64,000 bases of DNA, from positions 152,986 through 216,985 of the forward strand of contig PBNZ01000017.1 of assembly GCA_002723275.1 (NCBI GenBank), given 5' to 3'. The DNA comes from Planctomycetaceae bacterium (lineage in GTDB: Bacteria; Planctomycetota; Planctomycetia; Pirellulales; Pirellulaceae). Below the pieces are notes generated by a model, which was given only the letters and a program-made list of their open reading frames with translations, was not told the DNA's origin and made no database searches. Shown here piece by piece: positions 1 to 64,000 of this stretch (position 1 is its first letter; every line of letters starts with the position of its first letter). Made by a program: the position numbers and the translations under genes.

Positions 1-599
1 CCTTCGGCACCCGTGATTCCCTGATTGATCAGCGAGGCGCGAATGGCTTGAGCGAACGGCAATAACACAGGAATCCCTTGCTCCAGGTCGGCATCGGTTG
101 ACAGGAAAAACCAATTACCGCCATAGGCCACATCTCCGCAGACGCGACCATATCCGTCCACCTCGACCTTCACATCCTTGCGATATCGATAGCTCGTCAC
201 ATTCTCGATCGACACTGAACGATCGGAGTGCAAACAAGCCGCAACCGTTCCCACAGGAGTATCAAAGCGGTGCAATCCTGCTTCGATCTGCCCCTGGTGA
301 GCGAGCGCCTCGACCACGCCGATCAAGCCATGCCCACACATCCCGAGATAGCCGACGTTGTTGAAGAAGATCACGCTCGCTGTCGAATTCGCATGACAGG
401 GCGAATGCACCAAAGCCCCCACCATCCAATCGCATCCACGAGGTTCACAAATCAGCGACCTGCGCATCCAATCCGCCTGATCGCGAAGGTATTCAACTCG
501 TGCCGAAATCGTCAAGTCGCCGAATTCCTCGGGGGCACCTTCGACGACCACACGAGTTGGTTCACCTCCCGTATGCGTGTCGATCACTTGCAGCTTCAT
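1..599 (-). CDS. Proline racemase / 4-hydroxyproline 2-epimerase family, 3' end outside window
   Basis: Cytosolic enzyme of the proline racemase superfamily, which inverts C2 of proline or 4-hydroxyproline, or dehydrates 3-hydroxyproline, using paired cysteine or threonine acid/base residues. About 199 codons are present, read without a stop from the ATG at 599 to the window edge. The N-terminus reads MKLQVIDTHTGGEPTR, whose THTGGEPTR segment is typical of 4-hydroxyproline epimerases. The catalytic motif MCGHG follows near residue 85. The second catalytic residue would lie in the missing part, since family members are about 310-340 residues. The gene starts 11 bp after the stop of the small gene at 611, so it is probably the last visible gene of a minus-strand operon with a cytochrome and an amidohydrolase. 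Which hydroxyproline or proline substrate it uses cannot be settled without the missing half. Confidence 0.88.
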   Translation of the reverse strand, partial: MKLQVIDTHTGGEPTRVVVEGAPEEFGDLTISARVEYLRDQADWMRRSLICEPRGCDWMVGALVHSPCHANSTASVIFFNNVGYLGMCGHGLIGVVEALAHQGQIEAGLHRFDTPVGTVAACLHSDRSVSIENVTSYRYRKDVKVEVDGYGRVCGDVAYGGNWFFLSTDADLEQGIPVLLPFAQAIRASLINQGITGAE

Positions 600-610
600 G
601 GCAAACGCCC

Positions 611-880
611 TTATCCGTTTTGCCGCAACTGTCGACGTGTGATGTGCTCCTCCAGAACCGCGCGATATTCATCAATTTCGATATCTCTCTCGCAACAGAC
701 CAGCATCAACGCTCCGTCAGAACGAAAATTCCCATCCCATTCCATCAGCTGCTGATCACTCCAGTTCGCTTGATACTCGAGCAACCGATCATCACTTATG
801 CGAGTAAAGTAAGCTCGCAAACCGATGTCCGTTTCGTCGGGTGGCCCCTCAAGCGGCCGTTCCAAATCAATATCGTTCAT
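611..880 (-). CDS. Small acidic protein of unknown function
   Basis: I do not recognise this 89-residue protein. It begins [16 protein letters not shown], is rich in acidic and aromatic residues, and has no signal peptide or membrane segment, so it is probably cytosolic. I chose the ATG at 880 rather than the one at 913, because a strong ribosome binding site (GGGAGGGA, about 7 nt before the ATG) lies directly in front of it. The 913 start would also overlap the end of the upstream cytochrome frame. It sits 20 bp after the extended cytochrome frame and 11 bp before the proline racemase gene, which points to co-transcription. Confidence 0.6.
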
Positions 881-900
881 CTGATATCCCTCCCATACCC

Positions 901-1017
901 TTAATACTCGCAAGTCCGGCTTGCCGCTCCTCTGTCGAGGGCTCGCTGGTAATTTTCAATTAACGCCCCGGGATGTTCCGTCGATGTATGACAACTACCG
1001 CAGATCGCGGTGGCTTA
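901..1017 (-). other. In-frame 3' continuation of the multihaem cytochrome after a TAA stop
   Basis: Directly after the TAA at 1017-1015 the same frame stays open for 37 more codons and ends at TAA 903-901. The translation starts ATAICGSCHTSTEHPG and therefore contains a sixth CxxCH haem-binding site. With this part the gene ends 20 bp before the next start at 880, matching the 20 and 11 bp gaps elsewhere in the operon. A single-base nonsense change in a longer cytochrome explains this best. A sequencing error or stop readthrough are alternatives. Confidence 0.65.
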
Positions 1018-1920
1018 CACTTCGCGATGACGAAAAACATCATTTCCGTGAACTTGATGGCAGGACAAGCATGTCACCTGCTCTCTTCCCAAAACAACAA
1101 TATCGCGTACGTTTTCAAAAATATGCCATTCGATCGGTACCATCGACTGGATATTCTGTTCCGACAAATCGACTTGAAAGTCACGAAAGAGATTATCACC
1201 GGGAACGAAGGTATTGGGATAGGGCAGGCTTGAGCTTTTCGAATGGCCACCGCGCAAATGACACTGACCGCAAATGGCAGCGACCTGCTTTGCCGGCTGA
1301 TTTTTGGTGGAAAGCAAGACTTGCCGGGTGTCTTTTGTGTGGTTGAGATCGACAACGCCATGGCAGACATAGCAATCCAGGCCGACCGACGAAAAGGCAC
1401 GGTTTTGAGCATCGACCGCGGTACAATGACAGCCCGCACAGCGATCCGCAAAGTGGGATGCATGCCAAACAGGATCCAACGAATCCTTCGCTGATTGCTG
1501 CGGTTCATTGGACGACGCATCCGCAGGAAAAGCTCTCGCCAAAGAAAGCTCTAATCGACCGTACTTCGCAGAGCGTTTGAGAGCTCTCGCCACTCGCTGT
1601 CCGCCCATCAAAAAGTCAGCTTGTTCGAGCAGCTCATCTCCGCCAGACAGCTGGCTCAACAGGGTGCTACTGGGATCATCTGGCAGAGCCGGACGCAACG
1701 TCAATTGATGCGGATTTGTCGGCCAGCTTTTGCCGATATCCCGATGGCAGAAAAGGCACTCGTCACCGGTCATGTACGGCGGGATTGGTTGGCCAACATG
1801 GTCCTCGCCTCCCTGCGCCGGATCTAAGTCTTGCTGCTCACGTGGCTGGAGCGGCGCCACGGCCAACTCGAGGCTGACGATCAGCACACTCAGAATCAAT
1901 CGAAGCCCGAACTGTTTCAT
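1015..1920 (-). CDS. Multihaem cytochrome c, five CxxCH sites before an in-frame stop
   Basis: Exported electron-transfer protein. A hydrophobic N-terminal segment (residues 5-22) looks like a Sec signal. Five CxxCH haem-attachment sites follow: CLFCH near residue 57, CAGCH, CYVCH, CGQCH and CLSCH near the C-terminus. Several extra histidines could act as distal ligands. The layout recalls cytochrome c554-like multihaem proteins, but no known enzyme can be named. The frame ends at TAA 1017-1015, yet a sixth CxxCH lies in the same frame just beyond it, so the gene is probably truncated by a nonsense mutation. It starts 20 bp after the amidohydrolase gene, as part of the same minus-strand operon. 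If translated as it stands, it would be a five-haem protein of 301 residues. Confidence 0.85.
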   Translation of the reverse strand: MKQFGLRLILSVLIVSLELAVAPLQPREQQDLDPAQGGEDHVGQPIPPYMTGDECLFCHRDIGKSWPTNPHQLTLRPALPDDPSSTLLSQLSGGDELLEQADFLMGGQRVARALKRSAKYGRLELSLARAFPADASSNEPQQSAKDSLDPVWHASHFADRCAGCHCTAVDAQNRAFSSVGLDCYVCHGVVDLNHTKDTRQVLLSTKNQPAKQVAAICGQCHLRGGHSKSSSLPYPNTFVPGDNLFRDFQVDLSEQNIQSMVPIEWHIFENVRDIVVLGREQVTCLSCHQVHGNDVFRHREV

Positions 1921-1940
1921 GCATCAACCTCAACGCCCGA

Positions 1941-3449
1941 TTACGCAGTACCTCGGACCCATCCTTGAGCGGCGTTGTCCGGCTGGCCTCCACGGTGAAG
2001 GTAAGCCGATTTCAAATCTGACAATGAATCACGGGGAATCGCCTTCAACCGTTCGTTCACATCAAATCCGTAGATCTTGGCAGCGTTGAGTCCAAAGATC
2101 TTCGCTTTATCTTCCTTCGTTAATTTTGCGTACCCGAATTTTTCACAAAGCTCATCACTGATTTGAAAACGCTTCATGGCATCAATGACCCATTGCGGAG
2201 ATCCCCACCACAAACAATCCGTTCCCCAGACAACGTGATCGGCCCCGAAGTACTTAACATTTTTTCCAATCAGATGTTGGCACATGACCGGATGTGCAAT
2301 TGCCAACAGTCCAAACGAGGAGCCAATTTCGGGATAAACATTCGACATCTCTGGATTGCGTTCCTTGATTTTCATCAATTCCGCATGCCATTCAAAATCG
2401 CCGGTAGTCGGATCAAAAAAACCATCGCGTCGAAACTGAGGTTCACCGGGCCCGTGCTTCAGCGCTGAGTGATACACGATGAAGGTCAGATCGGGATGAT
2501 CCTTGGCGGCTTTTTCAATATCGCCCGGATGAGCATAGTGTCCCAACGTTCTTGACTGTGCCGAAAATCCCTTGTGCACACTGAAGACATTCAGTCCCAA
2601 CTCCTTAGACTTTTCGAAGAACGGGTAGGCCATCTTTTCATCATCCATGCGAAAGCCGTCGCCGGATCGACCTGGATCGGTATGACAGTACCATTTCCAG
2701 CTGTCGATTCCGTACTTCTTGACCTCGCGTTCCATTTGTTCGAAAAGCTGTGGAAAATCAGGCGCATTTTCTTGTCGATTCCAATAATGGTTGGGGGCGC
2801 AGTTTCCCTGACAGAAGGCGCGAGTTCCTCCGGCCATTTCATTGAGTTCCTCCTTCCGTTGCGACATCAACCAACTTGGCAGAATCCCGCCGCGACGGTC
2901 GCGTCCCTCAAGCACCTTACCGGCAAGATTTTTATTGGTTTCGCGGCCCGGCACTCCCGAAATCACAGCGATACTTGTTTCGCTATCGAAAAAGATTTCC
3001 TTCACGAAATTGGTGAAGCTATAGGCGTCGGCGTCATCCTTCAAATCGAAGTCCATATTGCGTATGAATGTGGCATTCCGGAATCCGATAGCCACACCAT
3101 CCGTAAAGTGCGTTTGCACATCAACGATGAAATACTCGCCCTTGGGAAACTTGTCTTCCGTGGCAGCGGGTTCAAGTGTTTCAGCGGCATCGACCTCCCA
3201 GTTCGGTCCGTAAATCATGTTCGATGCGAGGAAAGCAGTCGCCATTCCCATGGAAGACCGCATGAAATCGCGCCGTTGCATCCCGAGTTTTTTGGACTTT
3301 TCGTCGGCGAGCTCTCCGATCAGCTGTTCCCATTCCTTCTGTTTTGCATTCTGCTGACGTGGAATGAATTCTTCGTTTGAAACTGCTTGAGTAGGCACAG
3401 GAGAGTCAACACCTCGTTCCTTATCTCTCTGCCATTTCGGTATCCACAT
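1941..3449 (-). CDS. Amidohydrolase-family (COG2159) protein with internal Tat motif
   Basis: TIM-barrel metal-dependent hydrolase or decarboxylase of the amidohydrolase-2 group. The first 55 residues are charged and linker-like. A Tat-type motif [10 protein letters not shown] and a hydrophobic stretch follow at about residues 57-80, so the protein is probably exported and possibly cofactor-loaded before export. The barrel begins at [10 protein letters not shown], where the usual HxH metal motif reads QTH. Later landmarks are [16 protein letters not shown] and the metal-ligand strand [13 protein letters not shown]. The ATG at 3449 is preceded by AAGGAG. It is the first gene of the operon that runs down to the proline racemase. 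The substrate is unknown. The long extension before the twin-arginine motif is unusual, and an internal start is possible, though none has a better ribosome site. Confidence 0.85.
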
Positions 3450-3894
3450 CGACCTTGCTCCTTCTGTATTTCTTCGTCAAGCAATTCGTTGATTGAGCGG
3501 ATTGAATCGCCAATCAACAAGAAAAACGACGACAGTCATTCTACAACTTACGAACTCATTCGTTGATATCTGCCGTCCAAAAAGACGGTGTAACTCTTCG
3601 TATTCCCGCGGTCTTTCAAGGCATGTGTCCGCGCCCAACTTCCTTGACCCTCCCCCGAATCAGGCGGTCGTGCTCGAACATTGCAAGGTGAGTGGACGAT
3701 AGCAGGAGCGATGAAAAGCTCACCCTCAAATTACAAGCGTTCATAATTCTCGGGTGATATCTTCTCGCCGCATCTCCCCAAACATTAGGCGATGTACAGC
3801 GGGCCACACTGGTGGCTCAGACGGGACGGTGCTAGACTCGAAGAGTAGGCGGTAACCAAGGAACCATGTAACCGCAGGGAAGAGCAGGTACCAA
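3450..3894. promoter_or_regulatory. 445-bp divergent intergenic region
   Basis: This stretch separates the minus-strand amidohydrolase operon from the plus-strand gene at 3895 and must hold promoters for both. It contains a purine-rich site (GGGAAGAGCAGG) just before the ATG at 3895 and AAGGAG before the ATG at 3449. I see no convincing -35/-10 pair, operator, RNA gene or small coding sequence; the short open frames have no ribosome sites or protein-like composition. Confidence 0.5.
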
Positions 3895-6800
3895 ATGATT
3901 AACGATCGAACGGAATTGCGACGCGCCTTGGGAACAACTCGCGACTTGACCCAGCCGGAGATTCATCGGCATCGTGAACAGCTGCTTCAGTATATCAACT
4001 TGCAACTAGTAGCAAGCGGTCAGCCACATTCAGACGCAGTCGACGAGGCCCAATTTTCGCAAGTAGCACGTGGCCTGTTAGACCAACACCGAGCTCAAGC
4101 ACGTCTGCTGTCAGATTACCGTTGTCCTGTCGATGCCAGGATCGAATCGTTCCTGCAACGTTACTTTGTCGACCTTGACCTGGCGAGTCCACTTCGTCTC
4201 CCCAACCAGACGTTGATCATTGATCGTCACGGAATGGCTCGGGAGCTATCGCTTCCAGCTAACAAGGATTTTTACAAAACCAATATCATTCAGTCTTATC
4301 GTGTGCACAATGGTGTCTTGCACAATCCACGGCACGATCGACGAACAACTCAGGGCACTTTTCACGTCACGTCTGGAGGTCTCCCAATTCCGGACGACAA
4401 ACTCTCTGTCCCGAAACGCGTTTTCGCAGAACTTTTCGAGCGCGCCGTCAATCCTCCCCAGGAGCTACTTCGACTACCGTTCACTTCAAATCAAGCCGAG
4501 CAGGCAGAATGCTTTGTCTCGTTGCTACTACGGCCAACCGTTTGTCCGGAAGTAAAAAATATTACGAAGCTGCGTAACATGGAAATTCGCTTTTTCGCTC
4601 CCGGCTCTCTAGTTAGCAATCTGGACTTTGTTGAATCTATTTTCGGAAACGGCGGTGACCCTTACATTCCGAAAAACGACGCTGGCTTAGATGTGGAACA
4701 TTGGTCAGGTCACACTGGCATGGTGATTCTTGCTCCGCATCTGGAAACGGTCACGAAGCGTGAAGTAGGTTTGCCTCACTTCGATGATGCGTCCGAACGA
4801 CAGCGTCGAGACGGCATGTGCTGGCAGGAAGAAACCGACCTTTACAATAATGGCAGTCCTTTCAAGTTAACGTGTCGAGATGAGTCGGGAGTCATCGTCA
4901 CGATCATCTCGGACAACTACTTCGGTTATTGCAAAAAAGAGGTGAAGACACAGATCGGTTTTGCGGCGAATCTGTCTGGCAATTACGAAGAAGAGCATGC
5001 CGGCGGCACGACCGCGTTTGCGAGTTACAGTTTGGGAGACACATTCCAATTCGATAGCATTCGCTATAACGGCCGCACCTTTAAGGATGTTGCCCGAGAT
5101 TACGCTTCGCTTGTGGACATCCATCCCGAAGGTTATGCACAGGACAAACAATTTCCGGACTTGATTTATGTCAAAGAGAACGCTCAGGCGGACATTCGAC
5201 GACAGCAAGTGTTCTGGACAGAAAACGGTAAAGAGCACTCGATCGCATTGTTGCCTGGCAAAGTTTACATGGGACCTTCGGGCTATCGTCTACGAATGGA
5301 ACGACACCCATCCGCACCATCTTGGCGACTGGTCGGCACCACGGGAGAAGGTGTTCTTTGTCATAAACCGTGTACGGTCAGCGGTGGTGGAAAAAGCGAA
5401 ATCAGCAAATCTATTCGCGACTACATGCACTACGGTCCGATCTTTGTTTCCGACATCGATCAAGACATAGAACTCATTGACGAGGTATTTTCACGCAACT
5501 ATCAGGATCGCTGGAAGGTACCACCGGACTACACCAAGTATCCGACACGTAGCATCCTCAGTGCTCGGAGGACCTTAGGAAGCGTGATCAAACTGCTGAC
5601 ACCTTCTCCGGAGTATACCGACAAGTACAACGATTGGCTGCAGTCTCTACCGTCGCATGTATACGCCATGGTTTTCATCATCAAGCGATTCTATCGAGAA
5701 GAATGGGGCGAGAATTGGCAGAATCACTTCGGAGTTGACGTCATCAACGGCGAACCCGGACATCAGTTGAAATTCGAAGACCGACAATTGGTTGGAACTT
5801 ATTTGCGAGTGGGCCTGATCGAACCCCAGGCCTGGCGTACGTTCAAGGTTCGCCAGGACTTCATTGCCTCCGAAAAACTGCAGGTGGAAGACGACATCAC
5901 TGCTTCCGTCGTGATTCCAAGTGATGAACTCAAATACCTTCCACCAGGAGCAACAGCGACGAGCTTCAAATTCGTACAGAATTGCGAATACCGATTCTTC
6001 CAACGTCCCGACGACGCGATTTTCCGAGGTCTGGACAAACACACGGAACGTGACTTAGCAGGTCCTGGTAACTTCATCTCGAATTTTGAACCGTTGACGT
6101 GCGACCAAGTGAGCAAGATGGCAGAGTATGCAGTGGACTTTGACGCTTTCAGTCTTCCGATGCAAGACATGCTAAAAGAGGTTCAAAACGAGGGAGATAG
6201 CTACGTGGTTTGCTCGGCAAATCCACGCCAAATTGATGGGAAGCCGACACGCAACCCACGATATTTGCAAGACGGTCCCGATCTAGCCGATCCCATGAAG
6301 CGTTACGTGGCTGAAATGGGAACTCGGCTGTCGCGTGCCGTTCCCTTGGAGAATCCCGTGCTGATTCCAGTCGGGGCAGTTTTGATCGGCCGCCGCAACA
6401 ATCCACCGGACCGTAAGAGTGGCATTCGCGGCCTCGCCGTCTACAATCCGATTCACTACCAGGAGCTACCTGAGCTTTTCATGGATCTAATCACGTCGCT
6501 CACAGGTCGCAGTCCATCCACGACAGGTTTCGGAAGCGAAGGTGCTTTGACGAAGGGTCCCTTTAACGCACTTCGTCCGACCGCTGACCTGAACTCGGCA
6601 ATTGTCAGTTTCATTTTGACCGGGCTCCACGGTTTCTCATCAGCAGCTGGACACATTGGTCCGAATGTGCGCGTCGGTCATGACATCAGCCTCCTGATCC
6701 CGGAAGTCTGGTGTCGTATGACGCCCGAAGAGCGAGATCCTCAATACATGATCGAGCATGGTCTCCTGGAGGCGGTTGAAGATTTCAAGCATAACGGCCA

Positions 6801-7392
6801 ACAAATTCCAGGACATCGACTGGGCTACCGCATCACAGATCGCTTTCTTGTGCGATTCTTCGGCCGAATTTTCGACAACCCGAACAAACTGTTTGACGAA
6901 TCAATACTACGACCCGAAAAACAAGATCTTGATGCTTTTGCGGACGGCATTCTTTACATCACAGAAGCTCAGCAACAAGTGGCGCAGCGTTATCTTGACG
7001 ATGGCGCTATTGAAGAGGCCTGCCCACCGCTTCGCGCTTTATTACACATCATGGCTGAAGGTTCTTACGAGGGCAAAACAGAATTGGACGCAGATATCCG
7101 ACAGATGTTCACACTTAAGTACTTGGTCAACAGCGATTGGTACCAGGAGCGTTTGCAGGCGCGGAAAGAGCGAGAAATCCAGTTGTGGACGCGCAATCTC
7201 GAGTACCTCAAAAGTTTCATCAACAATCCGCATAACGCAAAAGTAACCAACGCGATGGATCTGCTGAACCGCCAACAATTGGCGATGGATCGATTAGCAC
7301 AAGTTTCTGCAGAAGACTACGGTGAATCGCTTCGCGGAGCACTGGGCACGGACCCCTTCTTGATTAGCAAGCTCGCCGCGCTCAAGGTCTAG
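3895..7392 (+). CDS. Very large cytosolic enzyme, putative PPi-dependent PEP carboxykinase
   Basis: A 1165-residue soluble protein with no signal peptide or membrane segment. Its length and many blocks (YFGYCKKEVKTQIGF near residue 345, VSGGGKSEISKS near 497, GFGSEGALTKGPFNALRP near 880) look to me like the pyrophosphate-type PEP carboxykinases. Those are enzymes of about 1150 residues that interconvert PEP + CO2 + Pi with oxaloacetate + PPi and were long annotated as hypothetical. The glycine/lysine/serine loop near 497 could be the phosphate-binding loop, though it is not a canonical Walker A because it lacks the first glycine. I rely on memory of the family, not on an alignment. The gene stands alone, with a divergent operon upstream and a convergent small gene 48 bp downstream. 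The open frame is certain; the function is moderately supported. Confidence 0.6.
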   Translation: MINDRTELRRALGTTRDLTQPEIHRHREQLLQYINLQLVASGQPHSDAVDEAQFSQVARGLLDQHRAQARLLSDYRCPVDARIESFLQRYFVDLDLASPLRLPNQTLIIDRHGMARELSLPANKDFYKTNIIQSYRVHNGVLHNPRHDRRTTQGTFHVTSGGLPIPDDKLSVPKRVFAELFERAVNPPQELLRLPFTSNQAEQAECFVSLLLRPTVCPEVKNITKLRNMEIRFFAPGSLVSNLDFVESIFGNGGDPYIPKNDAGLDVEHWSGHTGMVILAPHLETVTKREVGLPHFDDASERQRRDGMCWQEETDLYNNGSPFKLTCRDESGVIVTIISDNYFGYCKKEVKTQIGFAANLSGNYEEEHAGGTTAFASYSLGDTFQFDSIRYNGRTFKDVARDYASLVDIHPEGYAQDKQFPDLIYVKENAQADIRRQQVFWTENGKEHSIALLPGKVYMGPSGYRLRMERHPSAPSWRLVGTTGEGVLCHKPCTVSGGGKSEISKSIRDYMHYGPIFVSDIDQDIELIDEVFSRNYQDRWKVPPDYTKYPTRSILSARRTLGSVIKLLTPSPEYTDKYNDWLQSLPSHVYAMVFIIKRFYREEWGENWQNHFGVDVINGEPGHQLKFEDRQLVGTYLRVGLIEPQAWRTFKVRQDFIASEKLQVEDDITASVVIPSDELKYLPPGATATSFKFVQNCEYRFFQRPDDAIFRGLDKHTERDLAGPGNFISNFEPLTCDQVSKMAEYAVDFDAFSLPMQDMLKEVQNEGDSYVVCSANPRQIDGKPTRNPRYLQDGPDLADPMKRYVAEMGTRLSRAVPLENPVLIPVGAVLIGRRNNPPDRKSGIRGLAVYNPIHYQELPELFMDLITSLTGRSPSTTGFGSEGALTKGPFNALRPTADLNSAIVSFILTGLHGFSSAAGHIGPNVRVGHDISLLIPEVWCRMTPEERDPQYMIEHGLLEAVEDFKHNGQQIPGHRLGYRITDRFLVRFFGRIFDNPNKLFDESILRPEKQDLDAFADGILYITEAQQQVAQRYLDDGAIEEACPPLRALLHIMAEGSYEGKTELDADIRQMFTLKYLVNSDWYQERLQARKEREIQLWTRNLEYLKSFINNPHNAKVTNAMDLLNRQQLAMDRLAQVSAEDYGESLRGALGTDPFLISKLAALKV

Positions 7393-7440
7393 CGGTCGCT
7401 TGCTATTGCCGCTGCAATCTTAATGATTGCGATCGAACTG

Positions 7441-7809
7441 CTATCCGGAACTGTGCAACAGGTACGAGATTTCTTCGAACCTGGCGATCTTGCCATCACG
7501 AAGAGCATACACCCCCATGAACTTCATTCGCATCTTTGCGCCATCACTTTGGACGACATCGGCAAAGTGCACATCAGCAATTTGATCGCCTTCAGCTATG
7601 ACCGTTGTAAACTCAAAGGAAATCGATTCGATCTCATCGCGCAAAGAGAGAAGATGTGCATCAAACTGCTGCCGATTGAATTCGGTCCCATCAACAATCT
7701 GAATGGAATCTTCGGTGAAATAGCGATCTGTCACACCGGGGTCGGCATTGGGATCGCACACTGCGTTGAACACTTCTTCAAGAAACGCTTTGGCCTCAAT
7801 GCCATTCAT
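7441..7809 (-). CDS. SnoaL/NTF2-like fold protein
   Basis: A 122-residue cytosolic protein with the cone-shaped alpha+beta pattern of the SnoaL/NTF2-like superfamily. A helix (AKAFLEEVFNAVCDP) is followed by a YFTEDSIQIVDGTEF segment and then alternating strands ending in VYALRDGKIARFEEISYL, the typical last strands of the fold. Such proteins are small isomerases, hydrolases or ligand-binding domains, and nothing here fixes a substrate. The start at 7809 is preceded by the ribosome-site-like AGGGGAG. The gene converges on the large enzyme gene, which ends 48 bp away, and has no co-directional partner close by. Confidence 0.75.
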   Translation of the reverse strand: MNGIEAKAFLEEVFNAVCDPNADPGVTDRYFTEDSIQIVDGTEFNRQQFDAHLLSLRDEIESISFEFTTVIAEGDQIADVHFADVVQSDGAKMRMKFMGVYALRDGKIARFEEISYLLHSSG

Positions 7810-7898
7810 GGATCATAACTCCCCTGGAAGAATAAAGTCTGCCTGCATTATTCTTCTTGCTTTATCCAATAACAAGAGAAAGTTGTCACGGAATCTCC

Positions 7899-7938
7899 AA
7901 AAACAAAACGAGGCGAGCCATCGATGATGGCCCGCCTC
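7899..7938 (-). terminator. Rho-independent terminator of the PEP-CTERM gene at 7996
   Basis: Read on the minus strand, a hairpin with a GAGGCG/CGCCTC lower stem and a GCCA/TGGC upper stem (7910-7938) is followed by the T-rich run GTTTTGTTTTTGG. It lies about 60 bp after the stop of the gene ending at 7996. Confidence 0.8.
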
Positions 7939-7995
7939 TACACCTTCTCTGTTCCGTTATAGAAAACGAAGACTTATTCTGGAACCGCTAAGCAC

Positions 7996-8670
7996 TTAGC
8001 TACGTTTTCGGACGACTTGAACCATACCGAGTGCACCGAGAAGCAGCAGGACCAATGCTCCCGGTTCGGGAACGGGTTCTGCGGTAGCTATCTGGCTTAC
8101 TGCACCAACAGTCACGCCAGCCAGACCTGCGTTGCTTAAGAATGTGGCAAGTTCGGGGGCCATGACAAGCGGGGCATCAATATTAAAATAAGTTTCCCCG
8201 TAGTCGACGTTCGTGCCCGAGGGAGTGCCCGTGATTTCCGGCAAGTCAAAAAGCGGAATATTGAACGACGGGTCATCGGAAAGCGTTGTACGTACATAGA
8301 AGCCACTCGTACCTGCGGGTCGCGTGGCGTCGTGACCAATCTCAAAATCACCAACCGTCAACCCATTATCAAACGAGATCGTTCCGGTGTGCTGAATCGC
8401 GCCCGAGACGGGAAACAGAGTATTGCTGTCGAATTCGAAAGTAGTTGGGGTACTGTCTTCCACCGAGTTAATGGGGAAGCCAATAAGGCCTGGCATTGAA
8501 AGAAGGTCTGCTCCGGTGACACCCGTGATGCCGAGGCCAAGAGTTCGCAAAGCATTTGCGTCGATTTGGACAAAGGTGTCACCACCGGTAACTTTAATCG
8601 TCGCGGCATTGACATTACCGCAGAAGAGAAGAGCAAGCAAACATGTGGTCATCAAGCGGACGGTCTTCAT
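7996..8670 (-). CDS. PEP-CTERM sorting-domain protein, small
   Basis: A 224-residue exported protein. It has a Sec signal peptide (MKTVRLMTTCLLALLFCGN, cleavage probably after NAA), a beta-rich middle part without a recognised domain, and a C-terminal PEP-CTERM tag. The tag consists of the VPEPGALVL motif, a short hydrophobic helix and a basic end (VVRKRS). PEP-CTERM tags are recognised by exosortase, which cleaves and anchors the protein at the outer surface; no exosortase gene is in this window. The gene is monocistronic, with a strong terminator behind it. GGAG lies about 11 nt before the ATG. The cargo function is unknown. Confidence 0.85.
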   Translation of the reverse strand: MKTVRLMTTCLLALLFCGNVNAATIKVTGGDTFVQIDANALRTLGLGITGVTGADLLSMPGLIGFPINSVEDSTPTTFEFDSNTLFPVSGAIQHTGTISFDNGLTVGDFEIGHDATRPAGTSGFYVRTTLSDDPSFNIPLFDLPEITGTPSGTNVDYGETYFNIDAPLVMAPELATFLSNAGLAGVTVGAVSQIATAEPVPEPGALVLLLLGALGMVQVVRKRS

Positions 8671-9044
8671 TAGCGTTTTTCTCCAAGGTGAAATATCAAA
8701 TGCGAAACACTAAGTGTTCAGACTAATTGCGACCCCCTTCTCTTCAATGGACAAATGCAAAAGATCTCTAATCTCCAAAATTGAATATTCGAGTCGTTAC
8801 GACCTTGCGGACATCATCACAATCGCGATCCGCATAACCGTCACCAGCGGTGCGACAGACCCACGATCGACGCAGGCTTGAGCAACATTTCAGGCGGATC
8901 GACGAAGGTCCTGGCTGACGAAACAGTGCTCTCCACCGAGGCTTCAAGCGGTACTCCCGCCGAACGGAATCTCGATCAAGGGAGCAGAGAGTAATCGAGA
9001 GATTCATCGAGTGCGACATCGGCAACCTCGCAAAGCAGTGGGGC
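8671..9044. other. Intergenic stretch, 374 bp
   Basis: This lies between the small PEP-CTERM gene (start 8670) and the terminator of the next minus-strand gene. It should contain the promoter of the gene at 7996-8670. A 145-codon open frame on the minus strand crosses it but runs into the neighbouring gene in another frame, has an arginine- and cysteine-rich translation, and lacks a ribosome site, so I do not call it. No repeat or RNA structure stands out. Confidence 0.4.
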
Positions 9045-9082
9045 GAAAAAAAACTCGGCGAGGGCAAAACCCCCGCCGAGTT
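9045..9082 (-). terminator. Rho-independent terminator of the EF-hand/PEP-CTERM gene
   Basis: On the minus strand the stem AACTCGGCG / CGCCGAGTT (9052-9082), with a short GGG/CCC continuation around a TTTTG loop, is followed by a run of eight T. It starts 25 bp after the stop codon of the gene ending at 9108 and is one of the clearest terminators in the window. Confidence 0.92.
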
Positions 9083-9107
9083 CAAAAAGCCTTGGCGTTC
9101 TACAGAA

Positions 9108-10535
9108 CTACTTGTTACGTCGGAAAACGAACAACAGCAGGCCGATTCCCAGCAACATGAGACTGGAGGGTTCAGGCACGGCTGCGACTGCAGCATTGGG
9201 ACCACCGGGACGCGGTCCTACTTCATAACCGCCACCCACAAAGGCCGCGACGAAGTCACCACTGGTGAATTGACCATCGCCATCCCAATCACCTTGAGCC
9301 CAACCTGCTGCGGCACCCGTCTCGTAGGTACCCGCGGTAAACACGACGACAAAATCGCCACTGTTGAATTCACCGTCCAGATCGGCATCGCCCGACCAGG
9401 TGTTTTTCAAATCGGCAACCCAGAAATCAAGATCTGCCGCATTGACACTGCCGTCCATATTGACGTCGAAATTCGTATCACCACTGGGCGTACGAATATC
9501 GGCCATCAAGAGATCAATGTCATCACTATCCAGAAGATCATTTCCGTTGAAATCGCCTTTCTTCCCAGGGGCAGCTGCACCTGGTTCAAACAGACCATCT
9601 TTAATGGCAATGAAATCCAAGTCATAGGCACTTGCTCGCGAAGTTCCGGGAATGCCGAAAGAAAGAGGGCCCTGACCACCACCGTCACTTCGAACACCCG
9701 CTGTCACGTCAAAAGCCTGACCGTCCGTCGAACCATCCATATAGACAGTCACCTGATGCGAACCTGGGCCATCTGGAGTTCCCTGAATATTGACCCAGAA
9801 TTCGTGCCACTCATCCACGTCGGCGATCTCGATGAAATTCGTTTCACCTTGTCCCGTGTCACCGCAATTTTGACAGGGGACTTCGCCATTCAAATCATTC
9901 ATCAACAAACCGTTTTCGCCGAAGGTGTTTACACCCTCTTCCGTAGTCAAGGCGAAACCGATGGAACCGATATTGAAAGGTTGGAAAAGGCTAATGTGAG
10001 CCGTCGAATCAAATTCGATTACGTGCTCGCCCAAGCCACCTGCGGGCCAGTCATCAACAAAACCACCGCCGTCAGGATACCACTCATCAATCGGTCCCGT
10101 CGCGGCAGTTGCAATTCGAGCGCGAAAAGAAAGAGTGAATCCGTCATCGAGGAATTCTTCCCCAACGTCGTCCAAAGCGACAATGTCACGGTCAAAAAAG
10201 AGCTTGCGATTACTGGGATCACCACCAACGCCTGTGTCAGGATGATCGCGTGGATCACCCGTGTCTTGTAGTCGGAGAAAGCTTGTGCCGTTGTCGTCAA
10301 GCATAGAAACTCCACCTGGCGCATCTTCACCGATTCCACTTCCATCCCAGGAATCCGAACCACCACCGAATGTCCAATCGCCGTCGAGCGCTTCAAACTC
10401 GTCATCCTGCAATTGGTCGCCGTCGTAGATATATTGCCAACCGCCTTCGGGCGGGGAATACGCTTGGCCAAAAGAGTTTTGACCACTCACGAAGAAAAGG
10501 GTGAGAAGACATACAGAACTGATGTTGATCTTCAT
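9108..10535 (-). CDS. EF-hand (dockerin-like) PEP-CTERM exported protein
   Basis: A 475-residue secreted protein. It has a signal peptide (MKINISSVCLLTLFFVSG to about residue 24), then a beta-rich domain of about 310 residues reminiscent of a concanavalin/laminin-G type fold. An EF-hand cassette follows with four calcium-loop-like segments: DFNGNDLLDSDD, DVNMDGSVNAAD, DADLDGEFNSGD and DWDGDGQFTSGD. The C-terminus is a PEP-CTERM tag (VPEPSSLMLLGIGLL, then FRRNK). I chose the ATG at 10535, with AGGAGAG just before it, over the upstream in-frame ATG at 10601. The same cassette, ending in GGGYEVGPRP-like sequence, occurs in the genes at 27472 and 29417, so these are members of one paralogous surface-protein set. 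The ligand is unknown. Confidence 0.87.
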   Translation of the reverse strand: MKINISSVCLLTLFFVSGQNSFGQAYSPPEGGWQYIYDGDQLQDDEFEALDGDWTFGGGSDSWDGSGIGEDAPGGVSMLDDNGTSFLRLQDTGDPRDHPDTGVGGDPSNRKLFFDRDIVALDDVGEEFLDDGFTLSFRARIATAATGPIDEWYPDGGGFVDDWPAGGLGEHVIEFDSTAHISLFQPFNIGSIGFALTTEEGVNTFGENGLLMNDLNGEVPCQNCGDTGQGETNFIEIADVDEWHEFWVNIQGTPDGPGSHQVTVYMDGSTDGQAFDVTAGVRSDGGGQGPLSFGIPGTSRASAYDLDFIAIKDGLFEPGAAAPGKKGDFNGNDLLDSDDIDLLMADIRTPSGDTNFDVNMDGSVNAADLDFWVADLKNTWSGDADLDGEFNSGDFVVVFTAGTYETGAAAGWAQGDWDGDGQFTSGDFVAAFVGGGYEVGPRPGGPNAAVAAVPEPSSLMLLGIGLLLFVFRRNK

Positions 10536-10760
10536 TAGGCTCTCCTGCTCGTCACTGAGTCTGTTTAGATGATTCGGTGAGTCATCTCGATTTACGAACA
10601 ATTCGAAACTGAGAGATAAACTAACAACGAGAAATCAGCGCAGCAACAAAAATCATGATGTGCCACAAAATTCTCAGAAATCGACGCGCAACCCCTTAGT
10701 CGAGCGTCATTCCCGGTGTTCAAGAAACACAACGGCCACAAACTCCCTGTCGTTTACGAA

Positions 10761-11267
10761 TCACCCCTTTCGACTTACGACAGGGAGAAGCCAGATCACA
10801 AAAACACCGATGGTGGCCAGGACGACCACAACCATCCCTGTGCGCCAAGATTCACCCGTCAAGTAAAGCGTCAGGCCGACCGCGACAACAACGAGCAAGA
10901 TGGCCCTTCGTTTAACCTGAGGTGTCACCCCTCCATGAACTTGCCAATCCACGAGAATTGGTCCGATGAACTTGGAATTAAGTAGTCTTTCGTTGAGCTT
11001 TGGCGACGAGCGGACCAAGAAATAGCTGGTCAACAACAGGAATGGAGTTGCCGGCAAACCCGGCAGCAAAACACCGAGAACCCCCAAGACAAAAAAGAAA
11101 CCCGCCACAAGCAGATTGAGATAACGTCGGCATCCGCGGGACTTCATCGGTTCCCCTGTCGTCTCCGCATCTCCCGAGTCCACCTCATCGGCAACCAGCG
11201 GCTCATCGGGAACCTTAGGCTGATCGGGTTCTGGGCGACCTATTGGGCTACCCGCGGCGTCCTTCAT
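10761..11267 (-). CDS. DUF454 (YbaN-like) inner-membrane protein
   Basis: A small integral membrane protein of the DUF454 family. The core (about the last 128 residues) begins MKSRGCRRYLNLLVAGF and contains the family signature GVLGVLLPGLPATPFLLL, an SSPKLNERLL segment and two further hydrophobic helices, ending LPVVSRKG. It is preceded by an acidic, proline-rich segment not found in the 125-residue E. coli YbaN. Three starts are possible. I give 11267, with GAGGA about 10 nt upstream; 11375 has no ribosome site. The start at 11147 (AGGGGAA before it) would match the family's usual length. The function of the family is not established. The gene is alone, tail-to-head with the PEP-CTERM gene upstream of which it ends. 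Confidence 0.8.
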   Translation of the reverse strand: MKDAAGSPIGRPEPDQPKVPDEPLVADEVDSGDAETTGEPMKSRGCRRYLNLLVAGFFFVLGVLGVLLPGLPATPFLLLTSYFLVRSSPKLNERLLNSKFIGPILVDWQVHGGVTPQVKRRAILLVVVAVGLTLYLTGESWRTGMVVVVLATIGVFVIWLLPVVSRKG

Positions 11268-11678
11268 ACTGCGCAAATCCTCATGACGAATGGAGCTCCT
11301 GCGAGGGGATTTTATCGGACCGCCCCTCTGAGTTAACGGTGAGTTATCCTCCCACGGCGATTCGTCTCGCACCATCCCAAATGGTTCATAGTTGGCACAA
11401 AGGCTCCTGCCTGCAAGGGGGGATAGAGCCTAATCGGAAACTGAACCTTCCCTTCGTTCGCTCGAAAATCAGCGATTCACCGCAACAGATACAACAGTCG
11501 TTCCCCAGGCCCCGGCGACGATGAGAATCCCTGTCGGGTTTACTCGTTTTGCCAATCTGCACATTCCTCCACCCGTATGGGGCTCTGAACGATTGCAGCT
11601 CGACCAATTCTCTAGCAATTCGAGCCCTAAACAGGGTATGCTAAGGGTCACATCGCGACCTCATGGTGCATCACATAA
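11268..11678. promoter_or_regulatory. Divergent intergenic region of about 410 bp
   Basis: This region lies between the DUF454 gene (minus) and the PSCyt1/DUF1549 gene (plus), and both promoters must be here. Part of it (11268-11375) would be coding if the longer DUF454 start is used. I found no clear operator, RNA gene or repeat, and no good ribosome site right before the ATG at 11679. Confidence 0.4.
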
Positions 11679-13979
11679 ATGAGCCGACTCACCCTTCCAA
11701 TTACGATCCTTGTCTTCCTGACAGCAACCCACCTTCGAGCGGAAGATCGTTCTCTTGAATTTTTCGAAGAGAAGATTCGCCCTCTTCTGGCAGAACGTTG
11801 CTACAGCTGCCACTCGGCTGATGCCGAGGAGCTGGAGGCAGGTCTTTATCTGGATCGCCGCGAAGGTTTAGTGAAGGGCGGCGACAGCGGTGCGGCGATC
11901 GTGCCGGGTTCGCCTGACACGAGTTTACTGATACGGGCCGTTCGCTACGAAGAAAACGAGATGCCGCCCGATCGGAAGCTCAGCGATGAGGAAATCAATG
12001 CGTTGGAGAAGTGGGTTGAGATGGGTGCACCGTGGCCTGCTGAGGAGGTCAGTCAAGCGGTCGTCGTATCGAGTGGTTATGACTGGAATAAATTCCGCAA
12101 CGAACATTGGTCCTTTCGCCCTTTGAGCAAACCAGATCTTCCGGCTATCAAAGCTTCAGATTGGGCGCAAAATGAAATTGATTTATTGATTCAAGCCGGA
12201 CATGAATCGAACGGTTTGAAGACCGCTCAACCGGCTTCTCCAGTTATCATGGTTCGCCGCATCTACTTTGACTTGATCGGCATTCCTCCCACGCCCGAAC
12301 AAGTTGACGAGTTCCAGCAAGCGATGGAAGCGGATCCGAATTCAGCCGTTTCATCCTTGGTCGACGAGTTATTGATGTCGCCGCATTACGGAGAGCGATG
12401 GGGACGACATTGGCTGGATGTAGCTCGATACTCTGATGGCCACGGCGGCTTCCTCGACAACCGTTCCCATCCTCATGCGTGGAGATATCGCGATTGGGTG
12501 GTAGCCGCATTCAATGAGGACCTTCCGTACGATGAATTCGTCAGGCTGCAAATCGCAGGTGACATCCTGAAGGGACACGAAGCGGTAGTCGCCACTGGTT
12601 TTTTTGCTTTGGGACCCACCTATCAATCCGACGGCGGCGATCCGGATAGTGTTGCTCAAGCCAATAGCGAAACGCTTGACGACCGCATGGACACCATGTC
12701 CCGCGGCTTACTCGGGCTTACCGTATCCTGTGCTCGCTGCCACGATCACAAGTTTGATCCGATTCCTCAAGCCGATTACTATTCGTTGGCGGCCATTTTC
12801 AACAACAGCAATGTTCGCGAGGCCCCTCTGGCTCCGGAAGAAGAGGTGCGAACATTCCATCAGCATCAAGAGAACATTAAGAGCACGGAAAACCGCATCA
12901 AAGAAAAGCGGGAAGCTGCGAAAAAAGAAGAGCGTGAGCTGTCGCCCGAGGAATCTGCAGAACTGGAGAGCTGGGAGCAGGAACTCAAGCAACTACGTGA
13001 ATCGGCTCCAGCACCCTTCGCAACTGCTCATGCATTACACGACAGCGGTAACGGGAACATGCGCATCGCCTTGCGAGGAAACCCTCGCAGACATGGAGAT
13101 GAAGTCCCGCGACGTTTTCTAGAAATCCTGACGGAAGTAGATGCACGTCCGGAGTTTCAGGAAGGAAGCGGTCGTCTTGAGTTAAGTCAGGCGATTTCGT
13201 CTCCTGAGAATCCGCTTACCGCTCGGGTGATTGTCAATCGAATCTGGATGCATCACTTTGGCAAAGCGATCGTTCGTTCGCCGAGCAACTTTGGTGTCCT
13301 GGGTGATCTGCCAACCCATCCAGAATTACTCGATTACTTGGCCATCACGCTGATCGAATCGGGCTGGTCGATTAAGGCACTACATCGTCACATCATGAAC
13401 TCCGCCACTTACCAGATGAGTAGCAGCCATGATGAGCAGAATTTCGGCATCGACGGTGACAACCAATTCGTCTGGAGAATGAATCCCCGGCGGATGGACG
13501 TTGAGGTTTGGCGAGATTCTTTGCTAAGCGTCACCGATGAAATTGATCTCAGCATTGGAGGAACGCCGTTCGATAACTTGGCGAACACGAATCGTCGCAC
13601 CCTCTACGCCAAGGTCAGCCGGAATGGAGACGTTTTTGCTTCGGACACGTTCTTACGTCTCTTCGATTTTCCGCTGATGCGAGCGACGGTTGCGAAGCGG
13701 CCCTTCAGCGTGGTTCCGCAGCAATTCCTCTTCATGATGAACAGCCAATTCATGATCGACCGGGCTCAAGCGCTTGCAAATCGGCTCGAACAAGCTTCAA
13801 CTGATAGAGAAGAGCAGATTCAACTTGCCTATCGACTGTTGTTCAATCGCGAGGCAAACCCTGAGGAAATGAAACTCGGGCAGGCGTTTATTGCGGAGCA
13901 AGAGTCGTTTGAGTTAAAGCCACTTGTGCAATATGCCCAGGTGCTCCTGAGTTCTAACGAATTCATGTTCATCCGCTAA
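11679..13979 (+). CDS. PSCyt1-DUF1549-DUF1553 haem protein
   Basis: A 766-residue planctomycete-type exported protein. It has a signal peptide (residues 1-21, ITILVFLTATHLRA), then a cytochrome-like PSCyt1 domain with one haem site CYSCH near residue 42. A DUF1549 domain follows with the hallmark WGRHWLDVARYSD near 245 and SCARCHDHKFDP near 350. A charged coiled-coil spacer occupies residues 390-440. The C-terminal DUF1553 domain has NPLTARVIVNRIW near 515 and ends SNEFMFIR. These proteins are always found with DUF1501 partners, as here (gap 43 bp). A role in extracellular polysaccharide or sulfated-glycan use has been proposed but no activity is proven. The spacer is shorter than in the second copy at 55691, so the two are distant paralogues. 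Confidence 0.93.
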   Translation: MSRLTLPITILVFLTATHLRAEDRSLEFFEEKIRPLLAERCYSCHSADAEELEAGLYLDRREGLVKGGDSGAAIVPGSPDTSLLIRAVRYEENEMPPDRKLSDEEINALEKWVEMGAPWPAEEVSQAVVVSSGYDWNKFRNEHWSFRPLSKPDLPAIKASDWAQNEIDLLIQAGHESNGLKTAQPASPVIMVRRIYFDLIGIPPTPEQVDEFQQAMEADPNSAVSSLVDELLMSPHYGERWGRHWLDVARYSDGHGGFLDNRSHPHAWRYRDWVVAAFNEDLPYDEFVRLQIAGDILKGHEAVVATGFFALGPTYQSDGGDPDSVAQANSETLDDRMDTMSRGLLGLTVSCARCHDHKFDPIPQADYYSLAAIFNNSNVREAPLAPEEEVRTFHQHQENIKSTENRIKEKREAAKKEERELSPEESAELESWEQELKQLRESAPAPFATAHALHDSGNGNMRIALRGNPRRHGDEVPRRFLEILTEVDARPEFQEGSGRLELSQAISSPENPLTARVIVNRIWMHHFGKAIVRSPSNFGVLGDLPTHPELLDYLAITLIESGWSIKALHRHIMNSATYQMSSSHDEQNFGIDGDNQFVWRMNPRRMDVEVWRDSLLSVTDEIDLSIGGTPFDNLANTNRRTLYAKVSRNGDVFASDTFLRLFDFPLMRATVAKRPFSVVPQQFLFMMNSQFMIDRAQALANRLEQASTDREEQIQLAYRLLFNREANPEEMKLGQAFIAEQESFELKPLVQYAQVLLSSNEFMFIR

Positions 13980-14022
13980 CATCCATTTCAGTCCATCCGA
14001 ACCTGACTGCAGGAACCTTGAA

Positions 14023-15438
14023 ATGATGCACCGCAATCCTTTCCCACCGCTGAATCGACGTGAGATGCTGAGCCGCATTGGCGCTGGATTTGGAACTTTA
14101 GGTCTGGCAGGTCTGCTGGCTCCCGAAGCTGCGGCAGCGCAAGCGGCATCTCCTCTAGCTCCCAAAGTACCTCACTTTGCTCCCAAGGCAAAACACGTCA
14201 TTCAGTTGTTCATGCCGGGTGGACCGTCGCATGTCGACACATTCGACCACAAGCCTGAAATCGCCAAGTACCAGGGGCAGCGTCCGGATATCGTCAATCG
14301 CAAGACGCTTCGAAACACAAAGAACGGCTTGTTCCCATCCCCTTTTGGCTTCAAGCAGTATGGCAACAGTGGCAAATGGGTAAGTGACATTTTCCCCCAT
14401 ACGGCACAGCATGTGGACGACATCTGCTTCATTCATTCCATGCACACCGATATTCCGGAGCATGCCGGAGCCATGTTGATGATGAATCTTGGCCATCTGC
14501 AGCCAAGTCGTCCGAGCATGGGAGCCTGGCTGACTTACGGGCTTGGCACAGAGAACCAGGATCTTCCTGGCTTCATCGCGATGAGCCCTCGTGCACAACC
14601 GCGTGGGAAACTCGCGAATTGGGGAAATTCATTCTTGCCGGGAGCCTATGCAGGCACCTACGTGAATATCGCCAGCATGTCGAAGGAGCGGATCATCCAT
14701 GATCTCAAAAACAAATGGCTTCCGCGCGCGACCCATCGACAGCAGGCAGATCTGTTGACGCGACTGAATCAGATCGACTTGGAACGCCAACAGAGTGATC
14801 AACAATTAGAAGCCAGCATTCAGGCGATGGAGATGGCTTTCCGAATGCAGTTTGCCGTTCCCGATGTGTTCGATACCTCCCAAGAGTCAAAAACGACTCT
14901 TGAGATGTATGGGGACAGTGAATATGCAAAGGGCTGTCTGTTAGCTCGTCGCCTCGTCGAACGCGGCGTCAGGACCGTCCAACTTTCACATTCCATCGAT
15001 GGTTATGATATCGCCTGGGATACAGGTCATGGCGACATCGCCGGCGGCCACAAGCGACTCGCTGACGCCTGCGATCAAGGAATCGCCGCGCTAATTAAAG
15101 ATCTGAAGCAACGAGGACTGTTTGACAGTACGCTCGTGATTTGGGGCGGTGAGTTCGGTCGAGCCCCGACCTCAGAAGGCCAGAAAGGTCGCGATCACGA
15201 TCACTATGGCTTCACCGTTTGGATGGCGGGTGGCGGCGTCAAACCTGGATTCAGCTATGGTGCGACCGATGAATTCGGCTGCACGGCCGTCGAAAACCGA
15301 GTCCACGTCCATGACTTGCACGCCACGATCCTTCATCTCATGGGATTGGATCACGAAAAGTTGACCTATCGATATTCGGGACGTGACTTCCGATTGACCG
15401 ACGTCCACGGCAAAATCGTACACGACATCATCGCCTAA
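14023..15438 (+). CDS. DUF1501 protein, Tat-exported, partner of the upstream PSCyt1 protein
   Basis: A 471-residue member of DUF1501, a family in the alkaline phosphatase/sulfatase-like fold group. A Tat-type leader (LNRREMLSRIGAGFGTLGLAG) is followed by MPGGPSHVDTFDHKPE near residue 65, the family's first conserved block. The late block VIWGGEFGRAPTSEG near 375 and GRDHDHYGF provide the putative metal-ligand acids and histidines. The protein ends RLTDVHGKIVHDIIA. It starts 43 bp after the haem protein and is almost certainly co-transcribed. An ATG-ATG pair at 14023 and 14026 makes the exact start uncertain by one codon. The substrate is unknown. The last codons are part of a perfect 14-bp tandem duplication. 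Confidence 0.92.
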   Translation: MMHRNPFPPLNRREMLSRIGAGFGTLGLAGLLAPEAAAAQAASPLAPKVPHFAPKAKHVIQLFMPGGPSHVDTFDHKPEIAKYQGQRPDIVNRKTLRNTKNGLFPSPFGFKQYGNSGKWVSDIFPHTAQHVDDICFIHSMHTDIPEHAGAMLMMNLGHLQPSRPSMGAWLTYGLGTENQDLPGFIAMSPRAQPRGKLANWGNSFLPGAYAGTYVNIASMSKERIIHDLKNKWLPRATHRQQADLLTRLNQIDLERQQSDQQLEASIQAMEMAFRMQFAVPDVFDTSQESKTTLEMYGDSEYAKGCLLARRLVERGVRTVQLSHSIDGYDIAWDTGHGDIAGGHKRLADACDQGIAALIKDLKQRGLFDSTLVIWGGEFGRAPTSEGQKGRDHDHYGFTVWMAGGGVKPGFSYGATDEFGCTAVENRVHVHDLHATILHLMGLDHEKLTYRYSGRDFRLTDVHGKIVHDIIA

Positions 15439-15454
15439 GGATCATCGCCTAAGG
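15427..15454. repeat. Perfect 14-bp tandem duplication over the DUF1501 stop codon
   Basis: The sequence ATCATCGCCTAAGG occurs at 15427-15440 and again at 15441-15454 with no mismatch. The first copy encodes the final Ile-Ile-Ala and the TAA stop; the second lies just outside the gene. It looks like a recent slippage duplication. Confidence 0.95.
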
Positions 15455-15592
15455 TGATCGTTGCCGGAGGACCAGTTTCCTCGGGTGATGTAGTTGGGTC
15501 AGCGCGATCTCATTGGTTGGTGCAATGGTTGTGACCAGGTTTACAGGGCGATTCTTCCAACCACCCTTTCTGTCCAAGTGAGAGGAGCTTCC

Positions 15593-16417
15593 ATGTTTCG
15601 TTGGGTTCCCATTCTGTTATTCACAAGCCTGTTGACACCCGCGCTTCAGGCACAAACGGTTTCCGACGCACAGGAAAATGGCTACGCCACCAAACGTGAG
15701 ATCCTCTATCGCTCCGAAAGCGATCTGAGCGATTACATGAAGACGCAATGCCGACTTGACCTTTACTATCCAACGGAAAAATCGGACTACCCGACAATCG
15801 TATGGTTTCATGGTGGCGGTCTTAAAGCAGGCAAACGCTCGATTCCAAAAGCGCTGACAGAAAAGGGAGTTGCCATTGCAGCGGTCAGTTATCGTTTACA
15901 CCCAAAAGTGAAAGCACCGGCGTACATCGAAGATGCAGCAGCGGCAATCGCCTGGGTCTTCCAGAATATTGAGAAATATGGCGGTTCACCGAAACGGATC
16001 TTCGTGAGCGGTCATTCGGCGGGCGGCTATTTGACCAGCATGGTCGGGTTGGACAAACGTTGGCTGGCAGCTCACAACATCGATGCCAATCAAATTGCCG
16101 GTCTCATTCCCTTCAGCGGCCACACAATCACCCATTTCACGGTCCGAGCCGAACGCGGAATCGATGGGAAACAACCGATCCTGGACGACCTGGCCCCCTT
16201 GTTTCATGTCCGAGAGGATGCCCCGCCGCTCTTATTGATCACGGGCGATCGAGAATTAGAAATGCTGGGACGATATGAAGAAAACGCATATCTTTGGCGC
16301 ATGATGCAGGTCGCCGGACATCAACACACAACCCTGCACGAACTGGACGGTTACAATCACGGTCAAATGGCGCAACCTGCCTTTCCACTGTTGCTGCGCT
16401 TTATCGAGCGTCAATAA
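15593..16417 (+). CDS. Exported alpha/beta-hydrolase (BD-FAE-like esterase)
   Basis: A 274-residue secreted esterase-type alpha/beta-hydrolase. The Sec signal peptide is MFRWVPILLFTSLLTPALQA. The oxyanion motif is VWFHGGGL near residue 80, the nucleophile elbow FVSGHSAGG near 140 (Ser), the acid is probably in LLITGDRE near 220, and the catalytic His is in GYNHGQM near 255. The fold and HGGG motif match lipase/esterase members that deacylate xylan or other acylated sugars. I moved the start from 15494 to the ATG at 15593, because AGAGGAG lies 6 nt before it and the signal peptide begins there. It follows the DUF1501 gene by 154 bp and is probably a separate unit. The substrate is not determined. 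Confidence 0.88.
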   Translation: MFRWVPILLFTSLLTPALQAQTVSDAQENGYATKREILYRSESDLSDYMKTQCRLDLYYPTEKSDYPTIVWFHGGGLKAGKRSIPKALTEKGVAIAAVSYRLHPKVKAPAYIEDAAAAIAWVFQNIEKYGGSPKRIFVSGHSAGGYLTSMVGLDKRWLAAHNIDANQIAGLIPFSGHTITHFTVRAERGIDGKQPILDDLAPLFHVREDAPPLLLITGDRELEMLGRYEENAYLWRMMQVAGHQHTTLHELDGYNHGQMAQPAFPLLLRFIERQ

Positions 16418-16565
16418 TCTCAAAAACACGCATTCGCAGGGCCCGCGGGCATCGCATTGGTACTTTGCTTTCCTGAGCAGGAAACTAGAATTGCCCAGGT
16501 AACTTGCTTTGAAGCGGTCAATCTAACCGATGCAACGGTCACAAGCGAAGGAATGATTCAAGTCC

Positions 16566-17285
16566 ATGCTTGATCGAATTACACCAACCCATCGTCCTGA
16601 GGGGCGGGCGAACAGTACGCAAAGCTGGCGGTCTCTGCTGTTCATGCATTGGCCGGTCCCGGTGGACGTGATGCGCAGACTTGTTCCGGAACCGTTGGAA
16701 CTGGATCTATGGGAGGGAACGGCCTACATTGGGGTCGTCCCATTCAAGATGCAGCGAGTGCGTCCCAAGTGGCTACCCTCGGCATTCGCCTTTGAATTCT
16801 TGGAGGCAAATGTCAGGACTTACGTTTACTACGGAAATCAGCCAGGCGTCTACTTCTTTTCACTCGAAGCCGCTTCTGCGCTTGCCGTCTGGTGTGCGCG
16901 CCAATTCTGGGGGCTACCGTACTACTATGCATACATGAACACGCATGAGGAAAACGAGATCATTCAGTATGAGTCTGTACGACGACATTCCGGAGCAAAA
17001 CACAAGGTGCGTTATCGCGTCGGTGAAAAATTAGGCCCCACTCAGCCTGAGACACTCGAATTCTTTTTCTTGGAGCGATATGTGCTTTTCGTCGAGCGTA
17101 AGCGGCAACTGCTTTCGGGACGCGTTTACCATCAGCCTTATTCTGCTCATCTGGCCGAAGTATTGTCGATCGAAGACGAACTGATGCTGGCAAGCGGGTT
17201 TGAATACAGCAACGAGCTTCCGCATTTCGCACACTACTCACCGGGCGTTGACGTGGAAACCTTCGATCTCCAGCCCGTTTCGTAG
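16566..17285 (+). CDS. DUF2071 (YqjF-like) protein
   Basis: A 239-residue soluble protein of the DUF2071/YqjF family, which has an acetoacetate-decarboxylase-like beta-cone fold. The family pattern is clear: FMHWPVPVDVMRRLVPEPLELDL near residues 28-48, TAYIGVVPFKMQRVRP near 55, an ANVRTYVYYGNQPGVYFFSLEA block near 82-103, and the PYYYAYMN segment near 118. No signal peptide is present, so it is cytosolic. The physiological role is unknown; some relatives are annotated as acetoacetate decarboxylase-like, but I do not see a defined Schiff-base lysine context. The gene is single, with the sulfatase gene converging 58 bp downstream. Confidence 0.85.
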   Translation: MLDRITPTHRPEGRANSTQSWRSLLFMHWPVPVDVMRRLVPEPLELDLWEGTAYIGVVPFKMQRVRPKWLPSAFAFEFLEANVRTYVYYGNQPGVYFFSLEAASALAVWCARQFWGLPYYYAYMNTHEENEIIQYESVRRHSGAKHKVRYRVGEKLGPTQPETLEFFFLERYVLFVERKRQLLSGRVYHQPYSAHLAEVLSIEDELMLASGFEYSNELPHFAHYSPGVDVETFDLQPVS

Positions 17286-17343
17286 ACAACATCACCGAAG
17301 CTTGTAAATCTCTGCAACGTCGAGCGATCTTCGCTTCTTAATC

Positions 17344-18819
17344 TTATCGATGAGCGGGCTTGGCTTCTGGATGTTTTTTCAGAATGGCGATCAGACGTCT
17401 TAAATTATCCTGATCTTCCTCTGCAAGATTACGAGTTTCGAGAGGATCCTGCTCGTAGTCGTAGAGTTCGTATTGAGCGGTTTCCGGGGAAGCACCAATT
17501 TCCTTCCATTCGACCAACCGATGACGCGTCGTGCGAATGGCACGCCCCATACGCTTGCCGCGCGGATAACAGTGATACGCATGATCACGAATCGACTTTT
17601 GAGGATCGTGCAGTACAGGTAACAGACTCGTTCCGTCCCAAGGTTGCTCACCTTGAAACGGAGCTAGTCCCGCTAACTCAACGAGCGTCGGAAAAAGATC
17701 CACTGATTCGACGAGTGCACGAGTACTTGAACCCGGTTGAGTTACTCCGGGAGCTGAAATCACAAGTGGAATACGATTGGCCTGCTCATAGTTGGTATGC
17801 TTGGTCCACGCACCATGATCTCCCAAGTGATATCCATGATCGCCCCAAAGTAGAACGATGGTGTTATCATCCAGTTCCAATCGCTCTAGCTCGTCAAGAA
17901 CACGTCCGAGTTGAGCATCCATGTAGCTTAATGACGCATAGTAACCATGGATGAGTGTTCGTTCGAGTTGGTCATCGAGTGGTAATTTCTGAGGTACAGG
18001 CTTGTACTGATTGAGCTCACCCAGCTCCCACTTAGCCGCGTATGCGGGCGCACCGTCCGGGTATTTTCGGATCGCTGGCTTCGGAATTTTTTGACGATCG
18101 TATAACTGCCAGTACTTTCGCGGAGCGCAAAATGGGAGATGAGGTTTGGTGAAGCCGAGCATCAGGAAAAAGGGAAAGTCGTCCGCTTGGTCATGATAAT
18201 GTCGCAACCGTTCGATCCCCTCAGATGCAATCCGTCCATCGGCGTAAGCGTCATCCTCGACATCCGCTGCCTCCCAGGCAGCTCCTCTCGGAAGTCCGCG
18301 CGCTGATTGATTACTGAAGAGTGCTTCCTCGCGTGTCAGTTTCCCGTCGGTACTTTCAGGGAGCACATAATCAATGACCTTATCGGGCAGAAAAGGCACA
18401 CTCCAAGAACTCTCATCGTTCTTGTTTCCATGCCCAATGTGAAAGACCTTCCCAATTCCGGCAACATGATACCCCTGTTGCATGAAGTATTGAGGCAGCG
18501 TGACGGCATCGGGATAGGCGCGTCGAAAATGATATCCGAGTCCGTAAATTCCCAGTGATGTCGACCGCGCTCCCAAAAGTAGATTGTTGCGAGATGGTGC
18601 ACAAACAGCTTGATTGCAATACGCCGCATCGAATCGCATGCCACGCGCAGCAAGTCGATCGAGATTGGGAGAATGTACCCACTCTTCTCCATAGGCTGCA
18701 AACGAAGGCTTCAGATCATCCACGAGAATCATGAGCACGTTGGGACGATCTTGAGCATTAGCCTGTACACTCACCAAACCACAGAACAATCCGATCAACC
18801 AGATTCGAGAACGATTCAC
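17344..18819 (-). CDS. Secreted sulfatase, iduronate-2-sulfatase-like
   Basis: A 491-residue sulfatase with a Sec signal peptide (IWLIGLFCGLVSVQANA). The metal site begins VLMILVDDLKPSF near residue 30. The sulfatase signature CAPSRNNLLLG (formylglycine cysteine in C-x-P-S-R) lies near residue 73, followed by GKVFH near 125. The late metal block is VLLWGDHGYHLGDHG near 325. The LVDDLKPSFAAYG opening and the YCNQAVCAPSR context are those of iduronate-2-sulfatase-type enzymes, which cut 2-O-sulfate from uronic-acid-containing glycans. Activation would need a formylglycine-generating enzyme, which is not in this window. The start is GTG at 18819 with GGAAGGGAG upstream. The gene is a single transcription unit. 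Confidence 0.92.
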   Translation of the reverse strand: MNRSRIWLIGLFCGLVSVQANAQDRPNVLMILVDDLKPSFAAYGEEWVHSPNLDRLAARGMRFDAAYCNQAVCAPSRNNLLLGARSTSLGIYGLGYHFRRAYPDAVTLPQYFMQQGYHVAGIGKVFHIGHGNKNDESSWSVPFLPDKVIDYVLPESTDGKLTREEALFSNQSARGLPRGAAWEAADVEDDAYADGRIASEGIERLRHYHDQADDFPFFLMLGFTKPHLPFCAPRKYWQLYDRQKIPKPAIRKYPDGAPAYAAKWELGELNQYKPVPQKLPLDDQLERTLIHGYYASLSYMDAQLGRVLDELERLELDDNTIVLLWGDHGYHLGDHGAWTKHTNYEQANRIPLVISAPGVTQPGSSTRALVESVDLFPTLVELAGLAPFQGEQPWDGTSLLPVLHDPQKSIRDHAYHCYPRGKRMGRAIRTTRHRLVEWKEIGASPETAQYELYDYEQDPLETRNLAEEDQDNLRRLIAILKKHPEAKPAHR

Positions 18820-19375
18820 CGTCTTTGCATCTCCCTTCCGTTTGCCTGGAAACCCTCTGATTCACTTCGCTTAATTTAACTCGTGCAGAATTCCAGGACA
18901 AACACATGCGCTGACTGGCTCTACTGCCTGCAGGGCTCCAGAGCCCCTTCTCTTGTTGCACCGACCAAACTTCCGACCGCGTTCCTGAAGCTCAAGATCC
19001 CCGTTGACGATGCCCCAGGCTACCATCAGCGACAGCACGATCGGGACCCGCATCTCCCCGGCCCTCGGGTCGGTTTTCTCCGCAGCCAGCCATTCTGCAT
19101 CGATCGGTTCCATGCCATTCAAGACCTGGTCACGACGTTAAAGAATGCCCACCCAGAAAAGTCTCACAAGGACATCGGGCGTAAAAACCTGAAACGGCGA
19201 ATTCCACGAACCAGGCAATCTTTTCTTGAGTAGAAGCATTACAAGCTGGCTCATGCAAGCGAAGCAACGGCAGCAGTTCTACCATGGGCAACTTTCTTCA
19301 GCGGGATTGCCTAAGTTTCCGATAAAGACTATCAGTTACGCGACAAGTCACTGAGCTCCAAGGAGGCGAGCAAAC
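18820..19375. other. Intergenic region of 556 bp
   Basis: This lies between the sulfatase (minus) and the glycine-zipper gene (plus) and should hold both promoters. It has a near-perfect ribosome site (AAGGAGG) before the ATG at 19376. Open frames on both strands (18883-19233 plus, 18871-19122 minus) cross it, but their translations look random and neither has a ribosome site. No repeat, RNA gene or mobile element is evident, so it remains unexplained beyond regulation. Confidence 0.4.
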
Positions 19376-20038
19376 ATGTCGATCCGATGCCACTCGAAAT
19401 TCATTTTCACCTATGTGGGTAGCCTTGTCGTGGCGACACTCATGGCCGGTGTTTCAACGCCAACATACGGCCAATATTATTATGTTCCCTCGCGCGATTA
19501 CTATCGCAACGATACTCTTGAGGGCACCGTTGTGGGTGGAGCATTAGGCGCAGTAACTGGCGCCATCATCGGAGGCAAGGGAGATCGTGGCGAAGGAGCC
19601 TTGATCGGCGCCGGCGTTGGTGCATTGACCGGTAATCTCGTCGGTCAGAGCCGAGACAAAGCAGATGCCTACCGCGCTGCGAGAGAGTCCGCAGCAGTTT
19701 CGAACGCGAATCGACAGGCTGCCTCTCGTGCGGTCACGAATTTCGACCTCATTCGGCTAACGCAAGCTGGGCTTGATGAGAACGTTATCATCAATACGAT
19801 GCGGACGCGTGGCATCCGACTGGATTTGAGTCCGGATGGCCTCATTGCACTGAAAGAAAATGGAGTGTCTGATCGAGTTCTCGTGGCTGCTCAAGAAGTG
19901 CAACGCGCTGCCAGGGCGATTCCAGTGGTTACCGAACCGGCGGAAGTGATCGTTCGCCCGGCGCCCCGTTACTACTATCACCCGCGACCCTATCCGCGTC
20001 ATACGCGCCACTACTATCACTTCCATTGGGGATTTTGA
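19376..20038 (+). CDS. Exported glycine-zipper protein with Tyr/His-rich tail
   Basis: A 220-residue envelope protein. Its signal peptide ends near TPTYGQ (residue 36). A glycine-zipper region at about residues 52-100 (VVGGALGAVTGAIIGGKGD and the repeat GALIGAGVGALTGNLVGQ) is of the type that inserts into or oligomerises on membranes. A helical segment DLIRLTQAGLDENVIINTM near 125-145 follows, then a basic tail very rich in Tyr, His, Pro and Arg (YYYHPRPYPRHTRHYYHFHW). AAGGAGG stands 7 nt before the ATG, suggesting strong translation. The protein is of a kind common in planctomycetes; the function is unknown. It converges on the transglutaminase-like gene 54 bp away. Confidence 0.82.
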   Translation: MSIRCHSKFIFTYVGSLVVATLMAGVSTPTYGQYYYVPSRDYYRNDTLEGTVVGGALGAVTGAIIGGKGDRGEGALIGAGVGALTGNLVGQSRDKADAYRAARESAAVSNANRQAASRAVTNFDLIRLTQAGLDENVIINTMRTRGIRLDLSPDGLIALKENGVSDRVLVAAQEVQRAARAIPVVTEPAEVIVRPAPRYYYHPRPYPRHTRHYYHFHWGF

Positions 20039-20092
20039 GGCGTTCAGTCTCAAGGTACTCGAGCGTCGTCAACGATCGAGTTGGTATCCTCA

Positions 20093-20929
20093 TCACGGAA
20101 TGATTGAGTTACCCGATTCTTGCTGGACGGCCTGGCGGATGATGATCTGCGTTTCCGTCTCAGGCACTTTCTGAGTGCCTCGGTAATTCCCCTCGATCGG
20201 CGCAATCTCTGATAGGGTTTTTGCCTTGGAGAGAGCAATATAGCTTTCGTCCACAGCACACCCTTCGACTGGATCGTAGCCAAGCCAACCCGCTCCGGGC
20301 AGATAAAGTTCAGCCCAAACTTCCAAACGGCTTTCGATCTCGTCAGCCTTTGCAGCCTTGTAGCCTCTCACCAAGCGAGCCGGAATGTTCATTGTCCGCG
20401 CCGCTTCAGCAAATGCGTGGGTCGTCTCATCCTGCCAGAATTCGCCCGAAGCTGCAGGGACAAAGTGCTGATGGAATCCCCAAAGTAAATTGTTAACGAA
20501 GTTCTTGGTGGTTCCATCACCAGACTCATTAATGTCGTTTGCAAACTCCTGCAACAACCCAGAATCTTCGACAGGTTCCGCATAGTAATCGGCAAGCTCC
20601 TGCTCGGATTCCAAGTGCATCATGGGAACCGTTACGGCTGAGGGGCTCAACACCTGAGTCCCTGATTGTGATTGTGACCAAACCTCGACTCGGGATGTGA
20701 TCGTGATTTTCAGGTCAACGCAGATGTCATCAAAGACGAGTTGCCAACAAATATTCCCGTTCAGATCCTGCTGAAGAACAGGTTTCGGAACATTTGGTTC
20801 AACTTGTAAGCGAGTCGATTGAACGTCGATGCCTGGGCCCAGACATGGATGCAAACGTACCAAAGTTGGTTCACAGAAAACTGGACTTCCGAATCCGACG
20901 CGATGGATATGCTTGAGGTAGTAAATCAC
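20093..20929 (-). CDS. Transglutaminase-like protein lacking the catalytic Cys and His
   Basis: A 278-residue cytosolic protein with the two-part layout of bacterial transglutaminase-core proteins. An N-terminal beta domain (YLKHIHRVGFGSPVFCEP onward) is followed by a papain-like core near residues 150-250. In active relatives the core reads GxCQDxxH and HAWAEVYLPGAGW. Here the equivalent segments are GEFWQDETTH and EVWAELYLPGAGW, so Trp replaces the nucleophile Cys and Glu replaces His, while the Asp in GYDPVEG is kept. It therefore cannot act as a thiol peptidase or amidase and may be a binding or scaffold protein. I chose the GTG at 20929, because the longer frame would translate straight through a terminator-like hairpin. 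Relatives often sit beside DUF403 and ATP-grasp genes, which are absent here. Confidence 0.75.
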   Translation of the reverse strand: MIYYLKHIHRVGFGSPVFCEPTLVRLHPCLGPGIDVQSTRLQVEPNVPKPVLQQDLNGNICWQLVFDDICVDLKITITSRVEVWSQSQSGTQVLSPSAVTVPMMHLESEQELADYYAEPVEDSGLLQEFANDINESGDGTTKNFVNNLLWGFHQHFVPAASGEFWQDETTHAFAEAARTMNIPARLVRGYKAAKADEIESRLEVWAELYLPGAGWLGYDPVEGCAVDESYIALSKAKTLSEIAPIEGNYRGTQKVPETETQIIIRQAVQQESGNSIIP

Positions 20930-20953
20930 GATCCGTCCCACATTCACTTTGGT

Positions 20954-21000
20954 AAAAAAAAATGGTCGCGCTGCGAGTGGCCAAACCCACAACGCGACCA
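20954..21000 (-). terminator. Intrinsic terminator-like hairpin in the leader of the transglutaminase-like gene
   Basis: Read on the minus strand, TGGTCGCG pairs perfectly with CGCGACCA (20993-21000 with 20963-20970), with an inner GTGG/CCAC stem, and is followed by nine T (20962-20954). It ends only 24 nt before the proposed GTG start at 20929. It could end an upstream transcript or act as an attenuator. Confidence 0.75.
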
Positions 21001-21524
21001 AGCCTGCCCGTTTTCATGAAACCCCAAATGTTACTGCTGGGGGCGAACGCTCATGGGCGATTTCGCCCGAATGAAATTGTTCAAATGAACCCATCTCTTG
21101 GTCCCTGTGTGAAGTGGAAAGCGAATACCAACACAGTGTCTGACGCTGGGCATGCAAAGAAAGCAAACGCTGTGCCGAGTTTGAAAACAAAAAAAAGAAC
21201 CGCAGATTTCAACTGAAAATACAGCTTAAAAGCATGCAGAAAGTTATTTGCAAAAATTTGACTGCCACAATTCCTGGCAGGTATTGCTGATCCGACGTGC
21301 ACTCCTCACGAGTCTCATTCAGAGCGTGGCCAACCGTCGATAGTGCACATGGGTAATGCGGGGACTTGTTACGAAATATCAACAAGTCGACAAGCATGTC
21401 TCGCTGGAAACAAGTCGAGATACGCATTCAAATGATGACGGACCGATCACACCCATGCGATCGGCCTGAATGCCGAAAACGGAATGCTTGATAGTGAGAA
21501 CGAGGAGATAAAGCTTGGGATTGG
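21001..21524. other. Gene-free stretch of 524 bp downstream of the phosphonate genes
   Basis: No credible coding sequence is present. The part near 21180-21260 is AT-rich, unlike its surroundings. An inverted repeat, CTGCCA / TGGCAG with a 7-bp spacer, lies at 21262-21280 and could be an operator. Because the minus strand ends in the strong hairpin at 20954-21000, a short untranslated RNA could be made here, but no promoter can be assigned by eye. Confidence 0.35.
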
Positions 21525-22961
21525 CTACCAAGGCAAGGAAAAGGTCTTCACGTTGGTCATATATTTGATCGCTTCGATCACCCCTTCTTTGATCCCAAGT
21601 CCCGAATCCTTGACGCCGCCAAAGGGGGAGCATTCGATTCGATAACCAGGAATCTGGTTGACGTTTACGGTACCGGTCCGAATGCCTTTGACGGCTTGCA
21701 GCGCCTTTTCGAGGTCACGAGTTACGATTCCGCTTGAGAGCCCGAAAGCGGTGGCATTCGCGAGCTGAATGGCGTCGTCCAGATCAGCAACGGACATAAT
21801 GGGCGCTAACGGTCCGAAGGACTCTTCAACGACCATCTCGGCGTCACGGGGCACATTCGCAATGACGGTAGGTTCCAATAAAGCACCTTGACGCCCGCCG
21901 CCTACGAGTACTTTTGCCCCCGCTTCGACTGCGTTTTCAACTCGACCTTGCAAGCTGACGGCAGCTTCTTCATCAATAACGGTCCCAACTCGAGTGGCAT
22001 CATCGGTCGGATCCCCGCAAACGTACTCGCTCGCTTTGGCAACAAAAGCCTCGGTGAAGTCAGCGAGGATTGCTTCGTGAATCAGCAATCGTTTTACAGC
22101 GGTACACCGCTGTCCGGAGTTACGAAAGCAACCCTCAGCGGCTAAGGTCACAGCTAACGACAAGTCAGCATCATCGAGGACGATCAATGGTGAGTTACCG
22201 CCTAGTTCGAGACACAGTTTTTTGTAGCCGGCTGTTTTCGCGATCTGCTTTCCAATGGCAGCACTCCCGGTAAAGGTCACCAATTCAACGCGTTCGTCTT
22301 GGATCAAGGGTGTTACCAAATCATCAATGGTTCCGAGCAACACACTCAACATGGGCCCTGGCAACCCAGCTTCATAGAGAAGCTCCGCAAAACGAATGGC
22401 CGTTAACGGTGTCTTCTCCGAAGGCTTTAGAATCATTGGGACACCGGCGGCAATCGCGGGAGCGATTTTGTGTGCGACCTGATTCAGCGGATGATTAAAC
22501 GGCGTGATGGCCGCTGCAAGGCGTAAGGGCTCTCGCAACGTGAAAATCTTTCGTTGTTTGCCCTGCGGAGAGACGTCACAAGAGAAGATCTGTCCATCAT
22601 CCTTCAAAGCTTCGGCGGCAGCAAATTGCAGGACATCCTGTGAACGACCGACTTCATACCGAGTCTCTCGCATACACAACCCAGACTCGCTGCACATCAG
22701 CGTGGCAAATTCTTCGGCTCTCGCGTTCAGTAATGAGCGAGCTTTCTCGAGGATTTGAGATCGATCGTAACGAGTCAAGCTGGTGGAATAGTTCAGCGAT
22801 GCAACGATCGCCTCTTCCAACTGCTCTGTAGCAAGCAGAGAAGTGGTGCCCGCCAGACTACCGTCGAAGGGGTTCAAAACTTCCAAAACTTGATCACCTG
22901 AAACGGGTTTACCTGCCAAGTAAGCCGGGAGAGTCAAGGACTTTGCAGCGGGCGTACTCAT
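21525..22961 (-). CDS. phnY: Aldehyde dehydrogenase, probably phosphonoacetaldehyde dehydrogenase
   Basis: A 478-residue NAD(P)-dependent aldehyde dehydrogenase. The family landmarks are ITPFNHPLNQVAHKIAPA near residue 150, ILKPSEKTP near 175, LVTFTGSAAIGKQIA near 228, the glutamate motif LELGGNSPL near 253 and the catalytic cysteine in NSGQRCTA near 287. Because its ATG overlaps the stop of the phosphonoacetate hydrolase gene by 4 bp (ATGA), it most likely makes phosphonoacetate from phosphonoacetaldehyde. That is the PhnY step in breakdown of 2-aminoethylphosphonate, feeding PhnA. The transaminase PhnW that makes the aldehyde is not in the window. The specific name rests on the gene pairing; the enzyme class itself is certain. 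Confidence 0.88.
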   Translation of the reverse strand: MSTPAAKSLTLPAYLAGKPVSGDQVLEVLNPFDGSLAGTTSLLATEQLEEAIVASLNYSTSLTRYDRSQILEKARSLLNARAEEFATLMCSESGLCMRETRYEVGRSQDVLQFAAAEALKDDGQIFSCDVSPQGKQRKIFTLREPLRLAAAITPFNHPLNQVAHKIAPAIAAGVPMILKPSEKTPLTAIRFAELLYEAGLPGPMLSVLLGTIDDLVTPLIQDERVELVTFTGSAAIGKQIAKTAGYKKLCLELGGNSPLIVLDDADLSLAVTLAAEGCFRNSGQRCTAVKRLLIHEAILADFTEAFVAKASEYVCGDPTDDATRVGTVIDEEAAVSLQGRVENAVEAGAKVLVGGGRQGALLEPTVIANVPRDAEMVVEESFGPLAPIMSVADLDDAIQLANATAFGLSSGIVTRDLEKALQAVKGIRTGTVNVNQIPGYRIECSPFGGVKDSGLGIKEGVIEAIKYMTNVKTFSLPW

Positions 22962-24235
22962 ACAACCACTCCGTTACAAACGAGTTCAAAAAGGTCGAAG
23001 TTTCGAGGATCGCCCGCCAAGGTAACGGCGCACTCGGAGTTCACCGGCTCAGAAAGGACGAACGGTACCATTTCTTCATAACGTCCGCCGTGTGATCGCA
23101 AGCCTCCTTCGAGATGCGACAAATCATGGTCTTCGGGAGTCCGGCCCAGGACGACGTCGCGTGCCGACAACACGACAAGATCCCCAATCCGATCGGGTGG
23201 CAATTCAAGCTGCTTCGCAGCAACCTCTCGGTCGTAAACTTCGGTGACTCCATCTAGAGACAACATCCACTGAGCCACTTCCGGTAGATCGGTGTCGGGC
23301 TTGAGATGAACGGTAACGAACGAACCCAATGCACCATGGTGCACAACATAGGGATCGGTAATCGGGCAAATCACTCGATGACCTGAACCGTATCGCTCTG
23401 AGAGAAGACTTTCCAGATAAAGCACCTTCGGTTTTCCCTGCTCATCATTCTTCGCATTCATCCCATGATCGGCAGTAAGTCCAACCACGGCGCCCAAATC
23501 GAGCAGACGACCAATCTCGCGGTCCATCGCTTCGTAGAATTCAAGAGACTCTTCAGCTTCCGGCGGAAACTTGTGCTGCATGAAATCGGTCAACGAAAGA
23601 TACAAGAAGTCCGCCAACTTTTGTTCCAACAAAGCTACGCCGGACTGTAGCACGAACAAACTTGCATCAGCACTGTAAATATTTGGCTTCGCTCGGCCAA
23701 CTAATGACTCTACCTGGCTGATGCCATGAGATTCCTGTTGTGCTTCATCAGCTCGTTCAGAAGAAAAGGCAATGCCCGTCAAATCCGCCGAGAGAATATC
23801 TCGCAACTTCTCTTTGGCCGTCACGATGGCCACCTTGCGTCCGGCATCCGCGGCTGCGGAAAAAATAGTTCCGCAACGCAGATAAGAGGCTGAATTCATC
23901 ATCACTTCCTCGCCGGAATCCGGGTTGAGAAAAAAATTGCCGCTGATGCCGGTCACGGCGGGAGTCACTCCCGTGGCAATGGCGGAGTTATTGACATTCG
24001 TGAAAGAGGGCAATGCCCCGCGCACCAATCCCCGATAGCCTTGCCGGGCCATCTTGGAAACGTTCGGCATGCGATCTCGCACCATCGACGCGTTGAGATA
24101 CTCGTCGGCACACCCATCAATGCAGACACCGACAATCGGTCGACTTGGAGGCCGATAAGTACGGCCATTCACAGTAAACGCATCCGTTGAAAAAACATGT
24201 TCAAGCGAGGAGGAAGGCGAATTCATAAACGGCAC
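22958..24235 (-). CDS. phnA: Phosphonoacetate hydrolase
   Basis: A 425-residue zinc hydrolase of the alkaline phosphatase superfamily that splits phosphonoacetate into acetate and phosphate. The first metal block is VGVCIDGCADEYL near residue 38. The nucleophile threonine lies in LPSFTNVNNSAIATG near 78 and is followed by GISGNFF, as in characterised PhnA proteins. The late metal histidine block is VGLTADHGMNAKN near 262. No signal peptide is present, so it is cytosolic. It is the first gene of a two-gene operon with the aldehyde dehydrogenase (4-bp overlap). The frame allows GTG at 24235 or ATG at 24226; neither has a strong ribosome site. A regulator gene is divergent, 162 bp away. Confidence 0.92.
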   Translation of the reverse strand: MPFMNSPSSSLEHVFSTDAFTVNGRTYRPPSRPIVGVCIDGCADEYLNASMVRDRMPNVSKMARQGYRGLVRGALPSFTNVNNSAIATGVTPAVTGISGNFFLNPDSGEEVMMNSASYLRCGTIFSAAADAGRKVAIVTAKEKLRDILSADLTGIAFSSERADEAQQESHGISQVESLVGRAKPNIYSADASLFVLQSGVALLEQKLADFLYLSLTDFMQHKFPPEAEESLEFYEAMDREIGRLLDLGAVVGLTADHGMNAKNDEQGKPKVLYLESLLSERYGSGHRVICPITDPYVVHHGALGSFVTVHLKPDTDLPEVAQWMLSLDGVTEVYDREVAAKQLELPPDRIGDLVVLSARDVVLGRTPEDHDLSHLEGGLRSHGGRYEEMVPFVLSEPVNSECAVTLAGDPRNFDLFELVCNGVVV

Positions 24236-24397
24236 AGGGTCCCATATCTAGCGAAAGTCGAACAAAAGGACGCAATCAAATTATCGCGTCAAGCTCGTAA
24301 AACACAATGAGCAAATCGGCATTCCAGTTGACCAGATGCACGGAGCGAACACAATAAGAGTCAAGTTGCTCGAGAGTCTTACGAAATGTGAATTCCG

Positions 24398-25579
24398 ATG
24401 AGCTTTCAATCACGAAAACAAAAGGCTGCCGACGAACAACTGCGAAAGGTCGCGTTGCTTGTTCAAACAGCGAGTGATTGGAGCCGTCAGGTTCTCCGGG
24501 GCGTTGCGAATTATGCTCATGAACAGGGAACCTGGGACTTTTTCATCGAGCCACGAGGTTTTTATGAGAACCTGACTCTGCCTCGTGACTGGAGCGGCGA
24601 TGGCGTTATCGTCCGCCTAACCCACGCAGGCCTGATACGTTCCATTCGTCAACGCAAGATTCCCGCAGTCAACGTATCATGGCTAGGCAAACATTCACAA
24701 ACCGTTCCCAAAGTTGTATCGGATGAAGCGGCCTGTGGAAAACTTGCTGCTCAGCACTTCCTGAATAAGGGCTTTCGATGCTTCGGTTACGTCGGCCCGG
24801 TCAAGGAACTGGGATATGCTGATGTCTTGGGCAAACAATACGGCCTGACTCTCAAGGAGTCGGGGCACACGTGCGATCAATGGATTCCACAGGCAGCTCG
24901 TACTGACAGCCAATTGAGAAATCGCCGACAACAACTCATTCGTTGGCTCAGTCGTCTTCAACATCCGATTGGAATATTTGTTTGGGATACGGCGACGGGT
25001 CGGGAAATCACCTCTGTCTGTTCGGATTTGAACCTGAGCGTCCCCGATGACGTGGCCGTGCTTTGCGGTGAACATGACCCTCTCATCTCGTCCCTGGCTC
25101 GAGTCCCCCTGTCGAATCTTGACCAGGCACCTATGCGTGTCGGCTATGAAGCCGCTGCGCTTCTTGACCGAATCATGAGGAATGAAAACGTTCCGGAGGA
25201 GCCCATCCGCATTTCCCCAATCGGAGTTGTCCAGCGTCAATCCTCTGACACAGCCTCCCTGACAGATCCTTTGGTGGCGAAGGCCATGACTTTTATCCGA
25301 GACCATTTCCGGGGGCCGATTCAAGTGGTGGACCTCGAGAAGACGCTTGACGTATCTCGGCGGATGCTAGAGCACCGATTCCAGCGTTCTTTAGGCTGTA
25401 CACCAGCAGCAGAAATCCGCAGAACTCGGCTCGAATTCTGCAAAAGGATGTTGCTCGAGTCGGATCTTCCGATCGCGGCCATCGCGGCCCAATCGGGCTT
25501 CAATCACCCGGAAGTAATGATTCGTGCCTTCCGACGCGAATTAGGGGTAACCCCAAGTCAATTTCGCCGTTCTCGCTAA
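24398..25579 (+). CDS. XylR/AraC-type transcriptional regulator
   Basis: A 393-residue DNA-binding regulator built like XylR. A LacI-type periplasmic-binding-like sensor domain occupies residues 15-280 (VALLVQTASDWSRQVLRGV, VSDEAACGKLAAQHF, and DVAVLCGEHDPL as the last strand). A C-terminal AraC double helix-turn-helix domain spans about 290-393 (LEKTLDVSRRMLEHRFQRS and IAAQSGFNHPEVMIRAFRR). Planctomycetes carry many such proteins, usually next to the operon they control. Its divergent position 162 bp from the phosphonoacetate hydrolase gene suggests control of phosphonate use, although members of this type more often sense sugars. No operator is obvious in the intergenic region. Confidence 0.9.
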   Translation: MSFQSRKQKAADEQLRKVALLVQTASDWSRQVLRGVANYAHEQGTWDFFIEPRGFYENLTLPRDWSGDGVIVRLTHAGLIRSIRQRKIPAVNVSWLGKHSQTVPKVVSDEAACGKLAAQHFLNKGFRCFGYVGPVKELGYADVLGKQYGLTLKESGHTCDQWIPQAARTDSQLRNRRQQLIRWLSRLQHPIGIFVWDTATGREITSVCSDLNLSVPDDVAVLCGEHDPLISSLARVPLSNLDQAPMRVGYEAAALLDRIMRNENVPEEPIRISPIGVVQRQSSDTASLTDPLVAKAMTFIRDHFRGPIQVVDLEKTLDVSRRMLEHRFQRSLGCTPAAEIRRTRLEFCKRMLLESDLPIAAIAAQSGFNHPEVMIRAFRRELGVTPSQFRRSR

Positions 25580-25748
25580 TTGCACACTTTTCTAACACCA
25601 TCTTCACGAAAGTGATTATAAAGGTGCCAGGGCGGAGAGGCACAATGAGTCGCAGGTCGTGGAAGGCGACGAGCGACATCGTGCATATGATCAAATCATT
25701 TGCGGATTTCCTCATTGTGAAAAAAGAGGTGATTGACCACCATATGAG

Positions 25749-26870
25749 GTGGTGAAAAGGATTCATCCAAAACGCAGCCTCCAACACCTGAAGGCCCTCA
25801 AGATGCGAAGCAGGATCTCCAGAAGCGAACAACTGGTCGCTCTCCGACCACGACAAGGATTCACATTAATCGAATTGCTCGTCGTTATCGCCATCATTGC
25901 CATTCTCGTCATGTTGCTGCTGCCGGCGATTAATGCAGCGAGGGAGGCAGCCCGCCGAACTCAATGCGTTAACAATCTCAAGCAGATTGGTCTTGCGATC
26001 ATCAACTATGAGACGGCAAAACGGACTCTTCCACCGGGGGTAATTTTAGGGGAAGGCAGCATGTGGTCAGGCTACATACTGCCGCACATGGAGGATGAGA
26101 ACCTCAAGAACTTGATGACCATTGGTGAGGATGCGATGGGCAACTTTCAATGGGCTCACCCAGGACCTTACCGTTATCCGCTCGATAAGAAGACCTACCG
26201 AAACATTATTGCCGTGGAGTCGGTGATCCCGGCCTACCGCTGCCCATCCGCAGCATTACCCAATCATCAATACGATGTTTCTTCCGACAACTGGCACGTC
26301 ATGCGAAGGGTTCCTGGTTCGTACCTTGGCTGTGCTTCAGGAGTCGTCGTCGATCAGAACCGGCCACGAGGCATGGAAGAATTAGACGGCGTACTTTACG
26401 GCCACAACAAGGACCGCCAACTCAAGCCTGTTCGTTTGAAACAACTTGTCGACGGGACTTCGAAACAAATATTGGTCGGAGAGGCGTTACACGACAGTAA
26501 CGCTCAACGAAAGATCGGTCGTACGAGGGAGACATCTCAGGGCGACCATAAGGACCATTGGTACATTGGTGGCGATGATCCCGACATTTACAACGACTCG
26601 TCTGAGTGCCTGGGTTCGACGGGTGTCGCCCCCAACCTGCACATTCAGCTGAAATGCGGAGAGGGATTTTCGAGATCCGACTGCCAGGCATTGCAGGTAA
26701 GTTTTTCCAGCGCTCATCGTGGCCTCGTCAATGTCGTGCTTTGTGATGGCTCGGTTCATCGCATCGAAGAAGAGATTGACGCCAAAGTTTGGAGCGAGAT
26801 GGGAAGTCGGTCGACGGCCGCGGCCGCCGAAGCTCAAAAGAAAATCCGGCCTCGCCGGCGTCGAACTTAA
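25749..26870 (+). CDS. DUF1559 prepilin-like exported protein
   Basis: A 373-residue member of the planctomycete DUF1559 family. A type IV prepilin-like leader, [20 protein letters not shown] near residues 36-55, would be cut between Gly and Phe by prepilin peptidase and leaves the long hydrophobic N-terminal helix. The conserved family start [20 protein letters not shown] follows, then the globular domain with VPAYRCPSA, and near the C-terminus the family ending [20 protein letters not shown]. These pseudopilin-like proteins are thought to be surface or periplasmic and are often present in tens of copies; the role is unknown. The start is uncertain: GTG at 25749 or ATG at 25803. Confidence 0.9.
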
Positions 26871-26915
26871 TCCTTTCTTACCGGATAATAAAACCGTCCA
26901 TTACCTCGAAAACGA

Positions 26916-27335
26916 ATGCTCATGGATCGACGGAATCACAAGCCCATCATGCAAGGCCAGACAACGTGGAAATTCGTGGCCATCACAACCATTCTTTTCG
27001 TTCACCTGGGATGTGGACCTTCAGAAGATCCTATTGGAGAAGACGTCTCTCACTTTCTCAATGGCAAGACGGCAATGGATCGCGGCGACACCGAAGTTGC
27101 TCTGCAAGAATTCAACAAGTCCATTGAACTCAACCCTGATGCCTGGGTTTTCTACTACCGCGCCAAACTCCATGCCGACAAAAATGAGGATGAGAAGGCG
27201 ACCGCAGATTGCGAAGCAGGTCTCAAACTGGACCCCAACCATGTAGAACTGAAGTGGCTGCAGGTGGAACTCAAAAAAAGTCCTAAACAGAGGTTCAAAG
27301 GACGAAACGCAAGCGCCCCCCAGTCGGCCAAATAA
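26916..27335 (+). CDS. TPR lipoprotein
   Basis: A 139-residue lipoprotein. A basic N-terminus and the hydrophobic stretch WKFVAITTILFVHLGC place the lipidated cysteine near residue 33 (128 if counted from an alternative ATG at 26949, which gives a more usual signal length). The mature part contains about two tetratricopeptide repeats (KTAMDRGDTEVALQEFNKSI, then LNPDAWVFYYRAKLHADKNE), a protein-protein interaction fold. It follows the DUF1559 gene by 45 bp and may be in the same transcript, which would put it near that pseudopilin-like protein. The partner is unknown. Confidence 0.75.
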   Translation: MLMDRRNHKPIMQGQTTWKFVAITTILFVHLGCGPSEDPIGEDVSHFLNGKTAMDRGDTEVALQEFNKSIELNPDAWVFYYRAKLHADKNEDEKATADCEAGLKLDPNHVELKWLQVELKKSPKQRFKGRNASAPQSAK

Positions 27336-27471
27336 AGCCTTACCCCAAACACTTACAGATCGAATTTTGACAAAGATTGATTAAATACTTGCGACGAGAA
27401 ACATCGAAAATGACAATCCGTATCTGTAGCTGCGAATCACCTTTGATTGGTTTAATGAAGGAGTAAGAACG

Positions 27472-29316
27472 ATGCGAGTGAATCCTCAACTGAGATTTTC
27501 CTTGTTGCGGCTGCTTTTGCTGCTCTTTATCGGCGTAACGTGCGTCTCTAATGCTTCAGCTCAGACAGTCCTTTTCTTTGAAGACTTTGAGTCTCTTGAG
27601 TTAGGACCGAACGTTGACGAAGGCTTGATTGACGACAACCCGGAAGACGCTGTCTGGAGCCCTGTATGTGGAGATGGCTGGACCATCGATCGAAGTGGCG
27701 TTCCTGGCTATGGTACCGACGCAGATGGAATCGTTGAGTTCGCAGGTTGGAATTGCATGGATCCGCTTTGGTGGGCAAGCACCGCCGGTGGCCAGGAACG
27801 TGATCTATTCCTCGACATCGGCGAAGGTGTGGTCGCAGTTGCAGACGGTGACGAGTGGGATGACGCATTTCGTGCACCGGGCGAGATGAACACATTTCTG
27901 TCGTCGCCTAGCATACCGGTCTCCCCCGGCTCGACACTCGATTTCGACACGAGCTGGCGTCCAGACGGCACCCAGGTTGCAACGGTCACCGCCAGCTATG
28001 ACGGCGGAGATCCAATTGAGCTGATGCGATGGGAATCGGAAGACACTGATTTTTTTGAACCCGATCGCAATCCCGACTTCGTCGAATTGGACACGCTGGC
28101 CCCCGCTGGAGCCGAAAACGTCGTCTTCACCTTTGGTTACACGAGAGCTCAAAACCACTGGTGGTGGGCCGTCGACAATATCGAGTACGGTGGCTTCCGA
28201 GAAGATTTTGAGAACACCGAACTCGGACCGAATATCGAAGAGGGCCGAGCCGTGCCTGCGGAAAATGTTTGGACCAAAACTGCGCCGGACGGCTGGTCGA
28301 TTGAAGATGAAGTCCCCGGTATGGACGAAGACAACGATTTCAATGGCGTCACCGAATGGATCGGCTGGAGCTTCACCGACAAAGACTGGTGGGTCGGCGT
28401 CGCAGGTGATCAAGATCGTTCTCAGTTTACGGAAGGCGTGGGAACCGTCGCCGTGGCAGATCCCGATGAATGGGATGATGCAGACCACCCCGATTCCGCG
28501 AGCGAAGGCTGGTACAACACTTTCATGAGCACTGGCGATATCGACATCGAAGGCGTGGAACAAGGTTCGTTGAATCTCAAATTCGCCTCGAGCTGGAAAC
28601 CTGAATTCGATGCCGATTATCAACAAACGGGCAATGTTGTTGTCAGCTTTGACGACGGATCCTCCGAAGAACTGATGCTCTGGGAATCTGACCAGGCCAG
28701 TGACAATTACAAACCCAACGCGACGAACGAAATCGTCGAATTGCCGATTGATCACCCAGAAGGTGCCAAGTCGATGCAGATCACTTGGGGTCTGTTTGAT
28801 GCCGGTAACGACTGGTGGTGGGCCATCGACAATATCGAATTGACTGGAGGTGGTGGGGGTGGATCACCTTATGACTTCAATAATGACGGCATGGTTGATG
28901 TGGCCGATATCGACTTAATGCTTGGTGAAGTCAAGGCAGGTACCAACTCTGGCAACTTCGACCTAAACAATGATGCCTTAGTCAATAGTGCCGACATCGA
29001 TGCCTTACTCGCAGACGGCTTCAATAGCTTCATCGGCGACTCGAACCTCGATGGACAATTCAACAGTAGTGATATGGTTGTCGTTTTCACGGCAGGCGAA
29101 TACGAAGATACTGTCGCCATGAACTCCAGTTGGGTCGAAGGCGATTGGAATGGAGACGGGGATTTCACTAGTAGTGATCTCGTCTTCGCCTTTACGATCG
29201 GTGGATACGAGCAAGGCCCGCGTGCCGCTGTTGCCTCGGTACCTGAACCGGCATCGGTGATGGGACTGTTAACCGGCATGGTCGCTCTGCTCATCGTTCG
29301 TCGACGACGCAAGTAG
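27472..29316 (+). CDS. PEP-CTERM protein with duplicated domain and EF-hand cassette
   Basis: A 614-residue exported surface protein. After a signal peptide (to about residue 30, ending NASAQ) come two homologous domains of roughly 200 residues. Each starts with a FEDFESLELGPNVDEG-like segment and ends with a WWWAxDNIE strand (FFEDFESLELGPNVDEG / REDFENTELGPNIEEG; HWWWAVDNIEYG / DWWWAIDNIELT). A Gly-rich linker follows, then four EF-hand-like loops (DFNNDGMVDVADID, DLNNDALVNSADID, DSNLDGQFNSSD, DWNGDGDFTSSD). The PEP-CTERM tag comes last (VPEPASVMGLL plus VRRRRK). GAAGGAG is just before the ATG. The cassette is shared with the genes at 9108 and 29417. A strong terminator follows. The ligand is unknown. 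Confidence 0.88.
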   Translation: MRVNPQLRFSLLRLLLLLFIGVTCVSNASAQTVLFFEDFESLELGPNVDEGLIDDNPEDAVWSPVCGDGWTIDRSGVPGYGTDADGIVEFAGWNCMDPLWWASTAGGQERDLFLDIGEGVVAVADGDEWDDAFRAPGEMNTFLSSPSIPVSPGSTLDFDTSWRPDGTQVATVTASYDGGDPIELMRWESEDTDFFEPDRNPDFVELDTLAPAGAENVVFTFGYTRAQNHWWWAVDNIEYGGFREDFENTELGPNIEEGRAVPAENVWTKTAPDGWSIEDEVPGMDEDNDFNGVTEWIGWSFTDKDWWVGVAGDQDRSQFTEGVGTVAVADPDEWDDADHPDSASEGWYNTFMSTGDIDIEGVEQGSLNLKFASSWKPEFDADYQQTGNVVVSFDDGSSEELMLWESDQASDNYKPNATNEIVELPIDHPEGAKSMQITWGLFDAGNDWWWAIDNIELTGGGGGGSPYDFNNDGMVDVADIDLMLGEVKAGTNSGNFDLNNDALVNSADIDALLADGFNSFIGDSNLDGQFNSSDMVVVFTAGEYEDTVAMNSSWVEGDWNGDGDFTSSDLVFAFTIGGYEQGPRAAVASVPEPASVMGLLTGMVALLIVRRRRK

Positions 29317-29343
29317 CAGCACCTCTGCTCACAACATCTCAAG

Positions 29344-29379
29344 GAGCACCTGCATCATCCGATCAGGTGCTCTTTTTTT
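29344..29379 (+). terminator. Rho-independent terminator after the 27472 gene
   Basis: A perfect 9-bp stem, GAGCACCTG / CAGGTGCTC, with an 11-nt loop is followed by eight T on the plus strand. It begins 28 bp after the stop codon and separates this gene from the next PEP-CTERM gene. Confidence 0.95.
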
Positions 29380-29416
29380 CGTATCGCGACCGTCGCGACA
29401 AGCAGGATGTAAGAAC

Positions 29417-30853
29417 ATGCGAAGCGGCAGCACGTTGAACGGGTGGTCTCGACGGATCCGCATCACGATGGTGGTTGGATTGAGCCTGTTTGTCTCAACA
29501 TCATCTCTGCAGGCGGAGTCTCCTAGTCCAGAAGAACAGCTCTGGCTCCAACTCATCAACCGTTTTCGCGCCGATCCAGTGGGTGAACTCGACCTTATCA
29601 GCAACTATACCACCGTCGACATCGGCCAGGAGTTTGCGGATCCCAAAGCCAATAACTCGAACGTCGCACAGGCATTGGACTTCTTTGAAGTCGACGCCGC
29701 GATTCTCCGCCAACAGTTTCAGCAACTCGAAGCAGCTCCACCCTTAGCCTGGAGTGAATCGCTGTATCGTTCTGCGAAATACTATTCCGATCTGATGATT
29801 GAAACAGATTCCCAATCTCACGATCTGGATGGTTTGAATCTACTGGACCGTGTCCAAACCGCCGGCGGCTTTGATTTCTTCGGTGGCGGACGAATTGGTG
29901 AGAACATTTTCGCCTATACAAAAGACGTCGAACATGGTCACGCCGGCTTCATCATTGACTGGGGGGGTTCCCCCACAGGAATCCAAAACCCGCCAGGGCA
30001 CCGCGACAGCCTGATCAATCCGGAATTCCGAGAGGTGGGAATCTCGATCTTAGCCGAAGCGGACGATCAAACGATCGTGGGTCCGCTCGTTACAACACAA
30101 CACCTCGGTGTCGATTATGCCGACGGCCCTTATCTCACAGGGGCCATCTTTTCAGATACGGACGACAACGACTTTTACTCAATTGGCGAAGGTCTCACGG
30201 ACGTCACCGTGCAATTACACCGATTGAATGGCGAGGTCGTCGCCTCCGCCGAAGCCTATGCAAGCGGTGGCTATCGCATCGATCTTTCCGGATTATCGGA
30301 AGACAGCTACCGGATCGTATTGGCGACGGACTCACCGGTATTCTGGTCGGCCGACATGACGCTGTCTGATGACGGTAACAACGTTGGCTTTGACCTGAAA
30401 GATCCTCAATACGACATCGACTCCATCACACGAGCGATTCAACAAGACATCGAATGGCAGCCTTACGACTTGAACCTGGATGGCCAATTCACGACAGCCG
30501 ATCGCGATTACTTGATTGATGATATCTTTCACACCTTCTACGGCGATGCCAATCTCGACGGTGAATTCAACTCAACCGACTTAGTGCAGGTTTTGGTGAG
30601 TGGAGAATACGAGGATCAACGACCACTGAATTCGACCTGGAGTACGGGTGACTGGAACGGCGACCTGGAGTTCACAACAGGAGACCTCGTTCTAGCACTC
30701 TCCGCAGGTGGTTACGAAAAGGGTCCCAGGTCCCATCCGATTCCCGAGCCGACCTCCATAAGCCTGCTCCTGCTGTCGGTGCTATGGTTAGGAAGGTCGG
30801 TGCTACGAGCCAACTCACGATCGGACTTCAGTGCGTCACGAGGAAGAGGATGA
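29417..30853 (+). CDS. CAP-domain (SCP/PR-1-like) protein with EF-hand cassette and PEP-CTERM-like tail
   Basis: A 478-residue exported protein. The signal peptide ends near residue 35 (SSLQA). A CAP domain covers about residues 40-235: PEEQLWLQLINRFRADPVG, LAWSESLYRSAKYYSDLM, SHDLDGLNLLDRV, GGRIGENIF and GHRDSLINPEFREVGI. A short beta domain (SDTDDNDFYSIGEGLTDV) is followed by three EF-hand-like loops (DLNLDGQFTTADRD, DANLDGEFNSTD, DWNGDLEFTTGD) and a C-terminal IPEPTSISLLLLSVLWLG segment. The tail after the membrane helix is unusually long, about 20 residues. AGGA precedes the ATG. Bacterial CAP proteins are secreted and sometimes proteolytic or lipid-binding; the role here is unknown. Confidence 0.88.
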   Translation: MRSGSTLNGWSRRIRITMVVGLSLFVSTSSLQAESPSPEEQLWLQLINRFRADPVGELDLISNYTTVDIGQEFADPKANNSNVAQALDFFEVDAAILRQQFQQLEAAPPLAWSESLYRSAKYYSDLMIETDSQSHDLDGLNLLDRVQTAGGFDFFGGGRIGENIFAYTKDVEHGHAGFIIDWGGSPTGIQNPPGHRDSLINPEFREVGISILAEADDQTIVGPLVTTQHLGVDYADGPYLTGAIFSDTDDNDFYSIGEGLTDVTVQLHRLNGEVVASAEAYASGGYRIDLSGLSEDSYRIVLATDSPVFWSADMTLSDDGNNVGFDLKDPQYDIDSITRAIQQDIEWQPYDLNLDGQFTTADRDYLIDDIFHTFYGDANLDGEFNSTDLVQVLVSGEYEDQRPLNSTWSTGDWNGDLEFTTGDLVLALSAGGYEKGPRSHPIPEPTSISLLLLSVLWLGRSVLRANSRSDFSASRGRG

Positions 30854-30884
30854 TTTCAACGATCATCCCAACACCGCAACCGAC

Positions 30885-32477
30885 TTATTCGGTGACGGGT
30901 GCCATCGGCAAGTAGATGTAGGGGAGAAACTCGGCTTCACCACTTCGTTGCGGATGTCGATGATAGAATTGTCGTCCGCGATCCGGTAACAACGGAATGT
31001 TATCTCCCTTGGATTCGGCAAGCATTTCGAACAACTGCTGCTTCAACTTATTGGCTAATTCCTGATGGGCGGGATCCCGAATCAGATTTTTTTGCTCGTG
31101 CGGATCTTTTTCCAGATCGTATAGTTCGTCGGTATCCCAAACGCCGTGGTAGCGGATGTACTTATACCTCTGCCCCACCACCGCGTGCACCGTTGGAGTA
31201 TGCGGATAATTCCATTCCCAAAAATACTCGTACAGCAACGATTCTCGCCACGGAACTTCATCATCTCCGGACAACAAGGGATAGAAACTCGCACCGTCCA
31301 TTTTCTCTGGCGTTCCACGACCCGCAATCTCCAACACCGTCGGAGCGATGTCGATATTGGCAACGACCTCATCAATCACCGTCCCTCCCTCGATAAGCTC
31401 AGGACAGTGCACGAGCAATGGCACACGGATGGAAGACTCGTAAGCAGTTCTCTTGTCGATCAAACCGTGTTCCCCGAAGGCGAAACCGTTATCGCCCATA
31501 TAAATCACAACGGTCGATTCTAATTCACCACTCTGCTCCAGGTGAGACAATAGACGACCTACGTTATCGTCCACTGCAAGCAATGCCTCACAGTACCGTT
31601 TGTAGTAAGCCTCAACATCGAAGTCGTCGAGGTTATATCCGTAGTCAACTCCATGTCGACTATTTCGCTGGTTGATCGCCCAACGTGGCTTGCCAGCTCG
31701 ATTTTGCGGCGTGTCGGCGAAGGTAACCGGAGGCTCCCAAGGCTGATCTCGGTATCGCCCGCGATGTCGATCGTGCGGAACAAAATCAGAATGCACTGCC
31801 TTGTGAGACACATACAGAAAATAAGGACGACGATCGTTACGATTCTTCAACCAATCAAGTGCGTAGTCGGTCAGTTCGTCGGTAATGTAGCCTTTTTGGG
31901 GCGATCTGTTCCCGTTGATATTGAGTCCGTCATATCGTGTCTGCGGCACAACGCGCGTCGTGCCACGGCCATCCGGCCAATAGGTGCCCTGCCCTTTGAA
32001 GGCCACCCAATGATCGAATCCTTTTCTGGGAGAGTCATCGTCTCCACCCATGTGCCATTTTCCAATAAAAGCAGTCTCGTAACCTGCCGCCTGCAAATAC
32101 TCCGGAAAAAAGAGATGGTCGGGTGACACCGGATGATAGTTGTCGGTCACTCGATGATTGTGCGTATACATTCCCGTTAAAATCGATGCTCGACTGGGCG
32201 AACACAGAGAGGTCGTTACGAACGCATTTTTGAGAAAGACCCCACCGCTCGCCATGCGATCCAGATGCGGAGTCTCGAGAAAGGGATGATCGAGGAACCC
32301 AAGTGCCTCACGACGATGATCGTCGCACAGAATGAAGATCACATTTCGCGGCGCGTGATCTTGAACAACCGGCAGGTTCAAGTCTTCATTCGCCAAGCAA
32401 GTTGACACCACAACCGAACATAGCAGGCCGACAATCCAACGCATCGCCACCGTCCTCATCGACAAAGGGTTGATCAT
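30885..32477 (-). CDS. Secreted arylsulfatase-type sulfatase
   Basis: A 530-residue sulfatase with an N-terminal signal (MRWIVGLLCSVVVSTCLA). The key blocks are VIFILCDDHRREALGF near residue 46, the formylglycine motif SLCSPSRASILTG near 90, GKWHMGGDDDSPRKGFDHW near 140, and the metal block VIYMGDNGFAFGEHG near 330. The motifs match N-acetylglucosamine-6-sulfatase or choline-sulfatase-like exo-enzymes, but the substrate cannot be fixed. I chose the ATG at 32477 because GAGAGGA stands 6 nt upstream; the frame is open to 32504. It converges with the CAP-domain gene 31 bp away. Like the sulfatase at 17344, it depends on a formylglycine-generating enzyme elsewhere. Confidence 0.92.
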   Translation of the reverse strand: MINPLSMRTVAMRWIVGLLCSVVVSTCLANEDLNLPVVQDHAPRNVIFILCDDHRREALGFLDHPFLETPHLDRMASGGVFLKNAFVTTSLCSPSRASILTGMYTHNHRVTDNYHPVSPDHLFFPEYLQAAGYETAFIGKWHMGGDDDSPRKGFDHWVAFKGQGTYWPDGRGTTRVVPQTRYDGLNINGNRSPQKGYITDELTDYALDWLKNRNDRRPYFLYVSHKAVHSDFVPHDRHRGRYRDQPWEPPVTFADTPQNRAGKPRWAINQRNSRHGVDYGYNLDDFDVEAYYKRYCEALLAVDDNVGRLLSHLEQSGELESTVVIYMGDNGFAFGEHGLIDKRTAYESSIRVPLLVHCPELIEGGTVIDEVVANIDIAPTVLEIAGRGTPEKMDGASFYPLLSGDDEVPWRESLLYEYFWEWNYPHTPTVHAVVGQRYKYIRYHGVWDTDELYDLEKDPHEQKNLIRDPAHQELANKLKQQLFEMLAESKGDNIPLLPDRGRQFYHRHPQRSGEAEFLPYIYLPMAPVTE

Positions 32478-32703
32478 TGCTCGTCCTCTCGAAAGACGAA
32501 ACACATGAGAACAAGAATAGCACTAACCCGATCTTCGGTCACCTTTCGATTCTGCATCGTTTCATGAAAATGGGCGATTCTCGAGATTGACGCTCCCGAC
32601 CGCGTCTCGCAATTAGCTGCTGACAACTCCGATACAAATTCCTTTCTCGCAAATGCATAGGCGTTGCCTGTACTCGCCTGAAAACTACCACTAGACTGAC
32701 GTC

Positions 32704-33990
32704 ATGAATACAGCAGACCTGATTGCTGCGTTGCAGCAGAAGAAGTTGAATCTGGTGGAATACGTTAGCGAGATTTGCGATCGCATCGAGCGCGAGGAAT
32801 CAACGCTCCAGGCTATCGTCCCGGGCACTTACGACCGCGAAGCGTTACTTTCCCAAGCCACCGAATGCAGCCTTCGCGACCCAGACAATCAACCACTTTA
32901 CGGATTACCCATCGGTGTGAAAGATATTTTCCGTGTTGATGGATACCCAACAACCTGCGGAAGTCGGCTACCCGTCGAAACCTTTCGCGGAACCGAAAGT
33001 CACGTCGTCACTCTCCTCAAGAAAGCGGGAGCGATCGTTGTGGGAAAAACGATCACGACTGAATTTGCCGCATTTCATCCGGGCCCCACGACAAACCCGG
33101 CAAATCCGCTGCACACTCCAGGCGGCTCCAGCAGCGGTTCCGCCGCCGGCGTCGCCAAGGGATATTTTCCATTTGCGTTTGGCTCACAAACGATCGGATC
33201 GATTGCGCGCCCCGCCACCTTTTGTGGTGTGGTTGGCGTCAAACCTTCCTATGGAAGAGTCTCTGCCGAGGGCGTGATCGAATATTCACGGACCATGGAC
33301 CACGTGGGCTGGTTATGCGAGGACACGTCTGCGCTCAATCATTTCAGCCAGGTTCTGATCAACAATTGGCGAGGGTTGTCTGCGGAAATATTGCCAGCGA
33401 ATCGAAGCATTGGTGTACCCGAGGGTCCCTACATCGGCTGCGCTTCCGCACTCGAACTTCAAAGATTCGCGAAGATTTTAGATCAACTTAAGGAGTTCGG
33501 CATCTCAATTGTCCCCTGCCCTGTTCTGGAAGATTTTGAAACCATACGATCCGAACACCAACAAATCATCATGGCTGAACTTTCCGACGTTCATCGTGAT
33601 TGGTTCGCAGATCATCAAGAACTTTACTCAGAAGCATTGGCTGAGTTGATCGTGGCAGGTCAAAAGGTGGACCGTCAAGAGTTGGCTCGGATGGTCGAAG
33701 CTCGTAAGCAAGTCCGATCAGCCTTGATGCAACGAATGGATGAGGCTGGTGTCGATGCATTGATTGCTCCCGGTGCTGTCGACGTCGCTCCACGCGGAAT
33801 CGAAAGCACGGGGGATCCGGTCATGAACCTGCCTTGGACTTACACTGGGCTACCGTCGGTGTCCCTACCCTGCCGTCCGACCTCCGCCACCATGCCGCAT
33901 GGTGTCCAACTGATCGGACGCTTCAACCAGGATGAGGAATTATTTGCGCTGGCAGACTTAATCGCCTCTCATGTCCGCATTGACGCATAA
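32704..33990 (+). CDS. Amidase-signature hydrolase
   Basis: A 428-residue amidase-signature enzyme that hydrolyses carboxamides to acid and ammonia. The Ser-cisSer-Lys triad is visible: Lys in LPIGVKDIF near residue 73, the cis-serine in the glycine/serine loop TPGGSSSGSAAGVA near 145, and the nucleophile serine in SQTIGSIARPATFCGV near 165. Most amidases read TDTGGSIRIPA there, so TIGSIARPA is a mild variation. No signal peptide is present. The family includes the GatA subunit, but the short C-terminal part and lack of gatB/gatC neighbours argue for a stand-alone catabolic amidase. The gene stands by itself, with 227 bp to the divergent sulfatase start. Confidence 0.88.
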   Translation: MNTADLIAALQQKKLNLVEYVSEICDRIEREESTLQAIVPGTYDREALLSQATECSLRDPDNQPLYGLPIGVKDIFRVDGYPTTCGSRLPVETFRGTESHVVTLLKKAGAIVVGKTITTEFAAFHPGPTTNPANPLHTPGGSSSGSAAGVAKGYFPFAFGSQTIGSIARPATFCGVVGVKPSYGRVSAEGVIEYSRTMDHVGWLCEDTSALNHFSQVLINNWRGLSAEILPANRSIGVPEGPYIGCASALELQRFAKILDQLKEFGISIVPCPVLEDFETIRSEHQQIIMAELSDVHRDWFADHQELYSEALAELIVAGQKVDRQELARMVEARKQVRSALMQRMDEAGVDALIAPGAVDVAPRGIESTGDPVMNLPWTYTGLPSVSLPCRPTSATMPHGVQLIGRFNQDEELFALADLIASHVRIDA

Positions 33991-34147
33991 AGACGATCGC
34001 AGCAGTATCGCGATGGGCTGTGAAGCTGTTGTGTTCTTCAAATTCCTGATTGACTGGAAGCGGCGCAGACAGTCACAACGAAGAGCGGTAATGTAATGGC
34101 ATGAGTTGTGTCTCAAGTACAGAAGCGACGCGTATAAACATGAAAAG

Positions 34148-35584
34148 ATGGCAAAACAGATCGACGCAATCGTAGTTGGATCAGGCCCCAACGGCCTCTC
34201 CGCGGCGATTGAAATCGCGCGTTCCGGCTATGGGGTTTGCGTTTACGAAGCCAAACCGACGGTCGGTGGAGGCATGCGGACGCTGGAATCAACCTTACCA
34301 GGATTCCTTCACGATCATTGTTCAGCAGTCCATCCACTCGGCATTCTGTCGCCATTCTTTCAACAACTGCCCCTCGAAAAGCACGGACTCGAATGGCTCG
34401 CAACTGCCGCGTCTGTCGCACACCCGATGGATCATGACCCCGCCGTCATGCTCTACCAGGACCTGGAGCAAACCGCCTCTGAACTGGGTGCCGATGCAAG
34501 TCGCTGGCGTAAAATGATGTCGCCGTTTCTAGCGCATCCACACGACCTGCTGCACGATTTACTCGGCCCATTACGAGCGAATGTACGACGACCTGGACTC
34601 ATGGCTCGATTCGGACTCCAAGCAGCATGGCCCGCTCGCCGCTTCGCGAAAACATTCTTTCGAGAACCACGAACCCAAGCTCTCTTTGCCGGATGTGCCG
34701 GACATTCGATACTTCCGCTGGATCATTTATTAACCGCCGCTCTTGGGCTGATCTTCTCCATCTGTGGACATCTGCAAAACTGGCCGGTGGCACGAGGAGG
34801 CTCTCAGGCGATTGCCAACGCGTTGGCGGCGCACCTGAAAGAACTAGGAGGCACGATTCAATGCAACACCCCCGTGAACAATCTTCGTGATCTACCACCT
34901 GCACGATCGATCCTGTTGGACCTTGCACCATCCTCCGTTCTCCGTGTCGCCGGAGAAGCACTGCCTTTGGGATACAGAAAACGGCTGCGACGCTTCAAGT
35001 ATGGCCCCGGCGTCTTTAAATTGGACTGGGCATTAAGTGAGCAAATCCCCTGGCAAGATTCAAACGTTGACAAAGCGACGACGGTTCATGTAGGAGGCAC
35101 ACTCGATGAGATCGCCGCTTCAGAAGCAGCAGCCTGGCATGGTAGACAAACCGAACATCCATTTCTCATTCTCTGTCAACAAAGTCATGCTGATCACAGC
35201 CGCGCACCGCAAGGACAACATACCGGTTACGCCTACTGCCACGTGCCCTCTGGCTGCGATACTGACATGACAACCGTCATTGAAAACCAGATCGAGCGAT
35301 TTGCGCCGGGCTTCCGTGACGTGATTCTGGCAAGGCACGTCACTCGCCCGACTGATCTCGAAGCCGACAACCCGAATTACGTCGGCGGAGCGGTCACCGG
35401 AGGAGCCGCGAACCTGACTCAACTTTTTACACGTCCCGTGGCCCGCTTGAATCCGTACACCACCCCTAATCCGGCCATCTATCTGTGTTCGGCTTCGACT
35501 CCACCCGGCGGTGGAGTCCATGGCATGTGTGGCTTTCACGCTGCTCGGTCGGTGATTCGAAAGCTCGAGAAAGGTGCCATCTAA
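34148..35584 (+). CDS. FAD-dependent oxidoreductase, phytoene-desaturase-like
   Basis: A 478-residue flavoprotein with an N-terminal Rossmann dinucleotide fold (AIVVGSGPNGLSAAIEIA, then VYEAKPTVGGGMRT) and the C-terminal FAD-contact segment VYLCSASTPPGGGVHGMCG-like sequence (reading IYLCSASTPPGGGVHGMCG near residue 448). Between them lies the variable substrate domain. This arrangement is that of the phytoene dehydrogenase/carotenoid isomerase group (COG1233), of which many members have unknown substrates. No carotenoid synthesis genes are nearby, so a role in pigment synthesis is not supported by context. I chose the ATG at 34148, where the fold begins; the frame is open from 34106. Confidence 0.82.
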   Translation: MAKQIDAIVVGSGPNGLSAAIEIARSGYGVCVYEAKPTVGGGMRTLESTLPGFLHDHCSAVHPLGILSPFFQQLPLEKHGLEWLATAASVAHPMDHDPAVMLYQDLEQTASELGADASRWRKMMSPFLAHPHDLLHDLLGPLRANVRRPGLMARFGLQAAWPARRFAKTFFREPRTQALFAGCAGHSILPLDHLLTAALGLIFSICGHLQNWPVARGGSQAIANALAAHLKELGGTIQCNTPVNNLRDLPPARSILLDLAPSSVLRVAGEALPLGYRKRLRRFKYGPGVFKLDWALSEQIPWQDSNVDKATTVHVGGTLDEIAASEAAAWHGRQTEHPFLILCQQSHADHSRAPQGQHTGYAYCHVPSGCDTDMTTVIENQIERFAPGFRDVILARHVTRPTDLEADNPNYVGGAVTGGAANLTQLFTRPVARLNPYTTPNPAIYLCSASTPPGGGVHGMCGFHAARSVIRKLEKGAI

Positions 35585-35782
35585 CTGGCCCGAGTATCTC
35601 ACGAATCCCCTAAACGTATGCTGGAACGACAAATCGAGCCACTCCTGGTGACCCAGCTCAGCGGACCCCCTTCTGGGCTCGATAGCCAGCAGTTCGATCG
35701 TTAAAATAATGGCAGTTTTGCGGTCCTGAGGGGTCCGTACCAGCAACATTCCTTCCTGTTCTTGAATCGAGCCGAAACTACC

Positions 35783-36235
35783 ATGGCCAAAGTCACTGTC
35801 GTAATCGCTGCCCTTTTGATCTTAATCGGTTGTGTCGGGTATTTTGGAACCCCTACCGCTGAACCGAGTAGCCCCGAGAGCAATGCTGCTGAGACTGCCG
35901 ACGCGGCTCCAGCAGCTCCCTCAAAAAATTCCGTAACGGCTCTAATTCCCGCCTTTGTCGGAGCGATCCTGCTCATTTGCGGATTGCTCTCCTTCAACGA
36001 AGGCATGCAAAAACACGCGATGCATGCGGCCGTCAGCGTCGGATTGCTTGGCTTCCTGGCCGGAGCAGGTCGTGGATCGATGGGCCTCGGAAAATTCTTT
36101 TCGGGAGATCCGAGCCTCAACACTCGTAGCTTTATCTTTGTCTGGCTGATGGCGATTCTCTGTCTGGTCTTCGTGGTGATGTGCGTCAATTCTTTCATTC
36201 AGGCTCGAAAACGACGCGAAGCAGAAGGCAATTAG
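35783..36235 (+). CDS. Small integral membrane protein, unknown function
   Basis: I do not recognise this 150-residue protein. It has four predicted membrane segments: VTVVIAALLILIGCVGYF near the start, ALIPAFVGAILLICGLLSF near 60, a third rich in Gly/Ala (AAVSVGLLGFLAGAGRG) near 90, and FVWLMAILCLVFVVMCV near 125. A Pro/Ala/Glu-rich loop lies between the first two, and a basic tail (KRREAEGN) at the end. The layout fits a small inner-membrane protein of the kind often conserved only in planctomycetes. The start is the ATG at 35783, although the frame opens with TTG at 35762. Confidence 0.7.
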   Translation: MAKVTVVIAALLILIGCVGYFGTPTAEPSSPESNAAETADAAPAAPSKNSVTALIPAFVGAILLICGLLSFNEGMQKHAMHAAVSVGLLGFLAGAGRGSMGLGKFFSGDPSLNTRSFIFVWLMAILCLVFVVMCVNSFIQARKRREAEGN

Positions 36236-36599
36236 GCTGGCCAGAGCGGACAAGAAAAAAGACTTCCTTATTTTTCTCAATTTCATGCCCTGATCTTCCT
36301 CGTTGCGGAAACAGTGGTTGAGGACGGCATGAATGCGCAGTTCCATCGGGCTTCTCACAGTCCGTGGACTGCTTCCCCTCACAAGCGCCCCACGTTCAAA
36401 CGTCGAGCCTTTGTCCTCGTGAAGACGGATCGGTGAAAACGACATTAGGTGACGGGTAACGAGCGAGCCTTGCGTTCAACGAGGCAGCGATCGTTCGATT
36501 TCTGCGCAGCCTTCCACTGCACGGGGCGGATTGGGGTCATCCCTAAAATAACCGCATCCGATTTCAAATGGCTTCGCCAATCCGGAGAGGAGATAAACC
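36236..36599. other. Intergenic stretch of 364 bp
   Basis: This lies between the small membrane protein and the coiled-coil protein genes. It holds a perfect 14-bp palindromic element, CAGTCCGTGGACTG, at 36358-36371, which may be a protein site or weak hairpin. A good ribosome site (GGAGAGGAG) precedes the ATG at 36600. Open frames here look non-coding, and I see no terminator or RNA gene. Confidence 0.4.
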
Positions 36600-37358
36600 A
36601 TGCTACGAATGAAAACGCTCGGCTTTGCGTGCTTGTTATTGATTCCTGCCGTCATGACTGCATCAGTATTTGCGCAGAGCAACGAATCACGTTTATTCCA
36701 GACCGAACGCGATGCGATCGCGGAAAGCGTACTCGTCGCCGAAATGCAGCTCACAGAACTCGAAAGTGTTTACGGCAAAAGTCACCCCAAGGTGAAAGCA
36801 ATCGAAGGCGCTTTGGCCTATCTGCGAGAGAAGCAGCGCAAACTTGCCGAGGCCGATTACGATGCCTGGGCGAATCAGCGTTTGACCCCAATGCTTGACG
36901 AGATTACCGAGGAGTTTGGGAAGTTACAGCTGAATGATTCTCAGCAAGAGGGAGTGGACCTCGCATTTCAGCAACTCGAGATGATCATGCAACAGGTTTA
37001 TGAACGGGAAACGGAACAGGCTCGAGCGAGCCTTGAGCAGATCCGTGAAAACGCTCGTTTGAAAAACTTGCAAATGGAACGGGATCGACTGGAGACAATC
37101 TCTCTAGCGACGAACATCCCGGCAGAGGTCACTGCGGCGGCCAAACAAGCAGCGGAGCAACAGCGACGTGCAGAACTAGAACTCCAAAAGGCACGCACCT
37201 TACGAGCTCAAGCATTAGCGGCAAGCGAATCGGAACTCGCAACTCGCGTCAGTCACGTTGAGACGGAGCTTATTGAGATCAAAACATTGCTGCAGCAATT
37301 GGTCGATCAGACTCAAGCTGAGTCAAGCGACGCGGTCGACCAAAGCAACGAGTCCTGA
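36600..37358 (+). CDS. Exported coiled-coil protein, unknown function
   Basis: A 252-residue periplasmic protein. The signal peptide runs to about residue 26 (LLLIPAVMTASVFAQ). Almost all of the mature part is charged helix rich in Glu, Gln, Arg and Leu: AEMQLTELESVYGKSHPKVK near 48, then a long stretch near 90-240 with heptad character (RETEQARASLEQIRENARL, TELIEIKTLLQQLVDQ). The ESVYGKSHPKVKAIE piece resembles the coiled coils of Wzz/exopolysaccharide chain-length proteins, but no membrane helices or kinase domain are present. GGAGAGGAG stands 7 nt before the ATG. The function is unknown; it may be a scaffold in the periplasm. Confidence 0.75.
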   Translation: MLRMKTLGFACLLLIPAVMTASVFAQSNESRLFQTERDAIAESVLVAEMQLTELESVYGKSHPKVKAIEGALAYLREKQRKLAEADYDAWANQRLTPMLDEITEEFGKLQLNDSQQEGVDLAFQQLEMIMQQVYERETEQARASLEQIRENARLKNLQMERDRLETISLATNIPAEVTAAAKQAAEQQRRAELELQKARTLRAQALAASESELATRVSHVETELIEIKTLLQQLVDQTQAESSDAVDQSNES

Positions 37359-37526
37359 CCGATCCTTCGCGGAATCGATTTTTTCGACCAACACCGAAAG
37401 ACTGCTTGTCACAGAAACAAGCCTGATTTCCGGGAGGACCAACGGACATCGGTCTTCCCTCCGGGGCCGAACGTCGATAAAAAAGCACGCATCTAATCCA
37501 CGTTTCTTTCCAGGGTTGGCCTCGAC

Positions 37527-38426
37527 ATGTCTAAACCGAGCCTCACCGATTATGCATTATTAATAGGTGTTGGCATCAGTTGGGGTTCTCAGTTCTTCTT
37601 TAACCAGCTCGCCATTAAGACACTGCCACCATTGCTGGTGGCATCAGGACGGGTCACGATTGGCTGCATTTTCTTGACTCTGCTGCTTCGTTTTTTGCCC
37701 AAAACCGATTTAAACAGAGAATCGACGTCGCACCCTTGGGGAGCCTATGCGTTGATTGGCATTGTCGAGGCGATTCTGCCCTGCTTCTTGATTCCCTGGG
37801 GACAACAATACGTCAACGCGAGCATTGCGGCGATCTTGTTGGCGATGGTGCCGATCTTCACGTTAATTCTCGCCCCCATCTTTATTGCCGGTGAAGCGTG
37901 GAGTCGCCACGCAACACTGGCCGTCTTGCTCGGTTTTTTAGGGATCGTCGTGCTGGTCGATCTGTGGTCGCAAGAACGAGTGGCAATCCATTACTGGGGC
38001 GAAGCAGCGATCCTCGGCGGCGCGTTGAGTTTCAGTGTAAGTATGATAATGATGAAGCGTCTACCCGACGTCGCACCGGTGGAATCAATCCGAAATATTT
38101 TTTTCACGGCTTCGATTCCTCTTTTGACGCTAGCCATCCTCTGGGAGCATCCTTGGAAACTTAGCCCAAGCTCAGAGAGTCTATTGGCGATGATTACCTT
38201 GGGCATTTTGTGTGGCGGCATCGCCTACGTCATGTTTATCCGGCTTCTGAAACGCACGGGGCCAACTTTCACATCGCTCTGCAATTATCTTGTAACGTTA
38301 TCGGGAGTTTTCCTGGGGGTGTTGGTTCTGGAAGATCACCTTGGAATCCATGATATCTTCGCTCTGATTTTGATTTTGGCAGGGCTTGCCGTCTACCAAC
38401 GACGTCGAGCGAAGCTTGTCATTTAG
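37527..38426 (+). CDS. EamA-family (DMT) transporter
   Basis: A 299-residue inner-membrane permease of the drug/metabolite transporter superfamily with two EamA repeats, about five helices each. The first repeat starts LLIGVGISWGSQFFFNQLA and contains the ILPCFLIPWGQQYVNASIAAIL block near residue 80, typical of EamA domains. The second starts near residue 155 (WGEAAILGGALSFSVSMIM) and ends LALILILAGLAVYQRRR. Substrates of this family are amino acids, nucleotides or other metabolites, and cannot be told from sequence. It follows the coiled-coil gene by 168 bp and appears to be a separate unit. Confidence 0.9.
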   Translation: MSKPSLTDYALLIGVGISWGSQFFFNQLAIKTLPPLLVASGRVTIGCIFLTLLLRFLPKTDLNRESTSHPWGAYALIGIVEAILPCFLIPWGQQYVNASIAAILLAMVPIFTLILAPIFIAGEAWSRHATLAVLLGFLGIVVLVDLWSQERVAIHYWGEAAILGGALSFSVSMIMMKRLPDVAPVESIRNIFFTASIPLLTLAILWEHPWKLSPSSESLLAMITLGILCGGIAYVMFIRLLKRTGPTFTSLCNYLVTLSGVFLGVLVLEDHLGIHDIFALILILAGLAVYQRRRAKLVI

Positions 38427-38586
38427 CAACTGATTTTCAGCCATGCATTCTTCGTTGACATAAGATTTCCCCTTTCTGACTGTGATCCATGAGATCACCA
38501 GGCGAAACAGATCGACTTAGGTGACGGGCGTCGACTTTCCTCGTATAATCAGCGATCTGACAACGATGGAAAACGAGGATACACCG

Positions 38587-39870
38587 ATGCGTCGTCTTGC
38601 TCTTTTTTGTCTGACTCTTGGATTATTTTTTCCAACGCCGGGAGCTGCTGAGAATTGGCCGGCATGGCGAGGTCCGCGCGGGGACGGCTCGAGCGCAGAG
38701 ACCAATCTTCCAACCGAGTGGGATGGCCCGAGTCGCAAGAATATAAAGTGGCGAGTCGACATCCCTGGCAAGGGGCATGCCTCACCCATTGTCTGGAATG
38801 ACCGCATCTTTCTGGTGTCATGTCTACCAGAAACGCTCGAGCGTGTTCTCATTTGCCTTGATCGAGACAGCGGCAAACAGCTTTGGCAAAAGACCGTCTT
38901 CGTCGCTCCTCTGGAGTCGATTCATGCATTAAACAGCCGTGCGTCCGCGACCCCGGTAACAGACGGAAAATCGATCTTTGTCACCTTCCAAGAGGTGGGT
39001 GACAAGCAGATACCGGCGCCGAATGTCGGCAGCGATCGCCTGATCACTGCGGGAGAAATGGTGGTCGCATCTTTTGATTTCGACGGGAATCTCAATTGGC
39101 TGACGAAGCCTGGCGAATTCATCAGCGCTCACGGATTTTCAAATTGCCCCGTGCTCTTCGAAGACATGGTCATCGTCAACGGCGATCATGATGGGAACTC
39201 CTACGTCGTAGCTCTCGACAAGATTACCGGAAAACAGGTTTGGCGAGAGGCCCGCGATAACGGGATCCGAAGTTACGTCACTCCCTTGATTCGAAAAATC
39301 GACGGAAAATACCAGATGGTCTTTTCCGGAAGCGAGCACATTATCAGTTTAGATCCTCACAACGGATCTCGGCATTGGAAGATTGAAGGACCGACCGAAC
39401 AATTCGTCGCTTCCATGGTCTATCACAACGGTCTCTTCTTTATGAATTGTGGCTATCCCGATCACTATGTGATGGGAATTCGCCCCGACGGTAAAGGTGA
39501 CGTAACAGAAACTCACGTCGCGTGGGAGTCTCGGTCAGCTCGGTCGTATGTGCCGTCACCTGTGGCGCTTGATCAATATCTTTTGGTGAGTGACGATCGC
39601 GGCACGGCGAACTGCTTTGACACTCAAACCGGAACCCGCCACTGGATTGCTCGACTCGGTCGTGGCTTTAGCGCTTCCTTGGTACACGCGAATGGGCTCG
39701 TCTATTTCACGGACGACGACGGACTGACAACGATTGTACGGCCTGACAAGGAGCTTCAAGTCGTTGCCAAAAACGAGCTATCGGAACCGGTTTCGGCTTC
39801 ACCCGCTCTATCGGACGGACAGATTTTCCTACGTACAGAGACCGGATTGTATTGCATCGAGCAGCAGTAA
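38587..39870 (+). CDS. Exported PQQ-like beta-propeller protein
   Basis: A 427-residue secreted protein of the PQQ-binding-like beta-propeller group that is abundant in planctomycetes. A signal peptide (ALFCLTLGLFFPTPGAA) is followed by NWPAWRGPRGDGSSAETNLPTEW, the standard opening of the family. Repeated blades follow with the pattern (V/I)xALDxxTGKxxWRxx: ICLDRDSGKQLWQ, VALDKITGKQVWRE, ISLDPHNGSRHWK and NCFDTQTGTRHWIARLG. No separate catalytic domain is present, so it may be a dehydrogenase-like or assembly (BamB-like) protein; I cannot decide. The ATG at 38587, preceded by AGGA, fits the signal peptide better than the open frame start at 38521. Confidence 0.88.
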   Translation: MRRLALFCLTLGLFFPTPGAAENWPAWRGPRGDGSSAETNLPTEWDGPSRKNIKWRVDIPGKGHASPIVWNDRIFLVSCLPETLERVLICLDRDSGKQLWQKTVFVAPLESIHALNSRASATPVTDGKSIFVTFQEVGDKQIPAPNVGSDRLITAGEMVVASFDFDGNLNWLTKPGEFISAHGFSNCPVLFEDMVIVNGDHDGNSYVVALDKITGKQVWREARDNGIRSYVTPLIRKIDGKYQMVFSGSEHIISLDPHNGSRHWKIEGPTEQFVASMVYHNGLFFMNCGYPDHYVMGIRPDGKGDVTETHVAWESRSARSYVPSPVALDQYLLVSDDRGTANCFDTQTGTRHWIARLGRGFSASLVHANGLVYFTDDDGLTTIVRPDKELQVVAKNELSEPVSASPALSDGQIFLRTETGLYCIEQQ

Positions 39871-39898
39871 TCTGAGAACGGCAGCCATTTCGTAACAC

Positions 39899-40897
39899 TT
39901 AATCGTCTTCGGCAGGCCCGACATCAACGATCCACTTGCCGGCAGAATCAGCTGCGGCTCTGGCCATCGCGGGGGTATTGAACGACATCACAATCTTGCC
40001 CTCCGCAGACACGCCTATCAGACCGCCTCGCACCGGAGGCGTTTCCTGGCCCAAAACAGTCTTGATGGCATCTTCGAGACTCTGCTTCTGATACTTCATA
40101 CGAGCGGAAACATCAAAGGCAACCGCACTGCGTATGAAATCCTCGCCAATCCCCGTGGCCGAGACGGCGCACGTCTGATTGTCGGCATACGTACCGGCCC
40201 CGATGATCGGAGAATCACCAACTCGACCAAACTTCTTATTGACGAGTCCACCGGTTGAAGTCCCGGCGGCTAGATTGCCATGACGATCAAGTGCCACACA
40301 TCCAACCGTCCCGATGAGGTCAACGTTTCTCGAGCGAGCGGAGCTACGTGCTTTCAACAATCGCTGGCGTTGGTATTCCGTAGAAAAATAGTCATTGGTA
40401 ACAAGTTCGATTCGCGGATCCTGCGACGAATCCGCGGCGAATCTGTCGGCACCGTCGGTGACAAGTAGAATATGTCGAGTGTCATTCATGACTCGACGCG
40501 CGAGGGAGATTGGATTCTTGACAGTTTTGACTCCCCCCACAGCACCGCACTTTTTCGATTGGCCATCCATAATGGATGCATCCAACTCGTGATTACCGTC
40601 CGCATTAAAGACCGCTCCTTTGCCGGCATTGAATCTTGGAGAATCTTCAAGGAGACGGATTACTTCTTCGACAGCGTCGAGGCTACTCCCATTCTTGCGG
40701 AGAACCTCAACTCCTCGCTGAAGTGCTTGAGCAAGCAATCGCTCACGTGCCGTTTTCCACTCAACCGCGCGTGGTGCTGATCCCGCGCCCCCATGAATCG
40801 CAACGGCGTATTCAATCTCGTCGGTGCCAGGCTCTAGCTGCGCATCACACGGTTTGACTGCACAAAACAATACAACAAGCAAGATACGTATAGACAT
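39899..40897 (-). CDS. Isoaspartyl peptidase / L-asparaginase (Ntn hydrolase), exported
   Basis: A 332-residue precursor of the plant-type asparaginase family. A signal peptide ([16 protein letters not shown]) precedes the family opening [14 protein letters not shown] near residue 30. The segment [27 protein letters not shown] is near 85-110. The autocleavage site is [22 protein letters not shown] near 195, where the Thr after Gly becomes the N-terminal nucleophile of the beta chain. [16 protein letters not shown] follows as in active enzymes. The products would be aspartate from beta-aspartyl dipeptides or asparagine. It is the last of three co-directional minus-strand genes, with 43 bp to the LarA-like gene. 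The periplasmic location is inferred from the signal. Confidence 0.92.
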
Positions 40898-40940
40898 TGC
40901 CCATCTCCGCTTGCGGCGTCAGTCGTGCAAGGCATATTCA

Positions 40941-42218
40941 TCAGCCCGCATCAACCAAGGCGCCCTTGTCATTGAATTTCATCTCGGTGAGTTCGCCCAC
41001 AACTTCAACTCCATCCCGTTGTTCGGCTTCCTGCAAGAGAGCACGTGAACAAAGCATTTCCTCCAGATGGAGTGTATTTTTGATTCGCACAACCCGAGCA
41101 TCGGGCCCCGACACGAGACCGATCGTATCGAGTGCAGCTCGAATCGTCTGTTCATCCGTCGCAAAACAAATCGGGATATTTCCAACGGCCGTTCGTCCAG
41201 ACGTGACACAATTCACCGAAGTCTTCACGTAATCCATTTCGTCGACGACGTTTTGGGTTGTAAAATCAGCAACACCAATCCCGGTAGCATTGCCGTGTGT
41301 TGCCTCAGTCAAACTGCGAACAAGAATCTTTTTGATTCGAGGCTTCTCAATATCCGTCGCTGAATTCTCATTCCGTTTTCGCCCCACGACGTTCGTATCC
41401 ATCCCCGTCCCGCTAATATTCTTCCCGATTTCGTCGACGATCAACAGATCGATATCATCGAAGGGCAAGCGAGCCATCCATTGATCTGCAAGCTTCAAGA
41501 GTTCAGGTTCCCGTGTTGCAATCTTTTCGGGTTCGACCGCCTCAATGACCGCGGTCTGCTCATATCCGTTTTCGACGATGGCGAGTCCGGCAGCGATACG
41601 ACAATGTTTGACAACATCGGCAGAGACGCTTCTGACGATCTGATCAAAACTGTGATCCTGAAAAGCCTTATGATAAATCGAAGCCCCTCGCTGCTTCCCG
41701 AGTCCGATGAGCATCATCTTCATCAAGCCGCTCTGAATCTCACCACGAAAATCCGTGTGGAGTTTGATGCGGCCACACACGATCACGTGATCGGCTTCAA
41801 ACGCCTCTCGATCAAAGTGCACCTCAAAACCTTCCGCTGCTTCCGTCACCACAACGGTATCCATACTGCTCCGAATGGGGCAACCGCATGTTGCTTCTGT
41901 GACTCCTAGGGATTTGAGAACTTCGATCTGACCCTCTGCGGTCGCGCCACCGTGGCTGCCCATCGCCGGGACAATGAACGGTTCAGCCTTCAACCCACGC
42001 ACAAAGTCGACGATCGCCTTTGTGATCGCAGGGATATTCGCGATCCCACGACTTCCAACCGTTATCGCAACGGATTGTCCCGGGTTAATTTTTTTCTCAA
42101 GGTTAAGTGATCCCAGTTGACGGTGAACCTCGCCGGCCAGATCGTCAACAGCAGGCCCTTGAAACGTTTGCCTTAGTTGAAATAGTTGCGGAAAATTATT
42201 GGCATCGGCATCAGACAC
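40941..42218 (-). CDS. LarA-like (lactate racemase domain, DUF2088) protein
   Basis: A 425-residue cytosolic protein whose N-terminal half matches the LarA domain: VAITVGSRGIANIPAITKAIVD near residue 50, PFIVPAMGSHGGATAEGQ near 80, and KLHTDFRGEIQSGLMKMM near 150. LarA racemases use a nickel-pincer nucleotide cofactor to invert 2-hydroxy acids, and many relatives act on other hydroxy acids. The C-terminal half (DDIDLLIVDEIGKNISGTGMD near 255) differs from lactate racemase, so another substrate is likely. No larB/C/E cofactor genes are nearby. It starts 28 bp after the isomerase gene and precedes the asparaginase gene, suggesting a small catabolic operon for hydroxy acids. Confidence 0.82.
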   Translation of the reverse strand: MSDADANNFPQLFQLRQTFQGPAVDDLAGEVHRQLGSLNLEKKINPGQSVAITVGSRGIANIPAITKAIVDFVRGLKAEPFIVPAMGSHGGATAEGQIEVLKSLGVTEATCGCPIRSSMDTVVVTEAAEGFEVHFDREAFEADHVIVCGRIKLHTDFRGEIQSGLMKMMLIGLGKQRGASIYHKAFQDHSFDQIVRSVSADVVKHCRIAAGLAIVENGYEQTAVIEAVEPEKIATREPELLKLADQWMARLPFDDIDLLIVDEIGKNISGTGMDTNVVGRKRNENSATDIEKPRIKKILVRSLTEATHGNATGIGVADFTTQNVVDEMDYVKTSVNCVTSGRTAVGNIPICFATDEQTIRAALDTIGLVSGPDARVVRIKNTLHLEEMLCSRALLQEAEQRDGVEVVGELTEMKFNDKGALVDAG

Positions 42219-42246
42219 GATTTCTTTTCCTTTGCGGATCTAAGGT

Positions 42247-43020
42247 TTAGGTAGAGATTCCAAAGCATTTCGCCGTCTGCTTCAATCCGATCATCTGATC
42301 GTGCAGTGGCCAATACTCCAACGCCACGAATCCATCGAATCCCGTTTTTTGAATCGCATCAAAAATTCGAGGATAGTGAATCTCACCTTCGGTCAGTTCA
42401 TGTCGACCAGGATTACCCGCCGCATGAAAATGGCCGATCTTGTCAATCTGCTTCGTTATATTGTGAATTAAATGGCCTTCACTGATCTGCTGGTGATAAA
42501 TGTCAAACAGTACTTGAACGTGACTGCTTCCCACCGCTTCAACGATCTCAAAGGCCTCCTCACTGCGAACTAAATAATACCCCGCATGATCAACCATTTC
42601 ATTGAGTGGTTCGATGACGAGCGTCACGTCAGTTGTCTCGAGCATCTCAGCAGCTTGCTTGAGTCCATCGATCAAGGATTGTCGTTGTTCAGCACGAGGA
42701 ATTCCGACACGGTGATCTCCCACCTGCGAGATCAAGGTTTTGCAATTCAGTTGTTGTGCTGCTGCGATCGACGCCTCCAAGCCATCCAAGTAAGCCGTCC
42801 TTTGCTCAGGATCAACAAGACTAATGAAGTGAGTACAAAATGCGGAGATTGAGAGGTTGTGTGCATCACGCAATCTCTGCACTTCATCGAAATCCTTCTC
42901 CCACCAACACCAGAATTCAAAAGCTGAAATGCCACTGGCCGCAACACTCTCGATCGCTTCGGAAATCGGCCGGTTCTCAAAAACGGCATCGACGCAAACA
43001 GACGGTTTCAACTGACTCAA
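42247..43020 (-). CDS. hyi: Hydroxypyruvate isomerase-like TIM-barrel protein
   Basis: A 257-residue sugar-phosphate-isomerase-type TIM barrel (xylose isomerase-like, AP endonuclease 2 superfamily). The conserved acids and histidines are present: AFEFWCWWEKD near 35, FCTHFISLVDP near 65, LVIEPLNEMVDHAGYYL near 135-150, LFDIYHQQISEGHL near 180, GHFHAAGNPGRHEL near 200 and FVALEYWP near 235. These follow the pattern of Hyi, which interconverts hydroxypyruvate and tartronate semialdehyde in glyoxylate use. I chose a TTG start at 43020, because GGGAG lies 8 nt upstream and gives the usual length of about 258 residues, against the ATG at 43083 without a ribosome site. It is the first gene of a three-gene minus-strand set. 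Confidence 0.85.
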   Translation of the reverse strand: MSQLKPSVCVDAVFENRPISEAIESVAASGISAFEFWCWWEKDFDEVQRLRDAHNLSISAFCTHFISLVDPEQRTAYLDGLEASIAAAQQLNCKTLISQVGDHRVGIPRAEQRQSLIDGLKQAAEMLETTDVTLVIEPLNEMVDHAGYYLVRSEEAFEIVEAVGSSHVQVLFDIYHQQISEGHLIHNITKQIDKIGHFHAAGNPGRHELTEGEIHYPRIFDAIQKTGFDGFVALEYWPLHDQMIGLKQTAKCFGIST

Positions 43021-43142
43021 GTGAATGGCTCCCAACTTGATCTTCAAACACACGGGGCGAACCCCCGTAGTGTCTAATATCATTTCGAAAATCTTTGATT
43101 GGAACCAGTCCCTAATCGGCTAATTCGAAACAGCATTCGCCT

Positions 43143-43244
43143 TCACGGGCCGAAGAAGGCTTTCTCAATCATCAAGAAAACGGCGTTGGGGGGATCCTGC
43201 AGCGACCCTTGAGACTTCTTTCCCTGCTTTTGCTGGTCGCTCAT
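43143..43244 (-). CDS. Possible 33-residue peptide
   Basis: A short frame beginning MSDQQKQGKKSQGSLQD and ending MIEKAFFGP has a more protein-like composition than its surroundings. A purine-rich stretch (GGAAAAGAAACC) lies just before the ATG. It sits in a 423-bp gap (43021-43443) between divergent genes in which nothing else is visible. It could be a small real gene or a remnant; support is weak. Confidence 0.25.
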   Translation of the reverse strand: MSDQQKQGKKSQGSLQDPPNAVFLMIEKAFFGP

Positions 43245-43443
43245 GCCGGTTTCTTTTCCATAAACGGCGCCTCCATCCGAGCGAGACACCGGTCTCAGCA
43301 TTATCCAAAGAAAACAACAGCCCATCCTCAGACCTGTTCTGGCGACCAATGGATTGGCGGGCCATCTGCACTTGCTTGCCTCTTAGTCATCACGGATGTT
43401 GAGGAATCGCAGTTCAAATGATTCGGCCAGGAAATAAATTGGC

Positions 43444-44978
43444 ATGCTGGATTGGATAAAGAACTTTCTTGAGGTTGATCGAGGCAACTCGGAACCAACC
43501 CTGAATCCTCAGGTACGGGTTTTGCTATTTGAATCCCTGCGGGATTGCTCAAGGGTCTATCGAGCAGCCTCGTATGTGGTCGCTCACGAATATCCGGAGC
43601 AAATGAATGGGAATGTCGACAGCTTCCTGGAGTACATGGAGGACTTACATCGCGGATTGATCATCAAGCTACTGGTCGATGTTGCTCAAAGCGATCGCTA
43701 CTGGAACGTCGCGGAGTGCGGGGCAGCAGAGATGATTTTGAAATATGCCAAGAAGGTAAAGGTCGATCAACGAAACCTTGAAGAAACTCTTCGCAGCGTC
43801 GCTGAGCGTGCTTCAAAGCTAAAGTGGCAATCACTTCTAAAGCCGTTCATCGAGATGCCGCCCCTTCGTAAAAAGCTCAGTGAGGTTATCGGCATTGCGT
43901 TACGGATTGCCAATCTTATTACAAAAGCTGACGGGGAAGTTCAAACGCCCAAGGCCACCACGATTCGTCGCCTTCAGGCCGAGTTTCAACAACTTGCCAA
44001 GCAACGTAATCCTCGACAAAAAGAACCTGGTAGACAGACACCTGCCCCCACCGGTCGTGACACGACCTCGGGTAACCAGAAGATAGGAACTCACGACGCA
44101 GACTTGGAATTGGCAGAAGCCGCGCCTAAGGAAGAGCTCATCCCTGAGGAGCGTAAACAACGACTCGACGAAGCGATGAAAGCACTGGGTAAACTTGTCG
44201 TTCTCGCGCTGGTCAAGGAAGACATCCGGGAGCTAATCAATTTCCTGAAGATTGAGTCGGCTCGCGAATCACGCAACCTTGCAACACCGCAAGTAAGCCT
44301 CCACACCGTATTCGAGGGAAATCCGAGAACGGGAAAACGACGGTGGCTCGAATTCTGGCCGATATTCTTTGTGGCTTGAACATTATCGATGGTGGCCAAA
44401 CAATCGAAACAGACCGATCGGATCGGGTCGCCCCATACGCAGGGCAAATCGGCCCTCAGACGAACGAGTGTATTGACGAGGCGATTGACGGAATCTTGTT
44501 TATCGATAAGGCCCACAGCATGATCGCCGAGTCAGGAGACGACGCTTATGGACTCGACGCAATTCAAACTCTTCTAAAACGAATGGGGGATGACCGAGAT
44601 CGATTCGTCGTCATTCTCGCCGGGTACCCAGAGCTGATGGAACGAATGCTCAAATTAAACCCTGGGTTGTCATCGCGTTTCCAACGCACATTTCACTTCC
44701 CTGATTATGCGGCGAAGAAAATGCTTAAGATCTTCTACCTCATGTGCACGAAGAATCATCACCGCATTCCCGAGAGAACTCAACGAAAACCATTTGGGGA
44801 TTTCAAAAAATCTATCCAAGAAAAAGACGAGCACTTTGGTAATGGACGACTTGTACGAAACGTCTTCCAAGATTCGATTCGACGCATGGCTTCGAGAATC
44901 GTAGACGTTGCCCCGCTGACGTCCGATATTCTGACAACGATCGAACCGGAAGACATTCACGTCAAGACATCGTCCTAG
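43444..44978 (+). pseudogene. CbbX/SpoVK-type AAA+ ATPase, disrupted in Walker A
   Basis: Two overlapping frames together encode one protein. Frame one (43444-44379) has an N-terminal helical domain (about 250 residues) leading to an AAA+ core and breaks inside the Walker A motif. Frame two (44343-44978) continues as VARILADILCGLNIIDGGQT up to a complete C-terminus (SRFQRTFHFPDYAAKK and the lid domain). An intact copy would read GNPGTGKTTVARILADIL; here one A is missing from the AAAAA run, the middle glycine is Arg (GNPRTGK), and the Walker B glutamate is Lys (LFIDKAHSM instead of LFIDEAYSM). Three separate hits on ATPase residues indicate a dead gene. A -1 frameshift at the GGGAAAA heptamer (44331-44337) would restore the frame but not the lost residues. 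No CRISPR, RuBisCO or sporulation genes are nearby. Confidence 0.85.
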
Positions 44979-45025
44979 CTCTTTAACGCCGCCTCGGTTT
45001 ATCGTTCCCAGCAGAAACGGCTGGA

Positions 45026-46399
45026 TCAGCTGAAGAGTGGCAGAACATCCCCATCACTGACGGGGAAGGGTCGCCCGAGCATATCGTGAATCGTCGCTCG
45101 TGGTGAAATCCCCATCGCCTGGAAGATGGTCGCGTGCACATCTGCAGGATCACAGGCATTCGTAGCGGGAAAAGCACCGTGATTGTCACTGCTGCCGTAA
45201 ACCTGACCGCCTTGAATGCCTCCACCCGCCAAAACGACCGAATAGACATTTGGATAGTGGTCGCGTCCGGCACCTCCATTGATCCGAGGCGTTCGCCCAA
45301 AATCAGTGAGGATTGCGACGAGGGTTTCGTCGAGAGTTCCACGATCGGCTAGATCGTTAAGCAACGCCGAAGCCCCTCGATCAAAGACGGGCAACAGTCG
45401 ATTCCTAAGCCGGTTGAAATTGTCGCCGTGTGTATCCCACATGTCCCCCTGACCACCATTGAGATCGCCGGCGGCACAGCAGACCTGCACAATAGGCACC
45501 CCTGCTTCGGTAAGTCGACGAGCGAGCAACATGCTCTGACCCCCAAGGTGGTTTCCGTACGACTCACGCACACGAGGGTTTTCATTGTCGAGGTTATACG
45601 CATCCTTGATCGCCGAACCGACCAGCATTTCGACGGCAATATTTCGGAAGTGATCAAAGCTCTCAAAATCGTTTTTTCGGCTGACGGGCTGTTCGAGCGA
45701 CTGCAGCAAGCGGCTGCGTTCATCAATGCGTTCGAAGTCAACCTCGTTAAGCTCCAAGACTTCTGAACCGAGTGAACGGGAAACACCACCATAAGGTTCA
45801 CCGGACAGTGTTCGCATCACAATCGGGTCGTAGCGTGCGCCCAACCAACCACCGTACTCACCCGCCTGCAAGGTCCCATTATCGACCATAGGATACGGTA
45901 ATCGAATGGCCCCCGGTACACCGGGTGGCGACTTACGAAACTTGGAAACCATAGCTGCCAAGGAGGGCCAATCGTTCCGCATTGGCGGGATGTTCCCAGC
46001 TCGAGGCGGTTTATGTCCCGTGAGATTCCAATACATGCCACGACCGTGCGCCGAATCGTCGTGATGAATGGATCGAATGACGGCCAACTTTTCGGATTGC
46101 TGTGCCATCAATGGCATATGTTCACCGAAATGGATTCCGGGTGTCGCGGTAGGTATCGTACCGAACTCACCCCGAATCTCACTCGGAGCATTGGGCTTGG
46201 GGTCCCACGTTTCGTGGTGACTCATCCCACCCCAACAATACAGAATGATGCACGACTTCGCGCGCCCCTGCGCCTTTGCACCAGCAACAGCATTTTGCAG
46301 CTGTAGCATCATCGGCAGGGACAAACCACAGCTACCGATCGACGTCGCCAACATTTTTCGGCGAGTTAGTCGCTTCGCGATTTCGGCGGGATTTTTCAT
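45026..46399 (-). CDS. DUF1501 protein, Tat-exported, without a PSCyt1 partner
   Basis: A 457-residue DUF1501 protein. A Tat-type leader (KRLTRRKMLATSIGSCGLSLP) is followed by IILYCWGGMSHHETWDPKPNA near residue 52, where GGMSHHETWD replaces the GGPSHVDTFD of the paired copies. The late blocks are VAILTDFGRTPRINGGAGRDHYP near 375, with the metal-ligand type acid and histidine, and GMLGRPFPV-like ending (MLGRPFPVSDGDVLPLFS). It lies 47 bp from the AAA pseudogene end. No PSCyt1/DUF1549 gene is next to it, unlike the copies at 14023, 58556 and 62287. The function is unknown. Confidence 0.9.
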   Translation of the reverse strand: MKNPAEIAKRLTRRKMLATSIGSCGLSLPMMLQLQNAVAGAKAQGRAKSCIILYCWGGMSHHETWDPKPNAPSEIRGEFGTIPTATPGIHFGEHMPLMAQQSEKLAVIRSIHHDDSAHGRGMYWNLTGHKPPRAGNIPPMRNDWPSLAAMVSKFRKSPPGVPGAIRLPYPMVDNGTLQAGEYGGWLGARYDPIVMRTLSGEPYGGVSRSLGSEVLELNEVDFERIDERSRLLQSLEQPVSRKNDFESFDHFRNIAVEMLVGSAIKDAYNLDNENPRVRESYGNHLGGQSMLLARRLTEAGVPIVQVCCAAGDLNGGQGDMWDTHGDNFNRLRNRLLPVFDRGASALLNDLADRGTLDETLVAILTDFGRTPRINGGAGRDHYPNVYSVVLAGGGIQGGQVYGSSDNHGAFPATNACDPADVHATIFQAMGISPRATIHDMLGRPFPVSDGDVLPLFS

Positions 46400-46539
46400 A
46401 CTTGAAACTCAATTGTTTCGAGGCACAAAATCTCGTCCGTTTAAGATATCGTGTCGCGATACCAAACACCACGCCGATCCGCAAAAGCGACCAAGGAAAC
46501 AAGAACGATTGCGACACCGTGTTAAAGGGCCCGACAAAT

Positions 46540-46755
46540 TCACCCAAACCCGACAAATCCGACGTCTTCATCCTCAAGACAGGCTCGCACCTCTTCGGCG
46601 GAAACTTCGATTTCGTAAACGGCTGCGGCAGGGTTTCGAAATCCGAAGCCATGGCTCTTGAGAAGCTCTTCAAACCTGGATTTCAGCACTAAAGGAGCGA
46701 TACGAACTCGCACTGAAAAGACATCCTTACGCAACAGGTGAAGTTGCAGGCTCAT
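46540..46755 (-). CDS. Small protein of 71 residues, unknown
   Basis: I do not recognise this protein. It reads MSLQLHLLRKDVFSVRVRIA at its start and ends ACLEDEDVGFVGFG. Alternating basic/hydrophobic and acidic segments (FEELLKSHGFGFRN, YEIEVSAEEVRACLEDED) suggest a small alpha/beta fold. AAGGG lies about 6 nt before the ATG, which favours a real gene. It is upstream of and co-directional with the DUF1501 gene (141 bp gap). Opposite-strand frames in the same place have no ribosome site. Confidence 0.45.
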   Translation of the reverse strand: MSLQLHLLRKDVFSVRVRIAPLVLKSRFEELLKSHGFGFRNPAAAVYEIEVSAEEVRACLEDEDVGFVGFG

Positions 46756-46840
46756 ATCGACCCTTCAAAATAGTGAACTGAAGAGGGCTAAACACACGAT
46801 CAATATCCAACCAATTCTTGGCGAAATTCTATTAATTTCA

Positions 46841-46882
46841 TAAGTGATGGGCAACGAGGATTAAGTGATGGGCAACTAGGAT
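46841..46882. repeat. 21-bp tandem duplication in the promoter region of the 46944 gene
   Basis: The unit TAAGTGATGGGCAACGAGGAT at 46841-46861 is followed directly by the same sequence at 46862-46882 with a single G-to-T change. It ends 61 bp before the DUF1501 start and could alter promoter spacing or bind a regulator twice. Confidence 0.95.
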
Positions 46883-46943
46883 GATCCTTTTTGTCGAAGA
46901 AATGGGTTAGAATCTGGGAACGCAAACGCATAGGAGTTATCCC

Positions 46944-48383
46944 ATGACCGAGCATTTTTCTCATCCGAAGGTTCATCGACGGCAGGCCATCCAGGCGGGT
47001 GCCATCGGGTTACTCGGTCTCGGAACGAACCATCTAGCAAGTCTACAAGCGGAAGCCGACTCGAAACTCAAGCCAACCGCCAAGAATGTCGTCTTCATAT
47101 TTCTCTCAGGTGGTCTTGGGCAACACGATAGCTTCGACATGAAGCCGCACGCTCCCGAGGAGATCCGAGGGGAGTTTCGACCGATTTCAACAAAGACCAT
47201 CGGCATCGAGATTTGCGAACACATGCCGCGTCTAGCCGCACAAAGTGACAAATGGGCTTTGGTACGTAGCCTAACCCATCCCTTTAACGAACATTCACAG
47301 GGACACATGGCGATGCTGACGGGTCGCTCGCAGATGGCACCCGGCTTCAGCCCGACAGCTCCGAAACCAACCGATCATCCTTCGATCGCGGCGATTGCTG
47401 GGGCCGTTACCCGTCCACGAAACAATTTGCCTCCCGCGATTGTGTTGCCAGAAAAGCTTGTGCATCGCACGGGGCGCGTCATTCCCGGTCAATTTTCTGG
47501 CACCATGGGACCTCATCGAGATCCTTATTTTCTGGACTGCTGTAAGTTCAACGGCAATTCCTATGGCGCCTGGCCAGAATACGGTTTCCATCACCAACGC
47601 GGTGAGGAAAACCCATCCGGCTACAATTTCTCAACACCCAGTCTCTCCTTGCCCGAAGGTCTCACGAAGCAACGACTTCAACATCGGGTTGATCTCTTGG
47701 AACTTGTTGAGCGTCAACAACGGGACTTAGAGCGGCTTGCAGAAATCGAATCGTTTGATCGTTTTCAGGAGCGGGCAATTTCGTTGCTGAGCGATTCCAA
47801 AATCAAAAATGTCTTTGACGTAAAGGATGCCGACCCGAAGACGCTTGATCGATATGGTCGACACACCTTTGGATGGTCGCTTCTCTTAGCACGACGAATG
47901 GTCGAAGCCGGCGTGAACCTTGTGCAGGTGAACCTCGGCAATAACGAAACTTGGGATACACACGGTAACGCCTTTCCAAACTTGAAAAACTATCTGTTCC
48001 CACCCATGGACCAGGCGGTTTCTGCCTTCTTGGAAGATTTGAGTGAGCGAGGCTTGCTGGAATCGACATTGGTCGTCATGGCTGGAGAGTTTGGCCGAAC
48101 CCCTAAAGTATTTGGCCTCCCCGAACACTATGCATTGCCGGGTCGAGACCATTGGGGCGCCGTGCAAACAGTATTCTTCGCGGGTGGCGGAGTCCGAGGC
48201 GGCAATGTGATTGGTTCATCGGACAACCTTGGGGGCCATCCCAAAGATGATCCGCAGACTCCAGAGAACATGGCGGCCACGATCTATCGTGCTCTGGGGA
48301 TTCCTACTCAGGCAAGCTGGCATGACATGCTCGACCGGCCCTTCCCGGTTTACGAGGGCACTCCGATCAAAGGCCTGACCTAG
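46944..48383 (+). CDS. DUF1501 protein, Tat-exported, stand-alone
   Basis: A 479-residue DUF1501 protein. The leader VHRRQAIQAGAIGLLGLG is a Tat-type signal. The first conserved block is FIFLSGGLGQHDSFDMKPHA near residue 52, with GGLGQHDSFD instead of GGPSHVDTFD; the late blocks are VVMAGEFGRTPKVFG near 375 and GRDHWGAVQTVFFAGGGVRG near 395. It resembles the copy at 45026 (both end MLDRPFPV/MLGRPFPV-like) more than the three PSCyt1-linked copies, so the window holds two DUF1501 subtypes. An AGGAG ribosome site stands before the ATG, and a 21-bp tandem repeat lies upstream. The function is unknown. Confidence 0.92.
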   Translation: MTEHFSHPKVHRRQAIQAGAIGLLGLGTNHLASLQAEADSKLKPTAKNVVFIFLSGGLGQHDSFDMKPHAPEEIRGEFRPISTKTIGIEICEHMPRLAAQSDKWALVRSLTHPFNEHSQGHMAMLTGRSQMAPGFSPTAPKPTDHPSIAAIAGAVTRPRNNLPPAIVLPEKLVHRTGRVIPGQFSGTMGPHRDPYFLDCCKFNGNSYGAWPEYGFHHQRGEENPSGYNFSTPSLSLPEGLTKQRLQHRVDLLELVERQQRDLERLAEIESFDRFQERAISLLSDSKIKNVFDVKDADPKTLDRYGRHTFGWSLLLARRMVEAGVNLVQVNLGNNETWDTHGNAFPNLKNYLFPPMDQAVSAFLEDLSERGLLESTLVVMAGEFGRTPKVFGLPEHYALPGRDHWGAVQTVFFAGGGVRGGNVIGSSDNLGGHPKDDPQTPENMAATIYRALGIPTQASWHDMLDRPFPVYEGTPIKGLT

Positions 48384-48422
48384 TCGCACGCGAGCTGCGT
48401 GGACATCGCTACGTTCCGCAAA

Positions 48423-48881
48423 TCACACTCTTTGCGCTCGGCCAAAATCCGAGAACAGAATGAACTTGCGGGCAGCAAAATTCCAGCCTGCCACGACCAC
48501 CAGCGAAAACAGTTTGGACAAACGAAAATCCAGGCCGTACAAATCCGTACCTGTCCAGAGAACGAACTCGGTAATTCCTAATCCAGTGACTCCAATCACT
48601 GTGAACAGCATGTACTCAACGCTCTGATTCTGAAAGCGACGAGCAGAAAAAACCCAGCTGACGCAAAAAAGATAATTGATACTCAATCCAATCAGATAAG
48701 CAACGGCCGCGGATATCAGATAGTTCCACTGCAATACGGTTACCGCGTACGTCAGATACGCAAAATCAATCGCAAACGCAAAGATGCCCACGATGGTAAA
48801 TCGAAAGGCTTGGACCAACGTTTCATCGGAGGCCTGTCTGAGCCAGCGTTGCCAGATCATCAAGATCTCCGATTTTGTCAT
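48423..48881 (-). CDS. GtrA-like membrane protein
   Basis: A 152-residue four-helix membrane protein of the GtrA family, whose members flip or help transfer lipid-linked sugars such as the bactoprenol-glucosyl group in O-antigen or wall polysaccharide modification. The family pattern is clear: ETLVQAFRFTIVGIFAFAIDF near residue 20, AYLIGLSINYLFCVSWVF near 60, and LFSLVVVAGWNFAARKFILF near 125, the typical end. Its ATG overlaps the stop of the FAD oxidoreductase gene by 4 bp, so the two are translationally coupled, suggesting a shared task in glycolipid modification. Confidence 0.9.
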   Translation of the reverse strand: MTKSEILMIWQRWLRQASDETLVQAFRFTIVGIFAFAIDFAYLTYAVTVLQWNYLISAAVAYLIGLSINYLFCVSWVFSARRFQNQSVEYMLFTVIGVTGLGITEFVLWTGTDLYGLDFRLSKLFSLVVVAGWNFAARKFILFSDFGRAQRV

Positions 48882-50299
48882 GCCGTCTCCGCAGAAACGA
48901 GCCCGGCTGAGGTAATCGTCGCCGCCTCTTGATAGCTATCGTAATCGGTATTGATTGCCCACAAGTCGTTTTCGCGTGCGGTCAACAGGTTATCAGCCGC
49001 CAAACGTCCCATCAGAATACTGTGGTCCTGATTGTTGTACTTGAAGGCACCGTAACGTCCAATCGGGTCCAAGCCCTGGAACTGAGACAGATAGTCGGTC
49101 ACCACCCGAAGATGAGATTTGTAGTTGCGAGCGTAAACCGGATAGCAGCGGGGAACTCGCACAACATGACCGTCAATAATTTCTGCAGCCCCGAGAAGTC
49201 CGGTGGATCGCATCTCTTGCTTACCACGTTCAATCAGCTGTTGATCTGTTTCTTTCCAGAGTTGATCTTCATCATTCGCCCAATACTCAAGCGAGAGAAT
49301 CGTATCGCCAGATTGGCCGTAAAGTTCGGGAATCCAATTCCGAAAGTTGGTTACTCGCCCGACGAGCAAATCGGGAGAATGAACATAAATCCATTGATCG
49401 TCAAAGAGGTCGGTCTCTGGAACTCGCAAATAAACCAGAATCGTATTGCGAAATTTCAAATGCTTGGTGGCTTCGACAACTCGCTGCGGAACTCCCTCGA
49501 GACCTTTCGATAGCAGCGTTAACGGCATCGTGGAAATGACATGGTCAAGCTTGACGGTCTTCCCGCTCATTAACTCAACCCCGGTCACCTTCTGATTCTT
49601 ATGGGTCACATGTTTGACAGGAGCGTTGAGGTGAACTTGCCCCAGGCCATCGATGTAATCGGCCATACGTTCGTAAATCATGCCGGTTCCGCCTAGCGGG
49701 TAGGCAAATTGATCGACGAGTGTTTGATGTTTCTTTCCGGTGAGCCCCATGGCATTCTTGACAACTTCGGCCATCGAGAGCTTCTTGATTCGCTGGGCGG
49801 CAAAGTCAGCGTCGAGATCCTGGCAGGAGATTCCCCAGAGCTTTTCGCTATAGGTCCTGAAGAAGATTTCGTAAAGGCGACGACCAAAGCGCCTCACCAC
49901 CCACGATTCAAATGATTCTCCCGCCGGTTCGGGCAGGATACGTTGTCGACCATAACTTGCAACACAGCGAAGGGCTTCAATGACACCTAAATTAGCTAGG
50001 GCATTGGTCGGTTGCAGTGGATACTGAAAGAACTTGCCGCCGTAATAGATGCGAGTGAAGCGATCGACCATTCGATAATCGAACTCAGCAATTTCTAGCC
50101 AAAGCCGATTAACGCGGGCATCGGAACTGAAAAAGCGGTGGGGTCCCAGGTCAACCGTTTGTCCCCACAACTGGAAGGAACGGCACATTCCACCGACGGC
50201 GTCACTCGCCTCGAAAAGCTGAACCTCGGCGCCTCCCTTAGCCAATTCGTATGCAGCAGTCAAACCTGCAGGGCCACCACCGATCACACCGACCTTCAT
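48878..50299 (-). CDS. FAD-dependent oxidoreductase, UDP-galactopyranose mutase / protoporphyrinogen-oxidase-like
   Basis: A 473-residue flavoprotein. The Rossmann fold opens VGVIGGGPAGLTAAYELAKG, followed by FEASDAVGGMCRSF and the conserved DLGPHRFFSSD near residue 50. The RIYYGGKFFQYPLQPTNAL segment near 85 and the YSEKLWGISCQDLDADFAAQ segment near 150 are seen in the flavoprotein group related to UDP-galactopyranose mutase (COG1232-like) that often sits in polysaccharide gene clusters. The coupled GtrA gene downstream and the divergent membrane-protein operon agree with an envelope-sugar role. True mutase activity is not demonstrated. No signal peptide. The start is the ATG at 50299. Confidence 0.85.
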   Translation of the reverse strand: MKVGVIGGGPAGLTAAYELAKGGAEVQLFEASDAVGGMCRSFQLWGQTVDLGPHRFFSSDARVNRLWLEIAEFDYRMVDRFTRIYYGGKFFQYPLQPTNALANLGVIEALRCVASYGRQRILPEPAGESFESWVVRRFGRRLYEIFFRTYSEKLWGISCQDLDADFAAQRIKKLSMAEVVKNAMGLTGKKHQTLVDQFAYPLGGTGMIYERMADYIDGLGQVHLNAPVKHVTHKNQKVTGVELMSGKTVKLDHVISTMPLTLLSKGLEGVPQRVVEATKHLKFRNTILVYLRVPETDLFDDQWIYVHSPDLLVGRVTNFRNWIPELYGQSGDTILSLEYWANDEDQLWKETDQQLIERGKQEMRSTGLLGAAEIIDGHVVRVPRCYPVYARNYKSHLRVVTDYLSQFQGLDPIGRYGAFKYNNQDHSILMGRLAADNLLTARENDLWAINTDYDSYQEAATITSAGLVSAETA

Positions 50300-50480
50300 G
50301 TTTCCTGTTCCTCTGATTCACTTGAGCGTGGCAGGAAGAGGAAATCACGGTCAGCATTAATGCCTTCGTCCTCTTCTCCAATTCTGACCTAGGTTGAAAA
50401 CTGCCGTGAAGCAAGGGAGCAGCCTTAGCAGGCTGAGATTTCGCGGCAATCCTAAGCTATATATCTAATAGGCCTGCTAT

Positions 50481-50500
50481 CTGAGGGGTTCTGAGGGGTT
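50481..50500. repeat. Perfect 10-bp tandem repeat in a divergent promoter region
   Basis: CTGAGGGGTT occurs twice head-to-tail at 50481-50490 and 50491-50500, inside the 293-bp region between the FAD oxidoreductase (minus) and the membrane protein (plus). It is small but exact and near the expected promoters. Confidence 0.9.
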
Positions 50501-50592
50501 TCAAGCTTCTTTTGGCTTCGTGTATGAGGGTCCAATCGCGGCCTCGTGTTTCGATCGGCACAACGCGCACAACAGGAACAGACGGAGAACAC

Positions 50593-52668
50593 ATGGAGAG
50601 GGACGCATCGCTAAGTGCCGGTGCGCGGTGGACGCGTCACCTGACACCATTCGTACAGCTGAGCATGAATCCAGTCAGTCTTTTCTGTGGATTATTGCTG
50701 ATCAATGCAATCGCTCAGCCCTATTCGGATTTAATCCACGACGCACGGCTATATGCGGTTCAAGTTCTGAACCGCGTGGATTCAGGAATGTATGCGGATG
50801 ACTTGTTTTTGAAATACGGATCGCAGGACAAGTTTTCCTTATTCTCTCAGACAGTCGCCCCGTTCGCTCGCGAATTTGGCCTCCGCCCTACCTTTCTCGG
50901 TTTCTACCTCATCAGCATCGGCATCTTGTTGCTCAGCGCACAACGGTTCATGGCAACATTCACACATCACCATGTCGTCGCTGCCGCGGCACTCGTCTAT
51001 CTTGCGGTGAATCCAATCGCCTTTGGTGGAGTCCAGGTATTTCATGTTAACGAGACCTTCCTTACTCCCCGACTTGCCGCTATTGGCCTCGTGTTATTTG
51101 GCATGGAAAGACTTGCGAGAGATCGGCGCATTCAATCTTTAGTCATTTTCTTAGCGGCCATGCTTTTACATCCCATCATGGCATTCCCAGGTTGCCTGGC
51201 CTGGCTCTACTGCACGCTTTCCCGACTGCTCAATCATCGACGATTCATCATCGTCGTTGCCTCCACCCTCGTCGCGGCAGTCATCACTTTGTGGGTGAAT
51301 CCCATCGGGCTGTTCCTGTTCGGCGAGATGGACGAAACCTGGAGACAACACGTCGCGGATCGGACTTACGGATGGGCGAGACCTCACGAATGGTTTCTCC
51401 GTGACTGGCTCGCCATTGTCCTCGCGTTCATCATCACCTACGCGGGCCGACGCCGTTTAGGACTTCCAGACTCGGCAACCCATTTGCTCGACGCAATTAT
51501 GTTCATCAGCGGAGTGGGCCTTATTGTCGGATTTATCGCCCCGTTTCTGCCGTACTCGCTGTTGATCCAAGGACAACCTTATCGTGCTGTATGGATCATC
51601 CAAATCACTCAGATCCCAATCGGTGCGGCCCTGATCTATCAAGCCTGGTCGACCAATAACGAGCGCACACAGTCGATTTGCATGCTGCTCTGCGGTCTGT
51701 TCGCCATAAATGCATTAACGATCTATCAACTGGCTTCACTCCTTACCCTGTTGGCCACGATCTACTTGATTGCAAAGGGCCACGAACCACAAAAGCGACT
51801 CAGTCTGCTTTTGAAGATCGTTTTTGTCTTAGCGATAATTGCATCGGTTATTTCTTTGCTTTATCCACTCATCGAATTCTGGCCGCAACTTGAAAGACAC
51901 GCGTCGTCAGTTGATATCCTAAGATTCATCGGCCCGGCACTGGGCCCCATCTACCTGTTCATTCTTTCGGTGATTTTTTTGAACTGGCTTCAACGTCGCA
52001 GCGGTGAAGGACGTCGTTTTCAGATGATGGCCCTGATCAGCTGCCTGGCGGTTCAATGCTTCTTCTCGAGCGCCCCCAAGATTCAGGCACTTGGCGGCGG
52101 TCACACAGTCCAGGAGGATCGTCTTATGAAGATGCATTCTTTTGTGCATTCAAAGTTTGACTCGAAAGATGCAATCCCCACCGTCTATTGGCCACAAGCA
52201 CCCCTGGAAGACATTACGGTCGCACTTCGTTCCAAGTGTTTCTTTTCCACATCCCAAACTGCTGGCAGCATGTTCAATCGAGAAACCGCGGTCGAAGGGG
52301 ATCGACGGGCCAACCTGGTCAGCAGGTTTGAGCATGAGGCAATCAGGCGAGTCAAGAACCTTCACGAAAAGCAGGATTGGAAGACGCAATCCTTGCTCAA
52401 AATATTTGGCAACCAGATCGACGATCGCCCGACCTGGGAGGACTTCCACAACCTTTGCCAAGAAGAGATTGATTTCGTGGTGTTGCGTATCAATTTCGGC
52501 AACTTGCATTCCGAGAAGTTCGGCCCTTTCTACGTCTATGAATGCGACAAAATTTCGGATGTCATCGCTCAACAAATCAAATTGGAAAACCGACTCCCGG
52601 TCTCCTTTGCATCGACAGTCCCTCACGATCCCCAGATTGGGACCTCGGCCAGTGAGGAAATACAATGA
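50593..52668 (+). CDS. Polytopic membrane protein of an envelope locus
   Basis: A 691-residue integral membrane protein of unknown family. About ten or more hydrophobic helices fill residues 35-500 (for example SLFCGLLLINAIAQPYSDL, FLGFYLISIGILLLSAQRF, VVAAAALVYLAVNPIAF, LSLLLKIVFVLAIIASVISL). The C-terminal 190 residues are soluble (DAIPTVYWPQAPLEDITVALR). The arrangement recalls polysaccharide polymerase/ligase or mannosyltransferase-like membrane enzymes (GT-C fold), but no signature is conclusive. The ATG at 50593 with GGAGA upstream is chosen over 50512. It overlaps the sulfatase-type gene by 4 bp, so they form a coupled pair. Together with GtrA and the divergent oxidoreductase it suggests synthesis or modification of a surface glycan. 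Confidence 0.7.
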   Translation: MERDASLSAGARWTRHLTPFVQLSMNPVSLFCGLLLINAIAQPYSDLIHDARLYAVQVLNRVDSGMYADDLFLKYGSQDKFSLFSQTVAPFAREFGLRPTFLGFYLISIGILLLSAQRFMATFTHHHVVAAAALVYLAVNPIAFGGVQVFHVNETFLTPRLAAIGLVLFGMERLARDRRIQSLVIFLAAMLLHPIMAFPGCLAWLYCTLSRLLNHRRFIIVVASTLVAAVITLWVNPIGLFLFGEMDETWRQHVADRTYGWARPHEWFLRDWLAIVLAFIITYAGRRRLGLPDSATHLLDAIMFISGVGLIVGFIAPFLPYSLLIQGQPYRAVWIIQITQIPIGAALIYQAWSTNNERTQSICMLLCGLFAINALTIYQLASLLTLLATIYLIAKGHEPQKRLSLLLKIVFVLAIIASVISLLYPLIEFWPQLERHASSVDILRFIGPALGPIYLFILSVIFLNWLQRRSGEGRRFQMMALISCLAVQCFFSSAPKIQALGGGHTVQEDRLMKMHSFVHSKFDSKDAIPTVYWPQAPLEDITVALRSKCFFSTSQTAGSMFNRETAVEGDRRANLVSRFEHEAIRRVKNLHEKQDWKTQSLLKIFGNQIDDRPTWEDFHNLCQEEIDFVVLRINFGNLHSEKFGPFYVYECDKISDVIAQQIKLENRLPVSFASTVPHDPQIGTSASEEIQ

Positions 52669-54779
52669 CAACGGAAAAGAACTTTGCCAACGCTCGACTG
52701 ACTTCAGCAGTGCGATTGCTCGCTCCAAATCCCTTTCTGGCAATGATCGTTATCGTGCTGATGGGCGTGGAACTGGTGTTGATAGCCTTCAATCAGGAAA
52801 ACATCTATCAATCATCGCGGACCGCAATCGTCGGAGTTGCGTTGGTGGCCTGGTTCTGGGTTACCTTAGGCTGGTCATTATTCCTGGCGGGCCGCGTCTG
52901 CCGAGCATTAACGCGAGAAAGATCAAGAGCTACGACGTTTCTGATCTGGTCGGCTGTAACTCTGGCAATCGCCAGCCTCATTTTCTGCTACGGCGTCAGC
53001 TGGTTTCTATTCTTCCACTCAGGTCGCTTTGCAAATCTTGAAACATGGCGATTCGTCGCCTTTAACTTCGACCACCTGTGGTCCTATGTTGTTGCTGCGG
53101 AACCCGTCCATCTGCTCACGGCAAGTCTCCTGATCTTCTTAAGCATTGCGTTCGTTCCGATCACACTTTACTTCAGCTCTCAAACGGACGGGTCACAGGG
53201 AAGATCGAACTTAACCACAAAACGTGTCGCGGTTTGGACGTGTCTATGGCTCTGCCTTTGCGGGGCATGGTGGAACCTAAGGCTAGAACCGAGCTTTCAT
53301 CGTCGCGTTTCGCAAACTCGAGTGATCAAACACCAACTGCATCCAAGCATGACACTTTATGCCTCGCAACTCGAAACACGTCGTCGCAACAAGCTAAAGG
53401 ACACCATCGACACTTCACAACTCATCCCGCTGTCGACCAGCGATCCCTGGAACCCTCCTCCCGTTCGCAATGACGATCCGTCCATCATCATCATTGCCGT
53501 CGAATCACTTAGGGCAGATATCATCCATCAGTATCATCAAGGGCGAGAAATCCTACCCAACATCAACGCGTTAAGTCGAAATGGCTTGGAACTGACCCGA
53601 GCTTACTCACAGAGCACTCACTCCGATTACGCAGATGTCTGTCTTGTGTCGTCCCTTTACCCACTACGTACCATCAACCATTTTTACTACGGACCTCATG
53701 ATCCGTTTCCGCGAACGTTGATCTACGATTTATTAGAGCCTACTGGTTACGCTACCGCGATCATCTCCTCACAAAATGAAGCCTGGGGGGGCATGGATCA
53801 TTTCCTGAAACGCCCGAGTCTTCAACACTTCTATCATCCGGAGACGAGTCATGCCGACACCGTCTATTCGGAGATGGATTTCTTTGGTCGTGAAGTTTCG
53901 AAAGGTGGCTTCGTCGCCGGTAAACTTCCGGATCAACACACAACAACCGAAGCGATCGAGTGGATCCAAGGTCAGGCAGAAAAGAAACAACCGTTTTTCT
54001 TGAGCATGAACTTTCAAAGCTCGCACTTCCCCTATCTGATTCCGGATGAATGCCCGCGACCATTCCAACCTGCCACACTTGATCCCAATACAAGCTTTGT
54101 CGATTACCCCAAGGAGCAGACCGAGAATGTACGGAACGCCTACTTCAATGCGATCCATGAGTGCGATCGTCAAGTTGGGCGATTGGTTTCCGCGTTACGA
54201 GAACTCGGCCAGCTAGACAACACGATCCTGATCATCACTGGTGAAAACGGAGAGGCCTTTCACGAATGCGGGACAGTAACCCACGCCCGCGAACCCGTGC
54301 AACCGGCAATCCATGTCGCTTGTGTCATCCATGCCCCGAAACACCTCGACCCTGGTATCGAGAGTTATCCCTTTGAACACGTCGATCTAGTTCCCACGAT
54401 CTTTGGTTTGCTTGGACGCCCACCGCATCCGAATTTCCAAGGAATCGACATTCTGTCGCCAGATCGCCAACCAGCGAATCAGCGTTTGACCTTTTGCCAT
54501 GTGAATTCATGCTTTGCCGAAAGCGATTCGATCATGCTCGGCGGGCGTTGGAAATTGACAATCGATCATCGCACTCAGATCACCACGTTGCATGACATCG
54601 AAAGCGATCCATGGCAACAAGAGGATCTTGCAGAACAGCGGTCAGAACTAACAGAGCAGATGACCACCAAACTTATCGCGTGGCGTCAAAACCAGCTCGC
54701 CTATTACCACTGGCCACGGCATTATCTATCCTTTTACCCACCCACACCGCCACGATGGTCAAGCCGAGCCATTCCTTGA
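52665..54779 (+). CDS. Membrane-anchored sulfatase-fold protein, LTA-synthase-like phosphotransferase
   Basis: A 704-residue protein with five hydrophobic helices in the first 240 residues and an extracellular sulfatase-fold domain from about 280 to 690. The metal block is IIIIAVESLRADIIHQ near 285. At the nucleophile position the sequence is YSQSTHSDYADVCLVSSLYP near 315, that is Ser/Thr rather than the CxPSR of sulfatases, and the late block is LIITGENGEAFHECG near 530 followed by DLVPTIFGLLG. This is the pattern of lipoteichoic-acid-synthase and phosphoethanolamine-transferase-like enzymes, which move phospho-groups from lipids onto glycans. It overlaps the upstream membrane-protein gene by 4 bp. 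The donor and acceptor are unknown. In the D/N-type catalytic block, ENGEAFHECG is slightly unusual. Confidence 0.83.
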   Translation: MTTEKNFANARLTSAVRLLAPNPFLAMIVIVLMGVELVLIAFNQENIYQSSRTAIVGVALVAWFWVTLGWSLFLAGRVCRALTRERSRATTFLIWSAVTLAIASLIFCYGVSWFLFFHSGRFANLETWRFVAFNFDHLWSYVVAAEPVHLLTASLLIFLSIAFVPITLYFSSQTDGSQGRSNLTTKRVAVWTCLWLCLCGAWWNLRLEPSFHRRVSQTRVIKHQLHPSMTLYASQLETRRRNKLKDTIDTSQLIPLSTSDPWNPPPVRNDDPSIIIIAVESLRADIIHQYHQGREILPNINALSRNGLELTRAYSQSTHSDYADVCLVSSLYPLRTINHFYYGPHDPFPRTLIYDLLEPTGYATAIISSQNEAWGGMDHFLKRPSLQHFYHPETSHADTVYSEMDFFGREVSKGGFVAGKLPDQHTTTEAIEWIQGQAEKKQPFFLSMNFQSSHFPYLIPDECPRPFQPATLDPNTSFVDYPKEQTENVRNAYFNAIHECDRQVGRLVSALRELGQLDNTILIITGENGEAFHECGTVTHAREPVQPAIHVACVIHAPKHLDPGIESYPFEHVDLVPTIFGLLGRPPHPNFQGIDILSPDRQPANQRLTFCHVNSCFAESDSIMLGGRWKLTIDHRTQITTLHDIESDPWQQEDLAEQRSELTEQMTTKLIAWRQNQLAYYHWPRHYLSFYPPTPPRWSSRAIP

Positions 54780-54858
54780 ATTGCTCACACAACTGACACG
54801 ACGTTAGAAACTGACGAAAACGTCGGCGCGACACATTAATCGCAATCTTAGACGATAC

Positions 54859-55584
54859 TCAACTGGGTGAATCTGGCAAATAGAGGAAAACTGACTTCGG
54901 CAGTGGAGTCAGCCAAGGCACGCGTACACCACATTCCTTGAGCCCACGTCCGGTCCAAGAGTTGCACGTATTGAGGCAGTTGTAACTTCCTCGAGCCTCG
55001 AAGAATGCATCATTATTGTGGTAGGAGAAGTCAGGAATCTGGATCAATTCATCGTCTTTGTTTCTACGAAAACTCTGCCGAATGAATTTCACCAATTCCG
55101 TATATTGCTGCTCGGTGAGAAAAAGCTCGCGTGCCCCATTAGCGCCGTAGTTCGAATAGGCCATCACAACGTGCATGCAGGACTCTGAGGGCCATAGCAT
55201 GGCCTTCGCCGCCGTCCTCACCTTGATGTCGGCCCAAGTTGGCGTTTCGAGAAAAAAACCGCGATCTCCCCAGCCAACTGCCAGATGAGTTGCCTTCGAA
55301 GTATCACTGGAAAAACAGTCAGCTGGAAAAACCGTTCGCCAGTCAATCACCTGATTGGAAATCGGCAACATAAAGTCGGCATGGACGGGACTTGAAACCA
55401 CTTGAATCCGAATTTTTCCCTGGCTTGGATCGAACTCATTATTCACGGGAATTAATCCCACCAGGACGATCAACAGATATCCGCCGATGAGAGCGAGAAC
55501 GAGAAGAAACAAGCGTTTGACCAGCCAAAGCAACTTACTCCAAGCTGAAGTTACATCGACTTGCCTTTTCGTTTCATCATTCAT
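54859..55584 (-). CDS. DUF2459 (TIGR02117) membrane-anchored protein
   Basis: A 241-residue protein with one N-terminal membrane anchor (KRLFLLVLALIGGYLLIVLV) and a soluble domain carrying the DUF2459/TIGR02117 pattern: SPVHADFMLPI near residue 70, VGWGDRGFFLETPTWADI near 105-122, and LNTCNSWTGRGLKECGVRVPWLTP near 215, which is the most characteristic segment. The conserved His and Cys residues in these blocks suggest a papain-like or metal-dependent enzyme, but no activity is known. The ATG at 55584 is preferred to an alternative TTG at 55617; neither has a good ribosome site. It is divergent from the second PSCyt1 gene. Confidence 0.8.
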   Translation of the reverse strand: MNDETKRQVDVTSAWSKLLWLVKRLFLLVLALIGGYLLIVLVGLIPVNNEFDPSQGKIRIQVVSSPVHADFMLPISNQVIDWRTVFPADCFSSDTSKATHLAVGWGDRGFFLETPTWADIKVRTAAKAMLWPSESCMHVVMAYSNYGANGARELFLTEQQYTELVKFIRQSFRRNKDDELIQIPDFSYHNNDAFFEARGSYNCLNTCNSWTGRGLKECGVRVPWLTPLPKSVFLYLPDSPS

Positions 55585-55690
55585 ACGAAGGCTCGTGATT
55601 CTCTTTAACCGGCTCAATCCCTTATCATTTTAACGAGTGGATATCTCTCGTTATAATGAGGACCGTTCCGATACAACCCTTGAAACTGCT

Positions 55691-58534
55691 ATGCTCCATT
55701 CCGATCATTGCCCGACCCAATGCAGGCTCGTCAAATCGCCGCTCCGCTGGCCATTTGGACTTCCCTTGATCGTAACACTAATACTGGTGCTGGCGGCAAC
55801 CCCGTCAACGCTTTTTGCTGACGAAATCCACCGACCGCAAGACCTGCATTTTTTTGAGACGCGAATTCGACCTTTACTCGTCGAGCGTTGTTATGAGTGC
55901 CACAGCCAAGATCTCCAAGAGGGCGGCCTACGATTAGACAATCGCCAATCCATTTTGATGGGTGGTGACCGAGGCGAAGCAGCGGTGCCCGGGCGTGCAG
56001 CCAAGAGCCTGATGATCGCAGCCACGGAGTACACGCTTGATGATCTTGCGATGCCTCCTGAAGGAAAGTTGTCGGCGGAACAGATCCGAGACCTGCGAAC
56101 CTGGATCGATGCTGGGATGCCTTGGCCAACCGATGAAACGGACGAGGCCGTTGAAGAAATCGGACAGCGGCAACAAGAACACTGGGCATTTCGAGCCATT
56201 AAAAAACCAGAGCTTCCCAACGTCAAGAATCAAACCTGGGTACGTAATGCGATCGATGTGTTTGTCTTATCACGTCTCGAGTCTGCTGACTTGGAGCCGG
56301 CGCCCAGTGCGGACGATAACACCCTGCGTCGCCGCATCCATTTTGATTTACTTGGATTGCCCCCCAGTGACCAAGATTTTAAAGAACAAGCCAACGAGAC
56401 TTCGATTGATCGATTCATTGACCGCCTGTTAGCCAACCCTGCTTACGGCGAGCGATGGGGGCGACATTGGCTGGACGTCGCTCGCTATGCCGACACGCGT
56501 GGATACGTTGACGGTGGTCAAACAGAATTCGCCTTTGCTTACACCTACCGTGATTACGTAGTACGAGCGTTCAATCAAGACTTGCGGTTTGACCAGTTCA
56601 TTACCGACCAGCTTGCAGCCGACCAACAATCTCTGGACGAAAATAATCGTTGGCGATTGGCTGGGTTGGGTTTTTTGACCGTTGGCCGTCGATTCAATCA
56701 CGATTACCACGACATGATCGACGACCAGATCGACGTCATCTCTCGTGGTTTACAGGGAATGACGGTCTCCTGCGCCCGCTGCCATGACCACAAGTACGAT
56801 GACATTCCAACCGCGGACTATTATTCGCTCTACGGCATTCTTGCCAGTTCTTACGAGCCCCAACACTCCGAACTTCCCTTGCTCAAAGAAAGTGAAGACC
56901 CTAAACATCTCAACGAGCTGCGCAAGCGAGCGTCGAATTACCTCCAAGAATTGAACAAATTACATCGCCAGATCCAACATGAATTACGTGGTTATGCGGG
57001 CGACTATTTGTTGTACATCGTGCAAGAATCCGCACAGCACCGCGAGGGCAGCCAGAACCCTCTGAAGACTGAACGAACAATTTTGCGAGGCCCTTCCGCT
57101 TACGGATATGGAGGGATTCGGCGCTGGCGAGATTACTTGATGAAGGTTAAAGAGAGCGACCCGGTATTCGGTCCATGGAAGGCACTCGACCTCTGCGAAC
57201 AGGATCAATTTGCCGACGTCCTGCAACAACAGCTCGAAAAACCGCGGCTCAATGCTCTCATCCGCAAACGACTGGAAACAGACCGCCCTGAGTCGATGCG
57301 TCAACTAGCGCAGTCCTACGGGATTCTCCTGGAAGAAGTTTATTCGGCATGGAATGCTCGTCTCAAAGAAACCCCTGATCAATTGGATTTTTTCGATCCG
57401 TCTCAAGAACAAGTTCGTCAGGTTCTGTACGGTCCGGATGCACCGGCGACAATGACGGCATTCGAGTCGATTGACTGTTACCATCTTGATGAACATACCC
57501 ACATGAGAAATGTCGCTGGTAAGGTTGAAGAATTATCGATCAAGAATGGTGCAGCTGCGAGCCGAGCGATGGTGCTCGAACAACGTACCGCTCCGTACGA
57601 GCCAGTGGTATTTCTGCGAGGTCGCCCGAATCGTCTCGGCCCCAACGTCACGAGAAAAGTTCCCTCGATCCTGAATCAGGGATCGGTCTCGGAGGCGTCT
57701 GCGTCAACACGAGGTCACACGCGACTCGACTTGGCTCGAAGCATTACGGCGTCGCAAAACCCACTCACGGCACGTGTGCTTGTGAATCGAATCTGGCATT
57801 GGCATTTTGGCAAACCACTTGTGGAAACAGTTAGCGATTTCGGCGTTCGAAGTAATTCTCCGAGCCATCCAAAACTGCTCGATTACCTGGCAGCCTGGTT
57901 GATCGAAAACGATTGGTCACTTAAAAAGCTGCACCGACTGATCCTCGATTCAGCGACCTATCGTCAATCAAGCCTCACTCGATCACCGGCGGCAGAGTTA
58001 GACCCCGAGAATCGTCTTCTCTGGCGGTATAATGCTCGCCGCCTGGAATGGGAGGTAATCCGAGATTCGCTGCTCCACGTTTCCGGACGTTTGGAGCAAC
58101 ACATCGGAGGCCGGGCAGAGCGTCTAGACCCCGACGATCCAACCTCGCGTCGCCGCACTGTTTATACCCACTTAAATCGTCAAGATCTTCCTGAGTTCGC
58201 TCGCGTTTTTGACTTTCCAGCCCCTGATTTCACCAGTCCACAACGTCCGATTTCCACCGTGCCACAGCAACAACTGTTCTTCCTGAACAGCGACTTCGTG
58301 CTGGCTCAGGCAAAAGCGTTAGGACAGGAATTCGCAACGATGGAAGAGATCACGCCTCGACAACGTTTTATTCGTTTGCACGAGAGAATTCTGGGAGAGC
58401 CACCCCGTTTGAGCGACGAAGAGATCAATTTGTGGGTATCGAGATTCGATCCTGAGAAGCGTTCTGAAGTAGAATGGTGGGCGTTAACAGCACACGCGTT
58501 CATGCAATCCAGTCAATTTGTATTTATTGAGTAG
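55691..58534 (+). CDS. PSCyt1-DUF1549-DUF1553 haem protein, second copy
   Basis: A 947-residue planctomycete exported haem protein. The signal region is GLPLIVTLILVLAATPSTLFA near residue 35. The PSCyt1 haem site is CYECHSQD near 68, followed by GGLRLDNRQSILMGGDRGEAA. The DUF1549 domain has WGRHWLDVARYADTRGY near 255 and SCARCHDHKYDDI near 360. A much longer middle part than in the 11679 copy (about 300 residues, with several helices) lies before DUF1553 (NPLTARVLVNRIWHWHFG near 695, FVLAQAKALG near 870, ending SSQFVFIE). The partner DUF1501 gene starts 21 bp downstream. The start may instead be GTG at 55637; the ATG at 55691 is preferred as a standard start, but no ribosome site decides it. 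Confidence 0.92.
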   Translation: MLHSDHCPTQCRLVKSPLRWPFGLPLIVTLILVLAATPSTLFADEIHRPQDLHFFETRIRPLLVERCYECHSQDLQEGGLRLDNRQSILMGGDRGEAAVPGRAAKSLMIAATEYTLDDLAMPPEGKLSAEQIRDLRTWIDAGMPWPTDETDEAVEEIGQRQQEHWAFRAIKKPELPNVKNQTWVRNAIDVFVLSRLESADLEPAPSADDNTLRRRIHFDLLGLPPSDQDFKEQANETSIDRFIDRLLANPAYGERWGRHWLDVARYADTRGYVDGGQTEFAFAYTYRDYVVRAFNQDLRFDQFITDQLAADQQSLDENNRWRLAGLGFLTVGRRFNHDYHDMIDDQIDVISRGLQGMTVSCARCHDHKYDDIPTADYYSLYGILASSYEPQHSELPLLKESEDPKHLNELRKRASNYLQELNKLHRQIQHELRGYAGDYLLYIVQESAQHREGSQNPLKTERTILRGPSAYGYGGIRRWRDYLMKVKESDPVFGPWKALDLCEQDQFADVLQQQLEKPRLNALIRKRLETDRPESMRQLAQSYGILLEEVYSAWNARLKETPDQLDFFDPSQEQVRQVLYGPDAPATMTAFESIDCYHLDEHTHMRNVAGKVEELSIKNGAAASRAMVLEQRTAPYEPVVFLRGRPNRLGPNVTRKVPSILNQGSVSEASASTRGHTRLDLARSITASQNPLTARVLVNRIWHWHFGKPLVETVSDFGVRSNSPSHPKLLDYLAAWLIENDWSLKKLHRLILDSATYRQSSLTRSPAAELDPENRLLWRYNARRLEWEVIRDSLLHVSGRLEQHIGGRAERLDPDDPTSRRRTVYTHLNRQDLPEFARVFDFPAPDFTSPQRPISTVPQQQLFFLNSDFVLAQAKALGQEFATMEEITPRQRFIRLHERILGEPPRLSDEEINLWVSRFDPEKRSEVEWWALTAHAFMQSSQFVFIE

Positions 58535-58555
58535 TTCGAATAACGAGTCGTTCGA

Positions 58556-59989
58556 ATGGCAGATCACCCTCAATTCAATAACCGCTCCTCTCGACGAGAG
58601 TTCCTTCGAAATTCCGGCATAGGCCTGGGTGCGCTAGGCTTGGCAACGCTTCCCGACATGGCTGATCCGGCCAGAGCAAACGGAGAATCCCTCAATCCAC
58701 TCTCAGCAAAGGCGCCTCACTTTGCAGCGTTAGCCAAACGAGTGATTCATATCTTTTTTAATGGCGGGGCCTCGCATGTAGACAGCTTTGATCCGAAGCC
58801 GGAACTCACTCGCCGCGACGGACAAGAGCTCCCGTCGCCGAACCCGATTACGGAACGGCGCACAGGAAGGGCCATGGGGTCTCCGTTTCGTTTTCAACCG
58901 TATGGGGAAAGCGGCATTGAAGTCAGCGAAATCTTTTCGCACGTGGGACGTGAAATTGATGACGTCTGCGTCATTCGATCGATGTATTCCGATCTTCCGA
59001 ATCACGAACCTTCCTTGATGTTAATGAATACAGGGGTCGCCAACGTCGTGCGCCCCAGCTTTGGATCATGGTTGACCTATGGCCTAGGTTCGGAAAACGA
59101 GAATCTGCCAGGATTCATCGCAATGTCGCCGGGCGGGCACCCCGTCAAAGGTCCACAGAATTGGCAATCAGCATTTTTACCGAGTGTCTACCAGGGAACG
59201 TACATCGACACGAAAGATCCTAAGGTCGAAAAGTTAATCAAGAACATTCGCAACAATTCGATCGATCTTGAGTTACAACGTAAACAACTTGATCTCGTGC
59301 AGCGGATCAATCAGGTCCATCTCGATCGACGTGGCAGCGATGATCAGTTGGAATCTCGCATCCAATCGTTCGAACAGGCCTACCGCATGCAGATGGCCGC
59401 AACAGAAGCCTTCGATCTGCAACGCGAACCCGAGTACATCCACCGCATGTATGGTGATACGCCCCAGGCGCGTCAAATCCTAATCGCTCGCCGCCTCGCC
59501 GAACGTGGCGTCCGCTTCATCCAACTCTGGCATGGAGCTTGGCAACCTTGGGACAATCACAATAACATCGAAAAAGAGCATCGCAAGTTAGCCGGAGAAT
59601 GCTCTCAAGCGATCGGTGCCTTGATTGCTGATTTGCGTCAACGCGGCATGCTCGACTCAACACTGGTCGTCATCGGGGGTGAATTTGGCCGAACACCAAC
59701 CGTCGAGTTATCCAGGGGCGGCAACGACGCAACCCTGGGGCGAGATCACAACCATTACGGATTCTCTCTCTGCGTTGCCGGCGGTGGGATCAAGGGTGGA
59801 CACGTTCACGGTGCGACCGATGAATTTGGCTTCCGTGCCGTTGAGAATCGGGTTCATGTGCACGATCTCCATGCGACGCTACTGCATCTCCTTGGCTTTG
59901 ACCATGAGCGGCTGACCTATCGATACGCTGGCCGAGATTTTCGTCTGACGGATGTCAAAGGACGCATTATTGAGGAAGTGATTGCCTGA
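58556..59989 (+). CDS. DUF1501 protein, Tat-exported, partner of the second PSCyt1 protein
   Basis: A 477-residue DUF1501 protein. The Tat-type leader SSRREFLRNSGIGLGALGLA is followed by HIFFNGGASHVDSFDPKPEL near residue 65, then LGSENENLPGFIAMSPGGHP near 175 and VVIGGEFGRTPTVEL near 370 with GRDHNHYGFSLCVAGGG. The end RLTDVKGRIIEEVIA matches the first pair's RLTDVHGKIVHDIIA, so 14023 and 58556 are close paralogues belonging with their upstream haem proteins. The gene starts 21 bp after the haem protein, clearly one operon. The substrate is unknown. Confidence 0.92.
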   Translation: MADHPQFNNRSSRREFLRNSGIGLGALGLATLPDMADPARANGESLNPLSAKAPHFAALAKRVIHIFFNGGASHVDSFDPKPELTRRDGQELPSPNPITERRTGRAMGSPFRFQPYGESGIEVSEIFSHVGREIDDVCVIRSMYSDLPNHEPSLMLMNTGVANVVRPSFGSWLTYGLGSENENLPGFIAMSPGGHPVKGPQNWQSAFLPSVYQGTYIDTKDPKVEKLIKNIRNNSIDLELQRKQLDLVQRINQVHLDRRGSDDQLESRIQSFEQAYRMQMAATEAFDLQREPEYIHRMYGDTPQARQILIARRLAERGVRFIQLWHGAWQPWDNHNNIEKEHRKLAGECSQAIGALIADLRQRGMLDSTLVVIGGEFGRTPTVELSRGGNDATLGRDHNHYGFSLCVAGGGIKGGHVHGATDEFGFRAVENRVHVHDLHATLLHLLGFDHERLTYRYAGRDFRLTDVKGRIIEEVIA

Positions 59990-60090
59990 TCCCCCACCCA
60001 TGCGTTTTTGCTTCGATCGCCACAGACTGTTCCCTGGAATTCGGGTAAACTGAAGGACTTCGTTTTCCACACTTACGAAATCTTTCAGAA

Positions 60091-60618
60091 TTGTTTCGTT
60101 TACTCTTCGTCGGTTGTATCCTGATTGTGACCGGTTGCTCGCCTGCAAGCCCCTCACACCCAAGTACCCTTCGGCTACAATCACTTGAAGAAATTCAGAA
60201 GACCCTTACAGCCAATGCGGGCAAGGTAATCGTGCTGGATTTGTAGACACTCTGGTGAGATCCGTGAGTGAAGTCACTTCCGCAACTCGTGCAGTTGCAA
60301 GAACAATTTGGGGATCAGATTCACGTCATCACCCTCAGCCTCGATTTCGATCAGCAAGGTAACGGTCCATCCGCTCAACTTCAAGCTGATATTCTCACCA
60401 AGCTGCAGCAACAGGAATTCGACTGCGACAATATCATGAGCACCACCGCAACTCATGAAGTGCTTGAATCGCTTGGCTTATCATCACTACCAGCGGTGCT
60501 CGTCTACCAAACTGACGGAACACAGCACGAGCAATTTCATGGTGCGATTGATTTCCCAAACGATGTTGCACCCGTGATTGAATCTTTGCTGACCTCTCCG
60601 CAAGAAACGGGCCCGTAA
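60091..60618 (+). pseudogene. Thioredoxin-like lipoprotein gene with TAG and two TGA codons at the active site
   Basis: The frame from a TTG at 60091 to the TAA at 60618 encodes a recognisable thioredoxin-fold lipoprotein. The signal/lipobox is FVGCILIVTGCSPAS, then KVIVLDL precedes the active site, and the second half continues intact (VKSLPQLVQLQEQFGDQ, HVITLSLDFD, and the cis-proline segment LSSLPAVLVYQ). Around the expected DLWxxWCxPC site three stops occur in eight codons: TAG at 60244 (Trp position), TGA at 60256 and TGA at 60265, the two cysteine positions of CxxC. No stop or frameshift occurs elsewhere. A SECIS-like hairpin follows the second TGA. The TAG and the missing ATG make a decayed gene the simplest reading; a UxxU selenoprotein is the alternative. 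The cardiolipin synthase gene begins 3 bp downstream. Confidence 0.72.
60282..60298 (+). other. SECIS-like hairpin after the TGA codons
   Basis: GCAACT pairs perfectly with AGTTGC around the five-base loop CGTGC. The loop begins 20 nt after the second TGA and 29 nt after the first, both within the usual 16-37 nt range described for bacterial SECIS elements, and has a G in its first two positions as that consensus requires. A stem this short also occurs by chance, so it is suggestive only. Confidence 0.35.
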
Positions 60619-60621
60619 CCC

Positions 60622-62193
60622 ATGAATCCCTGGAAACTTCGATTTCTCTTGCTCAGCCTTGTACTCCTTCTGTTTGGACAGGGCGTACTGACGCCCCTGC
60701 CTGAAGCGATCGGCAAGGAAACGGCTACAGAGAAACGGGTCGAAGAAGATCTAAAACAAACGCAAAATATCGTGCTGTTTGGATTCATCGGCGTCATGCA
60801 CATCCTGGGCGCTTTGACGTCGATACGTGCCATCATGCAAACTCGCACATCACAGGGAGCAATCGCCTGGGCGCTGTCACTGAATACCTGTCCCTATCTT
60901 GCGGTGCCTGCCTACTGGGTATTAGGGGAATCAAAATTCGACGGCTACCATGTGCTCCGACACTCGCAAATCAGTGACTTACCCTTCGCCAGCCAAACGC
61001 ACGATCGGTTGGTCAAGGAAGATCTACTCTATCGTCCCACGACTGACCAACAGGAATCACAGGCAAAGTTGCTCCACAATTTAGCTCGTCTCCCACTAAC
61101 CACTGGAAATGACGCGAGCTTGCTAGTGAATGGTGAGGCGACATTCGAGGCGATTTTCCGGGGCATCGCAACCGCCAAAGATTATGTACTCGTCCAATTC
61201 TACATTTTGAGGGATGACGATCTTGGGAAACGGCTCATTGCTTGCCTGAAAGAACGAGTTGAAGCAGGAGTCCGGGTTTACGTCCTCTACGACGAATTGG
61301 GCAGTAAAGAACTGAAGCCGCCCTTCTTGGAAAAGCTGCGCCAGGAAGGCATCGAGATTTATCCCTTCAACACCCGACAGGGTCGCGGCCACCGATTTCG
61401 TTTGAACTTTCGCAATCACCGCAAGATTGTGGTTGTTGATGGCCGCCTTGGATATGTCGGCGGCCATAACGTCGGCGTCGAGTACCTGGGACAGGATCCT
61501 GTTCTTTCACCGTGGCGAGATACCCATGTCGAAGTGACGGGACCGGTCGTGCTAGGTTTTCAGGTGTCGTTTATCGAAGATTGGGATTGGGCCGCGGGTC
61601 AGATCCTAGACGTCAACTGGGATCCTCAACGTTCCGAAACGGGAAACAAAGTAGCTATCGGCATCCCAACGGGGCCGGCAGATCAATTGGAAACAGGAAC
61701 TTTGATGTTCCTGGACATGATCAATTCGGCGCGTCATCGGATCTGGATTGTAAGCCCTTACTTTGTACCCGACGACGACCTGATTTCGGCACTGCAACTT
61801 GCAGCTTTGCGAGGGGTCGACGTACGGATCCTGATTCCGGAAAACCCCGATCACAAGCTAGTCTATCTGTCAGCATTTTCCTATCTCGAAGAAGCGGAAA
61901 AAGCTAACGTAAAGATCTTCCGGTACAAGCCGGGATTCCTGCACCAAAAGGTGATGCTCGTCGATGACTCACGTGCAACCGTCGGCACCGCCAATTTTGA
62001 CAATCGCTCGATGCGACTGAATTTTGAGATCACGCTATTGGTCCACGATTCAGAATTTGCGGCAGAAGTCGAGGCGATGCTGGAAAAAGACTTTGCGGAA
62101 AGTCGGCCGGTAGCCTCAACCGATTACACGAATCAATCCTTCTGTTTTCGGCTGGCCGTCCGTTGTGCACGTTTACTCGCGCCGGCCCAATAG
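60622..62193 (+). CDS. cls: Cardiolipin synthase
   Basis: A 523-residue inner-membrane phospholipase-D-type enzyme that joins two phosphatidylglycerol (or PE) molecules into cardiolipin. An N-terminal segment (LRFLLLSLVLLLFGQGVL) looks like a signal or membrane helix. After a charged stretch comes the PLDc_N region (IVLFGFIGVMHILGALTSIRAI and WALSLNTCPYLAVPAYWVLG), then two HKD motifs: HRKIVVVDGRLGYVGGHNVG near residue 266 and HQKVMLVDDSRATVGTANFD near 441. The second motif has the family's GT(A/S)NFDNRS context, so both active-site halves are intact. The start is 3 bp after the thioredoxin-like gene's stop, so the two genes are probably co-transcribed. Confidence 0.93.
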   Translation: MNPWKLRFLLLSLVLLLFGQGVLTPLPEAIGKETATEKRVEEDLKQTQNIVLFGFIGVMHILGALTSIRAIMQTRTSQGAIAWALSLNTCPYLAVPAYWVLGESKFDGYHVLRHSQISDLPFASQTHDRLVKEDLLYRPTTDQQESQAKLLHNLARLPLTTGNDASLLVNGEATFEAIFRGIATAKDYVLVQFYILRDDDLGKRLIACLKERVEAGVRVYVLYDELGSKELKPPFLEKLRQEGIEIYPFNTRQGRGHRFRLNFRNHRKIVVVDGRLGYVGGHNVGVEYLGQDPVLSPWRDTHVEVTGPVVLGFQVSFIEDWDWAAGQILDVNWDPQRSETGNKVAIGIPTGPADQLETGTLMFLDMINSARHRIWIVSPYFVPDDDLISALQLAALRGVDVRILIPENPDHKLVYLSAFSYLEEAEKANVKIFRYKPGFLHQKVMLVDDSRATVGTANFDNRSMRLNFEITLLVHDSEFAAEVEAMLEKDFAESRPVASTDYTNQSFCFRLAVRCARLLAPAQ

Positions 62194-62286
62194 ATTTACC
62201 AGCTTCAGCCTGCATCACTCCCATGCAATACTTGGTTTGAGTGCTGACGAGAGGATGCTTAGCGGTTGGCGAAGAGTGTTCGCTCA

Positions 62287-63693
62287 TCAGGCCAAAAGCT
62301 CTTCGATGACGGTCCCACCAAACTGGCTCAACTGTTTATAACGGCCACCGTGAAAATAAGTCAGTTGATTATCGTCGAGGCCCAAGAGTTGCAATAAGGT
62401 GACGTGCATATCACGAACGTGGTGTACGCAATCGACTGCTTCACTCCCGGTTTCGTCAGTAGCACCGACCGTATGTCCAGCATTGACACCGCCGCCCGCC
62501 ATCCAGATGGTCATTGCCTTTGGATTGTGATCACGACCGTAGGCAGTGCCGCCACGAATGCCGTTGTCGGGCGAGCGTCCGAATTCGCCGCACCATACAA
62601 CAAGAGTATCGTCCAACAGGCCCCGTTGCTCCAAATCAAGCAATAGTGCGGCAATCGGACGATCTACCTGTTCGACCAGGTTACCATGAGCTCGGGCAAT
62701 GTAGTCGTGCGAGTCCCAGGTTCCCGCATAAGCCTGCACAAACCGAACTCCCTTTTCCACGAGCCTTCTCGCCATTAAGCACTTACGACCAAAAACGTCG
62801 GTTGGTGCAGAACCTACTCCGTACAGATCGAGAATGTGCTGTTCTTCTCGTCCGAGATCAACGAGATCCGGAACTTGCGTCTGCATCCGAAACGCAAGTT
62901 CATAGGCGGACATCCGAGCTGACAATTCATCATGACCGGGATGCTGCTCAGCATGAGTTCGATTCAATTCACTTAGCAAATCAAGATTCTTTCGTTGATG
63001 GTCTCGGTCAAATTCCGACCGCGGCTTCAAATCGAGAATCGGAGCTCCCTTCGGACGTAAAGGGGTCCCTTGATAATGCGCGGGCAAGAATCCGTTTCCC
63101 CAATTCGCAGCACCTCCTTGGGGATGGGCGACATCTGGCAGGACGACAAAACCGGGGAGATCTTGATTAATGGATCCCAACCCGTAAGTGACCCAAGACC
63201 CAATCGCAGGGTCTCCGCCGAAACGATTCCCCGTATTCATTTGGTACATCGCAGTCGGATGGTTGACCGAATCCACCTGGCATCCGCGATAGAAACAAAT
63301 CTTGTCGACAACTCCTGCAAGATTTTCCCAATTGGTCGCGATATCAGCTCCGGACTCACCTGCCTTGATGAAATCAAAGGGACTCTGGACGTAATAACGT
63401 TTTCCGCTTTCCATCGCCGACTTGGACTCACCTTGCCGCGTAAATTCCTGCAGGTGTAATTCGTTCAACTTCGGCTTTGGATCGAACGTATCAATATGAG
63501 ATGGTCCACCAGACATCATAAGAAAGATACAGTTCTTGGCCTTTGCAGGAACGGCCGCTGTTTTCGAGGCCAAAGGATTTTCGGCAGCCATCATTGAAGA
63601 AAAAGCCACGCTTCCAAGAGACGCCCCCAGACCGTAGAGAAAATCACGACGGGGAAGTCCGGATTGCCTGCGATGAGAAGAGGATGATGACAT
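62287..63693 (-). CDS. DUF1501 protein, Tat-exported, third PSCyt1 partner
   Basis: A 468-residue DUF1501 protein. The leader GLPRRDFLYGLGASLGSVAF is a Tat signal. The conserved blocks are CIFLMMSGGPSHIDTFDPKP near residue 58, WGNGFLPAHYQGTPLRPKG near 190, VVWCGEFGRSPDNGIRGG near 360 and GRDHNPKAMTIWMAGGGVN near 380. The end is QLSQFGGTVIEELLA. I use the ATG at 63693 with GAAGG 8 nt upstream; an in-frame TTG at 63711 is less likely. It is 14 bp after the end of the truncated DUF1553 gene, completing the third haem-protein/DUF1501 pair, on the minus strand. The function is unknown. Confidence 0.92.
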   Translation of the reverse strand: MSSSSSHRRQSGLPRRDFLYGLGASLGSVAFSSMMAAENPLASKTAAVPAKAKNCIFLMMSGGPSHIDTFDPKPKLNELHLQEFTRQGESKSAMESGKRYYVQSPFDFIKAGESGADIATNWENLAGVVDKICFYRGCQVDSVNHPTAMYQMNTGNRFGGDPAIGSWVTYGLGSINQDLPGFVVLPDVAHPQGGAANWGNGFLPAHYQGTPLRPKGAPILDLKPRSEFDRDHQRKNLDLLSELNRTHAEQHPGHDELSARMSAYELAFRMQTQVPDLVDLGREEQHILDLYGVGSAPTDVFGRKCLMARRLVEKGVRFVQAYAGTWDSHDYIARAHGNLVEQVDRPIAALLLDLEQRGLLDDTLVVWCGEFGRSPDNGIRGGTAYGRDHNPKAMTIWMAGGGVNAGHTVGATDETGSEAVDCVHHVRDMHVTLLQLLGLDDNQLTYFHGGRYKQLSQFGGTVIEELLA

Positions 63694-63707
63694 GGAAATA
63701 CCTTCGG

Positions 63708-64000
63708 TCAATAGACGTAGGTGAATTCATTGGAATTAAACAGCACCAGGCACAACTCGGCAAATCCGCGGATCCGCGCATCCACTTGGGAAGGACCGAG
63801 ATCTGGTACAAAATCGTCATAGATTTCGAGCGGTTCGACAAACTGGAATCGCACACCCGTGTTTTCTTCGACCGCTTCCCGGATGACCTCTCGTGGATAC
63901 TCAACCGGCTGGAAGACAAGCTTTTCATGACGTTGAGTCATCTGCTTCCAATGCGCGAGACACTTGTCCAATTCGGCGGCAGTCGCCGATCGACCATAGG
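63708..64000 (-). CDS. C-terminal end of a DUF1553 (PSCyt1-type) protein, 5' end outside window
   Basis: About 96 codons open to the window edge encode the end of a PSCyt1/DUF1549/DUF1553 protein. Near the edge the segment YGRSATAAELDKCLAHW matches the last helical part of DUF1553 (the repeat-like AxxxELxxxxxxW region), and the C-terminus LCLVLFNSNEFTYVY is the family's characteristic ending (LxxxLxNSNEFxYVD). The DUF1501 gene follows 14 bp downstream. Start, haem site and DUF1549 domain lie beyond 64000. Confidence 0.88.
   Translation of the reverse strand, partial: YGRSATAAELDKCLAHWKQMTQRHEKLVFQPVEYPREVIREAVEENTGVRFQFVEPLEIYDDFVPDLGPSQVDARIRGFAELCLVLFNSNEFTYVY

Follow-up and report, generated by a model that had tools for sequence, protein, structure and literature searches.

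A planctomycete thioredoxin-like gene, probably a UxxC selenoprotein gene by descent that was recently inactivated

The stretch of DNA analysed here, called the window, spans 64,000 nucleotides of contig 17 of a planctomycete genome (G000, the host; 6.8 Mb in 47 contigs, 96.6% complete). Near its end lies a single thioredoxin-like frame, placed between a DUF1501 gene and a phospholipase-D-family gene that we take to be cardiolipin synthase-like (Table 1). Read as an ORF, the frame contains three internal stops, with 51 open codons ahead of the first and 116 past the last, and it ends at a TAA (60616-60618). We found the frame free of frameshifts and its internal stops confined to the active-site region. 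A first-pass annotation, made by a model from the letters and a list of their ORFs, had described the frame as open except for these three codons and had placed both TGAs at redox cysteine positions. Both statements were borne out, the second by a homologue alignment in which codon 52 corresponds to a tryptophan and codons 56 and 59 to the CxxC cysteines. The same annotation noted that no ATG opens the frame; this is so, but a TTG at position 60091 could serve as the start, followed by what is probably a lipoprotein-like signal, the corresponding signal of the congener reading AISGC. The TAG and TGA calls come from one assembly.

Table 1. Features of the thioredoxin-like locus (window coordinates)
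Feature	Position	Strand	Remark
DUF1501 gene, upstream	58556-59989	+	also the next same-strand gene in the congener
Thioredoxin-fold (TlpA/ResA-like) frame	60091-60618	+	orthologue of a putative planctomycete UxxC selenoprotein; 3 internal stops
TTG start and putative lipoprotein-like signal ending VTGC	60091-60138	+	from the sequence; congener signal AISGC
TAG	60244-60246	+	codon 52, conserved Trp of DLW; the 10 other codon-aligned TGA forms all have TGG
TGA	60256-60258	+	codon 56, first CxxC cysteine position; putative inherited selenocysteine codon
TGA	60265-60267	+	codon 59, second CxxC cysteine position; the 10 other codon-aligned TGA forms all have TGC or TGT
Hairpin of the first-pass annotation, GCAACT-CGTGC-AGTTGC	60282-60298	+	overlaps and competes with the conserved hairpin; no covariation
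Conserved putative SECIS hairpin, CTCGTGC-AGTT-GCAAGAA	60286-60303	+	loop 60293-60296; the host copy forms 5 of the 7 family pairs
Phospholipase-D-family gene, downstream	60622-62193	+	same neighbour in the congener

With TGA read as U and TAG as W, the translated frame scored above the cut-offs of the thioredoxin-clan profiles PF13905 (35.7 bits, cut-off 27) and PF00085 (25.0 bits, cut-off 23.5), and AlphaFold2 predicted a thioredoxin fold for the read-through protein (mean pLDDT 80.9). The nearest solved structures were mostly ResA chains (TM 0.58-0.60 by query length), and profile matches also extended to ResA, StoA and TlpA. These thiol-disulfide oxidoreductases are the best matches by fold and by profile, but identity was 13-22% among the 50 matches listed and the NCBIfam scores fell short for both ResA (NF002854, 39.5 of the 170 bits required) and TlpA (NF047696, 42.4 of 230 bits). 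The host copy and four selenocysteine (Sec) relatives were all far under the cut-offs of the NCBIfam models that they matched.

Homologues were collected from 98 genomes (the host included), and then from 241 genomes of the family, 396 of the order and 392 of the phylum; the loci are the best-scoring ones of each search, not a random sample. Some thioredoxin-like match was present in 97 of the 98 genomes, the host included. Most homologues read have the motif CxxC, L072 and L074 among them, and the in-frame stops read in L008, L013, L022, L052, L054, L062, L066, L070, L071 and L098 mark where Cys forms end. A TGA at the first motif cysteine within an otherwise open frame was found in at least 11 other genomes of the phylum (G001, G026, G042, G048, G033, G277, G278, G035, G134, G784 and G834), a lower bound because the searches overlap, include the host and score the best candidates of each genome, and a count that leaves out loci with flagged, unread stops (G058, G237, G025 and G437). 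The second motif codon is Cys in all of these genomes. In the 11 TGA forms aligned by codon (the host's and ten others, G834 being left out), codon 56 is invariably TGA, and in all but the host copy codon 52 is TGG and codon 59 is TGC or TGT; the translation of G834 has W and C at these last two positions. Among the 12 TGA forms, TAG 60244 and TGA 60265 are thus private to the host.

The one congener compared, G001, carries its gene between the same two neighbours, one opposite-strand ORF separating it from the DUF1501 gene. Its orthologue is UxxC, neither plain CxxC nor UxxU. The two thioredoxin-like genes are 41% identical, as against 57% for PSD1, 80% for DUF1501 and 66% for the phospholipase-D-family gene. 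In a tree of 91 rows (G834 left out), the TGA forms require two changes, compared with a mean of 10.6 when the labels were shuffled, and the host copy pairs with that of G001 (support 100/74), several deep forks being weak. Elsewhere in this tree L091 (G134, UxxC) and L070 (G098, CxxC) are sisters, which suggests a recent Sec/Cys exchange.

The first-pass annotation had proposed the TGA at the first redox cysteine as a Sec codon and an alignment of related planctomycetes as a check. The codon-56 TGA recurs in 11 other genomes, the congener among them, while the TAG and the second TGA occur in the host only. Judged by this alignment, TGA 60256 is a selenocysteine codon by descent, at a redox position that homologues keep as Cys or TGA. 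The host copy departs from a UxxC selenoprotein at two points, a non-Sec stop at 60244 and a second motif residue encoded by TGA 60265 and not by a Cys codon. That an ordinary CxxC thioredoxin gene decayed here, all three stops being random, would agree with the CxxC state of most homologues read; this account is contradicted by the syntenic G001 orthologue and ten others with TGA at codon 56 and by the covarying hairpin described below, and we find it scarcely credible. The annotation's own favoured reading, a decayed gene whose redox site was lost, therefore holds in part: the gene is most likely decayed, but decay does not account for all three codons of the redox site, since the intact relatives also have a TGA where the host has TGA 60256.

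Thioredoxin-like or thiol-disulfide isomerase-like UxxC selenoproteins (Trx-like 1 COG0526; cd02966) are tabulated in the portions of PMC2398784 and PMC13188914 available to us. They resemble the present family in the thioredoxin fold, in having Sec first in the redox motif and in their many Cys homologues; the host copy differs from them in its TAG at the Trp position and its TGA at the second Cys.

Downstream of the active site, the 12 TGA forms, aligned without gaps, show a hairpin in which columns 31-37 pair with columns 42-48 (60286-60292 with 60297-60303 of the window). Across the 12 forms it is 86.9% paired, a percentage favoured by the structure having been drawn from the same sequences. 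Neither the 500 shuffles nor any slid version matched its covariation score over the 12 genomes (0.314); pair 33-46 varies between CG, UA and GC, and pair 34-45 is CG in G834 against GC in six rows. Two of the five covariation measures were weaker, both-sides pair changes being matched in 21 of 500 shuffles and further pair types in 199. In an earlier 13-row alignment, with two extra loci picked by the core pattern and with G834 left out, the score was again matched by none of 500 shuffles, both-sides changes by 267 and further pair types by 465. The 10-base core TGCAGTTGCA stands at the exact offset in 11 of the 12 TGA forms, G784 being the exception, compared with 1 of 80 Cys forms (p 2.6e-12, only a rough value because the rows are related). 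The 80 are the Cys forms caught by a regular expression among 123 homologue loci and leave out L022 and L062 (Cys forms) and L138, L140 and L142 (no stop listed inside); every other locus outside the 80 either duplicates DNA already included or is one of the TGA forms named above.

Two side observations concern the core. A Cys form of G235 (L066 1618-1677, motif CEPC) still carries it at the exact offset, possibly as the remnant of a lost selenoprotein, or by chance. JACPTZ, a Planctomycetota MAG from groundwater, has two divergent thioredoxin-like UxxC frames (L082 6022 and, on the minus strand, L083 near 3281) that share the core and its spacing, the search pattern that led to them having itself demanded the core. 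We also considered whether the core is simply an enriched repeat and rejected this: it occurs 18 times in the host and 42 times in G001, compared with 16 and 27 for the reversed pattern, and is thus at most mildly raised in G001.

The AGTT loop is separated from TGA 60256 by 34 nt and from TGA 60265 by 25 nt, distances that fit the 16-37 nt of a published SECIS model, as given in the available part of PMC13188914. Set against the SECIS model terms (G in the first two loop positions, a loop of 3-9 nt, an upper stem of 4-16 bp and at most -7.5 kcal/mol), the host hairpin fits in its 34-nt spacing and its loop, and its stem is interrupted by a mismatch. Five of seven stem pairs form in the host and in G784, and six or seven in the other nine of the 11 rows listed (G834 is not among them). 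The pairs missing in the host are 31-48 and 34-45; 5 of the 12 rows lack the first and 5 the second, and their absence is consequently no strong sign of decay. The conserved hairpin alone folds at -3.1 kcal/mol in the host; the 54-nt stretch reaches -10.5 kcal/mol, but by folding as the hairpin of the first-pass annotation (6 bp, -5.1 kcal/mol alone). The RNAfold z of the stretch is +0.24 in the host, no better than shuffled, compared with -1.56 to -3.63 in seven relatives, and in four of these seven, folded alike, the best fold is likewise not the family hairpin. As a SECIS element, the hairpin at 60282-60298 was rejected: it shows no both-sides change in either the 13 or the 12 rows. The earlier claim of a SECIS-like hairpin there was thus right in that such a hairpin exists and that a putative SECIS lies downstream of the TGAs, but the covarying structure is the one at 60286-60303. 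Between the host and G001 this stretch is the joint best-conserved 8-codon window, 3 of 24 bases differing against a mean of 11. At gathering thresholds, no Rfam family matched the window.

The first-pass annotation had asked for selA, selB, selC and selD in the genome, and all four are present: the host encodes SelA (495 bits), SelB (386 bits) and SelD (356 bits), and its tRNA-Sec, the only one found, has the anticodon TCA. On this count the selenoprotein idea is supported. SelD (L076, around 1006-1932, contig 44) has an in-frame TGA at GUAGK (CAGUAGK) and itself appears to be a selenoprotein. Two planctomycetes from Porphyra, P1 and P2, belong to the same phylum and likewise have selenoproteins and the full Sec machinery, according to the available text of PMC4807772. 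The host also holds an AhpC/TSA-family UxxC candidate (HLSULPC; L194 1260-1874, contig 19), and G001 has a similar gene (L193). The host candidate scores 62.9 bits with PF00578, its frame is apparently intact, and it is followed by a perfect 7-bp stem with an AGTT loop 25 nt after the TGA. Thirty core occurrences were read (15 of the 18 in the host and 15 of the 42 in G001), and three of them follow a TGA at 13-40 nt in a frame that has no other stop: those of the G001 orthologue and of the AhpC/TSA-like UxxC protein in the host and in G001 (25 nt). The window gene fails this open-frame filter because of its other stops. Since the AhpC-like gene carries the core hairpin, Sec decoding looks alive in the host, and 25 nt, the spacing of the second TGA of the window gene, is one that the host appears to use.

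The annotation had also pointed out that the TAG at the Trp position would stop translation first, and this stands. None of the 43 tRNA genes identified (42 Rfam tRNA matches and the tRNA-Sec, anticodons by ARAGORN, two identical Cys tRNAs included) has a CTA anticodon. This list may be incomplete, as 150 of 253 candidates were scored and only two CAT anticodons were recovered, and with the genome 96.6% complete a suppressor tRNA may have been missed. With no UAG-reading tRNA found, translation should stop at codon 52 and leave a product of 51 residues, which counts against a selenoprotein made from this copy. TAG as a sense codon was rejected as well: it terminates 8 of the 35 long ORFs of the window. 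Reading through or suppressing the TAG could give a UxxU or UxxC protein at low level, and the 116 open codons after the stops would suit this; given the missing CTA anticodon, a tRNA-Sec whose anticodon is TCA and the ordinary use of TAG as terminator in the window, we consider it highly improbable. Much the same applies to separate translation of the C-terminal 116 codons: a GTG at 60268, immediately after the second TGA, opens such a frame, but its product would be without the active site and we saw no support for an internal start, which makes this very unlikely too.

Signs of decay outside the active site are slight. The host branch is longer than that of G001 (1.19 against 0.57), and the host copy has an odd letter make-up. 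Taking G026 as the outgroup, we counted 26, 23 and 35 private changes at codon positions 1, 2 and 3 in the host, compared with 23, 10 and 20 in G001 (p 0.67, 0.024 and 0.043). Amino-acid counts (host:G001) with nine outgroups were 26:15, 21:16, 24:16, 23:18, 20:20, 18:19, 22:10, 19:20 and 17:18, so that the host exceeds G001 with five outgroups, ties with one and falls slightly below it with three, and five picked relative-rate comparisons gave p 0.086, 0.034, 0.024, 0.67 and 0.043. These figures weakly suggest relaxed constraint in the host. As there is no frameshift, any decay must be recent.

We conclude, with a probability of about 0.8, that the window gene is a UxxC selenoprotein gene by descent which was recently inactivated and is most likely a pseudogene; this and the gradings of the other readings are judgements, not computations. 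Its ancestor would have been a planctomycete thioredoxin-fold, probably lipid-anchored, thiol-disulfide oxidoreductase with a UxxC active site. In the intact relatives, UGA at the first active-site position would be read as selenocysteine, guided by a SECIS with an AGUU loop 34 nt downstream, and a selenol-thiol pair would carry out the redox chemistry; the genes, codon and hairpin are there in the sequence, and we infer Sec insertion and the chemistry from the family. In the host, the Trp codon ahead of the active site would have become UAG and the second Cys codon UGA, ending the product after 51 residues, in a cell that probably still makes selenoproteins elsewhere. On these sequences either mutation may have come first. 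Comparable in part are Cys homologues with a remnant SECIS, described in the accessible part of PMC1794560 as cases in which a Sec-decoding organism has lost a selenoprotein: there too Sec decoding persists and a SECIS is left behind, but the change was from Sec to Cys, whereas here nonsense mutation would be the route.

Several things count against a pseudogene: the frame has gained neither a frameshift nor a stop beyond the active site, the SECIS stretch is well conserved between the host and G001, and the two new lesions lie within eight codons, about 1% by chance. Depending on transition bias, both land in codons 52-59 with a probability of 0.7-1.8% (a stretch picked after the data were seen, with the inherited TGA left out), and one random nonsense lesion lands on the second Cys codon with a probability of 0.8-1.6%; for a pair within any eight codons of the frame the figure is about 8%. 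Given where the lesions fall, there may have been a genuine UxxU stage, in which the second Cys codon became a second Sec codon served by the same SECIS at 25 nt, and which would either still exist, the TAG being an error, or have been lost soon afterwards through the TAG. We hold such a stage to be possible, though somewhat doubtful.

A working UxxU selenoprotein today, with one SECIS decoding both UGAs and the TAG a base error at 60245 in the assembly, is a stronger claim and in our judgement unlikely. The second TGA falls exactly on the second redox cysteine at a distance from the loop that lies within the range given in PMC13188914 and equals that of the AhpC-like selenoprotein candidate in the same genome, and the downstream frame and SECIS core are intact. 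The motif has precedents, UxxU being listed for Prx-like (PF00578), mercuric-reductase-like (NF041115) and FmdB-like selenoproteins in the portions of the literature at hand; these share the two Sec positions two residues apart but belong to other protein families. On the other side, this reading needs the assembly to be wrong at one particular base, the second cysteine codon is not TGA in any of the 11 other TGA forms, and the stretch folds no better than shuffled sequence, although the two family pairs unformed in the host are often unformed among its relatives. The available parts of the literature searched (PMC9312934, PMC13188914, PMC2398784, PMC4807772 and PMC1794560 among it) yielded no UxxU member of the planctomycete family. 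The first-pass alternative of a UxxU selenoprotein with TAG suppression or an error at 60245 therefore keeps its Sec machinery and its SECIS, but is set against a UxxC congener and a tRNA list without CTA.

Inactivation of a UxxC selenoprotein gene thus remains the preferred reading. In two congeners of a little-studied phylum, thioredoxin-like and AhpC-like putative selenoproteins have a SECIS core in common, and nonsense mutation has apparently been caught in the course of removing one selenoprotein. Should a UxxU stage have existed, the origin of a second Sec beside an existing SECIS would become testable.
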